NCBI GenBank assembly: GCA_900319635.1
Contig: ONPF01000011.1
Coordinates: forward strand, 1 to 55,769
Source of the DNA: an uncultured Eubacteriales bacterium
Lineage (GTDB): Bacteria > Bacillota > Clostridia > Oscillospirales > Oscillospiraceae
DNA: 55,769 nucleotides
Direction: 5' to 3'
Positions 1-55,769 of this stretch are shown here, piece after piece. The notes beneath the pieces are model-generated. The model did no database searches. It was not told the origin of the DNA and saw only the letters and a program-made list of their open reading frames with translations. Made by a program: the position numbers and the translations under genes. Within the stretch, counting starts at the first letter, position 1; every line of letters starts with the position of its first letter.

Positions 1-96
1 TTGGACATGCCAATCGTGAGGCTCCCGGAGTGCGGACAGGTTAATCGTGCGCGCAGCATTTTTCCGCCATGCTAAAGGATTATTGTCCCGGTTCAC

Positions 97-369
97 TTAT
101 CCTACCAATTCCATAATGGACAATTGCTCAATCAGTTTTTGAATGAAGTCAACAGAATGAGATGCGTGTTGAGCCACTGCCTTTGCTTTTCCGGGTTTAG
201 TGGTAATCTGATAATCATTTGAGAGCCGATTCTCTAGTTCACAATAATTTGGAAGTGCTGAGCGGAAATACGTTTCAAAGTCTTTTCCAAAAAACGAATA
301 CTCCGCTTCCACGCAACAGGTTTTTTCATCAGTTGGCCAATCGTCTCTTGTAATGAGTCCTGAGAACAT
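97..369 (-). CDS. hypothetical protein or fragment, 90 aa
   Basis: An open frame of 90 codons with no motif I recognise. It is rich in charged and aromatic residues, and no membrane segment or signal peptide is visible. The upstream side overlaps the AraC-like remnant on the other strand, and no convincing Shine-Dalgarno precedes the ATG. Base composition is clearly lower in GC than the genes from 934 onward, so this end of the window looks like acquired or decaying DNA. It may be the tail of a larger broken gene or may not be expressed at all. Confidence 0.25.
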   Translation of the reverse strand: MFSGLITRDDWPTDEKTCCVEAEYSFFGKDFETYFRSALPNYCELENRLSNDYQITTKPGKAKAVAQHASHSVDFIQKLIEQLSIMELVG

Positions 370-590
370 CCGCGCTGTTTCCTCTGGCTTCTTATGGCGT
401 TACGCCAATTGCAGCGTTGAACCAACTCCGGCTTCACAGAGCCGAGCATCTTCTGCTAAACACCGATTATTCTGTTTCTTCTGTTTCAGAACAGTGTGGT
501 TTTGAGTCTCCTACTTATTTCAGCCGGGCTTTCAAAAATCATTCCGGCCTTTCTCCCCGCGACTATCGCAACAAACGGCAGAGAGGTTAG
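354..590 (+). pseudogene. C-terminal remnant of an AraC-family regulator
   Basis: Translating the frame that ends at the TAG at 588-590 gives a convincing second half of an AraC/XylS DNA-binding domain: GVTP, then LNQLRLHRAEHLL, then SVSEQCGFESPTYFSRAFK, then GLSPRDYR. This is the second helix-turn-helix and the family signature. In the same frame a TGA lies just upstream (about 353-355), no start codon or Shine-Dalgarno is present, and the sensor domain and first helix-turn-helix are missing. It is therefore a truncated, probably non-functional copy. Flanking DNA has lower GC than the main body of the window. Confidence 0.7.
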
Positions 591-651
591 TTGTTACATC
601 ATACAGGCGGATCCGAAACGATCAATCTGCAACTAGTACACAGTCAAGCGA

Positions 652-766
652 AAATGCACCACAAAACCCCAAATGCACCCGACTCTCCGCAAAATGCACC
701 CTGCTTTTTTGGAAATGCACCCTGAAAAACCAAAAATGCACCCGAGCTTTTTCCTTGGGTGCATTT
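652..766. repeat. phased AAATGCACC repeat array with one inverted copy
   Basis: AAATGCACC starts at 652, 671, 692, 713 and 734 (steps 19, 21, 21, 21), and an inverted GGGTGCATTT lies at 757-766. The 10-12 bases between motifs differ from copy to copy. The step of 21 is both two helical turns and seven codons, so every frame reads as a seven-residue repeat; on the plus strand it reads MHPxxxx. Nothing else suggests translation. The array lies between the AraC remnant and the terminator at 783. Confidence 0.75.
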
Positions 767-782
767 TTCGAGTACTAAGCCA

Positions 783-829
783 GAACAGGCTTGCCATCGC
801 TTCTGCGGCGGCAAGCCTGTTCTTTTTTT
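783..829 (+). terminator. intrinsic terminator
   Basis: A perfect 13-bp stem (GAACAGGCTTGCC at 783-795 with its complement at 810-822) is followed by a run of seven T. It would end any transcript coming from the repeat array and isolates the gene at 934. Confidence 0.85.
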
Positions 830-840
830 CGGCTTTGTAC

Positions 841-869
841 TGGACAAGAGCCTTTTCTTATTGTACAAT
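841..869 (+). promoter_or_regulatory. sigma-A promoter of the zinc-ribbon gene
   Basis: TGGACA at 841-846 and TACAAT at 864-869 are separated by 17 bp. The predicted start near 876 leaves a leader of about 55 nt before the ATG at 934. Confidence 0.7.
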
Positions 870-933
870 AACTTTACCGAATTAAAGGCGCGGCCGCGAA
901 AGCGGTCAACACATTGCAAAGGAGGATTTTGTT

Positions 934-1719
934 ATGGCTGTTTGCCCAAATTGCGGGACAAGACTTCCTGACGGCGCTGTCTTCTGCACCGAATGCGGCC
1001 AGCCCGTGCCCGCTCCTTCTCCCGCTCCCACTCCCGCTCCCGCCCCGGGAAAGGCTGCCCGCTCCGGCGGCGGAAAAACCGTTCTGATCGTGTGCCTTGC
1101 CGTGCTGCTGCTAGCCGGCGCCGCCCTCGGCGTGCTGTACTTCACCGGCGTTCTTGGCGGCAGCAAGGATTACGACCGGGCGATGGAACTCTTCAAGCAG
1201 GGACAGTTCCCGGAGGCCGCCGCGCTCTTTGAGCAGCTGGGCGACTACAAGGACAGCCCGGAGCTGGCGCAAAGCTGCCGCTATCAGCAGGCGCAGCAGG
1301 CTTACGCCGGTGAGGACTACGGGCAGGCCCTGGAGCTGTTCCGGAACCTGGGGACTTACCGGGACAGCGCGGACTGGGCCGCGCGCTGCGAACAGAAGCT
1401 GGCGGGCGTTTCTTCCGCCCCCGCACCTGTCACGGCAGAGCCGCCCGTCTCCTCCGGCGAGGGCATCTACGGCATCTGGGAAGGCGAATGGGACTACAAC
1501 GGCGCCCACATCACCTGCGTCATGGTGGTCAAGGAGGACGGCACCTACGAGCGCAAGCACACCAAGGACGGCGCGCCCAGCGGCGAGGACGCCGGCGACT
1601 TTACGTTCGACGGCAAGGCTCTTATCACCTACAAGGACGCAGCGCATACCACCTACATCCAGTACGACTATGTGGATGGGCAGCTGACCAACAACGGCCA
1701 CTATCTGAACAAGCGCTGA
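934..1719 (+). CDS. zinc-ribbon, TPR-like membrane protein
   Basis: A 261-residue protein. Residues 4-21 form a zinc ribbon (CPNC at 4-7, C18 and C21), as in many Firmicutes proteins with an N-terminal cytoplasmic zinc-ribbon tag. A Pro/Ala linker (about 24-42) leads to one membrane segment (about 50-72). Two TPR-like repeats follow, each with a LGxYxDS core (about 79-165), and then a beta-rich domain (about 180-261) with a GIWEGEW start like small lipocalin-type ligand domains. The protein should be anchored with its C-terminus outside. AAAGGAGG precedes the ATG at a normal distance. It is monocistronic, with its own promoter and terminator. The architecture is common in Oscillospiraceae but the function is unknown. 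Confidence 0.85.
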   Translation: MAVCPNCGTRLPDGAVFCTECGQPVPAPSPAPTPAPAPGKAARSGGGKTVLIVCLAVLLLAGAALGVLYFTGVLGGSKDYDRAMELFKQGQFPEAAALFEQLGDYKDSPELAQSCRYQQAQQAYAGEDYGQALELFRNLGTYRDSADWAARCEQKLAGVSSAPAPVTAEPPVSSGEGIYGIWEGEWDYNGAHITCVMVVKEDGTYERKHTKDGAPSGEDAGDFTFDGKALITYKDAAHTTYIQYDYVDGQLTNNGHYLNKR

Positions 1720-1735
1720 TCCAAGTCGCACACAT

Positions 1736-1781
1736 GAGAAGCAGCACCCCGGTTTGATCGGGGTGCTGCTTCTCGCTTTAT
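1736..1781. terminator. bidirectional terminator
   Basis: A 16-bp stem (1736-1751 with 1759-1774) with a 7-nt loop is followed by a T-rich stretch on the plus strand. It lies between two convergent genes and can serve both. Confidence 0.85.
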
Positions 1782-2281
1782 TTGCTCCTTCTACTGTACA
1801 TCTGAATGATCCGCAGCAGGCCGTCCGGTGTGTACAGGGTGTCGGCCAGGCTGATGGAGAGCGTCTGAACCGTCTGGGGAAACGCTGGATCTCTCGCCAT
1901 TACGGCCAGATGTTCCGCCCCGCCGGGACTGGTAACTCTTACCTCTGCATCCAAAAAATCCTCCCAGCTGACAAACCAGGGCTTGACAAAGGCCGTATCA
2001 CGGCAGAAGCGGAGCCCCTCGGGAGAGACGATCACCACCGGCGTCTCGGAATCCGGGTGTCTGCTGCCCAGCCGGATGAACAAGACCCACAGCGCGACAG
2101 AGCCCAGCAGGATCGCCAGGTTCGCACCCCAGGGAAGCAGGGCAATGTCCGAAAAGAGCAGCGACAGGAGCGCCATGGCAAAAGGGATCGCAAAAATCGC
2201 GCTGAGAAAGCCCCAATAACAGCCCTTATTCTTATAGATCACAAATGGCTTGCTGAGATCCAGCTTCTGTTTTTCCTCCAT
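1778..2281 (-). CDS. small membrane protein, possibly STM3941-like
   Basis: A 167-residue protein. The start is the ATG at 2281, which has GAAAGAGG just upstream; the open frame runs further 5' but through a terminator hairpin. Two adjacent membrane segments (about 22-43 and 52-70) are followed by a soluble C-terminal half containing VVIVSPEGLRF, a WEDFLDAEVR segment and a closing ISLADTLYTPDGLLRIIQ helix. That order (two helices, then a PH-like fold where the protein 'sees' a membrane-proximal ligand) resembles the STM3941/YcxB-type families of Firmicutes. The family assignment is by resemblance only. It is separated from the NlpC/P60 gene upstream by two terminator-like hairpins, so it is probably transcribed on its own. 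Confidence 0.65.
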   Translation of the reverse strand: MEEKQKLDLSKPFVIYKNKGCYWGFLSAIFAIPFAMALLSLLFSDIALLPWGANLAILLGSVALWVLFIRLGSRHPDSETPVVIVSPEGLRFCRDTAFVKPWFVSWEDFLDAEVRVTSPGGAEHLAVMARDPAFPQTVQTLSISLADTLYTPDGLLRIIQMYSRRSK

Positions 2282-2306
2282 GTCCCCGCCTCTTTCCTGG
2301 TTTGAA

Positions 2307-2335
2307 AACAAGCCCCCTTTTTTGGGGGGCTTGTT
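2307..2335 (-). terminator. intrinsic terminator hairpin, copy 1
   Basis: AACAAGCCCCC pairs with GGGGGCTTGTT, and on the minus strand the stem is followed by TTTT. The same stem recurs at 2475-2501, so two hairpins bracket the palindromic element between them. This copy lies only about 25 bp upstream of the start of the 1778-2281 gene. Confidence 0.75.
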
Positions 2336-2341
2336 GCAATG

Positions 2342-2468
2342 TGTAGACAAACCCCAAAGCATGTCATTGCGAGCCAGTGCTCACACTGGCGTGGCAATCC
2401 GTTCTTCTTCAAAAAGCCCGTGTTTTCAAGGCTTTCAGGTTCGATGACAGAAACCAACTTTGTCGACA
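2342..2468. mobile_element. 127-bp palindromic MITE-like repeat
   Basis: The ends are short terminal inverted repeats: TGTAGACAAA at 2342-2351 and TTTGTCGACA at 2459-2468. Inside is the ATTGCGAGCCAGTG / CACTGGCGTGGCAAT core, itself a hairpin. A diverged copy in the opposite orientation begins at 55654 and runs out of the window. It has no coding capacity. Repeats with this core are widespread between genes in gut clostridia. Confidence 0.75.
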
Positions 2469-2474
2469 GCTTGA

Positions 2475-2501
2475 AACAAGCCCCCTTTTGGGGGGCTTGT
2501 T
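2475..2501 (-). terminator. terminator of the NlpC/P60 gene
   Basis: AACAAGCCCCC and GGGGGCTTGTT pair with a T-rich continuation on the minus strand, directly after the stop of the gene ending at 2512. Confidence 0.85.
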
Positions 2502-2511
2502 GGCGTTTGAT

Positions 2512-4464
2512 TCAGTTCACGATACGGCGCGCCTCAAAACCGCGGGAAGAATAGTACCCGGAGAGGTCGGAGACGATGACGCCGGTGCGGGAGTTGGCCG
2601 CGTGGACGAACTGGTTGTTGCCGATGTAAATGCCGGCGTGGCCGATGTAGCTGCCGCTGGAGTAGAAGCAGAGCACGTCGCCGGGCTGCAGATTGCTGGG
2701 ATCCACATGGACGCCGTTGCTGGCCTGATCCGCGGCCACCCGGTTCAGCCGGTAGCCGAACTGGCCGTACACATAGTACACCAGACCGGAGCAGTCAAAG
2801 CCGGTGGAGGGATCCATGCCGCCCCAGACGTAGGGGTAGCCCACAAACTGCAGGGCGTAGTTGGCGATCTCCTGCCCCTTGGCGGAGCTGCCGGGATTGG
2901 CGGAAGGCGCGGGGCTGGGATTCGCGGGATCCTCGGTCTCTCCGGGATCGGTGGCGCCGTAAGTGCCCTTGGCCACATACTGGCTGTAAACATAGCCGGC
3001 CTTGCCGTTGTAGATCACGGCCGTCCAGCCGTTGGTCTCGCCGGTGATGGTCACCACGTTGCCGTAGAAGAGCTCGCCGTAGATCTCGCCGGACATGGAC
3101 GGGGCGCCGCGGAAGCGGACGTTGTTGCCGGTGATGTAGCCCTGCTCGCCGGTGGCGGGGGTCTCGGGCGTGGGCGTGGGCGTCGGGGTCGGTTCAGGCT
3201 CCGGATCCTGCTGGGGCGCGGGCTCCTCGGTCTTCTCCTTCACATAGAGGCTGTAGACATAGCCGTCCTGCCCGTCGATGTTGCAGGCCGTCCAGTCCCC
3301 GGAGACGCCGGTGATGGTCAGCTCCTTGCCCTTGTTATAGGTGCCCAGGATGCCGTAATTGGTGCCCGGGCCGGAGCGGAAGCGCACATAGTCGCCGTTG
3401 ATGGTGCCGGCCGTGCCGGTAACCGGGGTCTCCAGGCCCGGCGCAGGCGTCGGGGTGGGCGTCGGGGTGGGTTCCTGGCTGGGTTCCGGCGTGGGCGTCG
3501 GGGTCGGCGCGGGCTCCTCGGTCTTTTCCTTCACATAGAGGCTGTAGACGAAGCCGTCCTTCCCGTCGATGTTGCAGGCCGTCCAATCCCCGGAGATGCC
3601 GGTGATGGTCAGCTCCTTGCCCTTGTTGTAGGTGCCCAGGATGCCGTATGCGGAGCCGGGGCCGGAGCGGAAGCGCACATAGTCGCCATTGATGAAGCCG
3701 GCCTTGCCCTCCACCGGGGTGACCACCGGCTCAGGGTCGGGCTCGGTGGTAGGCGCGGGAGTCTCCGCAGGCTTGGGGGGATCGATGGCCACAACAGCGG
3801 GCTTCTCGGTGGGGACAGGGGTAGGCGCCGGAGTCGGTTCGGGCGTAGGTTCCGGGGTAGGCGCGGGAGTGGGCGCCGGGGTGGGAGCGGGCTCCTCTTC
3901 CCCGATGACCACGACCACCAGGCCGCCGTCATCCGGTTCGGGAGTAGCGGGAGGCGGCTGCACCACCGGTGCGCCGGTGCTGTCCACGGTCACATACTGG
4001 CCGAACACATAGCCGGCCTTCCCGTCGATGACGCAGGCCACCCAGTCGCCGCTGCGGCCGGTGATGGTCAGCGCCTTGTCGGTGTTATACTCGCCCAGGA
4101 TCGCGGAGGACGAGTTGGGGCCGGAGCGGAAGCGCACATACATGGCGTTGATATGTCCCGGCGTGCCCTCCGCCTGGACGGGGGCGCTGCTCTCCTCCTG
4201 GCTGACCTTCAGGTAGCGGGAGGACATGTAGCCGCTGTTGCCGTTGTAGCTGACGGCATACCAGTCGGGATTGGACATGTCGGTGACGGTGACGGCCGCG
4301 CCCTTGGGCAGGCAGTCCACCACGGGGTAATTGGTGCCCGGGCCGGAGCGCAGATTCACATCGCTGCCCGTGACGGTGCCGCTCTCGGCGTAGGCCGTGG
4401 GGATCGTCAGCATGGAGCAGACCAGCAGCACTGCGATCAGGGTCCGCAAGAACTTCTTGCTCAT
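2512..4464 (-). CDS. secreted NlpC/P60 peptidoglycan hydrolase with five SH3b domains
   Basis: A 650-residue cell-wall hydrolase, predicted to cleave peptide stems of peptidoglycan. Signal peptide 1-26 (cut after AYA). Five SH3b wall-binding domains lie at about 29-88, 103-160, 255-313, 353-411 and 441-498, each with a VRFRSGP- or VNLRSGP-type core (VRFRGAP in the fifth) and a final GY(V)...Y. They are separated by long Pro/Thr/Glu linkers. The NlpC/P60 domain fills about 530-650: catalytic Cys558 in FDCSGLVYY, His609 in IGHAGIYIG, and His621 as the third residue. SH3b 3 and 4 are almost identical even at DNA level, pointing to a recent in-frame duplication of about 291 bp. The ATG at 4464 has AAGGAA upstream. 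A terminator follows directly. The role is inferred as wall turnover, cell separation or spore-related. Confidence 0.95.
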   Translation of the reverse strand: MSKKFLRTLIAVLLVCSMLTIPTAYAESGTVTGSDVNLRSGPGTNYPVVDCLPKGAAVTVTDMSNPDWYAVSYNGNSGYMSSRYLKVSQEESSAPVQAEGTPGHINAMYVRFRSGPNSSSAILGEYNTDKALTITGRSGDWVACVIDGKAGYVFGQYVTVDSTGAPVVQPPPATPEPDDGGLVVVVIGEEEPAPTPAPTPAPTPEPTPEPTPAPTPVPTEKPAVVAIDPPKPAETPAPTTEPDPEPVVTPVEGKAGFINGDYVRFRSGPGSAYGILGTYNKGKELTITGISGDWTACNIDGKDGFVYSLYVKEKTEEPAPTPTPTPEPSQEPTPTPTPTPAPGLETPVTGTAGTINGDYVRFRSGPGTNYGILGTYNKGKELTITGVSGDWTACNIDGQDGYVYSLYVKEKTEEPAPQQDPEPEPTPTPTPTPETPATGEQGYITGNNVRFRGAPSMSGEIYGELFYGNVVTITGETNGWTAVIYNGKAGYVYSQYVAKGTYGATDPGETEDPANPSPAPSANPGSSAKGQEIANYALQFVGYPYVWGGMDPSTGFDCSGLVYYVYGQFGYRLNRVAADQASNGVHVDPSNLQPGDVLCFYSSGSYIGHAGIYIGNNQFVHAANSRTGVIVSDLSGYYSSRGFEARRIVN

Positions 4465-4585
4465 GAAACAGTTCCTTCTTTCTTTGTTCGGGAAGCGGAC
4501 GGTCAGCCCGTCTTCTTCCCGCGGAGGCTGTTCGGAAGCTCCGGAAACGCTGGGTCAGGCGTTTCCTGCCGGAGAAAGTCCGGTC

Positions 4586-4867
4586 TTATCGGGAGGCCAG
4601 TGCGCGGTCAAGCCACACGGCGGCAACATCGATGGCGGAATAGAGGCTGTCCTTCTCGCTCTTCTTCACGATCTTGTCCCGGGTTTTGATGCTCGGGTCG
4701 GTGAGCTGGAGCGACACGGAGACCTTGGTCGCCACGTCAAGATCCTTCACCTTTTTGGTGTCCAGGATCTGCAGCTGGATAATGTACTTATCCGCAAAGC
4801 TGCCGTAATAAATGATGTTGTCCTTCCTTTGGAGAGGATGTCCCTTATACTCCAATGTTTTTGCCAA
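4586..4867 (-). CDS. conserved small protein of unknown function (TTG start)
   Basis: A 93-residue protein. The start chosen is TTG at 4867 because GGAGGTG lies six bases upstream; the longer ATG-initiated frame would translate through that ribosome site. The sequence begins MAKTLEYKGHPLQRK, has an IIYYGSFADKYIIQLQIL strand pair, a VSVSLQLTDP segment, KIVKKSEKDSLYSAIDVA and a final WLDRAL. I recognise it as a conserved Oscillospiraceae hypothetical, with no known function. It looks like a compact soluble domain with no membrane segment. It has its own strong promoter. A weak stem (4543-4550 with 4559-4566) follows the stop. Confidence 0.75.
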   Translation of the reverse strand: MAKTLEYKGHPLQRKDNIIYYGSFADKYIIQLQILDTKKVKDLDVATKVSVSLQLTDPSIKTRDKIVKKSEKDSLYSAIDVAAVWLDRALASR

Positions 4868-4894
4868 GAATAGCACCTCCAATAATGTAATCAA

Positions 4895-4923
4895 AATGTA
4901 ACATAATGAGCTCGTTTTGTCAA
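4895..4923 (-). promoter_or_regulatory. sigma-A promoter of the 4586-4867 gene
   Basis: On the minus strand TTGACA (4923-4918) and TACATT (4900-4895) are separated by 17 bp, with a TGT extension in front of the -10. Confidence 0.75.
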
Positions 4924-4959
4924 CAGCCAAAAAGGGCCAAATCGGGTCGAAGTGGGGGA

Positions 4960-5005
4960 AAACCCCCGTTTTTTTCGTTAAATCTTTGTAAAATCACGGG
5001 GGTTT
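4960..5005. terminator. probable terminator after the penicillin-binding protein gene
   Basis: Inverted repeat AAACCCCCGT (4960-4969) and ACGGGGGTTT (4996-5005), with a long AT-rich loop. T-runs occur on both sides, so it could act in either direction. It lies about 50 bp past the stop at 5054. Confidence 0.5.
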
Positions 5006-5053
5006 TGAGAGTTTTTTCCTGTTTTTGCGGGGGAGCGCCCCTCCCCTGCAGGC

Positions 5054-7243
5054 TTATCCGTACACCACAACGGCGTCGTCTCCGCCGCCGTCATCGCCGC
5101 CGCCGCCGGGATCGACGGTGATGCCGCCGTCGTCGTCGTCGATGATGATGGCGTCGCCCGGATCCTCGTCCGTCTCATCCAGGCCGAAGACGCCGGTGTT
5201 CTCGCCCAGGTAGGGCCAGGTGAAGTCCTTCCAGGCATAGCCCTCCAGCACCTGGTTCATGACCTTCTGCCAGATCCTGGCGGCGGGGTTGCCGTTGATG
5301 CTGATCTTCTCCGGGATGTCGTAGCCCGTCCAGACCACGGCCACGTAGTAGGGCGTGACGCCGGCAAACCAGCGGTCCTTCATGTCGCCGGAGGTGCCGG
5401 TCTTGCCGCCCACGGGCATGCTCCAGATCCGCGCCTCGCCGGCAATGCCCTCCTCCACGTTCTTGCGGAGCATATAGGTCATGACGTAGGCGGTGTTGGG
5501 CTGGAAAGCCTGGATGGTGCGGGGGGAATTGTCCAGCACCACATTGCCCCGGGCGTCGGTGACCATGGAGTAGGTGCGGCTGTAGGTGAAGACGCCGTCA
5601 TTGACAAAGGCGCAGTAGGCCTGGCACATCTCCCGCACGGAGATGCCGTAGGTCAGCTGCCCCAGGGCCATGGGGGCGTAGGAAATATCGTCCGGCACCA
5701 GGCTGGTGACGCCAAGGCGCTGGGTCAGATAGTCGTAGGAGGTCTGGGGGCCGCCGGGCAGCACGTCCACGATCTGGGCGGCCACAGTGTTCAGCGACCA
5801 TTTCAGCGCCTGCTCGATGGTGATGACGCCGTAGTTCTGATAGCTGTCGTTGTGGGGATACCAGCTGGTGCCTCGCAGGCGGATGGCCTGGGAGTCGTTC
5901 ACATAGGTGCCCGGGGTGATGAGCCCCAGATCCACCGCCGGGCCGTAGGAGGCGATGGGCTTGATGGAGGAGCCGGGGGAACGGGTGGCGCCGCCGTAGT
6001 CAAAGCCGTTCACGCTCTCCGGCACCGCCCGGTTCAGGGGGAAGTTGCTGGTCTTCTCCCCCACGCCGCCGGAGAGGGCCAGGATCCGCCCGTCAAAGGG
6101 ATCCATGATGACGATGGCGCTCTGAAACTGCTGGTCGGTGCGGTTGCCGGGGCGGGGGATCTGGCTGGGATCGGTGTAGACGGAGTCCACGATGGCCTGG
6201 ATCCTGGGGTCGATGCAGCAGTAGATCTGATAGCCGCCGTTATAGAGCAGGGTGGTGGCCGCGTCCCGGCCGATGCCCTTGGCGTCCATCAGATCGTGGA
6301 TCACGTCGTTGATGACCACCTCTTCGTAGTAGGTGTAGATCACCTTGTTGGTGTTCTCCCCGGGGCTGTGGGCGAAGACCAGCTCCTCGTTCACCGCGGC
6401 CTTGTAGGTGTCGTAGTCGATGTAGCCCTGTTCGTACATCTCCCGCAGCACGATCTCCTGCCGATCCTTGTTGTTCTGCTCGTTGTAGAAGGGGTCGTAA
6501 TAGGTAGGCTTGTTGGTGATGCCCACGATGGCCGCGCACTCCGCCAGATCCAGCTCCGACACGTCCTTGCCGAAGTAGGTCTGGGCCGCGGCCTGCACGC
6601 CGTAGCAGCCCTCCCCGAAGTAGACGGCATTGAGATACCACTCCATGATCTCCTTCTTGTCATACTTCTTTTCCAGCTCCAGGGCGCCGAAGATTTCCGT
6701 CAGCTTGCGCTGCACGGTGACCTCGTCGTTGCCGGTCAGGTTCTTGATGAGCTGCTGGGTCAGGGTGGAGCCGCCGTAGCCGGTCTCCATCTGGGCAAAC
6801 ATCTTGATAAAGGCCGTGGAGGTGCGGAACCAGTCCACCCCGTTGTGCTCATAGAAGCGCTTGTCCTCGATGGCCACCAGCGCCTGCTCCATATAGGGCG
6901 GGATGTTCTCATAGTCCACCCAGATGCGCTTATACCGCCCCACCAGGGTCACCAGCTCCTGCCATTCGCCGTTGGAGTTCTGATACCAGATGGTGCTGGA
7001 CTCGCTGAGCTGGAAGTCCTCCAGGGAGATGTCCATATTGGGCGTCAGGCTGTTTTTCACATAGTAGGCGAAGATGCAGGCAAAGAGGAGTCCGGAGATC
7101 ATCAGCACCAGCAGCACCGAGCCCACCACCTTGAACACCGCGCTCACGATGGAGGTGGCGGCGTCCGCCGTGAAGCCCAGGGCGCGCAGCGCGATGCGCA
7201 GCGGATTGCGCTTTTTTGCCTCGCCTTCCGGGATTTTCTTCAT
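5054..7243 (-). CDS. class A penicillin-binding protein (glycosyltransferase/transpeptidase)
   Basis: A 729-residue PBP1A-type enzyme that polymerises and cross-links peptidoglycan. The start is the ATG at 7243 behind AAGGAGG; an 18-codon upstream extension is less likely. A short cytoplasmic tail and one membrane segment (about 34-62) precede the GT51 domain (about 110-250), with EDKRFYEH (catalytic Glu126), GGSTLTQQL and the later NAVYFGEGCYGV stretch. The transpeptidase domain shows all three motifs: SSIK at 425-428, SLN at 483-485, KTGT at 614-617. The C-terminus is an unusual Asp/Gly-rich acidic tail of roughly 40 residues. It is divergent from the BofC-like gene and has an extended -10 promoter at 7298-7306. 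Confidence 0.95.
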   Translation of the reverse strand: MKKIPEGEAKKRNPLRIALRALGFTADAATSIVSAVFKVVGSVLLVLMISGLLFACIFAYYVKNSLTPNMDISLEDFQLSESSTIWYQNSNGEWQELVTLVGRYKRIWVDYENIPPYMEQALVAIEDKRFYEHNGVDWFRTSTAFIKMFAQMETGYGGSTLTQQLIKNLTGNDEVTVQRKLTEIFGALELEKKYDKKEIMEWYLNAVYFGEGCYGVQAAAQTYFGKDVSELDLAECAAIVGITNKPTYYDPFYNEQNNKDRQEIVLREMYEQGYIDYDTYKAAVNEELVFAHSPGENTNKVIYTYYEEVVINDVIHDLMDAKGIGRDAATTLLYNGGYQIYCCIDPRIQAIVDSVYTDPSQIPRPGNRTDQQFQSAIVIMDPFDGRILALSGGVGEKTSNFPLNRAVPESVNGFDYGGATRSPGSSIKPIASYGPAVDLGLITPGTYVNDSQAIRLRGTSWYPHNDSYQNYGVITIEQALKWSLNTVAAQIVDVLPGGPQTSYDYLTQRLGVTSLVPDDISYAPMALGQLTYGISVREMCQAYCAFVNDGVFTYSRTYSMVTDARGNVVLDNSPRTIQAFQPNTAYVMTYMLRKNVEEGIAGEARIWSMPVGGKTGTSGDMKDRWFAGVTPYYVAVVWTGYDIPEKISINGNPAARIWQKVMNQVLEGYAWKDFTWPYLGENTGVFGLDETDEDPGDAIIIDDDDGGITVDPGGGGDDGGGDDAVVVYG

Positions 7244-7297
7244 ATTTTGGGAAACACCTCCTTGCGGGGGGATAGGGTATACAAATGGATCCTGCAC

Positions 7298-7306
7298 ATT
7301 ATAACA
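7298..7306 (-). promoter_or_regulatory. extended -10 promoter of the penicillin-binding protein gene
   Basis: Minus strand TGTTATAAT: a perfect TATAAT (7303-7298) with the TGn extension. No good -35 is present at 17 bp, which is typical of extended -10 promoters. Confidence 0.55.
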
Positions 7307-7385
7307 CAGATTGTCAATGCAGGGTGTAGAATTTGTGAATTTTCAGAGAAATTAAGATTTGCGCCTGTCTGCGCTTCTCCCGCGT

Positions 7386-7413
7386 ATATTCTCCCCCATT
7401 TCAGGGAGAATAT
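7386..7413. promoter_or_regulatory. 10-bp-arm inverted repeat between divergent genes
   Basis: ATATTCTCCC and GGGAGAATAT form perfect arms around an 8-base spacer. It lies about 45 bp upstream of the 7458 ATG, in the gap between divergent genes. It could be an operator or a leader hairpin; there is no T-run, so not a terminator. Confidence 0.5.
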
Positions 7414-7457
7414 CTTCATCGGAAACCGGATTTCGGGAAAGAAAGGCGGAGGGACGC

Positions 7458-7793
7458 ATGAAAGTCAAGATCGCGCTGCTGCTGTGCCTGATGGGCGCGG
7501 CGCTCTTTACCGGCGCGGAGGCGCTGCGCAGTCTGCGCCGCCAGCCCTCCGCGGCCTTTCCGGAGGAGGTGTACGCCTCCTTCGCCCGCAACGCCGACAG
7601 CGCCGTGTACTTTCTCCGCCGGGAGGGGGACTATGTGGGCGTCTTCCCCTCGGCGGGCGGGCGGGAGCCCCTGCGCGTCACGGGGATCGAGCTGCAGACC
7701 CTGCGGCGGGCGGACCGGGCCATGGTGGAGGCGGGGCTGCCTGTGCGCAGCCGCCTGGAGCTGCTGCAGCTGCTGGAGGATCTGGGCTCCTGA
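7458..7793 (+). CDS. BofC C-terminal-like exported protein
   Basis: A 111-residue protein starting at the ATG at 7458 behind GGCGGAGGGA. One N-terminal hydrophobic segment (about 4-20) acts as a signal or anchor. The rest matches the pattern of the BofC C-terminal domain: YFLRREGDYVGVF, then VTGIELQTLRRADRAMVEAG, then a final ELLQLLEDL. BofC tunes intercompartmental signalling in Bacillus sporulation, but this class of short clostridial relatives has no established role. It is divergent from the penicillin-binding protein gene and upstream of a lipoprotein gene with its own promoter. Confidence 0.65.
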   Translation: MKVKIALLLCLMGAALFTGAEALRSLRRQPSAAFPEEVYASFARNADSAVYFLRREGDYVGVFPSAGGREPLRVTGIELQTLRRADRAMVEAGLPVRSRLELLQLLEDLGS

Positions 7794-7836
7794 CGGACGG
7801 ATCGGCAGAGGACGAGATTTTGGATGCGGTCATATC

Positions 7837-7865
7837 TTGTATTCTTGGACAACTCCTTGTATAAT
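7837..7865 (+). promoter_or_regulatory. sigma-A promoter of the lipoprotein gene
   Basis: TTGTAT (7837-7842), 17 bp, TATAAT (7860-7865). Confidence 0.75.
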
Positions 7866-7905
7866 AAAATACAGTTCCTGATTTGATTTTCTTTGGAGGT
7901 GTCTT

Positions 7906-8520
7906 ATGAAAAAAATCTTTCCCCTTCTTCTGGTCTTTTTGATGATCCTGGCTCTGGCGGCCTGCGGTTCCCCGGCTCCTACCGTTTCCGGCGTCTGGAC
8001 GGTAAGCAGCTTCCCCGATCTTTACTCCGATGCGGATTCAGTTTCTGTCACACTTGAGCTGGGCGAGGACGGAAAAGGCTACTCTTTGTTTACGGAAGAC
8101 AGCAATAAAACCTATTCCCCTGTAAGCTGGACGGATACAAAGATCACCATCAACGGCAAAACAGCCTCTTACGTTTGGGAGGGGGACAGCCTGACGCTGA
8201 ACGCGGACGAGGGTACCTATATCCTGACCAGAACCGGCAGCGCAGAAAAGCGCACCGCTCTCAAGCCCGGTACATACACGCTGGTTCGCGGCATTGTGAA
8301 CGGCGAGGACCGGACTGAGGAGATCAGCGCCACGGTCGTGACGGTGAATGCGGACGGAACGGGTACGAGCCGCAACGGCGACTACTCCGCAGATTTCACC
8401 TGGGATGCGTACTTCTTCACCTTCCCCTCAGACGGCAGCCAGTATTACTACACCTTTGACGGTTCGACCCTGACCGAGTATCAGGGACGCACGCAGCTCA
8501 ACTTCCTTCTCGGTGACTGA
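7906..8520 (+). CDS. lipoprotein of unknown function
   Basis: A 204-residue lipoprotein: signal sequence with lipobox LAAC (Cys20) and a mature part made of two beta-rich halves. Each half has the pattern of small lipocalin-like domains: GVWTVSSF, then repeated strand pairs ending in DSLTLNADEGTYILTRTG; and GTYTLVRGIVNGED ... GSTLTEYQG. The repeated G(V/T)(W/Y) start suggests duplication of one fold. TTGGAGGTG precedes the ATG. It has its own promoter. It was presumably exported and anchored on the outer face of the membrane; the ligand is unknown. The zinc-ribbon protein at 934 ends in a similar-looking domain. Confidence 0.8.
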   Translation: MKKIFPLLLVFLMILALAACGSPAPTVSGVWTVSSFPDLYSDADSVSVTLELGEDGKGYSLFTEDSNKTYSPVSWTDTKITINGKTASYVWEGDSLTLNADEGTYILTRTGSAEKRTALKPGTYTLVRGIVNGEDRTEEISATVVTVNADGTGTSRNGDYSADFTWDAYFFTFPSDGSQYYYTFDGSTLTEYQGRTQLNFLLGD

Positions 8521-8563
8521 GTCAGGCTTCCTGCACGGCAGCTCCGACATACGCACAAAACAG

Positions 8564-8592
8564 TTGATTTCTCATATCGTTTCGGGTACAAT
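8564..8592 (+). promoter_or_regulatory. sigma-A promoter of the DUF1292 gene
   Basis: TTGATT (8564-8569), 17 bp, TACAAT (8587-8592). Confidence 0.75.
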
Positions 8593-8621
8593 AGAGGCAG
8601 CCTTGACAGGAGGATGAAAAT

Positions 8622-8918
8622 ATGAGCGAAGATTTCGGCAGCGATTTTATCACCATCGTGGATGACGACGGCCAGGAGTTCGAGCTGGAGGTCCTGGACG
8701 AGATGCAGTATAACGGGGAGACCTATGTGGCCTTCCTGCCCGCGGACATGAAGGAGGACGATCCGGACTACGGCATCATCATTCTCCGCTCCGTGGAGGA
8801 CGAAAACGGCGATGAGCTCTTTGAGTCCATCGACGACGATGCCCAGCTGGACGACGTGTACCAGCACTTTATGACCATCCTCTTCGACGACGAGGACGAG
8901 GAAGAAGAGGAAAAATAA
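8622..8918 (+). CDS. DUF1292 family protein (YrzB-like)
   Basis: A 98-residue, very acidic protein. FITIVDDDGQEFELEVLDEMQYNGETYVAFLPAD is the typical DUF1292 opening, followed by IIILRSVEDENGDELFESIDDDAQLDDVYQHF and a poly-Asp/Glu tail. The family is near universal in Firmicutes, often near the ruvX/mltG (alaS) region; its function is unknown. AGGAGG precedes the ATG. The gene stands alone here, with its own promoter and the 6S RNA gene behind it. Confidence 0.9.
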   Translation: MSEDFGSDFITIVDDDGQEFELEVLDEMQYNGETYVAFLPADMKEDDPDYGIIILRSVEDENGDELFESIDDDAQLDDVYQHFMTILFDDEDEEEEEK

Positions 8919-8977
8919 AGCGCCCGAGCCGGTTCTGATCCGGCGGTCGGACGCGTAGACTGAAGCAGAAAAACAAA

Positions 8978-9180
8978 AACGCTCTGCGGTGTGCGTGTTT
9001 GTCTTTTCAGACTTGCGGCTCATGAAACCCACATCTCTTATAAGGGATGCCGATTTGAATCTGCGGATTGCAGGCCTCCCGGCCTCGGCCGGACGTTGGA
9101 AGCAGCGAAACAGAACTTAGGCGACCCACCTGCCTATGTGTGCAGGTTACTATTGAGCCGGCACGGCACACGCGGAGGGC
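8978..9180 (+). ncRNA. ssrS: probable 6S RNA
   Basis: A gene-free stretch of about 200 nt ends in a good terminator and closes with a long terminal stem: CTCTGCG-G-TGTGC (8982-8994) pairs with GCACACGCGGAG (9166-9177), with one bulged base. The 3' half (AACTTAGGCGACCCACCTG ... CAGGTTAC ... GCC, then the closing strand) follows the same order as the 3' half of known 6S RNAs. This fits the rod with a central bubble that mimics an open promoter and binds sigma-70/sigma-A RNA polymerase. A weak promoter (TTCTGA 8933, TAGACT 8956) lies upstream. SRP RNA was considered, but its conserved apical GGAAG...tetraloop element is not properly formed. Confidence 0.65.
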
Positions 9181-9207
9181 TCCCCCGGGCAACCGGGGGA
9201 GTTTTTT
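9180..9207 (+). terminator. terminator of the 6S RNA gene
   Basis: CTCCCCCGG (9180-9188) pairs with CCGGGGGAG (9193-9201), followed by TTTTTT. Confidence 0.9.
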
Positions 9208-9242
9208 CGTTCCTCTTCCGTCCCCTTGAGAGGGGACGGAGA

Positions 9243-9525
9243 CGGCTCTCCCCGTAGGGACGAGCATTGCTCGTCCGCTGTCGGGCATCCACGCATGTCC
9301 ACGGCCGACCAATGGTCGGCCCTACAGGTCAACCGTGATTCTCCGCCGTAGGGGCCGACGCCCTCGGCGGCCCGAAGTCTCGTCTCCGCGGAACGCACAA
9401 CCCGCGGGCGACCATAGGTCGCCCCTACGGGAGGGACGGGGCTATGCCCCGTAGGGACGAGCATTGCTCGTCCGCTGTTAGACATTCACGCATGTCCACG
9501 GCCGACCAACGGTCGGCCCTACGGA
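9243..9525. repeat. cluster of GTAGGG palindromic repeats
   Basis: A gene-free stretch made of short palindromes, each ending in GTAGGG/CCCTAC: a GACGAGCATTGCTCGTC hairpin at about 9258 and again at 9456, a GGCCGACCA...TGGTCGGCC hairpin at about 9303 and 9499, and others between. The two long units (about 9250-9326 and 9448-9525) are nearly the same over 70 bp, showing local duplication. There is no coding content. Related palindromes sit in other gaps of the window (32.7, 33.3, 41.2, 41.4, 46.4, 48.6 and 51.3 kb). Confidence 0.8.
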
Positions 9526-9543
9526 GGGATTGCCCCCCGGCGC

Positions 9544-9574
9544 AAAACGCCCGGCGGTCTTTCGACCGCCGGGC
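9544..9574 (-). terminator. gdhA terminator
   Basis: An 11-bp perfect stem (9549-9559 with 9564-9574); on the minus strand it is followed by GTTTTG. Confidence 0.85.
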
Positions 9575-9600
9575 TTCGGTTATGCTGTTTTAGGAAAGGA

Positions 9601-12041
<2,441 letters not shown>

Positions 12042-12051
12042 GGCGCAAAAG

Positions 12052-12084
12052 GGCTCCCCGTTCTGCTTGAACGGGGAGCCTTTT
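12052..12084. terminator. bidirectional terminator between galM and the hydrolase gene
   Basis: An 11-bp stem built on GGCTCCCCG/CGGGGAGCC with a short loop; TTTT follows on the plus strand and CCCTTTTGC on the minus. The 29-bp hairpin is identical in sequence to that at 16043-16071. Confidence 0.85.
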
Positions 12085-12137
12085 CAATCGGATAGAGCGG
12101 AGGCGCGCCGCGCGTTTATGCCCCGGGTCTTCCTCCT

Positions 12138-13022
12138 TTATTGCTCCAGGAAGCACAGGACATCATGGAAGACCTGCTCCCTGTTGAGCTCGTTGAAGAC
12201 CTCATGTCTTGCGTCCTCATAGACGATCAGCGTGCTTTGAAGCCCGAGCTCCTCATACTTTTTCTGCAGTGCGTAGAGCCCCTCGCCCCAGTTGGAAACC
12301 GGGTCCATGGAGCCGCCGATGATAAGAATGGGCAGATCCTTGGGGATATTCTCCATCGCCTTTTCCTCGCCCATATCCGCCATGCCCTGGATCATATTCT
12401 GATAAAAGCCCAGCGTGCAGGTGCAGCCGCTGTAGGGGTCGGCAATATAGGCGTCAACGATGCTCTCATCTCTTGTCAGCCAGTCAAAGTCCGTCCTCGC
12501 CTTCTCATAGCGGGAGTTGTAAGCCCCGAACATGGAGGCAATGAGCTCAAAATTGGGCTGGTTCGGGTCGCCCGCCTCGGTCAGCGCCGTCACCATGGCC
12601 GCCGTCTCCCTGGCGTTCGGCGCGCTCATGGTGCTCCCGGAGAGGACGCAGCCGTCGATATGCTTTCCGTGGCGCTCGAGATAGAGCTGGCTGAGGAAGG
12701 AGCCCATGGAGTGCCCGATGAGGAAGACCTTGTCCGTCTTTTCCTTTGAGCGTTGGACGAGCTCATCCAGATTTTCCACGCAGCGGTCAAAATCTCCCTG
12801 ATCCATGTGCCCCAGATGCTCGGCCATGCGGTCGTGCCCGATGTGGACGATGGCGCGCACGGCGTAGCCCTGCCCGTTTAAAAATTCCGCCAGCGGCACA
12901 TAGCGTCCGGGATGCTCGGCCATGCCGTGGGAGAGGACGACCGTGGCCTTGGGCGCCTCAATCGGAAAGTCATAATACCAAACGGGCTTGCCCTCTTTGT
13001 TGATGAATTTTTCGATTGTCAT
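12138..13022 (-). CDS. alpha/beta hydrolase, monoacylglycerol lipase-like
   Basis: A 294-residue cytoplasmic serine hydrolase of the lysophospholipase/monoglyceride lipase type. VVLSHGMAEHPGRY (28-41) supplies the oxyanion region; the nucleophile is Ser105 in GHSMG; the acid is Asp240 in GGSMDPVS; the base is His273 in EDARHEVFNE. No signal peptide or membrane segment is visible. It lies just downstream of the membrane-fused hydrolase at 13099-15345 in the same direction; a weak GC-rich hairpin separates them, so a shared transcript is possible. Substrate is inferred as a small ester or acylglycerol. Confidence 0.9.
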   Translation of the reverse strand: MTIEKFINKEGKPVWYYDFPIEAPKATVVLSHGMAEHPGRYVPLAEFLNGQGYAVRAIVHIGHDRMAEHLGHMDQGDFDRCVENLDELVQRSKEKTDKVFLIGHSMGSFLSQLYLERHGKHIDGCVLSGSTMSAPNARETAAMVTALTEAGDPNQPNFELIASMFGAYNSRYEKARTDFDWLTRDESIVDAYIADPYSGCTCTLGFYQNMIQGMADMGEEKAMENIPKDLPILIIGGSMDPVSNWGEGLYALQKKYEELGLQSTLIVYEDARHEVFNELNREQVFHDVLCFLEQ

Positions 13023-13055
13023 GGTTGATAGACTCCTCTTTTCAAAATGTCGGAA

Positions 13056-13084
13056 CGGGGATCGGCAGCGGACTGCCGACCCCC
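13056..13084 (-). terminator. GC-rich hairpin between the two hydrolase genes
   Basis: GGGATCGGCAG pairs with CTGCCGACCCC. There is no clean T-run, so it may be a partial terminator or an mRNA-stabilising stem. Confidence 0.4.
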
Positions 13085-13098
13085 GTATTTCGCGCGGT

Positions 13099-15345
13099 TC
13101 AGAATCTGTAGCAGCAGGTGGAGGCCACGGCGACGATGCCGAAGAGGAAGGTGTTCACAAAGACGCCGGTCCAGATGTTGCCGGTCTTCGCGGTGATCCG
13201 ACGCTGGATGATCGCGAGCGCCACCAAGGTGCATTCAAAGGCTTCACAGACGATGCTGTAGAGGCCGAAGTGGGGGAAGGGCGCCACGCCGACGGTCTCA
13301 AGCGTGCCGAACTGGTAGATAAGGAAGAGCGTGTTGGGGATGGCGGCAATGGCGACCGCCATGAGATCCGCCTTCCAGCCGGTCATGCCATGGGTGCCGT
13401 TGGCGATGACGATGCCCATGCAGGCGTAGAAGATGAAGAAGAAGGGCATGTACCGCAGGGCCACCCGCAGCTGGAACCAGGTGGGCGTGTTGAAGTTGAA
13501 CATGAAAATTCTCAGATCGACCTTGAACACCCAGATGATGATCTGCAGGAAGAAGTAGATCGCCGCGACCGCGATCACGCCGATGAGGAAGGCAATGCCA
13601 AACTGCCCAAGCGTTGCCTTGAGGCCAAGCTCCTTTGCGCCGTGCTTCGTGTTGATGGCAAAGTGGGTGATGAGCGTGAACATGAGCGCGACCAGGCCGC
13701 AGTTCATGGCGTAGTAGGCGATATTGCCCTGGATGCCCGTGGCGTACCACTTGTTGGTGCCGTAGGCGATGGCGGTGACGCCGTTGCCGGTGGTGTAGCG
13801 GAGGACGATGGCGAGGGCGGCGATCAGCGCGATGCCCACAGCGGCCCGTCCGAAGACCTTCTTTTCACCGGGCTGAAGCTCGCCCTTCCCGGCCTTGACA
13901 AGCGCCACAACGCCCAGCGCCACCGAGAGGAGGATCAGGATCTGGAAAATCAGCGTAGTGAAGTCGGTGACTCTGGCCAGCCCCTCCGCGTCTCTGTCAA
14001 GCAGCGGAACGATGAGCGAGCAGATAAAGAGCATCGAAATGCCGGTGAGGAGCAGGGAGAGGAGCTTCTTCGTTCTGGAGGGTGTCTCCGCCTCCGCAGG
14101 CAGGGCGAGCGCCTCCTGCGTGACGACCTTCTTGAAGAAGGGCAGCTTGGAAAGCCAGATCGCCAGGCTGATGAGCGTGCCGATGAAGCACAGCATGGCA
14201 AGGCCCAGGAAGACCTCTCTCAGCCACCAGATCTGCCCGGACGTGTTCTTGATGCCGTGGTCAGCCGGCGTGCCGAGATCGTGGGAAGCAAGCTGATAGG
14301 TGAAGGCGTGGTCATAGAACTCGATCATGCGCTGGGTGCACTCGGGGCTCCAGGTGTTATAGGGGTGGTCGCCCTCCACCACATAGATCACGCGCTCGCC
14401 GTAGCCGGGGCTAGCGTTCTTGTAGCTCTCCGCGCCGGTAGCGCCGTAAGCCAGGTTGGTCACGGGATCGACCGCGTAGTATTCACCGGAGACGCCGGGG
14501 CCGGTCAGGCCCAGCATGCTGTAGCCGACGGCATCCTTTACGTAGTTCTTTTCGATGACCTCGCGCTCGTCCGCATTGTCAAAGAAGAACTCGTCATAGC
14601 GCGCGGCAATGGTGCCGGCGGTACGCGGGCCAAAGGTGTTGTACGTAGCGGGGTAGTAGCCGCCGGAATAGGCGGTGACATAGCCGTCGTCATAGCGGAA
14701 GTCCGCACCCACCGAAAGGACGGCGGCGATCATTCTGTAGTTCTGGCTGCGGCGAATGGTGAGGTTCATCTCGTCCCAGGCCGCAGCGATCTCGCTGGAG
14801 AAGCCGCCCATGGAGTGCCCGGAAACGCTGATCATACCGTTGCCGGCGGCATCCTTGAGCACATAGGGCTGGGAGTACATGTACTCCACCGCGTCATACA
14901 TGCTCCAAACATAGAAATAGAAGGCCTGGGGCGTATCCCAGGAGGAGTCGCCGTGGTCGTACTGGTCAAAGGCAAAGACCACATAGCCCCTGCGGGACAT
15001 TTCCACCGCAGGCGCCTTCTGCGTCTCCTTGCTGTCGTTGTAGCCGTTGGTGAGGATCACGCAGGGCGCGGGGTTCTCCGCCGAAACGCCCTTCGGCAGA
15101 TAGAGATAACCGGTGAGCTTTGCGTTCAGCATCCCGTCCTTGTTCTCCCCGATGGTCATACGGTAGGGAACAGCCTCCGCGTCGCCGTACTTTTCGGCGT
15201 AGAAGGCGTCCATGTCGACCGTGACCATCTGGACATCCACGCTGTTGCCGGACGAGTTCACCAACGCGCCGAAAAACGACAGCACGAGGCATAAACTCGC
15301 CAGACACGCAACGAGAGCATAGGGTTTCTTGAAGAATCTTTTCAT
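13099..15345 (-). CDS. alpha/beta hydrolase fused to a polytopic membrane domain
   Basis: A 748-residue protein. An N-terminal membrane segment (about 8-28) leads to an extracytoplasmic hydrolase domain: CVILTNGYNDS, FAFDQYDHGDSS (residues 126-135), the nucleophile Ser178 in SVSGHSMGGFSS, and a candidate His in VEGDHPYNTW. From about residue 385 there are roughly eight or more membrane helices with no known transporter motif, ending in KTGNIWTGVFVNTFLFG. GAGGAAG precedes the ATG. The gene at 35832-37784 encodes a clear paralogue with the same order of domains. The XRE regulator gene stands divergently upstream, making it a candidate target. I know of no assigned function for this fusion. Confidence 0.85.
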   Translation of the reverse strand: MKRFFKKPYALVACLASLCLVLSFFGALVNSSGNSVDVQMVTVDMDAFYAEKYGDAEAVPYRMTIGENKDGMLNAKLTGYLYLPKGVSAENPAPCVILTNGYNDSKETQKAPAVEMSRRGYVVFAFDQYDHGDSSWDTPQAFYFYVWSMYDAVEYMYSQPYVLKDAAGNGMISVSGHSMGGFSSEIAAAWDEMNLTIRRSQNYRMIAAVLSVGADFRYDDGYVTAYSGGYYPATYNTFGPRTAGTIAARYDEFFFDNADEREVIEKNYVKDAVGYSMLGLTGPGVSGEYYAVDPVTNLAYGATGAESYKNASPGYGERVIYVVEGDHPYNTWSPECTQRMIEFYDHAFTYQLASHDLGTPADHGIKNTSGQIWWLREVFLGLAMLCFIGTLISLAIWLSKLPFFKKVVTQEALALPAEAETPSRTKKLLSLLLTGISMLFICSLIVPLLDRDAEGLARVTDFTTLIFQILILLSVALGVVALVKAGKGELQPGEKKVFGRAAVGIALIAALAIVLRYTTGNGVTAIAYGTNKWYATGIQGNIAYYAMNCGLVALMFTLITHFAINTKHGAKELGLKATLGQFGIAFLIGVIAVAAIYFFLQIIIWVFKVDLRIFMFNFNTPTWFQLRVALRYMPFFFIFYACMGIVIANGTHGMTGWKADLMAVAIAAIPNTLFLIYQFGTLETVGVAPFPHFGLYSIVCEAFECTLVALAIIQRRITAKTGNIWTGVFVNTFLFGIVAVASTCCYRF

Positions 15346-15418
15346 TTTCTCGCTTCCTCCTTTATAGTATTTCCTTCTTTCTCCGGGGACTAATTCGTAT
15401 TTTAAGGAAATATTTTTC

Positions 15419-15451
15419 TTGCAACAAGGTCAATAATAAGATATTATCTTA
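15419..15451 (+). promoter_or_regulatory. promoter of the XRE gene with overlapping palindromic operator
   Basis: TTGCAA (15419-15424), 17 bp, TATTAT (15442-15447). The perfect 15-bp palindrome TAAGATATTATCTTA (15437-15451) is nearly centred on the -10 box, the position of a repressor operator. It lies between the XRE gene and the divergent membrane hydrolase gene; autoregulation and control of the neighbour are inferred. Confidence 0.65.
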
Positions 15452-15521
15452 CTTGGTGAATGAAACTCAGAAGGAAAAATTGTAGAAATAACACAAATGA
15501 ATTGAGCAAAAGGAGACAGCG

Positions 15522-16010
15522 ATGAACTTCGGAGCAAAGCTGCGGGAGGTACGCAGAAACCTGAATTGGACGCAACGGGAGCTTGCGGAGCTTATGGATA
15601 AAACGCCCGCCACGATCTGCGATTGGGAAAAGGGAAAATCCCGGCCCACCATCGACGAGCTTTCCAGCCTGGCGTCGCTTTTCAACGTGACCACAGACTA
15701 TCTGCTGGGGCGGATCGTGCCCTACTGCCCGTTCAAGGACTTCGTCAGTGAATGGCACAAGCAGCGTAATACCCTGCGCAATGTGACACTGATCAAAAAA
15801 TTCACGCCCAATAACATGGCGCTGTTGGAACGGCTGATCCTGCAGCTGGAGCTGGAGAAAAACAGCGACAGTCTGCTCTCCCAGGTTTTCCAGAGCATCG
15901 GATACCGCTTCGACAACAACGAGGACGAATATCGCGACTGGGAATTTGAAAACCTGGAGCTGACAGAACAGCAAAGGCTTCGGGAGCTGCTCAAAGCCCA
16001 GAATCACTAA
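15522..16010 (+). CDS. XRE-family transcriptional regulator
   Basis: A 162-residue DNA-binding protein. Residues 4-62 are a standard Cro/C1-type helix-turn-helix (LREVRRNLNWTQRELAELM, TICDWEKGKSRPTIDELSSLA, TDYLLGR). The C-terminal hundred residues are helical and charged, probably for dimerisation, with no peptidase or ligand domain that I recognise. AAAAGGAG precedes the ATG. It is divergent from the membrane hydrolase, and its own -10 lies in a palindrome, so it likely represses itself and perhaps the hydrolase pair. Confidence 0.88.
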   Translation: MNFGAKLREVRRNLNWTQRELAELMDKTPATICDWEKGKSRPTIDELSSLASLFNVTTDYLLGRIVPYCPFKDFVSEWHKQRNTLRNVTLIKKFTPNNMALLERLILQLELEKNSDSLLSQVFQSIGYRFDNNEDEYRDWEFENLELTEQQRLRELLKAQNH

Positions 16011-16042
16011 GATCTGCAGCCTGGATCGTCGGGCACGAAAAA

Positions 16043-16071
16043 GGCTCCCCGTTCTGCTTGAACGGGGAGCC
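16043..16071. terminator. bidirectional terminator, identical to that at 12052
   Basis: The same 29-bp hairpin as at 12052-12080, placed between the convergent XRE and GATE-domain genes. On the minus strand it is followed by TTTTTCG. Confidence 0.85.
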
Positions 16072-16103
16072 TTCTGTATGTTGTTCGTTGCTGGGAAAAG
16101 GGG

Positions 16104-17306
16104 CTATAGCAAGCTGATCAGCACAAAGATCCAGTGGGCAGCGATGCCGGCGCAGAGGCCGCCGATGGTGTGGCTCAGGATGGCCTTGCCGATGAGCTCC
16201 TTGCAGTTGAGACTGTCCATCATGGAGGTGTGGGTGCTGAGATAGCCGCTCCAGCACATGCACATGGCGGTGAAGACCGCGATGTCGTTGGGGCCCACCA
16301 GGCCGTTTTTGAGCAGATCCGGCACCAGGCCGATGGCGGCGCCGGCGGCGCCCAGAGCGGTGACGGGCACGCCGATGGCCTCGGGAGAGGTGAAGCCGAA
16401 GAGAGGCTTGAGGATAAAGTCGATCTTCCCGGCCAGCCAGGGCAGCAGGGCGATGCCCTCGTAGGCGCCGCCGGTGTAGCCGCCCTCGGGCATCTTCATG
16501 GTCAGCATCATGACCAGGGTGCAGATCACCAGCACGCCGGGGATGATGCTCACGCCCATCTTCACGCCGTTGTGACCGCCGTCCAGAATGGCGCCCATGA
16601 TGCGGTTGCCCAGGTTGCCTTCCCGCACCTGGCGCATGTTCTTGGGGATCTCGGAAACGCTGCCGCTGGTCTCCATGGGCGCCTCCGTTCCGAAGCGCTT
16701 TTTGGTGAAGATCAGCATCAGCCGGGTGCTGACAATGCTGCCCACCACGGCGCCCAGAAGTCCCACCAGAACCGCCGAGCCCAGAGGCACGGCCGCGGTG
16801 GAGCTGCTGTACATGGCGGTGCAGACGATGAGGCCCATACCGAAGGCGGTGCCCAGGTTGGTCAGCGCCGGGAACTGGTATTTCTTGAAGTAGCGGCGGA
16901 AGTTCTGATCCTCCGCCAGGCTCAGGATGGCCGGGTTATCCGAAAGGAAGGTGGTGACCACGCCCAGAGAGGAGGCGCCGGGCATGCCGAAGATCGGCTT
17001 CATCAGCGGCTGGAGCAGACGGTTCAGCAGCGACACGAAGCCGAACTCCGACATCAGGCCCGAGATGGCGCCCATGATGACGCAGATGGCGGTCAGCTGC
17101 AGGACGGTGTCCTTCAGCAGATCCTCCGCCGTTTTCAGCATGGTGCCCAGGGCGTTGGACAGGCCCATCTTCCAGGCGAAGAGGGCGAAGATCCCGAAGA
17201 AGAACAGCGGGAACAGGAAGGTCTCCAGCCCCAGTTCCTTTTTGAACAGCGCGGACGAGGCCGGTTTGCCCCCGGGCTGGGGTTTGCCCTTGCTTTTCTT
17301 GAACAT
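16104..17306 (-). CDS. nucleoside-recognition (GATE) domain membrane protein
   Basis: A 400-residue polytopic inner-membrane protein. It carries two GATE-type halves, as in SpmA/SpmB and the nucleoside-recognition family: the first spans about 70-200 (ICVIMGAISGLMSEFG, FLSDNPAILSLAE), the second about 240-400 (GVSIIPGVLVICTLVMML, CMCWSGYLSTHTSMMDS). It was made as one chain rather than two subunits. The N-terminus (KKSKGKPQPGGKP) is basic and cytoplasmic. GGAGGG precedes the ATG. It has a consensus promoter and is monocistronic. Members are linked to nucleoside or small-molecule transport and to spore maturation; the substrate is not deducible here. Confidence 0.8.
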   Translation of the reverse strand: MFKKSKGKPQPGGKPASSALFKKELGLETFLFPLFFFGIFALFAWKMGLSNALGTMLKTAEDLLKDTVLQLTAICVIMGAISGLMSEFGFVSLLNRLLQPLMKPIFGMPGASSLGVVTTFLSDNPAILSLAEDQNFRRYFKKYQFPALTNLGTAFGMGLIVCTAMYSSSTAAVPLGSAVLVGLLGAVVGSIVSTRLMLIFTKKRFGTEAPMETSGSVSEIPKNMRQVREGNLGNRIMGAILDGGHNGVKMGVSIIPGVLVICTLVMMLTMKMPEGGYTGGAYEGIALLPWLAGKIDFILKPLFGFTSPEAIGVPVTALGAAGAAIGLVPDLLKNGLVGPNDIAVFTAMCMCWSGYLSTHTSMMDSLNCKELIGKAILSHTIGGLCAGIAAHWIFVLISLL

Positions 17307-17401
17307 GGCTTTCCCTCCGAAAGAGCACCCGAACCGGCAAAGCTCGCGGTTCGGGCGGGATTAGATTCGGTTTCGGCGCGAGCAGTGTCGCATCAAATAT
17401 C

Positions 17402-17430
17402 ATTCTATCCAAGAGCGTGCCGTTTGTCAA
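17402..17430 (-). promoter_or_regulatory. sigma-A promoter of the GATE-domain gene
   Basis: Minus strand TTGACA (17430-17425), 17 bp, TAGAAT (17407-17402). Confidence 0.85.
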
Positions 17431-17465
17431 TCGGAATCTGTGGAAATGAGAACTTTTCCGCGCAA

Positions 17466-17496
17466 AAAACGCAGGCCCTGCGGGCCTGCGTTTTCT
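17466..17496 (-). terminator. metNIQ operon terminator
   Basis: A GCAGGCC / GGCCTGC based stem (AACGCAGGCC with GGCCTGCGTT) with T-runs on both sides, just after the metQ stop. Confidence 0.85.
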
Positions 17497-17518
17497 CGTG
17501 CGTTGTGTCTTTGCCGGA

Positions 17519-18367
17519 TCAGAAGATGGGGACCACGGCGCCGCCGAAGTTTTCGTTGATGAAGTCCCGGACCCGGTCGGACTGGAGAGCTCTCAGCAGC
17601 GCCTGGATGGCGGGGTCGTTCTCCCGGCCGGCCTTCACGCCCAGAAGGTTGGCGTAGGTCTGGGCCGCGTCGCCGGAGGCGTCCTCCACGGCCAGGGCGT
17701 CCTCCGCGGCGTTCAGCCCGGCGGCCAGGGCGAAGTTGCCGTTGATCACCGCCAGATCCACATCCGGCAGGGAGCGGGCCAGCTGGGCGGCGTCCATCTC
17801 GGTGATGACCAGATTCTTCGGATTCTCGGCAATATCATAGACCGTGGCGTTGGAGGAGGCGTCGATGCCGTCGGCCAGCTTGATCAGGCCCTCCTGCTGG
17901 AGCAGGAGCAGGGCGCGGGTCTCGTTGGAGCCGTCGTTGGGGATGATGATCTCGGCCCCGTCGGGCAGCTCCTCCAGAGAGGCGGTCTTGCCGGCGTAGA
18001 TGCCGAAGGGCTCATAGTGGATCAGGCCCACAGAGACGATCTGGGTGCCGTTCTCGGCGTTGAAGCTCTCCAGATAGGGGCTGTGCTGGAAGTAGTTGGC
18101 ATCCAGCTCGCCGCTGTCCACCACCAGGTTGGGCTGCACATAGTCGTCATACTCCACGATCTCCAGCTCATAGCCCTCCTGGGCCAGGATCTCGGCGGCC
18201 ACGGCCAGGATCTCGGCGTGGGGGGTGGGAGAGGCGGCCACCCGGATCTTCACGGGCTGGGCGCTCTCGGTGTTTTCGGTCTTGCCGGTCTCCGCGGCGT
18301 CGCCGCAGGCGCAGAGCAGCGCCAGGACCAGCAGCAGGGAGAGGATGAGGGTGCATTTCTTTTTCAT
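17519..18367 (-). CDS. metQ: methionine ABC transporter, substrate-binding lipoprotein
   Basis: A 282-residue NlpA/MetQ-family lipoprotein. Lipobox LCAC with Cys21; the mature part starts with a short acidic linker, then IRVAASPTPHAEIL, EYDDYVQPNLVVDSGELDANYFQHSPYLE and the NVVVTE-type segment NLVITEMDAAQLARSL, all typical of methionine-binding proteins. It captures methionine (L or D) outside the membrane and passes it to MetI. AAAGGAG precedes the ATG. It is the third gene of the operon, with a T-box that reads methionine charging at the front. Confidence 0.93.
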   Translation of the reverse strand: MKKKCTLILSLLLVLALLCACGDAAETGKTENTESAQPVKIRVAASPTPHAEILAVAAEILAQEGYELEIVEYDDYVQPNLVVDSGELDANYFQHSPYLESFNAENGTQIVSVGLIHYEPFGIYAGKTASLEELPDGAEIIIPNDGSNETRALLLLQQEGLIKLADGIDASSNATVYDIAENPKNLVITEMDAAQLARSLPDVDLAVINGNFALAAGLNAAEDALAVEDASGDAAQTYANLLGVKAGRENDPAIQALLRALQSDRVRDFINENFGGAVVPIF

Positions 18368-18420
18368 GTTGTTCAGGCTCCTTTATTTGTTGTTTTTTTG
18401 TTTTTCGGTTCCATATGGCC

Positions 18421-19110
18421 TCAGCGGATGCGTTTGTCCGCTTTCTTGACCAGGACGTTGCCCGCGCTCTGGAACAGCTGCACCAGGATCACCAGCAGGA
18501 TCACCGCGAAGTACATGACCAGAGGCTTGTAGCGGTTGTAGCCGTAGTTCACGGCGATGCGGCCGATGCCGCCGCCGCCCACCGCGCCGGCCATGGCGCC
18601 GTAGCCGAAGATGGTGATGAGCGCCACCATGAAGTTGGCGATCAGGGCGGGGCGGGCCTCCGGGATCAGGACCTTCCAGATGATCTGGAAGGTGCCGGCG
18701 CCCATGGACTGGGCCGCCTCCACCACCCCCGGATCCACCTCCCGGACGGAGGTCTCCACCAGCCTCGCCACGAAGGGGAAGGCCGCCACCACCAGGGGGA
18801 CCAGGATGGCCCGGGTGCCCACCGTGGTGCCCACCAGCGCACGGGACAGGGGCAGCACCACGATCAGCAGGATCAGGAAGGGCACGGAGCGCAGGATGTT
18901 GATGAGAAAATTCAGCAGCTTCATGAGCCAGCGCGGCAGTGGGCGGATGCCCTTCTCGTCCCCCGTCACCAGCAGGATGCCCAGGGGCAGCCCGATGACG
19001 AAGGCCAGGATCGTGGGCACAAAGGTCATCAAAAGCGTTTCCCCCAGCGCCTGCAGCAGGCCCTGGCTGATGATCTTTTGCAGCAGCTCCAGTTCACCCT
19101 CAGAAAACAT
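18421..19110 (-). CDS. metI: methionine ABC transporter, permease
   Basis: A 229-residue permease with about five membrane helices. ETLLMTFVPTILAFVIGLPLGILL opens the permease domain; the cytoplasmic EAA loop is around VVEAAQSMGAGTFQIIWKVLIPEA, which docks on MetN. It overlaps the end of metN by 11 nt, and GGAGGTG lies inside the metN 3' end, so the two are translationally coupled. Confidence 0.94.
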   Translation of the reverse strand: MFSEGELELLQKIISQGLLQALGETLLMTFVPTILAFVIGLPLGILLVTGDEKGIRPLPRWLMKLLNFLINILRSVPFLILLIVVLPLSRALVGTTVGTRAILVPLVVAAFPFVARLVETSVREVDPGVVEAAQSMGAGTFQIIWKVLIPEARPALIANFMVALITIFGYGAMAGAVGGGGIGRIAVNYGYNRYKPLVMYFAVILLVILVQLFQSAGNVLVKKADKRIR

Positions 19111-20104
19111 AATCCGTCACCTCCTCCACCGTCAGACCGGGGATCTCCCGCAGATACAGCAGGGCTCTTGCCGCCTCCGTCTCGTCCTGGGGCAGGCCGA
19201 GGACCATGCTGCCGAAGGTCTTGCCGCCGATGGCGTGGGTGTCGGCGGAGAGGATGTTCAGCAGGATCCCCTGCCGGGCGGCCAGGCTCGCCACGATGGG
19301 CTCCGTGGCGGCGGCCCCGTCGAAGACCAGGCGCACAAGACGGTTTTCCGGCAGCACATGGATCTTCTCCCCCTCCGGCAGCACCAGTCTCCGCCCCGCC
19401 TCGGAGCGGGGATTGGAGAAGACCTCCGACACGGGGCCGGTCTCCCGGATCTCGCCCCCGTCCAGAATGGCCACCCGGCTGCAGATCTGCTCCACCACCC
19501 GCATCTCGTGGGTGATGATCACCAGGGTGACGTCCAGCTCCCGGTTCAGCTTCCGCAGCAGCTCCAGGATGGCCCGGGTAGTTTTGGGATCCAGGGCCGA
19601 GGTGGCCTCGTCGCAGAGCAGCACCCTGGGCTCGCTGGCCAGGGCCCGGGCGATGGCCACCCGCTGCTTCTGTCCGCCGGAGAGCTGCACCGGATAGGCG
19701 CCGGCCTTGTCCGGCAGCTCCACCAGCTCCAGCAGCTCCTGCGCCCTCCGGCGGGCCTCCGCCCGCTTCACGCCGGCCAGCTCCAGGGGGAAGCAGACGT
19801 TTTCCAGCGCCGTGCGCTGCATCAGCAGGTGAAAGCCCTGGAAGATCATGCCGATGGATTTGCGCGCCTTGCGCAGCTCCCGGGGGGAGAGGGCGGTGAG
19901 ATCCCGCCCGTCCACCAGGATCTGCCCCTCCGTGGGCCGCTCCAGCAGATTGATGCAGCGCACCAGGGTGCTCTTGCCCGCCCCGGAGAGGCCGATAATG
20001 CCGAAGACGTCTCCGTCCTCAATGCGCAGAGAGATGTCCTTCAGCGCCTCCACCTGCCCGTCGGCGGTGGAAAAGGTCTTGGACAGTTTTACCAGTTCGA
20101 TCAT
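19100..20104 (-). CDS. metN: methionine ABC transporter, ATPase
   Basis: A 334-residue ATPase. Walker A GLSGAGKS (38-45), Q-loop around 89 (IFQGF), signature LSGGQKQR (141-148), Walker B VLLCDE (161-166) and switch His in ITHEMRVV. The C-terminal 80 residues are a NIL domain, which binds methionine and gives feedback inhibition in characterised MetN proteins. GGAG precedes the ATG. It is the first gene behind the T-box leader. Confidence 0.95.
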   Translation of the reverse strand: MIELVKLSKTFSTADGQVEALKDISLRIEDGDVFGIIGLSGAGKSTLVRCINLLERPTEGQILVDGRDLTALSPRELRKARKSIGMIFQGFHLLMQRTALENVCFPLELAGVKRAEARRRAQELLELVELPDKAGAYPVQLSGGQKQRVAIARALASEPRVLLCDEATSALDPKTTRAILELLRKLNRELDVTLVIITHEMRVVEQICSRVAILDGGEIRETGPVSEVFSNPRSEAGRRLVLPEGEKIHVLPENRLVRLVFDGAAATEPIVASLAARQGILLNILSADTHAIGGKTFGSMVLGLPQDETEAARALLYLREIPGLTVEEVTDYVF

Positions 20105-20112
20105 ACGACTAC

Positions 20113-20400
20113 TCCAACAAAAAACCGCCCTTACAAAAATCTGTAAGGGCGGGATAAAAATCTCGCGGTACCACCTTGCTTCGCGTCCTGCTCGCGCAGG
20201 GCGCCTTTGAGCGTTCCAACAAACGCATCCTCTGTAACGGGAGTACCCGTCGGACGCTTGCCGTACCGGTTCACGTCCGCAGCTCCGAGACCATGTTCTC
20301 CCGTCTTCCTTCTGTTCCTTCTCAGCTCCCGGAACTCTCTGTAAAGATCTCCGACGGGGTACTCTTCTCTTCTATGCCGCTTTATTTCGCTATGGAATTG
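20113..20400 (-). promoter_or_regulatory. methionine T-box riboswitch
   Basis: The minus strand shows the T-box sequence GGTGGTACCGCG (20175-20164), followed by a terminator: an 11-bp stem (CCGCCCTTACA, 20126-20136, with 20143-20153) and a U-run at 20119-20125. Stem I material (AGAGAG..., then GAAC) contains an AUG at 20294-20292 in the expected right-hand position before GTCTC, the presumed methionine specifier. Uncharged tRNA-Met would bind and let transcription enter metNIQ. The specifier is inferred by position and by the downstream genes. Confidence 0.92.
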
Positions 20401-20405
20401 TCCAG

Positions 20406-20434
20406 ATGATACACCCGCGCCCCCCTCTTGTCAA
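20406..20434 (-). promoter_or_regulatory. promoter of the T-box leader and metNIQ
   Basis: Minus strand TTGACA (20434-20429), 17 bp, TATCAT (20411-20406). Confidence 0.8.
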
Positions 20435-20510
20435 GGGGCGGGAGAAAACTTCGGTCTTCCGACAAAAGTTCGGCGCGCGGGGAGAAGAACTTTGTGAAAA
20501 ACGCAAAAAA

Positions 20511-20547
20511 GGAAAAACGCCCGCTCCTCCCAAGGGAAGAGCGGGCG
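20511..20547 (-). terminator. terminator of the rpmH-acpP cluster
   Basis: CGCCCGCTC (20518-20526) pairs with GAGCGGGCG (20539-20547); on the minus strand GTTTTTCC follows. Confidence 0.85.
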
Positions 20548-20563
20548 CTTCGGAGCGGGCTTA

Positions 20564-20696
20564 TACTAATACCTGATAGAAAGCTTTAGAAAGATTTCCG
20601 AGGCAGAATTGTGACAGGCGAGGCGCTTCCCGCAGAGCATAATGGAGATATATGGTCAGACCGGAAAGATTCAAAGATTTCTATTAGGTGTTAGTA
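20564..20696. mobile_element. 133-bp MITE-like element with terminal inverted repeats
   Basis: TACTAATACCTGATAGAAA at 20564-20582 is matched, with three mismatches, by the complement of 20678-20696, and the similarity extends about 15 bp further inward with a small gap. No coding potential. It sits exactly between the TAA of acpP and the terminator. Its size and ends suggest a non-autonomous mobile element or a structured RNA repeat. Confidence 0.6.
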
Positions 20697-20924
20697 TTAC
20701 TGCAGCTTCTCCAGATACTCCACGATGCGGCGCACCGTGTAGAGCTGGGCGGCGTCCTCGTCGGAGATGGCGATGCCGAACTCGTCCTCCAGGGACATGA
20801 TCAGCTCCACCACATCCAGAGAGTCGGCGCCGATGTCGTCGATCAGATTGGTGTCCATGGTGATGGACTGGGGATCCATCTCGAACTGCTGTGCCAGGGC
20901 TTCCTGCACTTTTTCAAAAATCAT
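20697..20924 (-). CDS. acpP: acyl carrier protein
   Basis: A 75-residue acyl carrier protein. The start is the ATG at 20924: GGAGGA lies seven bases upstream, whereas the ATG two codons earlier directly touches it. Ser35 in GADSLDVVEL is the phosphopantetheine site; the surrounding acidic helix II (VVELIMSLEDEFG) is typical of fatty acid synthesis carriers. It follows jag in the same direction, not a fab cluster. The TAA stop forms the edge of the inverted-repeat element at 20564-20696. Confidence 0.93.
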   Translation of the reverse strand: MIFEKVQEALAQQFEMDPQSITMDTNLIDDIGADSLDVVELIMSLEDEFGIAISDEDAAQLYTVRRIVEYLEKLQ

Positions 20925-20969
20925 GTTCATTCCTCCGATGTGCTGTGCACATAAAGTTGACGATTTTCC

Positions 20970-21815
20970 TCAGGCCCACTCGCGGCTCTGGGGCTTGTTG
21001 GTCTTGGGGGTCTCGGGCTTGACGTAGGAGACCACCACGCGGCGGTTGGGCTCCACGCCGGTGGAGCTGGTGGTGACGCCCTCGTAGTTCTGCAGGGCGG
21101 TGTGGATCACATGGCGCTCGTAGCTGTTCATGGGCTCAAAGGCCATGCTGCGCTTGTACTTGAGCACCTTCTCGGCCATCTTCTCGGCGGAGTGGGCCAG
21201 AGACTCCTCCCGCTTGCTGCGGTAGCCCTCGGCGTCCACGCTGATGTGCATGTGCTTGTCGTTGCCCTTGTTGACGGCGTAGTTGGTCAGGTGCTGGATG
21301 GCGTCCAGGGTCTCGCCCCGGCGGCCGATGATGGCGCCCATGTTGTCGCCGGCCAGGTTCACGCCGATGCCGCCGTTTTCCCGGCGGCGGATCTCGATGC
21401 CGGCCTTGACGCCCATGTGCTCCAGGAGGCCGGCCAGGAAGGCGCGGACTTCTGCAAACTCCGCTTCCTCATCCACCGGTGCGGCAGGCGCGGGGGCGGG
21501 CTTCTCGGCCTTCTCGGCCTTGGCGGGCTTCTCAGCCTTCTCGGTCTTCACGGGGGCGGGCTTCTCGGTCTTTACGGGAGCGGGCTTTTCGGCTTTCTGC
21601 GGCCGCTCCTCCTTCACGGGGGCGGGGGCGGGCTCCTCCGGCACCTGGTAGCTCACGCGCACCTTGGCGGGGGCGGCGCCGAAGCCCAGAAAGCCGGTCT
21701 TGGGCAGCTGCAGGACCTCCACCGTCACGTCCTCCCGCTCCAGATGCAGCTCCGCAAGAGCCGCGGCGATGGCGTCGTCCGTGGTACGGCCGGTCTTCTC
21801 AATGTATTTTTCCAT
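20970..21815 (-). CDS. khpB: Jag/KhpB RNA-binding protein
   Basis: A 281-residue SpoIIIJ-associated protein. Jag-N domain (1-55, with GRTTDDAIAAAL and KTGFLGFGAAPAKV), a Lys/Pro/Ala/Glu linker of repeated EKPAPVKT units (about 60-120), a KH domain with GRRGETLDAIQ, and an R3H domain (MNSYERHVIHTAL...SSTGVEPNRRVVV). Known KhpB proteins bind many RNAs and affect cell division and wall growth. It lies directly behind yidC, the usual partner (SpoIIIJ-Jag). Confidence 0.93.
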   Translation of the reverse strand: MEKYIEKTGRTTDDAIAAALAELHLEREDVTVEVLQLPKTGFLGFGAAPAKVRVSYQVPEEPAPAPVKEERPQKAEKPAPVKTEKPAPVKTEKAEKPAKAEKAEKPAPAPAAPVDEEAEFAEVRAFLAGLLEHMGVKAGIEIRRRENGGIGVNLAGDNMGAIIGRRGETLDAIQHLTNYAVNKGNDKHMHISVDAEGYRSKREESLAHSAEKMAEKVLKYKRSMAFEPMNSYERHVIHTALQNYEGVTTSSTGVEPNRRVVVSYVKPETPKTNKPQSREWA

Positions 21816-21830
21816 GAACTCGTATACTCC

Positions 21831-23123
21831 TTATTCCTGTCCGTTCACAGGGACAGTGGTCTCCTCCGCCACGCTCTCGTCGATGGAGGCTTCGCCCTCG
21901 GAGGCCTCTGCGGCGGCCAGGGTGGCTTCCTCGGCGTGCTCGGGATTCTCATAGCGGTCGGGCACATAGGCGCGGCCGCGGGCGTAGCGGCGGTTGCCCA
22001 CCTGGGAGGCGGGCTTTTCGTTTTCCTTGATGCCAAGGCGCTCCCGCCGGGCGGCGCGCTCCGCCTTCTCGGCGGCGGCCCTGCGCTCGGCGTTCTGCTG
22101 CTTTTCGCTGGCCTGGAGCTTCTTCTTGCTGGTGTTGGCGTTGACCTCAGTCTTGCCCTCGGCCTTCAGGCGCTCGGTCTCCTCCCGCTTTGCCTCCAGC
22201 TCCTTCTCCCGCTCGCTGCGGGCGGCCAGACGCTCGGCGTCCTCCTCATCCAGCTTCTTCTTATAGTACTTGGTGAGGCCATAGTCTCTCGCCATGCCGA
22301 AGACGCTGTTGGCGATCCAGTAGACACCCATGGCGGCGGGCATCATGAAGCAGAAGAGGATGCTCATGAGGGGCATGACGATGCCCATGCTCTTGTTCAT
22401 GCCCTGGGTCTGGGCGTCCTGCACGGTGGCGTTGGCGGCGGTGGACACCTTCATGCTCAGCCAGGACAGCGCCGCGGACACGAAGGGGATCAGGAACAGG
22501 CCGATGGCGTTCCAACTCAAGGGGAGGCTGAAGATAGCGGTGGGGCTGGGCTGCTGGCCCAGGTTCATGCCCAGAAAGCGCAGATTCACGTCCATCATCT
22601 GGCTCCAGCCGTCCACGGTGCCGCTGAGGGCGGCGCTGACGGCGTCCCAGTTCTCGTGGGACAGGAAGGTCAGGGCGATCTGCTTATAGGCGTCGGAGGC
22701 GGCGGTATAGGTGGGGTCGGCGGCAAAATACTCCGCCAGCTTGGTGACGACCTCTTCCGGGGCGCGCATCATGCTGGTGATGGGCAGGCGGATGATGCTG
22801 TACAGGGGGATCAGCAGGAACAGGGGCAGCAGGGACCAGAGGCAGCCGCCCATGGGGCTGGCGCCCTCCTCCTGGTAGAGCTTCTGCATCTCCTGCCGCA
22901 TTTTCTGGGGATTGCCCTCGTGCCGGCGCTGGATCTCCTGCAGCTTGGGCTGCAGGCGGGTGGTGCGCATCATGCCCCGCTTGCTCTTGGCCATGAAGGG
23001 CAGGAGCACCAGGTTCACCACCAGGCTGAACAGGATCAGCGACATGCCGTAGCTCCCGGTCAGGTTCAGGAAGGCGCGCATCAGCCAGGCAAAGGGCCAG
23101 GTGATAATATCCCAAATAGACAT
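21831..23123 (-). CDS. yidC: membrane protein insertase YidC/SpoIIIJ
   Basis: About 430 residues. Start is the ATG at 23123, with GGAG eight bases upstream; an alternative GTG three codons earlier overlaps that ribosome site. The 60KD_IMP/Oxa1 core has about five membrane helices (GSYGMSLILFSLVVNLVLLPFM, GGCLWSLLPLFLLIPLYSIIR, ...MPLMSILFCFMMPAAMGVYWIANSVF). Absence of a lipobox distinguishes it from Bacillus SpoIIIJ. The C-terminal third is a long charged, Lys/Glu/Arg-rich tail (about 295-430), longer than usual, likely to bind ribosomes. It inserts membrane proteins with or without Sec. Confidence 0.93.
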   Translation of the reverse strand: MSIWDIITWPFAWLMRAFLNLTGSYGMSLILFSLVVNLVLLPFMAKSKRGMMRTTRLQPKLQEIQRRHEGNPQKMRQEMQKLYQEEGASPMGGCLWSLLPLFLLIPLYSIIRLPITSMMRAPEEVVTKLAEYFAADPTYTAASDAYKQIALTFLSHENWDAVSAALSGTVDGWSQMMDVNLRFLGMNLGQQPSPTAIFSLPLSWNAIGLFLIPFVSAALSWLSMKVSTAANATVQDAQTQGMNKSMGIVMPLMSILFCFMMPAAMGVYWIANSVFGMARDYGLTKYYKKKLDEEDAERLAARSEREKELEAKREETERLKAEGKTEVNANTSKKKLQASEKQQNAERRAAAEKAERAARRERLGIKENEKPASQVGNRRYARGRAYVPDRYENPEHAEEATLAAAEASEGEASIDESVAEETTVPVNGQE

Positions 23124-23155
23124 TGTTTTCACTCCTTGTCAGGGTACGGGTCATG

Positions 23156-23181
23156 CGATTGCGAAGCCTGTTTCGCAATCG
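23156..23181 (-). other. intercistronic hairpin between yidD and yidC
   Basis: CGATTGCGAA (23156-23165) and TTCGCAATCG (23172-23181) form a perfect 10-bp stem with a 6-base loop and no T-run. It may protect or process the polycistronic mRNA. Confidence 0.6.
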
Positions 23182-23183
23182 GC

Positions 23184-23402
23184 TCAGGGTACAGGGTCAT
23201 AGTAGCCGCGCTTTCCTTTATAAAAAGGGTGGCAGCAGCTCAGACGCCGCAGGGCCAGCCAGCCGCCCTTGAGGGCGCCGTACTTTTCAACGGCCTGCAG
23301 CGCGTATTGGGAGCAGGTGGGGGTAAAGCGGCAACAGGGCGGCCGCCCCGGGGAGATGTGCTTCTGGTAAAAGCGGATCGCGGCCAGCATCAGTTTTTTC
23401 AT
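23184..23402 (-). CDS. yidD: membrane protein insertion efficiency factor YidD
   Basis: A 72-residue protein with the family pattern: [39 protein letters not shown], then [18 protein letters not shown]. It has the conserved cysteines (CC, TC, CC) and the closing YYDPVP. A small peripheral membrane protein that aids YidC. Its ATG overlaps the rnpA stop (ATGA), so the two are coupled. Confidence 0.96.
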
Positions 23403-23749
23403 GCCTTTTCCTGCCTTTCCAGCAGCTCCAGCTTCTCACAGCTGGCCAGAAAGGCCGCCTGCAGCTTTTGCCAGGGCGCCTCGGCGCAGCGGGAACGGGC
23501 CACGATCACAATGTCCCAGCCGGACTTCATCCGGGGGCTGTTGAGCCGCACCAGCTCCCGCAGGCGGCGGCGCATGCGGTTGCGCAGCACCGCGTGCCCC
23601 AGCTTCACGGAAACGGTGTAGCCCAGACGGTTCTCCCCCGTCCGGTTCCGGCGGCAGTAGACCACCATATAGGGATTCACGGCGCTCTTGCCCTTGGCGT
23701 AGAGCCTGCGGAAATCGCTGTTCTTTTTTAGGGTGCACCGACTCTTCAT
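23399..23749 (-). CDS. rnpA: ribonuclease P protein component
   Basis: A 116-residue basic protein. The start is the second in-frame ATG (23749), which has GGAG at the right distance. [19 protein letters not shown] and the RNR signature [10 protein letters not shown] (the RNA-binding helix) are clear. It partners the RnpB RNA to mature tRNA 5' ends. It stands in the conserved rpmH-rnpA-yidD-yidC-jag order, although 256 bp separate it from rpmH, more than usual. That gap holds an 8-bp GC stem at about 23931-23950 and no gene. Confidence 0.94.
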
Positions 23750-24005
23750 ACGCTTCTCCAATAGCATCCTTCAAAGCTTCCCGGTCAGACTTGCGCCATC
23801 CTTCGTCAGCGCCCCTGACAATACACAAAGTATTCTCCGCGGTCACTTCCTCGTCTGGCACAATCCTGCCCCGAGAATCTTTTGAAGCCTCTTGGTGGAG
23901 AATAGTATCATTTCAGACAATACGCCTTAAGGGCGGATCGCTCCGCCCTGAAAAAATGTTCGTTTTTGCCGTTCTGCTCGACCCTGCTCACGGGTGCGGG
24001 GAAAA

Positions 24006-24140
24006 TCAGTAGCTGAGCTTGGCTCTGCCCTTGGCTCTGCGGCGGGCGAGGACCTTGCGACCGTTGGCGGTCTTCATTCTCTTGCGAAAACCGTGCTCCT
24101 TCTTGCGCTGGAGCTTCTTGGGCTGGTAGGTACGAAGCAT
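24006..24140 (-). CDS. rpmH: ribosomal protein bL34
   Basis: The 44-residue bL34 ([20 protein letters not shown]...), with AAGGAGTG upstream of the ATG at 24140. The longer open frame in front is leader. It heads the rpmH-rnpA-yidD-yidC-jag(-acpP) cluster. Unlike in most Firmicutes, dnaA is not divergent from it; an aminotransferase gene comes first. Confidence 0.97.
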
Positions 24141-24212
24141 TTCTTGCACTCCTTTCCGGATAATATACTCAACATCGCGGATTTGCCGCGAAGTAGTTGA
24201 CGCTGGAAACGG

Positions 24213-24245
24213 AAAAACCACTCGACGGACATGCCGCCGAGTGGT
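24213..24245 (-). promoter_or_regulatory. 5'-leader terminator-like hairpin of rpmH
   Basis: On the minus strand, ACCACTCG (24245-24238) pairs with CGAGTGGT (24224-24217), with a partly paired loop, followed by a U-run (24217-24213). It starts at the predicted transcription start, so the mRNA begins with a terminator-shaped hairpin: an attenuator or a stabilising 5' stem. Confidence 0.6.
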
Positions 24246-24246
24246 C

Positions 24247-24276
24247 ATTATACCGGAAGAAAGCCCGGTCTGTCAA
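24247..24276 (-). promoter_or_regulatory. rpmH promoter
   Basis: Minus strand TTGACA (24276-24271), 18 bp, TATAAT (24252-24247): the only perfect pair of hexamers found in the window. Confidence 0.88.
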
Positions 24277-24348
24277 CAAAAATTTGCGTTTTCCGGGATC
24301 TTGCGGTCTCCTTTCGCCCGCGGCACAAGCTCTTGTGCCGGGCAATGC

Positions 24349-25542
24349 TCAGTGACTGGCGTTATACTGCTCGATGGCGATGCCCAGCACCTCCATGGCC
24401 CGCTCCAGCTTCTCCCGCTCCAGCACGTAGGCCATGCGCACCTCGTTGACGCCCTTGCCGGGCGTGGCGTAGAAGGCGCGGCCGGCGGCAAACATGATGG
24501 TGTCGCCGTGATCGTCAAACTCCGTGAGCAGCCACTCCTGGAACTTCTCCGCATCGTCCACGGGCAGGGCCGCCATCACATAGAAGGCGCCCTGGGGCAC
24601 ATCGCAGACCACGCCCCGGATCTTCCGCAGGCCGCGGATCATGGTGTCCCGCCGGGCCATATACTCGGCGCGCATATCGTCGAAGTAGCTCTTGGTGAAG
24701 GTATAGAGGGAGGCGGCGGCCAGCTGGTCCACGGTGGGGCTCGACAGCCGCATCTGGCTCCACTTGAGGCAGTGGCTCAGAAACTCCTTGTTCCGGGAGA
24801 TCAGCGCGCCGACCCGGGCGCCGCAGGCGGAGAAGCGCTTGGAGACGGAGTCGATGACGATGACGTTCTCCTCATAGCCCTCAAACTGCAGGGCGCTCAT
24901 GAGCCGCTCGCCGTTATAGACAAATTCCCGGTACACCTCGTCGCAGATGATGAACAGGTCATGCTCCTTGGCGATGTCCAGCATCAGCTTCAGCTCCTCC
25001 CGGCTGATGACGCAGCCGGTGGGGTTGCCGGGGTTGGTGATCATGATGGCGCGGGTATGCTCGTTGATGCAGGCCTCCACCCGCTCCCGGATGGCGTAGC
25101 GGTAGCCCTCCTCCGGGCAGGTGGTGATGGGGTGGACGCTGGCGCCGGTGAGATTGGCCATGGTGGCGTAGTTGGGATAGAAGGGCTCGGGGATCACGAT
25201 CTCGTCCCCCTCGTCCAGAATGGCGGAGAGGGCCATCTGCAGCGCCTCGCTGCCGCCGGTGGTGCCCAGCACCTGCTCCCGGCTCAGATCCACGCCCAGG
25301 CCGTGGTAGTAGTGGCACACCGCGTCCAGATACTCGGGCAGGCCGTTGGAGGGCGAATAGCTCAGCACCGGCTGGTGGATGCTGCGGAGCCTCTCCCAGA
25401 AGCTGGCGGGGGTGGCCAGGTCGGGCTGACCGATGTTCAGACGGAAAATGTTCAGGCCGCGCTCATCGGCGCGCTCCGCGATGGCGGCAAACTTCCGCAT
25501 GGGGGAAAGGCTGCATTTTTCTATTTTAGACGAAAACTTCAT
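24349..25542 (-). CDS. pyridoxal-phosphate aminotransferase, class I/II
   Basis: A 397-residue AspC-type aminotransferase. The start is the ATG at 25542 behind GGAGGAAG. Typical marks: LNIGQPDLATP, GGSEALQMAL, NPGNPTGCVIS, the Schiff-base Lys in DSVSKRFSACGARVG, and a C-terminal arginine region near FAAGRAFYATPG. It exchanges an amino group between an amino acid and a 2-oxo acid. The exact substrate is not clear; neighbours do not help. It is monocistronic between its promoter and the rpmH region. Confidence 0.9.
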   Translation of the reverse strand: MKFSSKIEKCSLSPMRKFAAIAERADERGLNIFRLNIGQPDLATPASFWERLRSIHQPVLSYSPSNGLPEYLDAVCHYYHGLGVDLSREQVLGTTGGSEALQMALSAILDEGDEIVIPEPFYPNYATMANLTGASVHPITTCPEEGYRYAIRERVEACINEHTRAIMITNPGNPTGCVISREELKLMLDIAKEHDLFIICDEVYREFVYNGERLMSALQFEGYEENVIVIDSVSKRFSACGARVGALISRNKEFLSHCLKWSQMRLSSPTVDQLAAASLYTFTKSYFDDMRAEYMARRDTMIRGLRKIRGVVCDVPQGAFYVMAALPVDDAEKFQEWLLTEFDDHGDTIMFAAGRAFYATPGKGVNEVRMAYVLEREKLERAMEVLGIAIEQYNASH

Positions 25543-25581
25543 CGACACTTCCTCCTTCTGTTGGCTATTCTGCCGAGAGTT

Positions 25582-25610
25582 ACAATAACACAAAAAAACA
25601 GGATCTGCAA
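25582..25610 (-). promoter_or_regulatory. aminotransferase promoter
   Basis: Minus strand TTGCAG (25610-25605), 17 bp, TATTGT (25587-25582) with TGT extension. Confidence 0.7.
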
Positions 25611-25655
25611 GAGCAGTCTGTGCTCCGGCGCAAGTTTTATGCGCCAGTCCCGCCC

Positions 25656-25684
25656 TTGCAAGGGCTGCTGGAATTTGGTAGAAT
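25656..25684 (+). promoter_or_regulatory. addBA promoter
   Basis: TTGCAA (25656-25661), 17 bp, TAGAAT (25679-25684). The -35 lies in the palindrome CCCTTGCAAGGG (25653-25664), a possible operator. Confidence 0.75.
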
Positions 25685-25721
25685 AATAAAAAAGAACGGA
25701 GTATGGAAGGGGGCGCGGGAC

Positions 25722-28700
25722 ATGCTGCGCTTCATCATCGGAAAAGCCGGAACCGGCAAGACCGCCGCGATCTATGAGGAGCTGCGGCAGGCGGTGGAGC
25801 GGCGGGAGAGCCGCCGCTATCTGCTGGTGCCGGAGCAATACAGCCACGAGGCCGAGCGGGAACTTTGCCGCATCTGCGGGGACGCCCTCTCCCTCACGGC
25901 GGAGGTGTTCAGTTTCACCGGCCTGGCCCGGCGCGTCGGGCAGGAAAAGGGCGGCCTGGCGGCGCCGCTGCTGGACAAGGGGGGCAGGCTCCTCTGCATG
26001 GCCCTGGCGCTGGACGCGGTGGGCGCCCGGCTGCAGGTCTACTCCGCCGCAAGGCACCGGGCAGAGCTGCAGACCATGCTGCTTCGCGCCGTGGACGAGC
26101 TGAAGAGCGCCTGCGTCAGCCCCGCGCAGCTTGCGGAGGCGGCGGAGCGCTGCCCCGACGGGCTGGGGGAGAAGCTGCAGGATCTGGCGCTGATCCTGGA
26201 GGCCTATGACGCGGTGGTGGCCAACGGCCACGCCGACCCCTCCGACCGGCTGCAGCTTCTGGCGCAGCAGATTGAGGAGGGCGCCCTGGGGGCGGAGGAT
26301 CGGGTCTATGTGGACGGCTTCCTGGACTTCACCTACCAGGAGCTGGCGGTGCTTGCGGCCATGCTGGGCCGGGGGGTGCAGCTCACGGTCTGCCTGACCC
26401 TGGACGACCCGCACAGCGAGGACGAGGTCTTTGCCCTCAGCCGCGCCGCCTTCCGGCGGCTCTATGCCGCCGCGAAGGAGCTGGGCCAGGAGATCACGGT
26501 AGAGCAGCCGGAGGCCGGGCGGGGCAAGGCCGCCGCCCTGGGCTTTTTCGCCGAGGAGCTCTTCCGCTACGGGCAGCGCCCCTTTGAAGGGGACGCCTCC
26601 TGCATCCGCCTGGGCTGCGCCGAGAGCATCTCTGCCGAGTGCGAGGCCGCTGCCGCCCGGATCCTGGCGCTGGTGCGGGACGGGGGCTGCCGCTGGCGGG
26701 ACATCGCCGTGGCTGTACGGGGCTTTGAGGATTATCAGAGCACCCTGGAAAACGTCTTCCAGCACTACGGCATTCCCCTCTTTGTGACAAGGAAAAACGA
26801 GCTGCTCTCCAAGCCCCTCCCGGCGCTGATCTCCCTCGCCTACGAGATTACCGGCACCGGCTGGGACGTGGACGACATGATCAGCTACCTGGGCACCGGG
26901 CTCACGGGTCTGCGACCGGAGGAGTGCGACAGGCTCTCCGACTACATTTATAAATGGCAGCTCCGGGGCGGTGCCTGGGCGCGGGAAAAGGACTGGCGCC
27001 AGCACCCGGAGGGCTACGGCGCGGAGTACAGCCCGGAGACCGAGGCGCGCCTTGCCGAGATCAACGCCCTGCGCCGCCGGGTGGCGGAGCCGCTGCTGCA
27101 TTTTGCCCGGCGCTGCAGTCTGGCGGAAAACGCCGCGGGGCAGGCCGCCGCCCTCTCGGGGCTTCTGGAGGAGCTGCGGCTGCCGGAGCAGCTGGACGAG
27201 CGCTCCGCCGCCCTGCAGGCGGACGGCCAGGAGGAGCTGGCCGGGGAGTACCGGCAGCTCTGGGAGCTGGTGGTCTCCGCCCTGGAGCAGAGCGCCGCCC
27301 TGCTGGGGGACATGCCCCTGGACGCGGAGGGCTTCGGCAAGCTCTTCACCCGGATGCTGTCCCAATACGACATTGGCCTGATCCCCGTGTCCCTGGATCG
27401 GGTGGCCGCCGGCGATTTTGACCGGATGCGCCGCCGCAGCCTCCGGCACCTGCTGGTGCTGGGCTGCCACGAGGGGCGCCTGCCCCTGGCCCGGGAGGAG
27501 GGCGGCGTCTTCGACCAGGAGGAGCGGGAGCGCCTCTTGGCGCTGAAAATCGACCTGGGCGCGGGAGAGCAGGAGCTGTGGCGGGAGTTTTCCCTGATCT
27601 ACAGCTGCTTTACCCTGCCCGCCGAGAGTCTGAGTCTGAGCTATCCCCTCTGCGACCACGACGGGGAGGCCCTGCGCCCGGCCTATGTGTTCGAGCGGGC
27701 GAAGGCGCTCTTCGGCCTTACGCCGGAGCGGCTGAGCCTGGATCGCTCCAGGCTCGCCGCGCCAGCGCCGGCGCTGACCCTGGCCGCCCACGCCCTCCAG
27801 GGCGGAAGTCCCGCTTCCGCCGCCGCGGCGGACTATTTCCGCAAGGCCGCGCCGGAGCGCTTTGCAAAGCTGGAGCGCGCCGCCGCAAGCACCCGGGGAA
27901 AGCTCTCCCCCGCCGCGGTGGAGGCGCTCTACGGCAAGCGCCTGTATTTGAGCGCCTCCCGCATCGACAAATTCTCCTCCTGCCGCTTCTCCTACTTCTG
28001 CCAGTACGGCCTGAAGGCCAAGCCCTATGAGCCGGCGGGCTTCCAGCCCCCGGAGATCGGCACCTTCACCCACTATGTGCTGGAGCATGTGGCGCGGGAG
28101 GTCAGGGAGCTGGGTGGCTTCGCCCGGACGGAGGACGAGCAGGTCAAGGCCCTAAGCGACAAGTGGGTGAAGCGCTATATTCACGAGGAGCTGAACGATT
28201 TTCAGGAGAAATCCGGCCGCTTCCTCCATCTGTTCCGGCGGCTCTGCGCCGATGTGGAGCAGATCGTGCTGGATACCGCCCGGGAGCTTCGCCGCTCGGA
28301 CTTTGAGCCCTTGGACTTCGAGCTGGACTTCTCCAAGGCCGAGGACATCCGCCCCCTGGAGCTGGGGGACGGCGAGGGCGCCATGACCCTCACCGGCATC
28401 GCCGACCGGGTGGACGGCTGGGTACACGAGGGGAAGCTCTACCTGCGGGTGGTGGACTACAAGACCGGCAAAAAGGCCTTCTCCCTCTCGGACGTGTGGT
28501 ACGGCATGGGACTGCAGATGCTCCTGTACCTCTTCGCCCTGGAGGCGGACGGCCAGAGCCGCTACGGAAAAGAGATCGTCCCGGCGGGGGTCATGTACCT
28601 GCCGGCGCGAAATGTGCTGCTGCCGGTGGAGGCCGGCGCAAGCGACGAGGAGGTCGCCAAAAAGCGTGCCGACGCTCTGCGCCGCAGCGGCCTGGTGCTG

Positions 28701-29057
28701 GATGATCCGGCGCTGTGGGAGGCCTGGGAGAAGGGCGAGGACAAGCGCTATATCCCGGTGAAATTCTCCAAACGGGGCGGGAGCGCGGACTCCCTGGCCT
28801 CTTTGGAGCAGCTGGGGCAGCTGTCGCAGCATCTGCGCCAGACCCTGACCGACATGGCCGGAGAGCTCCACCGGGGCAGCATCGCCGCCGACCCCTACTA
28901 CCGCAGCCAGCAGGAGAGCGCGTGCCTGCACTGCGACTATCTGGAGGCCTGCTATTTCAGCGACGGCGAGGGCGGCGAGAGCTGCCGCTATCTGCCCAAG
29001 CTCAGCGACAACAAGGTCTGGGGCATGCTGGGAGAGGAGGGGATGAAGCGTGCGTAA
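25722..29057 (+). CDS. addB: ATP-dependent helicase/nuclease subunit B
   Basis: A 1111-residue AddB. The start is the ATG at 25722 behind GGAAGGGGG. Walker A GKAGTGKT (7-14) is the only helicase motif that matters in AddB. The inactivated helicase half recognises Chi. The C-terminal RecB-type nuclease (about 750-1080) has VVDYKTGKKAF with the catalytic Asp and Lys, and the four cysteines of the Fe-S cluster are visible in SSCRFSYF and CLHCDYLEAC. With AddA it processes double-strand DNA ends for recombination. Its last codons overlap addA. Confidence 0.95.
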   Translation: MLRFIIGKAGTGKTAAIYEELRQAVERRESRRYLLVPEQYSHEAERELCRICGDALSLTAEVFSFTGLARRVGQEKGGLAAPLLDKGGRLLCMALALDAVGARLQVYSAARHRAELQTMLLRAVDELKSACVSPAQLAEAAERCPDGLGEKLQDLALILEAYDAVVANGHADPSDRLQLLAQQIEEGALGAEDRVYVDGFLDFTYQELAVLAAMLGRGVQLTVCLTLDDPHSEDEVFALSRAAFRRLYAAAKELGQEITVEQPEAGRGKAAALGFFAEELFRYGQRPFEGDASCIRLGCAESISAECEAAAARILALVRDGGCRWRDIAVAVRGFEDYQSTLENVFQHYGIPLFVTRKNELLSKPLPALISLAYEITGTGWDVDDMISYLGTGLTGLRPEECDRLSDYIYKWQLRGGAWAREKDWRQHPEGYGAEYSPETEARLAEINALRRRVAEPLLHFARRCSLAENAAGQAAALSGLLEELRLPEQLDERSAALQADGQEELAGEYRQLWELVVSALEQSAALLGDMPLDAEGFGKLFTRMLSQYDIGLIPVSLDRVAAGDFDRMRRRSLRHLLVLGCHEGRLPLAREEGGVFDQEERERLLALKIDLGAGEQELWREFSLIYSCFTLPAESLSLSYPLCDHDGEALRPAYVFERAKALFGLTPERLSLDRSRLAAPAPALTLAAHALQGGSPASAAAADYFRKAAPERFAKLERAAASTRGKLSPAAVEALYGKRLYLSASRIDKFSSCRFSYFCQYGLKAKPYEPAGFQPPEIGTFTHYVLEHVAREVRELGGFARTEDEQVKALSDKWVKRYIHEELNDFQEKSGRFLHLFRRLCADVEQIVLDTARELRRSDFEPLDFELDFSKAEDIRPLELGDGEGAMTLTGIADRVDGWVHEGKLYLRVVDYKTGKKAFSLSDVWYGMGLQMLLYLFALEADGQSRYGKEIVPAGVMYLPARNVLLPVEAGASDEEVAKKRADALRRSGLVLDDPALWEAWEKGEDKRYIPVKFSKRGGSADSLASLEQLGQLSQHLRQTLTDMAGELHRGSIAADPYYRSQQESACLHCDYLEACYFSDGEGGESCRYLPKLSDNKVWGMLGEEGMKRA

Positions 29058-32000
29058 TTTCACACCGACCGACGCCCAGCGCGCCGCCATCGAGCGGCGG
29101 GGCAGCGCGATCCTGGTATCCGCCGGGGCGGGCAGCGGCAAGACGCGGGTGCTCACCCAGCGCCTGATGGCGCAGCTTTGCGACCCCGAAAACGCCGTGG
29201 ATCTGGATCGCTTTCTGATCATCACCTTTACCCGGGCCGCTGCCGGCGAGCTGCGGGGCAGGATCATGCAGGAGCTGGCCGAGGCGCTGGCGGAGGATCC
29301 CTCCAACCGCCGCCTCCGGCGGCAGAGCGCCCTGCTGCGCCGGGCGCAGATCGGCACCATCCACAGCTTTTGCGCCGCCTTCCTGCGGCAGTACAGCCAC
29401 ATGGCGGGCGTCGCCCCGGATTTTGGCGTGCTGGACGAGCAGCGGGGGCGCAGCATGAAATCCAACGCCCTGGAGCGGGTGCTGGACGAGCGCTACGAGC
29501 AGCCGGAGAGCCACCCGGGCTTCCTGCTGCTGGCGGACACCGTGGGCGCCGGGCGGGACGACCGGCGGCTTGCGGAGCTGGTGCTGGAGCTGCACGAGAA
29601 GATGCAGTGCCACGCCCGCCCCGAGCTCTGGGTCGCCCGGCAGGAGGCCGCCCTGGAGCCGGAGACCGCCGACGCGGGCGAGACGCCCTGGGGGCGGGAG
29701 ATCCTGCGCGACGCCGCCGCGTCTGTGGACTACTGGGCGGTGGAATTCGACCGGATGCTCTCCCGCATCGTCTCCGTGCCGGCCATGGCCAAGGTCTGGC
29801 TGGAGGGCTTTTCCGCCACCGCCGACGCCCTGCGGGAGCTGCGGCGCCGCCTGAACCTGGGCTGGGAGGCGGCACGGGAGGGCTTTCCCATTCCCTTCAA
29901 GATGGGCGTTCTGCGCAAGTCCCCCGACCCCGCTCTCAGCGAGGCGCTGAAGGCGCGGCGGGAAGCCTGTAAAAAAGAGATGGAGAAGCTGGCCGCCCGC
30001 TTTGCCCAACCCTCGGAAGCGCTGCTGCGGGAGCTGCAGCTGAGCGCCCCCGCCATGAAGGCGCTGCTGCGGCTGGTGCTGGACTTTGACAAGGCCTTCA
30101 CCGCTGCGAAGTACCGGGCGAATCTGCTGGACTACGCGGATCTGGAGCATCTGAGCGCCCGGCTCCTGCTGGACGAAGAGGGCAGGCCCACGCCTCTCGC
30201 CCTGGAGCAGCGGGAGCGCTGGGCGGAGATCCTGGTGGACGAGTACCAGGACGTGAGCCAGGTGCAGGACGACATTTTCCGCGCCCTCAGCCGGGACGGG
30301 AGCAATCTCTTCCTGGTGGGGGACGTGAAGCAGTCCATCTACCGCTTCCGCCTGGCGGATCCCACGATTTTTACCTCAAAATATGAGCGCTTTGCCGACG
30401 ATGACAAGGCCGCCCCCGGCGAGCCCCGCCGCATCCTGCTGCGGGAGAATTTCCGCTCCCGGCGGGAGATCCTGGACGCGGCCAACGCGGTCTTTTCCCG
30501 CTGCATGTCCAAAGCCCTTGGCGATGTGGACTATGACGATGCCGCCGCCCTGCGCTTCGGCGCCGCGGGCTACACCGGCAGCGTCCCCGTGCCGGAGCTC
30601 TCTCTGCTGCGCCTTGCCCCCGGCGGGGGCGAGGAGGAGGCGCCGGACAAGCTCCGGCAGGAGGCCGCCTTCGTGGCCGGCGAGATCCGCCGGCTGATGG
30701 CCCAGAACCTGCAGGTGGACGGTCGCCCCCTGGACTACGGCGACATCGCCATCCTGCTCCGCTCCGCCAACAACGTGGGCCCCATCTACCGGCAGGAGCT
30801 GCAGCGTCTGGGGATCCCCGTGGGCTTCGGCCAGGGCGGGGGCTTCTTCCGGGCGGCGGAGGTGTCCACGGTGATGTCCATGCTGGCCATTCTGGACAAT
30901 CCCCACCAGGACATCCCCCTGATCGCGGTGCTCCGCTCCCCCGCCGTCGGCTTTGACGCGGATACCCTATCCGCCATCCGCGCGGCGGACAGAAAGGTAG
31001 ATTTCTTCACCGCCCTCGAGACCTGGGCGGAGTCGGACGCCCGGGGGCGCAGCTTTCTCGAGCTGCTTTCCCGGCTGCGCCGGCAGGCGCCGGATCTGCG
31101 GGCCGCCCAGCTCACGGAGCGCATCCTGGAGGAGCTGGATCTGCTGGCCGTGTGCAGCGCCATGCGGGACGGCGAGCAGCGCCGGGCGCGGCTTCTGGAG
31201 CTGGTGGAGCTCTCCGAGCGCTTTGAGGCTACCGGCTACCGGGGGCTGCACCGCTTCGTGCTCTGGCTGCGGCGCATGGCCGAGCGGGGGCAGGAGCCCT
31301 CTCTCGGCGCGGAGAGCGGCTCGGCTGTACACATCCTCTCCATCCACAAGTCCAAGGGGCTGGAGTTTCCCGTGGTCTTCCTCTCCGACCTGGCGCACCG
31401 CTTCAACCGGCAGGACAGCCGCAGCGCCGTCCTGGTGCACCCGGAGCTGGGGCTGGGCCCCAAGGTCACGGATCTGGAGCGCCGGGTGGAGTACCCCGGC
31501 CTTGCCCGGGCCGCCGTCGCCCTGCGGCTGGATCGGGAGATGCTGTCGGAGGAGCTGCGGCTGCTCTACGTGGGCATGACCCGGGCCAAGGAGCGGCTCT
31601 TCCTCACCGCCGCCGCAAAGGACCCGGAGGGGCTTATAGAAAAGGCGCGGGTTCTGGCGGGCACTCCCATGGCGCCGGCGCTGCTGGCCGGGGTGCAGAG
31701 CCCCCTGCTCTGGCTCCTGGGCGCGGCTCTGGGAGACGGGGAGGAGCACCTGCGCCTCTTGATCCGGGAGCCGGAGGAGGCCGGGGAGGCGTCGGACGCC
31801 CTGCCCCCGGTGCAGGCGGACGCGGCCGCGGAGGAGACGCTGCGGCGTCAGCTTGCCTTCCGTTACCCCCATTCCGCCGCGGAGCGCCTGCCCTCCAAGG
31901 TCACAGCCACGGAGCTGAAGGGCCGGGCGGCCGCCGACGAGGACGCCCGGGATCTCTCCCCCAAGCCCCGCCGCCCCTTCCGGCTGCCGGACTTTGCCCG

Positions 32001-32544
32001 GGGCGACAAGCCCCTCACCGGGGCGGAGAAGGGCACCGCCACCCACCTGGTGCTGCAGTATATGGACTTTGCCAGGGCCGGGAGCCTGGACGGCATCCGG
32101 GGCGAAATCGAGCGGCTGCGGGAGGCGCGCTTCCTCTCCCATCGAGAGGCTGACGCCGTGGACGCCGAGGCCATCCGGGCGCTCTTCGCCTCTCCCCTGG
32201 GGGAGCGGATGCTCTCCGCGCCCTCGCTCCGCCGGGAGTTTAAGTTCTCCCTGCTCTGCGACGCGGGGGACTTCTTCCCCGAGGCCGTGGGCGCTGGGGA
32301 GCAGGTGCTGCTCCAGGGCGTGGTGGACTGCTTCTGGGAGGAGGACGGGCAGCTCGTCATCCTCGACTACAAGACCGACCGGGTGAAAACCCGCCGGGAG
32401 GCGGAGGAGCGGGCCAAGGTCTACGCGGGGCAGCTTCGCGCCTATGCCGGAGCCCTCACCCGCATCTGCCAAAAGCCCGTGCGGGAGTGCCTGCTCTACT
32501 TCCTGAACGCCGGGGAGACGGTGGCGGTCAGTTTTCAGTTTTGA
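29050..32544 (+). CDS. addA: ATP-dependent helicase/nuclease subunit A
   Basis: A 1164-residue AddA with a GTG start inside the addB end (8-nt overlap; GGAGGGG upstream). Helicase motifs: SAGAGSGKT (24-32), LVDEYQDVSQVQ, VGDVKQSIYRFRLADP, IHKSKGLEFPVVF, LLYVGMTRAKERL. The C-terminal nuclease has VDCFWEEDGQLVILDYKTD. The active 3'-5' motor of the AddAB complex. The very last residues (SFQF) and the stop codon are encoded by an invading TTTTCAG/TTTTGAG heptamer repeat (32529-32560). Confidence 0.96.
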   Translation: MRNFTPTDAQRAAIERRGSAILVSAGAGSGKTRVLTQRLMAQLCDPENAVDLDRFLIITFTRAAAGELRGRIMQELAEALAEDPSNRRLRRQSALLRRAQIGTIHSFCAAFLRQYSHMAGVAPDFGVLDEQRGRSMKSNALERVLDERYEQPESHPGFLLLADTVGAGRDDRRLAELVLELHEKMQCHARPELWVARQEAALEPETADAGETPWGREILRDAAASVDYWAVEFDRMLSRIVSVPAMAKVWLEGFSATADALRELRRRLNLGWEAAREGFPIPFKMGVLRKSPDPALSEALKARREACKKEMEKLAARFAQPSEALLRELQLSAPAMKALLRLVLDFDKAFTAAKYRANLLDYADLEHLSARLLLDEEGRPTPLALEQRERWAEILVDEYQDVSQVQDDIFRALSRDGSNLFLVGDVKQSIYRFRLADPTIFTSKYERFADDDKAAPGEPRRILLRENFRSRREILDAANAVFSRCMSKALGDVDYDDAAALRFGAAGYTGSVPVPELSLLRLAPGGGEEEAPDKLRQEAAFVAGEIRRLMAQNLQVDGRPLDYGDIAILLRSANNVGPIYRQELQRLGIPVGFGQGGGFFRAAEVSTVMSMLAILDNPHQDIPLIAVLRSPAVGFDADTLSAIRAADRKVDFFTALETWAESDARGRSFLELLSRLRRQAPDLRAAQLTERILEELDLLAVCSAMRDGEQRRARLLELVELSERFEATGYRGLHRFVLWLRRMAERGQEPSLGAESGSAVHILSIHKSKGLEFPVVFLSDLAHRFNRQDSRSAVLVHPELGLGPKVTDLERRVEYPGLARAAVALRLDREMLSEELRLLYVGMTRAKERLFLTAAAKDPEGLIEKARVLAGTPMAPALLAGVQSPLLWLLGAALGDGEEHLRLLIREPEEAGEASDALPPVQADAAAEETLRRQLAFRYPHSAAERLPSKVTATELKGRAAADEDARDLSPKPRRPFRLPDFARGDKPLTGAEKGTATHLVLQYMDFARAGSLDGIRGEIERLREARFLSHREADAVDAEAIRALFASPLGERMLSAPSLRREFKFSLLCDAGDFFPEAVGAGEQVLLQGVVDCFWEEDGQLVILDYKTDRVKTRREAEERAKVYAGQLRAYAGALTRICQKPVRECLLYFLNAGETVAVSFQF

Positions 32545-32560
32545 GTTTTCAGTTTTGAGA
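32529..32560. repeat. TTTTCAG/TTTTGAG heptamer array, copy A
   Basis: Tandem heptamers TTTTCAG and TTTTGAG overlapping the addA stop codon. The same array type is at 41058-41100, 41480-41506 and 52330-52360. Confidence 0.8.
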
Positions 32561-32589
32561 AAACGGGGGCCGCGGCGGTACGCCGTCCG

Positions 32590-32745
32590 ATGGACGGCAC
32601 AGTGGGAAACGTCCGTCTTCCTCGCAGGGGCCGTTCCTGAACAGCCCGCAGTCGGTGATCCGACTTGTTTCGCGGGCGATTCTTGAATCGCCCCTACGGG
32701 TGAACCTGCGTCTGCGCCGTAGGGGCGGCTATCAGCCGCCCGCAT
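32590..32745. repeat. palindromic repeat block upstream of the GNAT gene
   Basis: Short GATTC...GAATC and GGCGG...CCGCC palindromes with CCCCTACGG and CCGTAGGGG edges. The 30 bp at 32715-32744 recur exactly at 33291-33320. No coding content. Confidence 0.75.
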
Positions 32746-32771
32746 GGCAAATATGATTCGTGGAGGTTTTT

Positions 32772-33233
32772 ATGCTTCGATTTCATCCAATGACCGAGGA
32801 CGAGAAATACCAAATCGCCGATTGGAAATATGCCGACGAATATGCCTTGTACAATACTTCCCCTTATGAAGAGGATCTAAAGACACAACAAGGCTTTGCA
32901 AGTCCTGATTTTGTTGGCTTTTCTTTTTATGATGGGGAAGCTCTGATTGGCTTCACCACTCTGTACGAAGAAGAAAAAGAAGTTATGGTCGGGATCGGCG
33001 TGGCTCCTGCTTTTTGCAGCAAAGGCTACGGCCAGGAAATGATTCGCATGACCTGCGATTTATCCGGAAGCTTATATCCAGGCAAAGGCTTGTACTTGGA
33101 AGTGAGGACTTGGAACGCAAGAGCGATTCGCTGTTATGAAAAGGCCGGTTTTACGATTGACGGGGAAGCCTTTACCCAAACAACAGGGCTTGGCGAAGGC
33201 GTTTTCTATCGCATGGTCAAAACAGAATCCTGA
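32772..33233 (+). CDS. GNAT-family N-acetyltransferase
   Basis: A 153-residue acetyltransferase. The start is the ATG at 32772 behind GTGGAGG. The acetyl-CoA site is [20 protein letters not shown], and [13 protein letters not shown] is the usual C-terminal helix-strand. The acceptor is unknown. Base use is strikingly different from neighbours: AT-rich third positions in a GC-rich region. It is bracketed by direct copies of one 30-bp repeat, so it is a good candidate for recent transfer. No clear sigma-A promoter is visible within the repeats upstream. Confidence 0.88.
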
Positions 33234-33239
33234 CAGATC

Positions 33240-33321
33240 TATAACTGCCGGGCGACCGCAAGGGTCGCCCCTACGAGAAAACGAAGGTTTCGCCGTAGGG
33301 GCGGCTATCAGCCGCCCGCAC
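33240..33321. repeat. palindromic repeat block downstream of the GNAT gene
   Basis: GGGCGACC...GGTCGCCC and GGCGGCT...AGCCGCC palindromes; 33291-33320 is identical to 32715-32744. Confidence 0.75.
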
Positions 33322-33372
33322 AATCTAATCCAAACATCTACCCATCGTCAGCGTCAAAATCTCAAAAAATTC

Positions 33373-33401
33373 TTGCATTTCCCGGATCTCTATGCTACAA
33401 T
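33373..33401 (+). promoter_or_regulatory. rpmE promoter
   Basis: TTGCAT (33373-33378), 17 bp, TACAAT (33396-33401). The leader to the ATG is about 64 nt. Confidence 0.8.
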
Positions 33402-33471
33402 TCGCTTTGCGCCATGTAACTATGGTCCCCCGACCACAATCATGGCAGCCTTTGATGAGGAGATCATGACC

Positions 33472-33672
33472 ATGAAGCAGGGTATCCATCCCAATTACAA
33501 GCAGACCACCATTCGCTGCGCCTGCGGCAATGTGATCGAGACCGGTTCCACCAAGCAGAACATCACCGTTGAAATCTGCTCCAAGTGCCACCCCTTCTTC
33601 ACCGGCAAGCAGAAGCTGGTCGACACCAGCGGCCGTGTGGATAAGTTCAACAAGAAGTACGGCATCAAGTAA
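33472..33672 (+). CDS. rpmE: ribosomal protein bL31, zinc-binding form
   Basis: A 66-residue bL31. The second ATG of ATGACCATG (33472) is preferred because GAGGAG lies nine bases upstream of it. [10 protein letters not shown] is the canonical start, and Cys16, Cys18, Cys36 and Cys39 form the zinc site of the C+ type. It is monocistronic, with its own promoter and terminator. Confidence 0.97.
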
Positions 33673-33686
33673 TCGAATAGATTCCG

Positions 33687-33720
33687 AAAACCCCCGCTGC
33701 AAAACGGCAGCGGGGGTTTT
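33687..33720. terminator. bidirectional terminator between rpmE and marR-like gene
   Basis: AAAACCCCCGCTGC (33687-33700) with GCAGCGGGGGTTTT (33707-33720): a 14-bp stem with A/T edges, between convergent genes. Confidence 0.9.
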
Positions 33721-33738
33721 CGGTTTTTTCTTCTCTTG

Positions 33739-34248
33739 TTATTCGATCTTCACCAGCGTGGGCTGCTTCTGGATCTCATCCTTCTGGGTGCCGGCGGAGA
33801 GCGTCTCCAGCGCGTGGGTGAAGCGCCGGATATCCTCGTCGCTGAAATCCTCCAGCTCGTCGAAGAAGGGCTTGAACAGCTTCCGGAACATCTCCTGGGT
33901 GTGGTACTCATAGGTGCGGATGGCCAGGGGCGTGGGCTTGAGGATGATGTTCTTCCGGTTGTCCGAGGTGCGGAAGCGCTCGATCAGGCCCATGCTGTTC
34001 AGCTTCTTCTGGATCCGGGAGAAGGAGCTCTGGGGGATGCCCAGGGCCTGGATCATGTTGTTCATGTATTCGTCGTCCTCCCGGTGCTCCACGATGTACT
34101 CCAGCACCTGCCACTCGTTGGGAAGAAGATAGATGTCCTCATATATATGCAGCGGAGGGGTTGCCCGGGAGACGGTGTTCACGTGCTGCACGATGGCGGC
34201 GACCAGCGGACGATAGCGCCCCATCCATTCCAGTTTTTTCTTATCCAT
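33739..34248 (-). CDS. MarR-family transcriptional regulator
   Basis: A 169-residue regulator; the start is the ATG at 34248 with GAGGATC upstream. The winged helix is visible: LPNEWQVLEYIVEH, MNNMIQALGIPQSSFSRIQKKLNSMGLIERFRTSDNRKNIIL. The C-terminal helix bundle provides the dimer arm. It has its own promoter directly behind the stop of the MFS gene, which probably is its target or at least partner; that is inferred from position. Confidence 0.88.
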   Translation of the reverse strand: MDKKKLEWMGRYRPLVAAIVQHVNTVSRATPPLHIYEDIYLLPNEWQVLEYIVEHREDDEYMNNMIQALGIPQSSFSRIQKKLNSMGLIERFRTSDNRKNIILKPTPLAIRTYEYHTQEMFRKLFKPFFDELEDFSDEDIRRFTHALETLSAGTQKDEIQKQPTLVKIE

Positions 34249-34296
34249 CGTTCGATCCTCGCCTGCCTTGAAAACGCACAAAGCTTACTTGCAAAT

Positions 34297-34325
34297 AAAA
34301 TATCACAGACTTTCGGATTTGTCCA
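34297..34325 (-). promoter_or_regulatory. marR-like gene promoter
   Basis: Minus strand TGGACA (34325-34320), 17 bp, TATTTT (34302-34297) with TGA extension. Confidence 0.6.
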
Positions 34326-34328
34326 TTG

Positions 34329-35543
34329 TCAGATTTCCGTCTGTCCTTCTGCGGGGCGGAGCCGCCGCACGCAGAAGAAGCAGAGGGCCGTGCCCAGGGC
34401 GGCCAGGGCCAGGAGCAGGCTCAGCGTCACGGAGACGCGGTAGCCGTCCAGGAGCCTGCCGAAGCTGATGGTGCTGACAAAGGAAAACAGCAGCGGGCCG
34501 CCCGTCATCATGGCCTGGGCCAGGCCCGTGTGCTCATGGGGGATGATCTGGCGCACATACTCCACGGAGGCCGGCTGGAAAATGCCGGTGGAGAAGGCGT
34601 GCAGGGAGGAGGCCAGAAGCAGCATGGTGACGCTGCCCGCAAAGGTGTAGCCCGCGATCTTCAGGGTGTAGAAGCACATGCTGGCCACCAGCAGCGCGGA
34701 CAGGCGCCAGCGCTTTTTCAGCCAGACGAAGAGGAAGGTGGCCGGCACCTCGATGAGCGCCAGATACCCGCTCACCGCGCCGAAGTCCTCCGTATTCCCG
34801 CCCACGCTCTGCACCACGTTCACCAGGAAGGTAGTCAGGGTCTTGTTGGCGGCGGAGACCAGGGAGATCCCCGCCACCAGCAGCAAAAACAGGCGGCTCT
34901 GCCGGAGAAAGGCCCCCAGCGGCGTGGCGGGCGCCGCCCCCGTCTCCTCCCGCGCCGCAGGCTCCTCCGCCGGCGCGCCGCGCCGCAGCGGCAGCAGGAG
35001 CAGGCCCATGAGCAGGAAGAGCCCCTGCCCGGCGGGCAGCAGGACGAAGGGGTGGAAGCGTGCCAGCAGAAAACCCGCCGAGAGCGAGGTGAGCGCATAG
35101 CCCAGAGAGCCGAAGCCCCGGGCGATGCCGAAGCGGATGGGGACGCCGCCCCGCTTCAGGTCGATGTAGAGCTTGGCCACGGTGCTGCTGAGCGTCAGGG
35201 TCAGGGCCAGGTACAGGGTATAAAACAGCGCCGCGGCGAAGGCCTGCTTTCGCAGCAGGAGGATGCCGCCCAGGGCCAGGGTCTGCCCCAGCACCAGAAG
35301 CCAGCTCCAGCGATACACCGCCCCGGCGCCGCCCCGGTCGATCCGCCGGGAGACGGCCAGCATCAGCAGGCAGCCAAGCAGGGAGGCAAAGGCGCTCACC
35401 GTGCCGGCCTGGGCGTTGCCGAAGCCCAGGGCCTGCAGGAAGGCCACCGCAAAGCCCAGGGCCACGCTGCCCCCCGCCCAGTAGAAAAACTGGATCGCCC
35501 CATAGAGCAGGCGCAGCGTTCCATATCGATCCTTTGTACCCAT
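34329..35543 (-). CDS. MFS transporter
   Basis: A 404-residue major facilitator with twelve predicted helices in two halves separated by a cytoplasmic loop near residues 195-220 (RRGAPAEEPAAREETGAAP). IDRGGAGAVYRW after helix 2 and the FGIARGFGSLGYA stretch are like the oligosaccharide/LacY-nucleoside type of MFS, but the substrate cannot be read. GGGGGAG precedes the ATG. A weak -10 (minus TACAAT, 35587-35582) lies upstream. It lies in front of a MarR-type gene, a common arrangement for drug or metabolite efflux. Confidence 0.88.
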   Translation of the reverse strand: MGTKDRYGTLRLLYGAIQFFYWAGGSVALGFAVAFLQALGFGNAQAGTVSAFASLLGCLLMLAVSRRIDRGGAGAVYRWSWLLVLGQTLALGGILLLRKQAFAAALFYTLYLALTLTLSSTVAKLYIDLKRGGVPIRFGIARGFGSLGYALTSLSAGFLLARFHPFVLLPAGQGLFLLMGLLLLPLRRGAPAEEPAAREETGAAPATPLGAFLRQSRLFLLLVAGISLVSAANKTLTTFLVNVVQSVGGNTEDFGAVSGYLALIEVPATFLFVWLKKRWRLSALLVASMCFYTLKIAGYTFAGSVTMLLLASSLHAFSTGIFQPASVEYVRQIIPHEHTGLAQAMMTGGPLLFSFVSTISFGRLLDGYRVSVTLSLLLALAALGTALCFFCVRRLRPAEGQTEI

Positions 35544-35687
35544 GGCGCTCCCCCTTCCCGCCCGTTCCGCGTCCTCGCTTTATTGTAACCGTGCGCGGGG
35601 AGAAAGGAAAGCGTTTTTCCATACAAAAGGCCCTTCCTTGTATAAAACGCCCAATCTCTCCGTTCAAAATTCAGTAATAAATACGAC

Positions 35688-35716
35688 TTGACGAGCCGGC
35701 CGTGATTCAGTATGAT
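35688..35716 (+). promoter_or_regulatory. promoter of the second membrane hydrolase
   Basis: TTGACG (35688-35693), 17 bp, TATGAT (35711-35716). The -10 box is inside the left arm of the inverted repeat at 35710-35751. Confidence 0.8.
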
Positions 35717-35751
35717 AAAAATAGATCCTCGTGGATATATTTTTATCATAC
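35710..35751. promoter_or_regulatory. 42-bp inverted repeat overlapping the -10 and start site
   Basis: GTATGATAAAAATA (35710-35723) and its perfect complement (35738-35751), with the inner ATCC/GGAT also paired, leaving one mismatch and a 4-base loop. It covers the -10 and the predicted start near 35723, an ideal repressor site; as RNA only part of it would be transcribed. Confidence 0.7.
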
Positions 35752-35831
35752 GGGATCGCAAAAAGCAAGCCCCCCAGCAAAAAAGACCCGGAAGAGAAAT
35801 GAGAGAACGCGAAAAAGAAAGGAGAACCGAG

Positions 35832-37784
35832 ATGCGCAACAAAAAATACCGGCTGTTGATCCTCATCGCCTGTGCGATGCTTCTGGTCAGCATGGTCGGA
35901 ACCGCGCTGATGGAGTCGGCCTTCATCGGCGTGAAACGGACCGAGTACAACATCAATCTGACTGACCTGGCCGCTAAGATCGAGGAGAACAACGCGAAAA
36001 CCGGCAGAGACATCCAGATCCACTTCTCCCAGAACAAGATCAGCAACTTCCACTTCCGCCTCTTCGTCCCCACGAGCGCCACGGCGGAGAATCCCGCCCC
36101 CGCCATCGTGTGCTGCCACGGCGGCACCAACGTGCTGGAGCTGCAGATGCCCCTCTATGTGGAGCTGGCCCGCCGCGGCTACGTGGTCATTTCCATGGAC
36201 ATGGCCGGCCACGGCGAGAGCTCCAACGCCATCAACGGCATGACCAGCAACTCCAACGGCATGCTGGCCGCGGTGGAGTTCCTGATGAGCATGCCGGAGG
36301 TCGACCCGAACAACATCGGCGTCACCGGCCACAGCTTCGGCAACAGCTCCTGCGTGAACACCCTGGCCGTGCTGAACACGCCCGGCTCCACCCAGCGGGT
36401 AAAGGCCTGGGTCGACGGCGACGGCCTGCGCTATCTGGCCAGCGTCACGCCTGACATCGCCGAGGGCCTGTACCTGACCATCGGCGTGGCCAAGTACGGC
36501 GAGACCAACATGCCCAACGGCTATGCCTTCCTGAGCGGTCCCACCGCCCAGAACCTGCTGGGCATCTTCTCCCCCGGCTTCACCGGCAAAGAGGCGGTGA
36601 ACGGCCAGTGGTACGACGCTTCCGGCCCGGTGGACACCCCGCCCGCCGGCACCCCCCTGGACACCGACGGCGGCCTGAAGATCGTCCAGTACAAGGGCAC
36701 GCACCCCATGTGGCACTTCTCCCTGCCCACCACCGCCATCGCCATCAACGGCTTCTATGAGTCCCTGGGCGTGCCCGCCGGGCGCAGCCTCATCCCCGCC
36801 AACAAGCAGATCTGGCCCCTTGAGGTGTGCTTCGAGCTGCTGGGCCTGCTGGGCTTCTTCCTGCTGCTCTTCCCCGTGGTCGCCCTCCTGGCGGAGACCA
36901 AGCTCTTCTCCCGCATCAAGCGGAGCTACCCCGAGGACAAGGCCCTGCCCGCCTTCAAGAACGGCCGCAGCGCCCTCATCACGGTGCTGACCATCGCCGC
37001 CTGCATGCTGTTCTCCTACTTCAGCTACGCCTGGCTGGGTAAGTTCAACGACACCGGCCCGGACGGCCCCTCCCTCTTCAACGCCAACGCCTACCCGGCC
37101 GAGGGCATGGCCACCAACTTCGTGGCGCTCTGGACCCTGCTCTGCGGCGCCTTCACCCTGGTCACGATCCTGCTCAACTACGGCGCCCGGTGGCTCTTCG
37201 GCAAGAAGGACCGGGAAAAGCTGGGCAATCCCTTCGGCAGCCTGGCGGTGGACAGCGTGTCCCAGTTCCTGTACACGGTCCTCTTCGCCTTTGTCGTGGT
37301 GGGCATCCTGTACATCCCCGTGGCCATCGCCGGACTGGTGTTCAAGGCCGACTTCCGCATCTGCACCCTGGCCGTCCAGGTCGGCTCGCTGCGCTGGCTG
37401 CCCACGGTGCTGCTCCGCTACCTGCCCCTGTGGCTGATGTTCTATGTGCCCTACGCGGCGATGAACGCCAACACCCGCTTCAAGGACATGCCGGAATGGC
37501 TGAGCACGCTGATCTGCACCCTGGCCAACGGCCTGCCCCTGACCATCTTCCTCATCGTCCAGTACAGCAACATCTTCACCAAGGGAACTGTCATGCCCTA
37601 CAACAGCATGGCCGGCCTCATCGCCTTCACCCTGATCCCGGTCCTGGCCTTCGCCGCCGTCAGCTCCCGCTACATCTACAAGAAGACCGGCAGCGCCTGG
37701 GCCGCGGGCATGATCAACGGCCTGATCTTCTGCCTGATGATGGTCTACGGCAATGCCTGGCGGACCGACTTCTTCCTCATGTAA
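35832..37784 (+). CDS. alpha/beta hydrolase fused to a polytopic membrane domain (paralogue)
   Basis: A 650-residue protein; the start is the ATG at 35832 behind AAAGGAG, giving a clean N-terminal membrane segment (about 7-30). The extracytoplasmic hydrolase has AIVCCHGGTN (91-100), SMDMAGHGESS (about 121-131), nucleophile Ser168 in GVTGHSFGNSS, and a candidate His in YKGTHPMWHF. About nine membrane helices follow from residue 305 on. Shared marks with the 13099-15345 protein: FKADFRI versus FKVDLRI, a RYxPxxxxFY stretch, and KTGSAWAAGMINGLIF near the end. The promoter carries a palindrome over its -10. Confidence 0.85.
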   Translation: MRNKKYRLLILIACAMLLVSMVGTALMESAFIGVKRTEYNINLTDLAAKIEENNAKTGRDIQIHFSQNKISNFHFRLFVPTSATAENPAPAIVCCHGGTNVLELQMPLYVELARRGYVVISMDMAGHGESSNAINGMTSNSNGMLAAVEFLMSMPEVDPNNIGVTGHSFGNSSCVNTLAVLNTPGSTQRVKAWVDGDGLRYLASVTPDIAEGLYLTIGVAKYGETNMPNGYAFLSGPTAQNLLGIFSPGFTGKEAVNGQWYDASGPVDTPPAGTPLDTDGGLKIVQYKGTHPMWHFSLPTTAIAINGFYESLGVPAGRSLIPANKQIWPLEVCFELLGLLGFFLLLFPVVALLAETKLFSRIKRSYPEDKALPAFKNGRSALITVLTIAACMLFSYFSYAWLGKFNDTGPDGPSLFNANAYPAEGMATNFVALWTLLCGAFTLVTILLNYGARWLFGKKDREKLGNPFGSLAVDSVSQFLYTVLFAFVVVGILYIPVAIAGLVFKADFRICTLAVQVGSLRWLPTVLLRYLPLWLMFYVPYAAMNANTRFKDMPEWLSTLICTLANGLPLTIFLIVQYSNIFTKGTVMPYNSMAGLIAFTLIPVLAFAAVSSRYIYKKTGSAWAAGMINGLIFCLMMVYGNAWRTDFFLM

Positions 37785-37949
37785 CACGATTCCGCGAGCA
37801 AGCCGCTCTTCTCCTTCCTCTCCTCCCTCGCAAAACCGCATAAACCCTTTTCGCCGCAAGCGGGCCCCCCCGCTTGCGGCGAAGCTATTCTCGGCGGCCA
37901 AAGGCCCGGGCGGCTCTCCGCGCACGGCTTCCGCGCTCCCATAGGCGGC

Positions 37950-38160
37950 TGTCCTCCGTGTCCGCGGGCGGGGACCGGCGTTTCCGTGTGTCCGCGGGAG
38001 GGGCAAGCCCCTCCCCTACGGCATCATTCCTCCGTGTCCGCGGGCGGAGACCGGCGTTTCCATGTGTCTGCGGGCGGAGACCGGCGTTTTCGTGTGTCCG
38101 CGGGCGGAGACCGGCGTTTTCGTGTGTCCGCGGGAGGGGCAAGCCCCTCCCCTACGGTAT
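37950..38160. repeat. 30-bp tandem repeats with embedded palindromic units
   Basis: TCCGCGGGCGG starts at 37961, 37991, 38037, 38067, 38097 and 38127: a 30-bp period broken once by a 46-bp unit. Two copies carry the palindrome GGAGGGGCAAGCCCCTCC. The repeats touch with no unique spacers. Frames through it code ten-residue repeats in all phases, which is a by-product. Confidence 0.85.
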
Positions 38161-38275
38161 CATTCCTCCGTTCCTTCGCTCCTCCGTTCCTTCGTTCCTC
38201 CGCTCCTCCGTTCCTTCGTCCCTTCATTCCTTCATTCCTTCATTTCTTCATTCCTTCATTCCTTCATATCACCCC
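38161..38275. repeat. pyrimidine-rich simple repeat tract
   Basis: About 115 bases of CCTTCGTT-, TCCGTTCC- and CCTTCATT-type units with an 8-base period near the end. One strand has almost no purine. It ends at the stop of the gene at 38264. Confidence 0.8.
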
Positions 38276-38605
38276 CGTGAGCTTGAGGATCACCAGCGCG
38301 CCCAGGAGCAGCAGTGCCGCCGGCCAGAGGGGGAGCCGCCGCCCGGCGGGCAAGAGACCGCCCGCCTCCGCCCGGGCGGCCTCCTGCGCCTGGCGCAGCA
38401 GCTCCTCCCGGCTGCAGTCGGGGTCGGAGAGCGCCTCTTCCTTCAGAACATAGATCACCTCCCGAAACCGGGGATCCCGGGGCTTGACCACGATCACGTT
38501 CCGGGTCAGCCCCCGGGGCGGGGGCGGCGTCCTTCTGCGCCGCTCCCCGGGGCGAAAAAGCCGGTCCCGCAGCCCCTCCAGCCGGAAACGAAGCCGTCCT
38601 CTCAT
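38264..38605 (-). CDS. small tail-anchored membrane protein of unknown function
   Basis: A 113-residue protein overlapping the spoIIE stop by 4 nt (ATGA), so it is co-translated with it. The N-terminal half is very Arg-rich (RLRFRLEGLRDRLFRPGERRRR), the middle has VIVVKPRDPRFREVIYVLKEEAL and a helix, and the last 20 residues are a membrane segment (LWPAALLLLGALVILKLTG). It looks tail-anchored with the basic part in the cytoplasm. Position suggests a sporulation role; I do not recognise the family. The last codons run into the pyrimidine tract. Confidence 0.7.
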   Translation of the reverse strand: MRGRLRFRLEGLRDRLFRPGERRRRTPPPPRGLTRNVIVVKPRDPRFREVIYVLKEEALSDPDCSREELLRQAQEAARAEAGGLLPAGRRLPLWPAALLLLGALVILKLTGVI

Positions 38606-40926
38606 GCCCGTTCCTCCACCCGGACCGCAACCACCGTCATGTCATCTCCCGCGCCGTAGAGCCCTTCCGCCTCCCGCAGCACCCTGCGGGCAAGCCCCTT
38701 CATATCCGTCTGCTCTTCGCGCAGGAGCGCTTTCAGCCAGTCGTCGTCCGGATCTGCGATCACGCCGTCGGTGGCGATGAGGGCGGTGTTTCCGGGGCGC
38801 AGCTGCATCCGCACCAGATCCGGCGCAGCCCCGTCACATAGGCTCAGCCCTGCCGCCAGGCTCTCCCCCTTGATGCGCCGGACGGCCTTGCCGCTTCTCA
38901 CATAGGAGGGAGCGGCGCCGTACTTATAAAAACAGGTCTCCCCGGTGAAGAGATCCACGCACATCAGATCCACCGTGACATAGCCCCAGCTGTCCCCGCC
39001 CCGCAGCAGCAGGACGGAGTTGAGGATCTTCATGGCCGCCGCCGGGTCTGCCCCGGAGCGCAGGAACTTCTCCAGGATGGCCACCACCCGGGCGCTGTCC
39101 TTCGCCGCCTCCTCTCCGGTGCCCATGCCGTCGGCCAGGATGACGCAGAGCACCCCCGCGTCGGTTTTGAAGTAGCTGCCCTTGTCCCCGCTGACCCGCT
39201 CCCCCTTCTTCTTCAGCGCAGCGATCCCCACGGAGACGGCCAGGGGCTCTGCCTCCAGCAGCGTCAGGCGGCTGCTGCCCTCCCGGCCCTCCTCCGGGCT
39301 GCAGAGCCGCACGCCCACCACCGAGGACAGGCGCTCCAGATAGTTCTCCTGCCGGGTCAGGGGCGTAAGGCGGCCGCTCTCGATCACCACGCGCAGTCTC
39401 CCCCGGCCGTCCCGGTACACGGCGGTCTCCGCGTCGATGTCCAGGCTCCGCAGATAGCGCAGCAGGCGGCGCTCGGCCAGAGGGTCGGCGCCGTTCAGGC
39501 TGCCCAGCTCCGCGGCCACCCGCCCCAGAAGCTGGGAGATGTCGGTATATTGCCCCCAGGCCACGCTCCGGTTCTCCTCCAGGCGGGCGCGCAGCTGCCG
39601 CTTGTAGTTGAGCCCCCGCAGCTCCGCGTTCACCGCCGCCACGAAGTCCGGCAGCTTGAGGCAGCGCTCCCGGAAGTGCCCGGGCAGATCCGCCTCCTGC
39701 AGGCTCCCCTTCTCCTTCATGGCCTGGGTGGCATCGTTCATGGCGGAGAGGGTGTCCATGTACTCCGCGTTCCAGCAGCGGTTCTTGCTCGCGCAGGAGA
39801 CGCAGGCCACGTCCGCCGCCCGGTCGAAAACCCGGGCCACGTTCTCCTCGCTGTAGGGCTCCCGCAGGCCCTCCTGCACCGTCTGGAACAGCTCGCCGTA
39901 GGCCTCGCCCAGCTGCCGCAGCCGCCCCGCCACATAGCGGCGGAGGCCGGATTCGCCGCTGCCCCGCTCCGCCACCTGCAGGAGGGTGCCCACCTGATCC
40001 AGCAGGCTCCCGGGCAGCAGCATGAACAGCACCGAGGCGCAGAAGCACTCGATCAGCGCCGCGGTATAGACCTCCGTGCTCCAGGCGCAGACCACCGCCA
40101 GCGCGTCCGCCAGCAGGAAGGACAGCACAAAGAGGAAGCGTCCGTGCCGGCCGAAGACCCCCGAGAGCAGCCCGCAGAAGGCATAGGCCATGGTGTAGAA
40201 GGGCGCGCCGGTGCTGGCGATGTCCACTGCGAGACCCAGCACCGTCCCCACCGCGGCGCCGGTGAGCATCCCGCCCTTCATGGCGGTGGCCATCACCAGC
40301 AGCAGCGCCAGGAGCCGCCCCACGGAGATCCCGCCGGGCAGCACCAGGCGGGACAGGGTCATCAGCAGGCAGGCGCCCAGGATCATCAGCGAAACGCTGT
40401 GCCGCAGCTCCTCTGTCTCGGTGCTCCGCCGGGCGCCGGACAGAGCCTCCCGAAAAAAATAGGCGCCTCCGAAGGCCAGCGCGGTCTCCAGAAAGAGCTC
40501 CGCCCAGAGAGGCCTTGGCGCCGCGCCGTAGGCGAAGCTCCCCAGATAGCCCGTCATCGCCATGACCACCCCCGCCGCCGCCGGCATAAAGAGCGGCTGC
40601 CGGTAGGCGGGGGTCTCGTGGCTCACATAGCCCACCGTGTAGACCAGCACCGCGGCCGCCAGATACCGCAGCCCCCAGTCCAGTCCGCTGCCGGTGAGAT
40701 AGCCAAGCGACGCACCCAGCAGCGCCGACACCCCCGCCGCCCCCGGCCCCGCGCAGGCCACGAAGGCCATCCCGAAGGGGCCTCCGGTGCCCAGCACCCG
40801 GGCGCAGGAGAGGGTATAGCCCAACAGAAAAAAGATCCCCCAGCGCGCCGCAACACGCATCTGCTTTCCCGCGCCAGCCTCCAGCTCCCGGAGAAGAGAC
40901 AGGCGTTTTTCTCCCTCAACTGCCAT
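38602..40926 (-). CDS. spoIIE: stage II sporulation protein E
   Basis: A 774-residue SpoIIE. The start is the ATG at 40926, seven bases behind GGAGGG. Region I: about ten membrane helices (residues 30-310). Region II: a central helical part (about 320-560) with a CVSCASKNRCWN cysteine motif. Region III: a PP2C phosphatase with GDKGSYFKTDAGVLCVILADGMGTGEEA, then ALIATDGVIADPDDDWL and GAGDDMTVVAVRV, carrying the metal-binding Asp residues. It dephosphorylates SpoIIAA in the forespore and so releases sigma-F. The promoter has the 21-bp spacer and a Spo0A-like box. Confidence 0.95.
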   Translation of the reverse strand: MAVEGEKRLSLLRELEAGAGKQMRVAARWGIFFLLGYTLSCARVLGTGGPFGMAFVACAGPGAAGVSALLGASLGYLTGSGLDWGLRYLAAAVLVYTVGYVSHETPAYRQPLFMPAAAGVVMAMTGYLGSFAYGAAPRPLWAELFLETALAFGGAYFFREALSGARRSTETEELRHSVSLMILGACLLMTLSRLVLPGGISVGRLLALLLVMATAMKGGMLTGAAVGTVLGLAVDIASTGAPFYTMAYAFCGLLSGVFGRHGRFLFVLSFLLADALAVVCAWSTEVYTAALIECFCASVLFMLLPGSLLDQVGTLLQVAERGSGESGLRRYVAGRLRQLGEAYGELFQTVQEGLREPYSEENVARVFDRAADVACVSCASKNRCWNAEYMDTLSAMNDATQAMKEKGSLQEADLPGHFRERCLKLPDFVAAVNAELRGLNYKRQLRARLEENRSVAWGQYTDISQLLGRVAAELGSLNGADPLAERRLLRYLRSLDIDAETAVYRDGRGRLRVVIESGRLTPLTRQENYLERLSSVVGVRLCSPEEGREGSSRLTLLEAEPLAVSVGIAALKKKGERVSGDKGSYFKTDAGVLCVILADGMGTGEEAAKDSARVVAILEKFLRSGADPAAAMKILNSVLLLRGGDSWGYVTVDLMCVDLFTGETCFYKYGAAPSYVRSGKAVRRIKGESLAAGLSLCDGAAPDLVRMQLRPGNTALIATDGVIADPDDDWLKALLREEQTDMKGLARRVLREAEGLYGAGDDMTVVAVRVEERA

Positions 40927-40961
40927 AACCAAGCCCTCCATAGTTTACATAAGGTGAGTTC

Positions 40962-40994
40962 ATTATAGTTATGTCATTTCGTGAAGGGGGTCAA
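40962..40994 (-). promoter_or_regulatory. spoIIE promoter with long spacer and Spo0A-like box
   Basis: Minus strand TTGACC (40994-40989), 21-bp spacer, TATAAT (40967-40962). In the spacer, TCACGAA (40984-40978) matches the 0A box TGNCGAA at six of seven. Spo0A-activated sigma-A promoters of B. subtilis spoIIE and spoIIG have the same over-long spacer. Confidence 0.7.
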
Positions 40995-41057
40995 ACGGCG
41001 CTGTTGAATCGGACAACATTGCCGGGAGAAATAGGCGGAAACGTACGGCCACAAGAC

Positions 41058-41100
41058 AGTTTTGAGTTTTGAGTTTTGAGTTTTCAGTTTTCAGTTTTGA
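41058..41100. repeat. TTTTGAG/TTTTCAG heptamer array, copy B
   Basis: Six successive heptamers of TTTTGAG or TTTTCAG in the gap between spoIIE and the phosphoketolase gene. Confidence 0.8.
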
Positions 41101-41475
41101 GAGGACGGGGCTGCGGGATGCAGGCTTGGCCTGCCGCCCACCGCATCCACGTCCCCGCAGGGGCGGCTGTCAGTCGCCCGCGTTCCCCTGCCTCCCCTGA
41201 AAGGGGAGGTGGCTGAGCCGCCTGCGGCGAGGCCGGAGGGGTAGCCCGAAGAGGGAAACCCCTCAGTCACCGCCGTCAAACGGCGGCGACAGCTCCCCTT
41301 TCAGGGGAGCCATTTTCCCCACGTTGTCGACAGTCTGAACGCCCCGGCGAAAGCCGGGGCGTTTTGCTGCGGGCGGCTGATAGCCGCCCGCAGACCCGCG
41401 TCTGCGCCCGACAGGCGGACGAGCAATGCTCGTCCCTACGATAAAAGGATCGCGCCCCGGCGAAAGCCGGGGCGC
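41101..41475. repeat. composite repeat block in the spoIIE-xfp gap
   Basis: A gene-free stretch: GGGGCGGCTGTCAGTCGCC-type palindromes (41157-41180, 41370-41390), a composite unit with CTCCCCTGAAAGGGGAG (about 41197) and CTCCCCTTTCAGGGGAG (about 41294) at its ends, and two copies of the GCCCCGGCGAAAGCCGGGGC hairpin (about 41342-41361 and 41454-41473), the second the likely terminator of the phosphoketolase gene. No open frame is credible. Confidence 0.75.
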
Positions 41476-41479
41476 TTCT

Positions 41480-41506
41480 CAAAACTCAAATCTCAAAACT
41501 CAAAAC
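41480..41506. repeat. heptamer array, copy C
   Basis: CTCAAAA and CTCAAAT heptamers, i.e. TTTTGAG on the minus strand, about 10 nt past the phosphoketolase stop. Confidence 0.8.
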
Positions 41507-41514
41507 TGCAGAGT

Positions 41515-43881
41515 TCAGGTCCACTTCCAGTTGGTGACCTCGGGCAGATCCACGCCGTACTCGGCGATATACTGCTTGTGCTCCACCAGCTTGTCCTTCA
41601 TCTGCTGGATCAGGTAGGCGCCCCGGTTGCCCAGCTTGGGCAGGTTGTATACCGCCGCCATGACCAGGTTGAAGCGATCCAGGTGGTTCAGCACCCGCAT
41701 GTCGAAGGGCGTGGTGATGGTGCCCTCCTCGATATAGCCGCGGACGTGCAGATTCTTGTTCGCGCGCTTGTAGGTCAGCTCGTGGATCAGGCTGGGATAG
41801 CCGTGGAAGGCGAAGAGGATGGGCTTATCCCTGGTGAACAGCAGGTCGTACTCCTGCTGGCTCAGGCCGTGGGGATGCTGGGAGCTGTCCTGCAGCCGCA
41901 TCAGATCCACCACGTTCACCACCCGGATCTTCAGCTCCGGGAAGGCGTCCCGCAGGATGGTGACGGCGGCCAGGGTCTCCAGAGTGGGGGTATCGCCGCA
42001 GCAGGCCATGACGATGTCCGGCTCCTCGCCCTTGTCGGTGGACGCCCACTGCCAGATGCCGATGCCCTGGGTGCAGTGCTTCACCGCCTGCTCCATGGTC
42101 AGCCACTGGGGACGGGGGTGCTTGGAGGCCACGATGGCGTTCACATAGTTGCGGGAGCGGATGCAGTGGTCAAAGCAGCTCAGGAGGCAGTTGGCGTCGG
42201 GGGGCAGGTAGAGGCGCACCACGTCCGCCTTTTTGTTCACCATGTGATCCAGGAAGCCCGGATCCTGGTGGGTAAAGCCGTTGTGATCCTGCTGCCAGAC
42301 GTTGGAGGCCAGCACATAGTTGAGGGAGGCGATCTTATGCCGCCAGGGCAGCTGGTTGCAGACCTTGAGCCACTTGGCGTGCTGGGAGAACATGGAGTCC
42401 ACGATGCGGATAAAGGCCTCGTAGCTGGTGAAGAAGCCGTGGCGGCCGGTGAGCAGATAGCCCTCCAGCATGCCCTGGCACACGTGCTCGGAGAGCATGG
42501 AGTCCATGACCCGCCCGTCGGGGGACAGATGGTCGTCGTCCCCGGTGATCTGGCCCATCCAGATCCGGTCGGTCTCCTCGAAGACCGGGGTCAGGCGGTT
42601 GGAGGTGGTCTCATCCGGGCCGAAGGAGCGGAAGTTCCGGGCGTCCCGGTTGAGCTGATAGATGTCGCGGACGAACTCGCCCACCTTGGCCATGTCCTGG
42701 GCCTCCACCGCGCCGGGGAAGGGCACCTCCACCGCGTAGTCCCGGAAGTCCGGCATCCGCAGATCCCGCATCAGCAGGCCGCCGTTGGCGTGGGGATTGG
42801 CGCCCATGCGGCGCTTGCCCTTGGGGGGCAGCTCCTTCAGCGCCTGCACCGGCTCGCCGTTTTCATCGAACAGCTCCTCCGGGCGATAGCTCTTGAGCCA
42901 GCTCTCGATCTGGCGGATGTGCGCCTCGCTGTCGGGCTGGATGGGCACCTGGTGCGCCCGCCAGTAGTCCTCCACCTTGGCCCCGTCCACATAGTCCGGC
43001 CCCGTCCAGCCCTTGGGGCTGCGCAGCACGATCATGGGCCAGCGGGGGCGCTCGGTGACGCCCTCCTCCCGGGCGGCCTTCTGGAAGCCCAGGATGCTCT
43101 CGATGCATTTGTCCAGCGTGTCCGCCATCTTGCGGTGCATGTCCGCCGGGTCGCTGCCCTCCACAAAGTAGGGCTGCCAGCCGCAGCCGATGAAGAAGCT
43201 CTCCAGCTCCTCATGGGAGATGCGGGCAAAGAGGGTGGGGTTTGCGATCTTGTAGCCGTTCAGGTGCAGGATGGGCAGCACCGCCCCGTCGTTTTTCGGG
43301 GAGAGGAACTTGTTGAGCTGCCAGGAGGTGGCCAGCGGGCCGGTCTCGGCCTCGCCGTCGCCCACCACGGTGGCGGCGATGAGGCTGGGATTATCCGTCA
43401 CGGCGCCGAAGGCATGGGCCAGGGAATAGCCCAGCTCGCCGCCCTCGTTGATGGAGCCGGGAGTCTCCGGCGCCACATGGCTGGGGATGCCGCCGGGGAA
43501 GGAAAAGCGCTTGAAGAGCCGCTGCATGCCCTCTTTATCCCGGCTGATGTCGGGGTAGACCTCCTGATAGCTGCCGTCCAGCCAGTCCTGGGCCACCATG
43601 GCGTTGCCGCCGTGGCCGGGGCCGGAGAGGTAGATCATGTCCAGGTCATATTTCTTGATGACCCGGTTCAGATGGGTGTAGATGAAATTCTGGCCCGGGC
43701 AGGTGCCCCAGTGGCCCACGATCTTTTTCTTGATGTGCTGGGTGGAGAGGGGTTTTTCCAGAAGGGGGTTGTCCAGCAGGTAGAGCTGGCAGGCCGTGAG
43801 GTAGTTGGCTGCGCGCCAGTAGGCGTCCATCAGCTGAAGCTCCGCAGCGGCTGCCGGGGTATACGCGCGTTTTTCTTCCAT
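41515..43881 (-). CDS. xfp: xylulose-5-phosphate/fructose-6-phosphate phosphoketolase
   Basis: A 788-residue thiamine-diphosphate enzyme: xylulose 5-phosphate (or fructose 6-phosphate) + Pi to acetyl phosphate + glyceraldehyde 3-phosphate (or erythrose 4-phosphate). Family motifs: [46 protein letters not shown] (diphosphate-binding), and the central PxGxGHK-like [11 protein letters not shown]. The C-terminal domain has SxCF...RSRNYVN and QPRPQWLT-like blocks. AGGAGGCC precedes the ATG. Full length. Which sugar is preferred is not readable. It gives the cell a bypass from pentoses to acetate. Confidence 0.96.
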
Positions 43882-43912
43882 GGCAAGGCCTCCTTTAATT
43901 CGGTATGGTATT

Positions 43913-43940
43913 ATTGTAACACCAGCCGTTCAGATTGCAA
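43913..43940 (-). promoter_or_regulatory. xfp promoter
   Basis: Minus strand TTGCAA (43940-43935), 16 bp, TACAAT (43918-43913). Confidence 0.7.
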
Positions 43941-43995
43941 AGCAATTCTTCCCGTTTTTTCGGATTTTCTGTCCCGGCTCCGGAGAGCTTTTCCC

Positions 43996-44024
43996 TTGTA
44001 ATCCCCGGGCCGGCATGATAGAAT
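43996..44024 (+). promoter_or_regulatory. mgtE promoter
   Basis: TTGTAA (43996-44001), 17 bp, TAGAAT (44019-44024). The first in-frame ATG (44023) overlaps the -10 and therefore cannot be the start of translation. Confidence 0.75.
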
Positions 44025-44046
44025 GAACGAACCGGAGGTGATCGCT

Positions 44047-45456
44047 TTGGAGGAAAACGAAATTCTGGAGGCCATGGATTACGAGGCCATCCAGGAAAAG
44101 CAGTATGACGAGCTCACCCAGCTTCTGGAGCAGAAGGATCGCAAGACCCTGCGGCAGCGGCTGGAGGAGATGAACGAGTTCGACGTGGCGGAGTTTCTCT
44201 CCGAGCTGGAGGACGCCCAGATGCTGGCGGTGTTCCGCCTGCTCTCCAAGGAGACCGCGGCGGAGGTCTTTGCCAATCTGGAGCCGCCGGAGCAGGAGCG
44301 CATCATCACCGCCATCACCGACCAGGAGCTCTCCGGCCTGATCGAAGAGCTGTATGTGGACGACGCGGTGGACATCATGGAGGAGCTGCCGGCCAACCTG
44401 GTCAAGCGCCTGATGCGCTCCGCCACCCCCTCCACCCGGAACCTGATCAACCAGTATCTCCGCTATCCCGAGGACTCCGCCGGCAGCATCATGACCGCGG
44501 AGTTCGTGGATCTGAAAAAATACATGAGCGTGAAGGAGTCCATCGCCCGCATCCGGCGCATCGGGGAGGACAAGGAGACCATCTACGTCTGCTTTGTCAC
44601 CAACGCCCACCGGAAGCTGGAGGGCATCGTCACCGTGAAGGATCTGCTGCTGCACGACGACGACATGATCATCGAGGATCTGATGGATCGGAACGTGGTC
44701 TTCGCCACCACCACCGAGGACCAGGAGAGCGTCTCGGAAAAGTTCTCCGACTACGACCTGATGGCCATGCCCGTTGTGGACATGGAGGGACGGCTGGTAG
44801 GCATCGTCACCGTTGACGACGTCATCGACGTCATGGAGCAGGAGGCCACCGAGGACATCGAAAAGATGGCCGGTATGACCCCCTCCGACAAGCCCTATTC
44901 CCGCACCCGCCCTCTGGAGATCTGGCGCAACCGCATCCCCTGGCTGATGTTTTTGATGCTCTCGGCCACCTTCACCAGCATGATTTTGACCTCCTTCGAG
45001 TCGCGCCTGGCCGCCGTGGCGGGCCTGGTGCCCTTCATCCCCATGCTGATGGGCACCGGCGGCAACTCCGGCGCCCAGTCCGCCACCGCCGTGATCCGCA
45101 GTCTGTCCCTGGGCGATATCGAGCCCCGGGACGCGCTGCGGGTGCTGTGGAAGGAATGGCGGGTGGCCTTTCTCTGCGGCCTGACGCTGGCGGTGGTCAA
45201 CTTCGGCAAAATGCTCCTGGTGGACGGGCTGCTGCTGGGCAACGCCAACGTCACCGTGGCCGTGGCCGCCACGGTCAGCCTTTCCATTGTATTTATTGTC
45301 ATGTTCGCAAAGCTGGTGGGCAGCCTTCTGCCCATCGGGGCGGAGAAGATCGGCCTGGACCCGGCGGTGATGGCAAACCCGCTGATCTCCACGCTGACCG
45401 ACGCCGTCTCCCTTCTTATTTATATCTTCATCGCCAAGATGATTCTGGGAATTTGA
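44047..45456 (+). CDS. mgtE: magnesium transporter MgtE
   Basis: A 469-residue Mg2+ channel. TTG at 44047 is chosen: GGAGGTGATC sits at the right distance, while the upstream ATG is inside the promoter. The N-domain (1-125, helical, EEMNEFDVAEFLSELED repeats) and two CBS domains (about 130-262, ending GRLVGIVTVDDVIDVMEQEA) sense cytosolic Mg2+. Five membrane helices follow (IPWLMFLMLSATFTSMIL, PFIPMLMGTGGNSGAQS with the selectivity region, and others). It is co-oriented with the AEC permease only 10 bp behind. Confidence 0.95.
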   Translation: MEENEILEAMDYEAIQEKQYDELTQLLEQKDRKTLRQRLEEMNEFDVAEFLSELEDAQMLAVFRLLSKETAAEVFANLEPPEQERIITAITDQELSGLIEELYVDDAVDIMEELPANLVKRLMRSATPSTRNLINQYLRYPEDSAGSIMTAEFVDLKKYMSVKESIARIRRIGEDKETIYVCFVTNAHRKLEGIVTVKDLLLHDDDMIIEDLMDRNVVFATTTEDQESVSEKFSDYDLMAMPVVDMEGRLVGIVTVDDVIDVMEQEATEDIEKMAGMTPSDKPYSRTRPLEIWRNRIPWLMFLMLSATFTSMILTSFESRLAAVAGLVPFIPMLMGTGGNSGAQSATAVIRSLSLGDIEPRDALRVLWKEWRVAFLCGLTLAVVNFGKMLLVDGLLLGNANVTVAVAATVSLSIVFIVMFAKLVGSLLPIGAEKIGLDPAVMANPLISTLTDAVSLLIYIFIAKMILGI

Positions 45457-45466
45457 GGTGATCCCC

Positions 45467-46390
45467 GTGGATTTCTCCGCGCTTCTTGATAAAATGCTGA
45501 TCTTTCTGGTGCTGATGGTCATCGGCTATGTGCTGGTTCGCCGGGGCAGCCTGAACCGGGACTCCGTCAAAGCCATCAGCGCCCTGACCATGAACGTGCT
45601 GCTCACGGGCTCCATCCTCAACTCCGTGTTTTCCACCCGGCTGGAGCTGGACTGGGCCAAGCTGGGCGAGGTGTTTCTGATACTCTGGCTCATGCAGATC
45701 CTGGGCTATGTCATCGCCTGGTTCTTTGCCAAGGCCGTCCCCGTCGACCGGGAGCATGCGCCGGTGTTTGAGCTGCTGATCAGCATGGGCAATCCCATGT
45801 TCGTGGGTCTGCCCGTGGTGCAGGCGCTCTTCCCCGACACTCCCGCCGCCTTTTACGTCTCCCTCTCCTGTCTGCCCTTCAATGTGCTGCTGTTCACCTA
45901 CGGGGTGTGGCGGCTGCAGAGCGGGCGGCCAGGCGCCAAGCTGCGCCCGCGGGACATTCTGACCGTTCCCCTGCTGGCCGCGCTGGCCGCGGTGGTTCTC
46001 TTCCTGCTGGATCCCCCGGTGCCGAAGGCGGTCACCGGCCTGATCTCCACCCTGGCCGCGGGCACCATGCCCCTGTCCATGATCGTGATCGGCGCCTCTC
46101 TCGGCTCGGTAAGCCTGCTGGACGCCTTCCGGCGCTGGCGCTTCTATGTGATCAGCTTCGCGCGGCTGCTGGTGATCCCGCTGCTGACCTGGGCGGTTTG
46201 CCGGCTCCTCACCAACGACCCGGTGCTGCTGATGACCGCCACCATCCTGGCCGGCTGCCCCAGCGCCGTGATCATCACTGTGATGGCCAACCAGTACAAC
46301 CGGGACTCCGCCTTCGCAGCCGAGGGGACGCTGCAGAGCACCGCCCTCTCCATGGCCACGATTCCGCTGCTGGTCTGGCTGCTGGGGTAA
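45467..46390 (+). CDS. AEC-family (auxin efflux carrier-like) transporter
   Basis: A 307-residue transporter with about ten helices in two inverted halves. The GTG at 45467 fits GAGGTGATC seven bases upstream, better than the GTG at 45458 that is part of the same ribosome site. NVLLTGSILNSVF, ELLISMGNPMFVGLPVVQALF and the second-half AGCPSAVIITVMANQYN are typical of AEC carriers, which export malate-like or other small anions. The substrate is unknown. It is probably co-transcribed with mgtE. Confidence 0.87.
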   Translation: MDFSALLDKMLIFLVLMVIGYVLVRRGSLNRDSVKAISALTMNVLLTGSILNSVFSTRLELDWAKLGEVFLILWLMQILGYVIAWFFAKAVPVDREHAPVFELLISMGNPMFVGLPVVQALFPDTPAAFYVSLSCLPFNVLLFTYGVWRLQSGRPGAKLRPRDILTVPLLAALAAVVLFLLDPPVPKAVTGLISTLAAGTMPLSMIVIGASLGSVSLLDAFRRWRFYVISFARLLVIPLLTWAVCRLLTNDPVLLMTATILAGCPSAVIITVMANQYNRDSAFAAEGTLQSTALSMATIPLLVWLLG

Positions 46391-46399
46391 TAAGAGAAG

Positions 46400-46610
46400 A
46401 GTGAAGAGATACGCCGTAGGGAGCGATCCCCTGATCGCTCCGCTGTATGTTCTTCGGAGGCATGTGGGCATGCCTCCCTACGGTTCGCAATGACAGAGCT
46501 TCGCTCTGTGCAGGCTGTTGTCCGCATGATTCCCCGTCCTCCGTCTTCTAAGCACTATGCACTACGCACTCCATACCACGGGCTGTCGAGGACGCCAGCC
46601 CCTACAGTTT
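46400..46610. repeat. palindromic repeat block
   Basis: A 239-bp gene-free gap with GGAGCGATC...GATCGCTCC, GGAGGCATG...CATGCCTCC and AGAGC...GCTCT palindromes, a TTCGCAATGACAGA core-like fragment, and a GCCCCTACAG edge. No gene. Confidence 0.7.
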
Positions 46611-46629
46611 TGAAATCACGAGGTGTCTT

Positions 46630-47250
46630 ATGCACATTCCCGCATCGCAGAGCCAGGATGTGGCGCTGCTGGATTTTGAAGAGGCCCTGGCCCGCTCCGG
46701 CAAGTCCGGGGGCTACGACGCCTCCAAGTGGCTCTATGTGCCGGATTTCTACACCGAATACCGGTACATCCTGGGCACCCGGGGCAAGAATCCCCTGATC
46801 TGCATCGGGGTGAACCCCTCCACCGCCGCGCCGGAGGATCTGGACAATACGCTGAAATCCGTCTCCCGCATCGCCGCGGGCAACGGCTTTGACAGCTGGG
46901 TCATGTTCAATGTCTACGCCCAGCGGGCCACCCGGCCCGACGACATGGATCGGGAAAAAAACGAGGCGCTGCACCGGGAAAATCTGCGGGCCTTCGCCTG
47001 GCTGCTCTCGGGCGCCGCGGCAGGCGGGGTCTCCCCCGCCGTCTGGGCGGCCTGGGGCGCGGTGATCGAAAAACGCCCCTACCTGCCCGAGTGTGTGCGG
47101 GACATGGTGGAGCTGGGCAAGCGCTTCGGCGCCCGCTGGCTCTGCGCCGGCGCCTGCTCCAAGAAGGGGCACCCCCACCACCCGCTGTACCTGCGCAAGG
47201 ATGAAAAGGTTCGGGATTTTGACATTGAGGGGTATCTGAACAGCCTATGA
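46630..47250 (+). CDS. DUF1643 family protein
   Basis: A 206-residue protein with the DUF1643 layout: YRYILGTRGKNPLICIGVNPSTA (core NPSTA at 62-66), DNTLKSVSRIAAGNGFDSWVMFNVYAQRAT and a final GHPHHPLYLRKDEK. The family is often found with nucleotide or phage genes; function unknown. GAGGTG precedes the ATG. Its stop overlaps the nitrilase start (ATGA), and it heads a three-gene coupled operon. Confidence 0.88.
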   Translation: MHIPASQSQDVALLDFEEALARSGKSGGYDASKWLYVPDFYTEYRYILGTRGKNPLICIGVNPSTAAPEDLDNTLKSVSRIAAGNGFDSWVMFNVYAQRATRPDDMDREKNEALHRENLRAFAWLLSGAAAGGVSPAVWAAWGAVIEKRPYLPECVRDMVELGKRFGARWLCAGACSKKGHPHHPLYLRKDEKVRDFDIEGYLNSL

Positions 47251-48068
47251 AAGACCATTTGAAGCTCGCCGTCCTCCAGCTGCGCACCGAGCTGGATCGG
47301 AACGAGACCATGAAAAAAGCCGCCCGGATGCTCCGGGAGGCGGCGTCGAAGGGCGCGGAGCTGGCGGTGCTGCCGGAGATGTTCAACTGCCCTTACGCGG
47401 GCCGGTATTTCCGGGAGTTCGCCGCTCTGGGGCACGAGGACACCGTGGCGGCCCTCGCCCAGATGGCCCGGGACAACAGAATCTGGCTGGCGGGCGGCTC
47501 CGTGCCCGAGCGGGAGGGGGAGCGGCTCTACAACACCTGCTTCGTCTTCGACGACACGGGCCGTATCGTGGCCCGGCACCGGAAGATCCATCTCTTCGAC
47601 ATCGACGCGCCGGGGATGCGCTTCCGGGAGTCCAACACCTTCTCCCCCGGGGAGGAGATCACCGTGTTCGACACGCCCTGGGGCAAGATGGGCGCGGCCA
47701 TCTGCTTCGACGTCCGCTTTCCCGAGCTCTTTCGGGCTATGGCGAAGCGGGGCGCACGGCTCATCCTGCTGCCCGCCCAGTTCAATATGACCACCGGGCC
47801 CGTGCACTGGGAGAGCACCCTGCGGATCCGGGCCGTGGACAACGAGGTCTTCCTGGCTGCCGCCTCCGCCGCCCGCTACGAAGGCTTTTCCTACGAGTGC
47901 TGGGGCCACTCCCTGGTTTCCGACCCCTGGGGCACGCTGATCGCCGCGGCGGATGAGACGGAGCAGATTCTCTGCGCCGACGTCGACTTTGCCCGGGTGG
48001 ACGAGGTGCGGCGGCAGCTGCCCACCTTCCTGCACCTGCGGGAGGATGTTTACGAGGTGGCGAAATGA
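47247..48068 (+). CDS. carbon-nitrogen hydrolase (nitrilase superfamily, omega-amidase-like)
   Basis: A 273-residue enzyme with the Glu-Lys-Cys triad: E44 in VLPEMFNCPY, K113 in HRKIHLFDID, C153 in AAICFDVRFPE, and a second Glu in VHWESTLRIRAVDN. The layout follows Nit2/omega-amidase (2-oxoglutaramate or 2-oxosuccinamate hydrolysis). A role in clearing damaged metabolites is plausible and inferred. Overlaps the genes on both sides by 4 nt. Confidence 0.92.
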   Translation: MKDHLKLAVLQLRTELDRNETMKKAARMLREAASKGAELAVLPEMFNCPYAGRYFREFAALGHEDTVAALAQMARDNRIWLAGGSVPEREGERLYNTCFVFDDTGRIVARHRKIHLFDIDAPGMRFRESNTFSPGEEITVFDTPWGKMGAAICFDVRFPELFRAMAKRGARLILLPAQFNMTTGPVHWESTLRIRAVDNEVFLAAASAARYEGFSYECWGHSLVSDPWGTLIAAADETEQILCADVDFARVDEVRRQLPTFLHLREDVYEVAK

Positions 48069-48628
48069 GCATTTATGAAGAGATCGCCCGTTATGAGCCC
48101 TTCAACGAGCAGGAGGCCCGGGACAAGGCCGTGATCCTCCGCTTTCTGGAACAGCATGAGGACGCCTTCCGGCGGGAAAACCGGATCGCCCACATGACCG
48201 CCTCCGCCTGGGTGGTGAACCCGACGCGGGATCGGGTGCTGATGGTATATCATAAAATCTACGACTCCTGGTCCTGGACCGGCGGCCACGCCGACGGGGA
48301 GACGGATCTGCTCTCCGTCGCCCTGCGGGAGGTGACGGAGGAGACAGGCGTCACCCATGTGCGCCCGGTATCCGGGGAGATTTTCTCTCTGGAGACCCTC
48401 ACCGTGGACGGGCACGAGAAGCGGGGACAGTACGTTCCCTCTCACCTGCACCTGAATGTGACCTACCTGCTGGAGGCGGACGACGCCGAGCCCCTCCGCA
48501 TCTGCGAGGACGAGAACAAGGGCGTGGCCTGGTTCAGCCTGGACGGAGCTCTGGCTGCCTCCACCGAGCCCTGGTTCGTGAAACGGATCTATACGAAGCT
48601 GAACGAAAAGCTGAAAACCATTCCGTAG
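48065..48628 (+). CDS. Nudix hydrolase
   Basis: A 187-residue Nudix protein. The Nudix box GGHADGETDLL...REVTEETGV (73-96) has the right acidic core (E89, E92, E93), but the spacing from the first Glu is one residue longer than the textbook consensus, as in the WTGGHADG subfamily. It hydrolyses a nucleoside-diphosphate-linked substrate, unknown here. It is the last gene of the coupled operon with DUF1643 and nitrilase. Confidence 0.9.
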   Translation: MSIYEEIARYEPFNEQEARDKAVILRFLEQHEDAFRRENRIAHMTASAWVVNPTRDRVLMVYHKIYDSWSWTGGHADGETDLLSVALREVTEETGVTHVRPVSGEIFSLETLTVDGHEKRGQYVPSHLHLNVTYLLEADDAEPLRICEDENKGVAWFSLDGALAASTEPWFVKRIYTKLNEKLKTIP

Positions 48629-48667
48629 GGGCGACCTGTGGTCGCCCGCGCACAGCTCCGGTTCATC

Positions 48668-48725
48668 AACAAATAAGCCCGGGCGAATTCGCAGCATTTC
48701 CCGAATTCGCCCGGGCTTATTTGTT
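48668..48725. terminator. 24-bp-stem bidirectional terminator
   Basis: A perfect inverted repeat with 24-nt arms (48668-48691 and 48702-48725) and a 10-base loop. The outer part is AAT-rich so each strand ends the stem with TTATTTGTT. Between the Nudix operon and the convergent dCMP deaminase gene. Confidence 0.88.
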
Positions 48726-48797
48726 ATTCAGAAGTTCCTTTGCACGGGCCGTCCGGGGGCCGGCCCCTACAACAGGCCCGCGGTCAGCGGTTGGCCT

Positions 48798-49280
48798 TTA
48801 CAGCATAAAAATGCTGTCGTCGTTCTCCACCCAGTCGGAGACGGGGATGGTGCGGTACTCGGTGGGGCTCTGGCGGATCACCACCCGGTCGATGCCGGCG
48901 TTGATGATCTGCCGCTTGCACATGGAGCAGCTCATGGCGTCAGACAGCAGCTCGCCCGTCTTGGCGTCCCGCCCCACCAGATAGATGGTGGCGCCGATCA
49001 TGTCCCGCCGGGGGGCGGAGATGATGGCGTTGGCCTCGGCGTGGACGCTGCGGCAGAGCTCGTAGCGCTCGCCGGAGGGGATGTGCAGGCTCTCCCGCAT
49101 GCAGTAGCCCAGATCGGAGCAGTTGCGGCGGCCCCGGGGCGCGCCGTTATAGCCGGTGGAGATGATCTCGTCGTTGCGCACGATGATGGCGCCGTACTTC
49201 CTTCTCAGGCAGGTGGAGCGCTCCAGAACGGAGTCGGCAATATCCAGATAGTAGTTCTGCTTGCTGGTGCGGTTATCCAT
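48798..49280 (-). CDS. dCMP deaminase
   Basis: A 160-residue cytidine/deoxycytidylate deaminase: dCMP to dUMP. The start is the ATG at 49280 behind GGGGGGT. The zinc site is His80 and Glu82 in SVHAEANAI with Cys118 and Cys121 in SCSMCK. RRKYGAIIVRNDEIISTGYNGAPRG is typical of ComEB-type enzymes. It feeds thymidylate synthesis. Confidence 0.93.
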   Translation of the reverse strand: MDNRTSKQNYYLDIADSVLERSTCLRRKYGAIIVRNDEIISTGYNGAPRGRRNCSDLGYCMRESLHIPSGERYELCRSVHAEANAIISAPRRDMIGATIYLVGRDAKTGELLSDAMSCSMCKRQIINAGIDRVVIRQSPTEYRTIPVSDWVENDDSIFML

Positions 49281-49377
49281 AGCGGTACCCCCCGATATCG
49301 TTTTCGCCCCTATCATACCCCGGCGGCAGCGTTTCGTCAATCCTCTGGCGGTTTTTGTGGCCTTTCGGCGCGGGGCA

Positions 49378-49386
49378 TGGTATAAT
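49378..49386 (+). promoter_or_regulatory. extended -10 promoter of the CPBP protease gene
   Basis: TGGTATAAT: a perfect -10 (49381-49386) with the TGn extension and no clear -35. Confidence 0.55.
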
Positions 49387-49413
49387 ACAGAAAAACTCCT
49401 GCGGAGGTTGGTC

Positions 49414-50604
49414 ATGCATACAGAAAAACGCCCCATCTGGCTCCGCGCGCTGCTGACCGGGGGCTTTCTTGTTCTCTGCGCCGCCTGGCTGTTTATGGCC
49501 GTCGTCCTCTGGGACGGGGGCAGGCTCAGCTGGGGCTTCAAGCCGATCTGGCCGAAAACCGGAACCCTGCCCATCGTGCGGAATCTGCCCTCCGGTGCTT
49601 TCCTGGCGGATCTGCCCTCCCGCTTCCGGGACTGGGACGGGATGGCTGCCCTCCTCATCTATCTCTGCCTCTTCCCCCTGCCCTGCTGGGCCTTTGCGCT
49701 GACCGCCCTGCTGCCGGACACCCTGCGCCGCTTCTTTCCCGGAAACAGGAGGCTGCTGCTCGGCTATGGGATCGTCGCCGCTCTGGGCGTCGTCTTCGGC
49801 CTTCTCTGCACGCTGGCCGGCTGCACCACGCTGCTGCGGGGGCTCCTCTCCTTCTCCGCGGAGCAGCGCCTTGCCCGCATTCACATGCTGCTGATCCCCA
49901 TCAGCGGCGCTCTCGCGGTGCTGGGCTGGCTGCTGCCCTGCGCCATTCACCGGCTGCTGAAGCTGCGCGGAGGACGGGCCCTGCTGCGGGAGGCGGGCGG
50001 CGGAGCGCGCCGGGCCGGACTGTGCTTCGCCTGCGCCTTCGCGGTCACGGCGGCCTCCTGCCTGCTGCTGGCCGCCATCAAGCCCCTGGCGCCTCAGGCG
50101 GTGCGCTTTGTGGATGGCTTTTGCGCAAATAACGCCGTCTATGACACAGAGGCTTTCGTCTCCGTCTGCATGGCGCCGCTGATGGAGGAGCTGGCCTTCC
50201 GGGGTCTCATCCAGCGGGGGCTGCGGAAGAATCTGTCCGCCTGGGCGGCCGTCGTGCTCACGTCGGTGTTCTTCGGTCTCTGGCACCGGAACACCGGGCA
50301 GTTTGTCTACGCCTTCCTCTTTGCGCTGATGGTGGGCGCGATCTATGAGGCCACAGGGAAGCTGCGCTACACCTGGCTGTGCCACATGCTGATGAACCTC
50401 TTCGCCATCATGGGCTACTCGGATTCCGCCCGGGCGCTGCTGGGGAAGCTGCACTTCTTCCCCTGGCTGCGCAAGCTCCTGCTGGGTCTGCCCGCCTGGG
50501 CGGCGGCGCCGCTGCTGCTGCTGGTTGTGGCGGGGATCGCGCTGCTGGTGCGGCTGATGCGGGCAAAAAGTGCGCCGAAAGAAAGCTTTTCCCAAGAACA
50601 GTAG
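49414..50604 (+). CDS. CPBP-family (CAAX-like) membrane protease
   Basis: A 396-residue membrane protein. GCGGAGG precedes the ATG at 49414. About nine helices. The ABI/CPBP motifs are EELAFRG (Glu258, Glu259, Arg263), FFGLWHRNTGQ and a final LCHMLMNLF. This intramembrane glutamic protease family is tied to bacteriocin immunity, CAAX processing and other functions. The substrate is unknown. The queH gene follows 32 bp later. Confidence 0.88.
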   Translation: MHTEKRPIWLRALLTGGFLVLCAAWLFMAVVLWDGGRLSWGFKPIWPKTGTLPIVRNLPSGAFLADLPSRFRDWDGMAALLIYLCLFPLPCWAFALTALLPDTLRRFFPGNRRLLLGYGIVAALGVVFGLLCTLAGCTTLLRGLLSFSAEQRLARIHMLLIPISGALAVLGWLLPCAIHRLLKLRGGRALLREAGGGARRAGLCFACAFAVTAASCLLLAAIKPLAPQAVRFVDGFCANNAVYDTEAFVSVCMAPLMEELAFRGLIQRGLRKNLSAWAAVVLTSVFFGLWHRNTGQFVYAFLFALMVGAIYEATGKLRYTWLCHMLMNLFAIMGYSDSARALLGKLHFFPWLRKLLLGLPAWAAAPLLLLVVAGIALLVRLMRAKSAPKESFSQEQ

Positions 50605-50636
50605 ATTTTTTCCGTGCGCTGTGTTATATTGAGGAT

Positions 50637-51260
50637 ATGAATCGAAATTATCAGAAGGAACTGGACCGTATCATCCAGAAGCGGGGCAAAAAAGTGCCCC
50701 GGGTGCTGCTGCACGCCTGCTGCGGCGTGTGCTCCAGCGCGGTGCTGGAGTATCTGACCCAGTATTTTGACGTGACGGTGCTGTGGTATAACCCCAACCT
50801 CTATCCCCAGGCGGAGTTTGACCGGCGATTCAAGGCGCTGGTGGAGATCATCGAAAAGATGGGTCTGGCCGACCGGGTCAGCGTCCTGGCCGAGCCCTGG
50901 AAGCACGAGGACTACGACAAGCGCGTTGCCGGCCTGGAGCAGGAGCCGGAGGGCGGCGCCCGATGCACGGAGTGCTTCCGCCTGCGCCTCATCGAGACGG
51001 CGCGGCTCGCCAAGCACTACGGCTACGACTATTTCTGCACCACGCTGACCCTCTCCCGCCACAAGGACGAAAAGCGCATCAATGACCTGGGGGAGGAGAT
51101 CGCCCGGGCAACCGGCGTTTCCTGGCTCCCCTCGGACTTCAAGAAGCAGGGGCGGGAGATGCGCTCCCGGGACCTGGCCAACGAGCACGGCATTTATCAG
51201 CAGCTCTACTGCGGCTGCGAATTCTCCCTGCACAAGCGGGAGGAAAAGGGAGACGTGTGA
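50637..51260 (+). CDS. queH: epoxyqueuosine reductase QueH
   Basis: A 207-residue QueH (DUF208): reduces epoxyqueuosine in tRNA to queuosine, the last step of the modification, using an Fe-S cluster. Cys28, Cys29 and Cys32 in HACCGVCSS, Cys110 and Cys113 in CTECFRLRL, and the final YCGCEFS are the conserved cysteines. It is an unrelated replacement of QueG. GAGG is only two bases from the ATG, and an extended -10 (TGTTATATT) ends seven bases upstream, so the transcript may be leaderless or come from the CPBP gene. Confidence 0.93.
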   Translation: MNRNYQKELDRIIQKRGKKVPRVLLHACCGVCSSAVLEYLTQYFDVTVLWYNPNLYPQAEFDRRFKALVEIIEKMGLADRVSVLAEPWKHEDYDKRVAGLEQEPEGGARCTECFRLRLIETARLAKHYGYDYFCTTLTLSRHKDEKRINDLGEEIARATGVSWLPSDFKKQGREMRSRDLANEHGIYQQLYCGCEFSLHKREEKGDV

Positions 51261-51305
51261 AACAACCCTCCCTCAGCGCCGCGCCCGAAAAAAGAACAGA
51301 AGACC

Positions 51306-51434
51306 CCGTAGGGACGAGCACCGCTCGTCCGTAAAGCTCCCCTGACAGGGGAGCCTACAAGGAAAGGAAACCCCTCAGTCTGTCGCCTTGCGTGAGACGG
51401 TGACAGACAGCTCCCCTTAGGCAGGGGAGCCTAC
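51306..51434. repeat. composite repeat block in front of galU
   Basis: A GACGAGCACCGCTCGTC palindrome followed by two GGGGAGCCTACAAGGAAAGG units (51350 and 51425) around CCCCTCAGTCTG...AGACAGCTCCCC. Same family as 41197-41311. The second unit's tail supplies the galU ribosome site. Confidence 0.75.
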
Positions 51435-51452
51435 AAGGAAAGGAGAATGGAA

Positions 51453-52337
51453 ATGCGCGTTCGGAAAGCCATTATCCCCGCGGCGGGTCTGGGGACCCGT
51501 CTGCTGCCCAACACCAAGTCGATCCCCAAGGAGATGCTGCCCCTGGTGGACAAGCCTGTGATCCAGTACATCGTGGAGGAGGCCGTGGCCGCCGGCGTGG
51601 AGCAGATCCTCATCATCACCAACCGGGGCAAGAACCCCATTGAGGACTACTTTGACTACGCCCCCGACCTGGAGGATCGGCTGATCCACGACGGGAAGCG
51701 CAGCGAGGCCCGCATCGTGCGGGAGGTAGCCGACATGGCGGACGTGTTCTTCCTGCGGCAGAAGGAGACCAAGGGTCTGGGCCACGCCATATGGCGGGCC
51801 AAGAGCTTTGTGGGCAACGAGCCCTTCGGCGTGCTGCTGGGGGACGATATCATGCTCTCGGAAAAGCCGGTGCTCAAGCAGCTGGTGGAGGCCGCCGAGG
51901 CCAACTCCTGCAGCGCCATCGCCGTGCGGGAGGTGCCGGACGAGCTGATCGTGAAGTACTCCTCCGTGAAGCTGGAGGAGAAGCTGGGCGACCGGGTGTA
52001 TCGCATCAGCGATATGAACGAGAAGCCCACCTTGGCCGAAAAGCTCTCCCAATACGCCATCCTGGGCCGCTATGTGCTGACGCCCGGCATTTTCGACATT
52101 CTGGAGCACACCGCCCCCGGCCGCAACAACGAGATCCAGCTCACTGACGGCATGAAGGAGCTGGTGCGCCACGAGCCCATGTGCGCCGTGGACTTTGAGG
52201 GCCGCCGCTACGACACCGGAAACCTGAAGGGCTATCTGGAGTCCATCATCGACTTCGCCCTAAAAAACGAGGAGGCCGGCCCCTGGCTGAGGCAGTTCAT
52301 CCTCGACAAGGCGGAGCTGCTGCGTCGGCAGTTTTGA
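51453..52337 (+). CDS. galU: UTP-glucose-1-phosphate uridylyltransferase
   Basis: A 294-residue nucleotidyltransferase: UTP + glucose 1-phosphate to UDP-glucose + PPi. Start at the second ATG (51453), seven bases behind GGAG. KAIIPAAGLGTRLLPNTKSIPKEMLPLVDKP holds the nucleotide site; KGLGHAIWRAKSFVG and the later NEIQLTDGM and DTGNLKGYLES are diagnostic. It supplies cell-wall and lipid glycosylation. The stop codon TGA lies within a TTTTGAG heptamer repeat. Confidence 0.95.
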   Translation: MRVRKAIIPAAGLGTRLLPNTKSIPKEMLPLVDKPVIQYIVEEAVAAGVEQILIITNRGKNPIEDYFDYAPDLEDRLIHDGKRSEARIVREVADMADVFFLRQKETKGLGHAIWRAKSFVGNEPFGVLLGDDIMLSEKPVLKQLVEAAEANSCSAIAVREVPDELIVKYSSVKLEEKLGDRVYRISDMNEKPTLAEKLSQYAILGRYVLTPGIFDILEHTAPGRNNEIQLTDGMKELVRHEPMCAVDFEGRRYDTGNLKGYLESIIDFALKNEEAGPWLRQFILDKAELLRRQF

Positions 52338-52360
52338 GTTTTGAGTCTTGAGTTTTGAGA
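52330..52360. repeat. heptamer array, copy D, spanning the galU stop
   Basis: TTTTGAG-type heptamers (one TCTTGAG variant); the first one contains the galU stop. Confidence 0.8.
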
Positions 52361-52399
52361 AAACCGCCTGCGGGGCAAGAGCCCGCAGGCGGTTTGTTT
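52361..52399. terminator. bidirectional terminator of galU and the PAP2 gene
   Basis: AAACCGCCTGCGGG (52361-52374) pairs with CCCGCAGGCGGTTT (52382-52395), then GTTT. Confidence 0.88.
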
Positions 52400-52412
52400 A
52401 TCCGGGAAGGGC

Positions 52413-53360
52413 TCACTTCTTCCAGAGCTTGCCGGTGACTTTGAAGAGCATCGGATACACGCCCACCGCCGCGAAGATCACCACGGCGTAGCGAATCGTC
52501 CGGATCAGGTGCGCGGTCAGATCGCCCGCTTCCAGCAGTTCCTTGGGGAAGGGCAGCTTCAGAACGATGTTGAGTCCGAAATAGACTGCGGCGCCGCCCA
52601 GGGTACGCAGAACACAGCGAAGGATGTTCCGCGTATTCTCAAACTGCACGAACTTCTCCTCAAAGGGCTCGGCCAGCACGAAGCCGACAAGCATGCCGAA
52701 GGAGGTGAAGTAATCGTTGCTGTCACAGTAGAAGAAGCCGGGCACCGTCGAGAGCAGCAGTACCGCATAGAACAGCCAGCGGTTTTTGATCTTTTTCCGC
52801 AGCCAGGGCACCAGAAGCACCACCGCCGCGCCCAGCAGCCAGCCGCAGAGCACGTCTGTGGGATAATGGGCGCCCACGAAGACCCGGGAGAAGCCCACCA
52901 GCAGCGGCAGCAAAATAGCCAGGGCCCAGAAAAGGCGGTTTTTCTTCTCATGGGCGGCCAGAGAACCGTAGGCCGCCACAGCGCTGGTGGAATGCCCGCT
53001 GGGGAACGAGTAGCCCTGGGCGGTCACGTCCATGATGTCCGCCTCCGGGTCGATGGGGCGCAGCAGCTCCACCTTGTAGCCCGGGACAAAATAGGGCCGC
53101 AGGCGCAGAAACACATTTTTGATCATGGGGTTCCAGACATTGGCCATCAGCACGTTCAGGCCAAGGTACTTGCCGAATTCCTTGTTGAGCCCCCAATAGA
53201 GAAAGCCCATGACGGCCACCAGCAAAAGCTGTTCGCCGAAAGCCGAGAGATTGGACAGCAGCCAGAAGCCGAAGCCGCTGCTGCCGATGCGGGCCTGCAG
53301 CCATTCCATCAGCTGCAGCTCCCAGTCGTAATAGAAGATGCTGCCTGCTACATCTGCCAT
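52413..53360 (-). CDS. PAP2-family phosphatase
   Basis: A 315-residue membrane phosphatase. Start ATG at 53360 behind AAAGGAGG. The acid-phosphatase motifs are K81 to P89 (KNVFLRLRP), PSGH at 120-123, and SR at 158-159 with His165 (SRVFVGAHYPTD). About eight helices in all; the second half is an additional membrane part. Likely acts on lipid phosphates such as undecaprenyl pyrophosphate or phosphatidate outside the membrane. Confidence 0.92.
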   Translation of the reverse strand: MADVAGSIFYYDWELQLMEWLQARIGSSGFGFWLLSNLSAFGEQLLLVAVMGFLYWGLNKEFGKYLGLNVLMANVWNPMIKNVFLRLRPYFVPGYKVELLRPIDPEADIMDVTAQGYSFPSGHSTSAVAAYGSLAAHEKKNRLFWALAILLPLLVGFSRVFVGAHYPTDVLCGWLLGAAVVLLVPWLRKKIKNRWLFYAVLLLSTVPGFFYCDSNDYFTSFGMLVGFVLAEPFEEKFVQFENTRNILRCVLRTLGGAAVYFGLNIVLKLPFPKELLEAGDLTAHLIRTIRYAVVIFAAVGVYPMLFKVTGKLWKK

Positions 53361-53434
53361 GTGGATGCCTCCTTTTTTCCTGCGGCGTTCGGGGCAGGCC
53401 GTTGGCGCTTCCCCCGGCGCCTCTCTTCTGCTTG

Positions 53435-53463
53435 ATTGTATCCCACTTTCCGCCTTCTTGCAA
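53435..53463 (-). promoter_or_regulatory. PAP2 gene promoter
   Basis: Minus strand TTGCAA (53463-53458), 17 bp, TACAAT (53440-53435). Confidence 0.8.
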
Positions 53464-53491
53464 GCGATAATTGCCACTGGGGCAGACCTCG

Positions 53492-53520
53492 TTGACAAGC
53501 CCCCCTCCCTGTGCTATCCT
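53492..53520 (+). promoter_or_regulatory. promoter of the repeat/transglutaminase gene
   Basis: TTGACA (53492-53497), 17 bp, TATCCT (53515-53520). Confidence 0.75.
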
Positions 53521-53557
53521 TTTTTTGATTTTCTGCCTCACACAGGAGGATCTTCTT

Positions 53558-55579
53558 ATGCAAAAACGTTTCCTGTCTCTCTTTCTGGCCCTGGTTCTTC
53601 TGCTCGCTCTGGCGCCCTGCGCCTTCGCGGAGGACAGCATCTCCGACGAGCAGGAGCTGCTGCGCTTCCTCGCCGCGCAGAAAAAGGACGGGGCGGAGGA
53701 ATTTGAATTTACCTGCGACAAGGCCTTTTTCGACCGGCTCCTGGCGGACAGCGCCAGTCTGCTGAGCATTCTGGAGATCAAGGCTGGCATCGGCGACGCC
53801 CGGGTCCGGTACAGCGAGCAGGGCTGTCTGATCCGCATGTCCCGGGTCGAGTACAGTGACGCCCCCTGGGCGGAGTGCCGCAGCGAAAAGGACGCCGGCC
53901 TTGCCGTGCAGAGGATTCTGCGCACCCGGCCCACGCCCACAGGCTTCCATCTGCTGTGCAGCCCGGAGCTGGCCCGGAGCCTGGCCAATAGCGCCAATCT
54001 GCGCAACTACGCCGCCCAGGCAGGCTACAGTCTCCAGTTCCAGTATTACACCAGCGGCGTCATCGAGGCGACCAGCGTCAAGCCCTTTACCGGCGCTTAC
54101 GCCCCGGTGGAGGACGTGGCGCAATTTGACGCCGCCATCGAGGCCTTTGCGGAGCAGGAGCTGGACGAGTTCTACATCGTCTTTGACCCAGCCTTCTATC
54201 AGAAGCTGGCGGAGGACGAGGAGCAGCGCAATCTTCTCCACGCCACCAGCATGCTGGATCGCTATTCCTACGCCTCCGAGCCCATCCCCGGGATGCTGCA
54301 CTACTACCGGGTCAGCTACACCCAGGATCCCTGTCTGGTCTGCCGCAGCGAGGCGGACGTGACCGCGGCCATCGCCCACATGGGCTCCCTGGGCATCAAG
54401 GACTTCCGCCTGTACCTGGCAAGCGAAGAGCTGCGGGAGCTGATGATGGACAAGCCCCTTGCCTATATCCACGAGCTGGAGGCCAAAGGCGGCCTGATCA
54501 CCGCCAGCATGTACCACAACAACAACGTCGTCTACTATATGGGCGCCGACATCGCGGCGGACGCGGTGTCCCTCGCCTCGACGGAGGAGGCGCTGGCCTA
54601 TCTGGAGGAGCAGGCCGAGGCCGGCGCCGCGGAGATCACCCTCTTCTGCGCGCCGGAGCTCTATGAGAAGCTGCTGGGCAAGCTGGGTGAGCCCGCTATC
54701 TCCCGGGACGGCATGGATCCCATCTATGACCTGGTGGCCCAGGCGGGCATTTTCGACTATGAGCTCTCCGCCAGCCGCGCCACCGGCGCCATCATCCTCT
54801 CCGTCAAGGCCTACTACCCCGGGCGGGAGATCCTGCGGGCGGTGGCAAACGGAACGGAGGCAGAGCTGCCGGAGCGCCTGCAGGAGACCCTGGAGGCCGC
54901 GCAGAAGCTGGCGGAGGACTGCAGGAGCGAGGATCCTCTGGAGACCGCCCGGAAGATCCACGACGCCCTGTGCGCCGGCGTCGTCTATGCCGACGAGGAG
55001 GAGACCGACGAGGACGACACCGCCGTCGGCGCGCTTTTAAACGGCAGGGCCAACTGCGACGGCTACTCCGACGCCTTTTACCTGGTGGGCACGCTGGCCG
55101 GGCTGGAGGTACGCTATCAGCACGGCGACAGCCGGGTCAAGGGCGCGGGCATCGTCACCTTCGGCGACACCGTGACCCACATGTGGAACCTGCTGCTGAT
55201 CGACGGCAGCTGGCGCATGGTGGACGTGACCTGGGACGACGACGAGGGCCGCGGCCCGGACTACACCTGGTTCAACCTGGGCTATGACCGGGCCAGCCGC
55301 AGCCACGTCTGGAACGAGGAGATGACGGTGGAGCTGCTGGCGGAGACCGATCTGGACGCCCGGCCGGAAAACGAATTTTCCGTGCGCAGCGCCCGGGAGA
55401 TGGAGGCCGCGGTGGACGAGGCGCTGCAGCAGGGCTATCAGAGCTTCAGTCTGATCTTCGACGGCGAGGGCTACGCCGATTATGAGGCCGCGCTGGAGCG
55501 GATCAGCCAAGGCGTCTCCGGCGCCTATCAGTACGCCTGGGGCGCAGAACTGCGCCAGCTGCGGGTCTACCTGGAATAA
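53558..55579 (+). CDS. secreted protein of six internal repeats plus a transglutaminase-like domain
   Basis: A 673-residue exported protein. Start ATG at 53558 behind AGGAGGA. Signal peptide 1-24 (cut after AFA). Five copies of an about 75-residue alpha/beta repeat follow at about 29-104, 108-180, 184-262, 263-338 and 340-420; each has a charged helix, then a short strand (e.g. EFEFTCDKAFFDRLL, GFHLLCSPELARSL, EFYIVFDPAFYQKL, DFRLYLASEELREL, EITLFCAPELYEKL). A transglutaminase/protease-like domain (about 445-565) has Cys500 in RANCDGYSDAF, His541 in THMWNLLLIDG and Asp556 in RMVDVTWDDD. A sixth repeat (about 608-673) ends the chain. Domain order is not one I know. Perhaps a wall-associated peptidase or cross-linker. 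Confidence 0.85.
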   Translation: MQKRFLSLFLALVLLLALAPCAFAEDSISDEQELLRFLAAQKKDGAEEFEFTCDKAFFDRLLADSASLLSILEIKAGIGDARVRYSEQGCLIRMSRVEYSDAPWAECRSEKDAGLAVQRILRTRPTPTGFHLLCSPELARSLANSANLRNYAAQAGYSLQFQYYTSGVIEATSVKPFTGAYAPVEDVAQFDAAIEAFAEQELDEFYIVFDPAFYQKLAEDEEQRNLLHATSMLDRYSYASEPIPGMLHYYRVSYTQDPCLVCRSEADVTAAIAHMGSLGIKDFRLYLASEELRELMMDKPLAYIHELEAKGGLITASMYHNNNVVYYMGADIAADAVSLASTEEALAYLEEQAEAGAAEITLFCAPELYEKLLGKLGEPAISRDGMDPIYDLVAQAGIFDYELSASRATGAIILSVKAYYPGREILRAVANGTEAELPERLQETLEAAQKLAEDCRSEDPLETARKIHDALCAGVVYADEEETDEDDTAVGALLNGRANCDGYSDAFYLVGTLAGLEVRYQHGDSRVKGAGIVTFGDTVTHMWNLLLIDGSWRMVDVTWDDDEGRGPDYTWFNLGYDRASRSHVWNEEMTVELLAETDLDARPENEFSVRSAREMEAAVDEALQQGYQSFSLIFDGEGYADYEAALERISQGVSGAYQYAWGAELRQLRVYLE

Positions 55580-55588
55580 GACCTCCCT

Positions 55589-55647
55589 TAAGATCGACCG
55601 GCGCCGTGTAAGATCGACCGGCGCCGTGACTTCTGTCACGGCGCCGG
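55589..55647. repeat. 20-bp tandem duplication and 13-bp-stem hairpin
   Basis: TAAGATCGACCGGCGCCGTG occurs twice in a row (55589-55608, 55609-55628). CCGGCGCCGTGAC (55618-55630) pairs with 55635-55647. No T-run follows, so a terminator function is uncertain. Confidence 0.7.
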
Positions 55648-55653
55648 ACAGAC

Positions 55654-55769
55654 TGTAGACAAAGTCGGTATTCTGTCATCGCGAACCAGTGACCGATGTC
55701 ACTGGTGTGGCGATCCGTATCCTAAAAGCCTTGAAAATACAACTTTTTTGAAGAAGAACGGATTGCCAC
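55654..55769. mobile_element. partial second copy of the palindromic MITE-like repeat
   Basis: Starts TGTAGACAAAGTCGG and runs to the window edge; it matches the complement of 2342-2468 through the AAAAGCCTTGAAAA and AAGAAGAACGGATTGCCAC segments, with a lineage-specific GAACCAGTGACCGATGTCAC insertion in the left half. Cut by the window. Confidence 0.75.

Follow-up and report, generated by a model that had tools for sequence, protein, structure and literature searches.

An apparently unnamed family of membrane-fused serine hydrolases recurrently encoded in glycerol-catabolism loci

A serine hydrolase that is fused to a multi-helix membrane domain raises the question of what the two parts do for one another. 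Two genes of this kind are found in a stretch of 55,769 nucleotides from an uncultured Eubacteriales bacterium (contig ONPF01000011.1), referred to below as the window. A sequence-only reading had described them as paralogues of the same architecture, situated 20 kb apart, and had proposed an enzyme that passes its product to its own membrane channel or uses its membrane part to acquire lipid substrates. Is this fusion peculiar to the window, which compounds are likely to be its substrates, and how may the helices contribute? The two genes and their parts are as follows.

13099..15345, minus strand: P0002, 748 aa, anchor plus alpha/beta hydrolase plus membrane domain
15259..15315, minus strand: P0002 N-terminal membrane anchor, residues 11-29, after a positive stretch (hydropathy, charge)
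14266..15129, minus strand: P0002 hydrolase domain, about residues 73-360, limits approximate (Pfam Hydrolase_4 and PDB esterase profile matches)
14812..14814, minus strand: P0002 candidate nucleophile Ser178 in GHSMG (Ser in 34/34 aligned members)
14365..14367, minus strand: P0002 candidate catalytic His327 (His in 34/34 aligned members)
13102..14235, minus strand: P0002 membrane domain, residues 371-748, about 10 helices
13507..13527, minus strand: FKVDLRI, a conserved loop of P0002, predicted extracytoplasmic (Arg 33/34, Asp 29/34)
13153..13188, minus strand: KTGNIWTGVFVN, start of the last helix of P0002, predicted cytoplasmic side (Thr 34/34, Asn 28/34)
35832..37784, plus strand: P0001, 650 aa, anchor plus alpha/beta hydrolase plus about 8 helices
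36333..36335, plus strand: P0001 candidate nucleophile Ser168 in GHSFG (family alignment)
36702..36704, plus strand: P0001 candidate catalytic His291 (family alignment)
36807..37781, plus strand: P0001 membrane domain

The distance between the two genes is 20.5 kb, and both products display the succession of N-terminal anchor, hydrolase and helices that had been read from the letters. The serine motifs claimed for the pair, GHSMG and GHSFG, are present in the translated ORFs, as are the three marks of the C-terminal part, which read FKVDLRI, RYMPFFFIFY and KTGNIWTGVFVN in P0002 and FKADFRI, RYLPLWLMFY and KTGSAWAAGMIN in P0001. The open frame of P0001 has a possible earlier start at 35712. BLASTP aligns the two proteins over two collinear stretches, of 419 columns with 25% identity (E 1e-18) and of 225 columns with 26% identity (E 9e-14). 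Compared by themselves, the membrane parts reach 68.6 bits, where the highest of 100 shuffled scores is 26.9 bits and the reversed sequence gives 19.2 bits; hence the paralogy spans the membrane part and is not due to chance. P0001 and P0002 are true paralogues across both hydrolase and membrane parts, and the kinship that had been proposed for them holds. The source genome (G000) encodes a third family copy on another contig (C34, locus L008), which is nearer to P0002 than to P0001.

Pfam and NCBIfam recognise the hydrolase part alone in the two window proteins, and they do so weakly. P0001 scores over the cut-off of Abhydrolase_1 (PF00561; 34.6 bits, cut-off 25.8, E 2e-8); P0002 is under it with 21.1 bits and just under the cut-off of Hydrolase_4 (PF12146; 26.5 bits, cut-off 27, E 4.8e-6). 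When a family profile of 26 full-length members was run against the PDB, the matched stretch was the hydrolase part in the best 60 of 387 matches, and the matches include entries for EST1E and MHETase. The Gly-x-Ser-x-Gly elbow and the histidine are invariant in all 34 aligned family members. The acid column of the triad is occupied by Asp in 27 of the 34, by Glu in four, by Gly in two, P0001 being one of them, and by Leu in one; another acid residue may serve. Judging from the charges of the loops, the hydrolase domain is predicted to reside outside the cytoplasm, and as a prediction of this kind the extracytoplasmic location suggested earlier is supported.

Hydropathy assigns 1+10 helices to P0002, 1+7 to P0001 and a mean of 1+8 to the 34 members, and an earlier count of 'eight or so' membrane helices compares with about 8 in P0001 and about 10 in P0002 beyond the anchor. 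Three residues of the membrane domain are near-invariant: Arg612 (33/34), Thr721 (34/34) and Tyr632 (33/34). The loop charges of the 34 members predict the conserved FKxDFR and QYxTLFxTG loops to be outside, on the same side of the membrane as the hydrolase, and RxxYKKTGN to be inside. The membrane part had been called unlike known transporters, and the searches of Pfam, NCBIfam and the PDB indeed gave no strong match to a characterised family. With the membrane part of 26 members as queries, any Pfam family that turned up was matched by a single member and any NCBIfam family by at most two (best E 0.004), and the PDB sequences returned a single chance-level match (E 1.3). AlphaFold2 models from shallow alignments were of low confidence, with a pLDDT of 44 for P0002 (4 rows) and of 42 for the Ornithinibacillus membrane domain (5 rows).

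Far from being peculiar to the window, the fused architecture is widespread: P0001 and P0002 belong to a large family of membrane-bound serine hydrolases that apparently has no name and is found in many lineages. Full-length relatives occur across the Bacillota and also in Deinococcus, Maritalea and Haloarcula; named relatives come from Erysipelotrichaceae, Ornithinibacillus and Paenisporosarcina, and plasmid-borne ones, annotated merely as alpha/beta (fold) hydrolases, from Jeotgalibaca, Deinococcus ficus, Haloarcula litorea and Maritalea. A profile of the membrane domain matches 12 of 398 Bacillota genomes (one, G365, with a fragment containing stops), 13 of 299 genomes in the class of G079 and 9 of 70 genomes in the class of G341 (one, G756, being short with stops). 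Five of the matches in the class of G079 are full members, six are confined to the KTGN block, and those in G566 and G732 are broken or short. Taken together, with repeats counted once, the three samples yield 23 full matches, all of them in open frames of at least 579 aa; in these samples the membrane domain was found only as part of a long fused frame, never alone. Two scans of viral contigs yielded no family relatives. The Paenisporosarcina gene (L007:5977-7494) is open only as two separate pieces, and in G732 a short fragment of the family gene alone was found (L118:7413-7565). A 1176-aa frame at L094 was rejected as a full gene, the gene start lying most likely inside the frame. Family genes are placed side by side at L101:6957-10731 and L136:7324-11393, both inside glycerol loci, and at L106:7779-12539, where a MarR gene lies between them. 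A literature search, whose coverage is thin for subscription journals, returned no paper on a family protein; the hydrolase fold is known, and in the literature searched neither the membrane domain nor its association with glycerol operons appears to have been described.

What the enzyme may act on is indicated by its neighbours. Glycerol-catabolism genes (glpK, glpD/A, glpP, gldA, dhaK) were found in 22 of 54 family loci and in none of 12 control stretches, each 19 kb long and placed at round-number coordinates within four of the genomes that hold the loci (Fisher p 0.006). The arrangements include the following, where HYD denotes the family gene.

L006, Ornithinibacillus: glpP-HYD-glpK-glpD
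L090, Deinococcus: HYD-glpK-glpD
L088, Jeotgalibaca: gldA-dhaKLM-HYD..glpK
L093, L114-L117: PocR alongside gldA-dhaK-dhaL-HYD
L095: glpD-glpP-HYD-glpK
L100, L101: HYD-glpP-glpA-glpB-glpK
L102: HYD-glpK-glpA
L104, L107-L109, L136, L138, L141, L143, all in the window's genus: PocR with HYD and glpK

The family genes of Jeotgalibaca and Deinococcus have glpK, glpD, gldA and dhaKLM as annotated neighbours, and Pfam confirms PocR (PF10114 plus an AraC-type HTH) in L107 and L093 and GlpP antiterminators (PF04309) in L006 and L100. PocR and MarR were not counted as glycerol genes, nor were weak glpB-like matches (L094, L120) or partial PocR matches (L106, L124, L149). A locus with a fragment only (L118) and three with CPBP proteins (L112, L113, L119) were left out of the 54, several of which share one genome or end at contig ends. 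The glycerol queries were proteins from the first loci, which were then scanned over all family loci. Since the queries were drawn from some of the 54 loci, the fairer figure is that for loci fetched after the glpK, glpD, gldA and dhaK queries had been fixed, and 10 of these 24 carry glycerol genes. They comprise 4 of 4 loci from a single family, f52, and 6 of 20 from a second set (6/16 in the window's genus, 0/4 in f154, the four f154 loci all being new), which includes L034, an already known locus whose neighbours had not been looked at before. In 32 of the 54 loci, both window genes included, glycerol genes are absent from the stretch read.

The glycerol link is scattered over the family tree and involves two different glycerol pathways, rather than being inherited in one clade. 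In a tree of 34 members, 16 of the 33 labelled rows are glycerol-linked; this distribution needs 10 changes, at least 9 of them forced by starred branches, and the link therefore recurs across the family. Glycerol-linked rows do not cluster on the tree beyond what shuffling the labels gives (136 of 500 shuffles were as low). The family gene of Maritalea follows directly after a TRAP transporter operon (L091:2950-7683); its product may there be an organic acid, which points to esters of another kind in this organism. At a distance of 0.5 kb from the Haloarcula litorea family gene lies a divergent gene whose annotation is MEDS-domain protein (L089:3931-7599), a sensor type commonly mentioned alongside PocR.

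From the computed family, its fusion, the conserved Ser and His and the glycerol context we infer a substrate, a direction of the reaction and a function of the membrane domain. The hydrolase domain would be held outside the cell by one N-terminal helix and by the C-terminal multi-helix domain, and would most likely act at the outer membrane surface on glycerol esters, cleaving acylglycerols or lipids like them. The freed glycerol would enter the cell and there be taken over by GlpK or by GldA and DhaK. The membrane domain most likely helps at the membrane step, be it by glycerol entry in place of GlpF or by the extraction and presentation of lipid. We estimate the odds as about even (a probability of roughly 0.5) that in much of the family the enzyme cleaves extracellular glycerol esters and that its membrane domain aids product entry or substrate capture.

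How far this reading extends to the window copies depends on their own surroundings, which are listed here.

12138..13022, minus strand: P0003, Hydrolase_4 protein (E 6e-44), 76 nt downstream of P0002
15522..16010, plus strand: HTH_3 regulator, divergent, upstream of P0002 (Pfam HTH_3 1e-15)
33739..34281, minus strand: MarR-like HTH regulator near P0001 (Pfam, locus comparison)
34329..35543, minus strand: MFS transporter, divergent from P0001 (Pfam MFS_1_like 3e-14)

The third hydrolase that had been noticed beside P0002 is P0003, which is on the same strand and possibly co-transcribed with it. With P0002 predicted outside and P0003 devoid of an obvious anchor, the two form a hydrolase pair on one strand. 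As a fixed partner of the family P0003 was rejected, because at none of the other loci among the 54 did tblastn detect a relative of P0003 next to the family gene. No glycerol gene lies beside either window copy in the stretch read. The source genome, in an assembly that is about 92% complete, contains no glpK match and no Dak1 (dhaK) match, and none of the glycerol queries match around its one MIP gene. A glycerol role of the window copies is thus transferred by homology only, and their substrates may be different esters. It is possible, though less likely than not, that the window copies cleave esters other than those of glycerol, such as short-chain acyl or plant phenolic ones, which the MarR-like regulator would sense, while the MFS transporter would move the product. 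In keeping with it, the order of MarR, MFS and family gene at P0001 is repeated in a sister-species contig (L105), the genome has neither glpK nor Dak1 match, and the family profile matches EST1E and MHETase. On the other hand, relatives of the same MarR regulator adjoin family genes in other genomes, and in five sister-species loci they do so together with glpK; L104, L108 and L141 match the window MarR best, L137 and L140 its L110 relative.

For the family at large, three readings of the helices are considered. In the first, the membrane domain would itself conduct the released glycerol and replace GlpF in the operons of several lineages, which would amount to a new type of glycerol entry; we consider this possible, if on the doubtful side. 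The usual operon order is glpP-glpF-glpK, and in Ornithinibacillus (L006) the family gene is situated between glpP and glpK, the place expected for glpF; a separate, ordinary MIP-glpK-dhaK-dhaL-dhaM locus is encoded on another contig of this organism. Of the 19 genomes whose glycerol loci include a family gene, 16 gave no MIP match, and the remaining three (G455, G036, G635) carry MIP on another contig. No MIP/GlpF gene was found on the contigs of the glycerol-linked loci in these 19 genomes, some of whose assemblies are incomplete, and together with the presence of relatives in glycerol loci this supports a hydrolase that feeds its own membrane domain. The fusion to long frames in all 23 full matches speaks for the same arrangement. 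Within the phylum sample, MIP is present in 0 of 9 glpK-bearing genomes with the family and in 71 of 189 without it (p 0.03), which is to say that an aquaglyceroporin is missing in 9/9 and 118/189, respectively. The absence of MIP is suggestive in favour of replacement, but as proof it was rejected as too weak, given that the 19-genome set compares 3/19 with the same 71/189 (p 0.08). Against conduction stand the sequences of the 26 members, whose matched families do not include MIP (PF00230) and which lack the NPA pair, an NP[AVSL] triplet occurring once each in two of them, and also the halves of the membrane domain, between which hhalign detected no internal repeat (probability 1.4%). Passive diffusion is a sufficient alternative: glycerol can pass through membranes by simple diffusion, and other transporters are also known (PMC11962113), so that no channel would be required.

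In the second reading, which we consider about equally doubtful, the membrane domain would be related to the CPBP fold but devoid of catalytic activity, and would lift lipid from the bilayer and present it to the hydrolase. In hhalign the KTGN..N block of the membrane profile aligns with CPBP motif 3 at E 0.0019, compared to 0.04 and 0.1 for reversed controls, but the probability is just 14.5% over 24 columns. The membrane profile also weakly matches proteins in six genomes of the genus g220 (E 7e-5 to 4e-4), and the three that were examined are CPBP proteins (L112:7679-8431, L113:7340-8092, L119:7807-8559). A precedent is offered by LnsB of Staphylococcus aureus, a CPBP-like protein whose signature motifs have diverged and which acts together with an acyltransferase (PMC7387801). 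The family speaks against such descent in that the EExx(x)R/W motif is found in 0 of 26 members, that FxxxH or HxxxN strings are scattered in some of them with none conserved, and that PF02517 is not among the families matched; the CPBP kinship is only a hint from profile comparison. In the g220 genomes G324, G583 and G663, glpK is preceded on its own strand, at a distance of about 1.8 kb, by the gene of the CPBP protein (EEIGWR, WSSWH, THACIN), and the window carries an ordinary CPBP (Rce1-like) gene at 49261-50604 on the plus strand, with EELAFRG and His motifs and a PF02517 match.

As for the third reading, single-anchor lipases exist, but it is rather unlikely that the helices only hold or dimerise a secreted esterase and that the glycerol link concerns the enzyme alone, considering that 8-10 helices bear the near-invariant Arg, Thr and Tyr residues and that no copy separate from a long frame turned up in the genome samples searched.

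In glpK-bearing bacteria without an aquaglyceroporin, both the entry route and the source of glycerol often remain unexplained. If the glycerol-ester reading is true, the fusion of a hydrolase with a membrane domain in such operons would account for both in the organisms that carry it. The glycerol context is, moreover, a first functional lead for an uncatalogued membrane domain.

Several known systems invite comparison. GlpF has six helices, and the likeness of the family to the MIP aquaglyceroporins (PF00230) is one of position, the family gene taking a place beside glpK; it differs in having 8-10 helices, no MIP match and no NPA pair. The likeness to CPBP or Rce1-like proteins (PF02517) consists of a short YxKTGNxW..(N) block before the last helix that resembles CPBP motif 3, whereas the EExx(x)R/W motif is missing (0/26) and the profile comparison is weak (24 columns). 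The LnsA-LnsB pair for lipoprotein N-acylation in S. aureus likewise joins an acyl-handling enzyme with a polytopic CPBP-like partner whose catalytic motifs have diverged (PMC7387801); it consists of two separate proteins, with an NlpC/P60 enzyme and a different chemistry, and the CPBP kinship of the family's domain is unproven. A further comparison is with Abhydrolase_1 and Hydrolase_4, the esterases and monoacylglycerol lipases, with which the family shares the G-x-S-x-G motif, an invariant His and a match spanning the domain's first half, and from which it is set apart by its predicted location outside the cell and its fusion to 8-10 helices that belong to no family.
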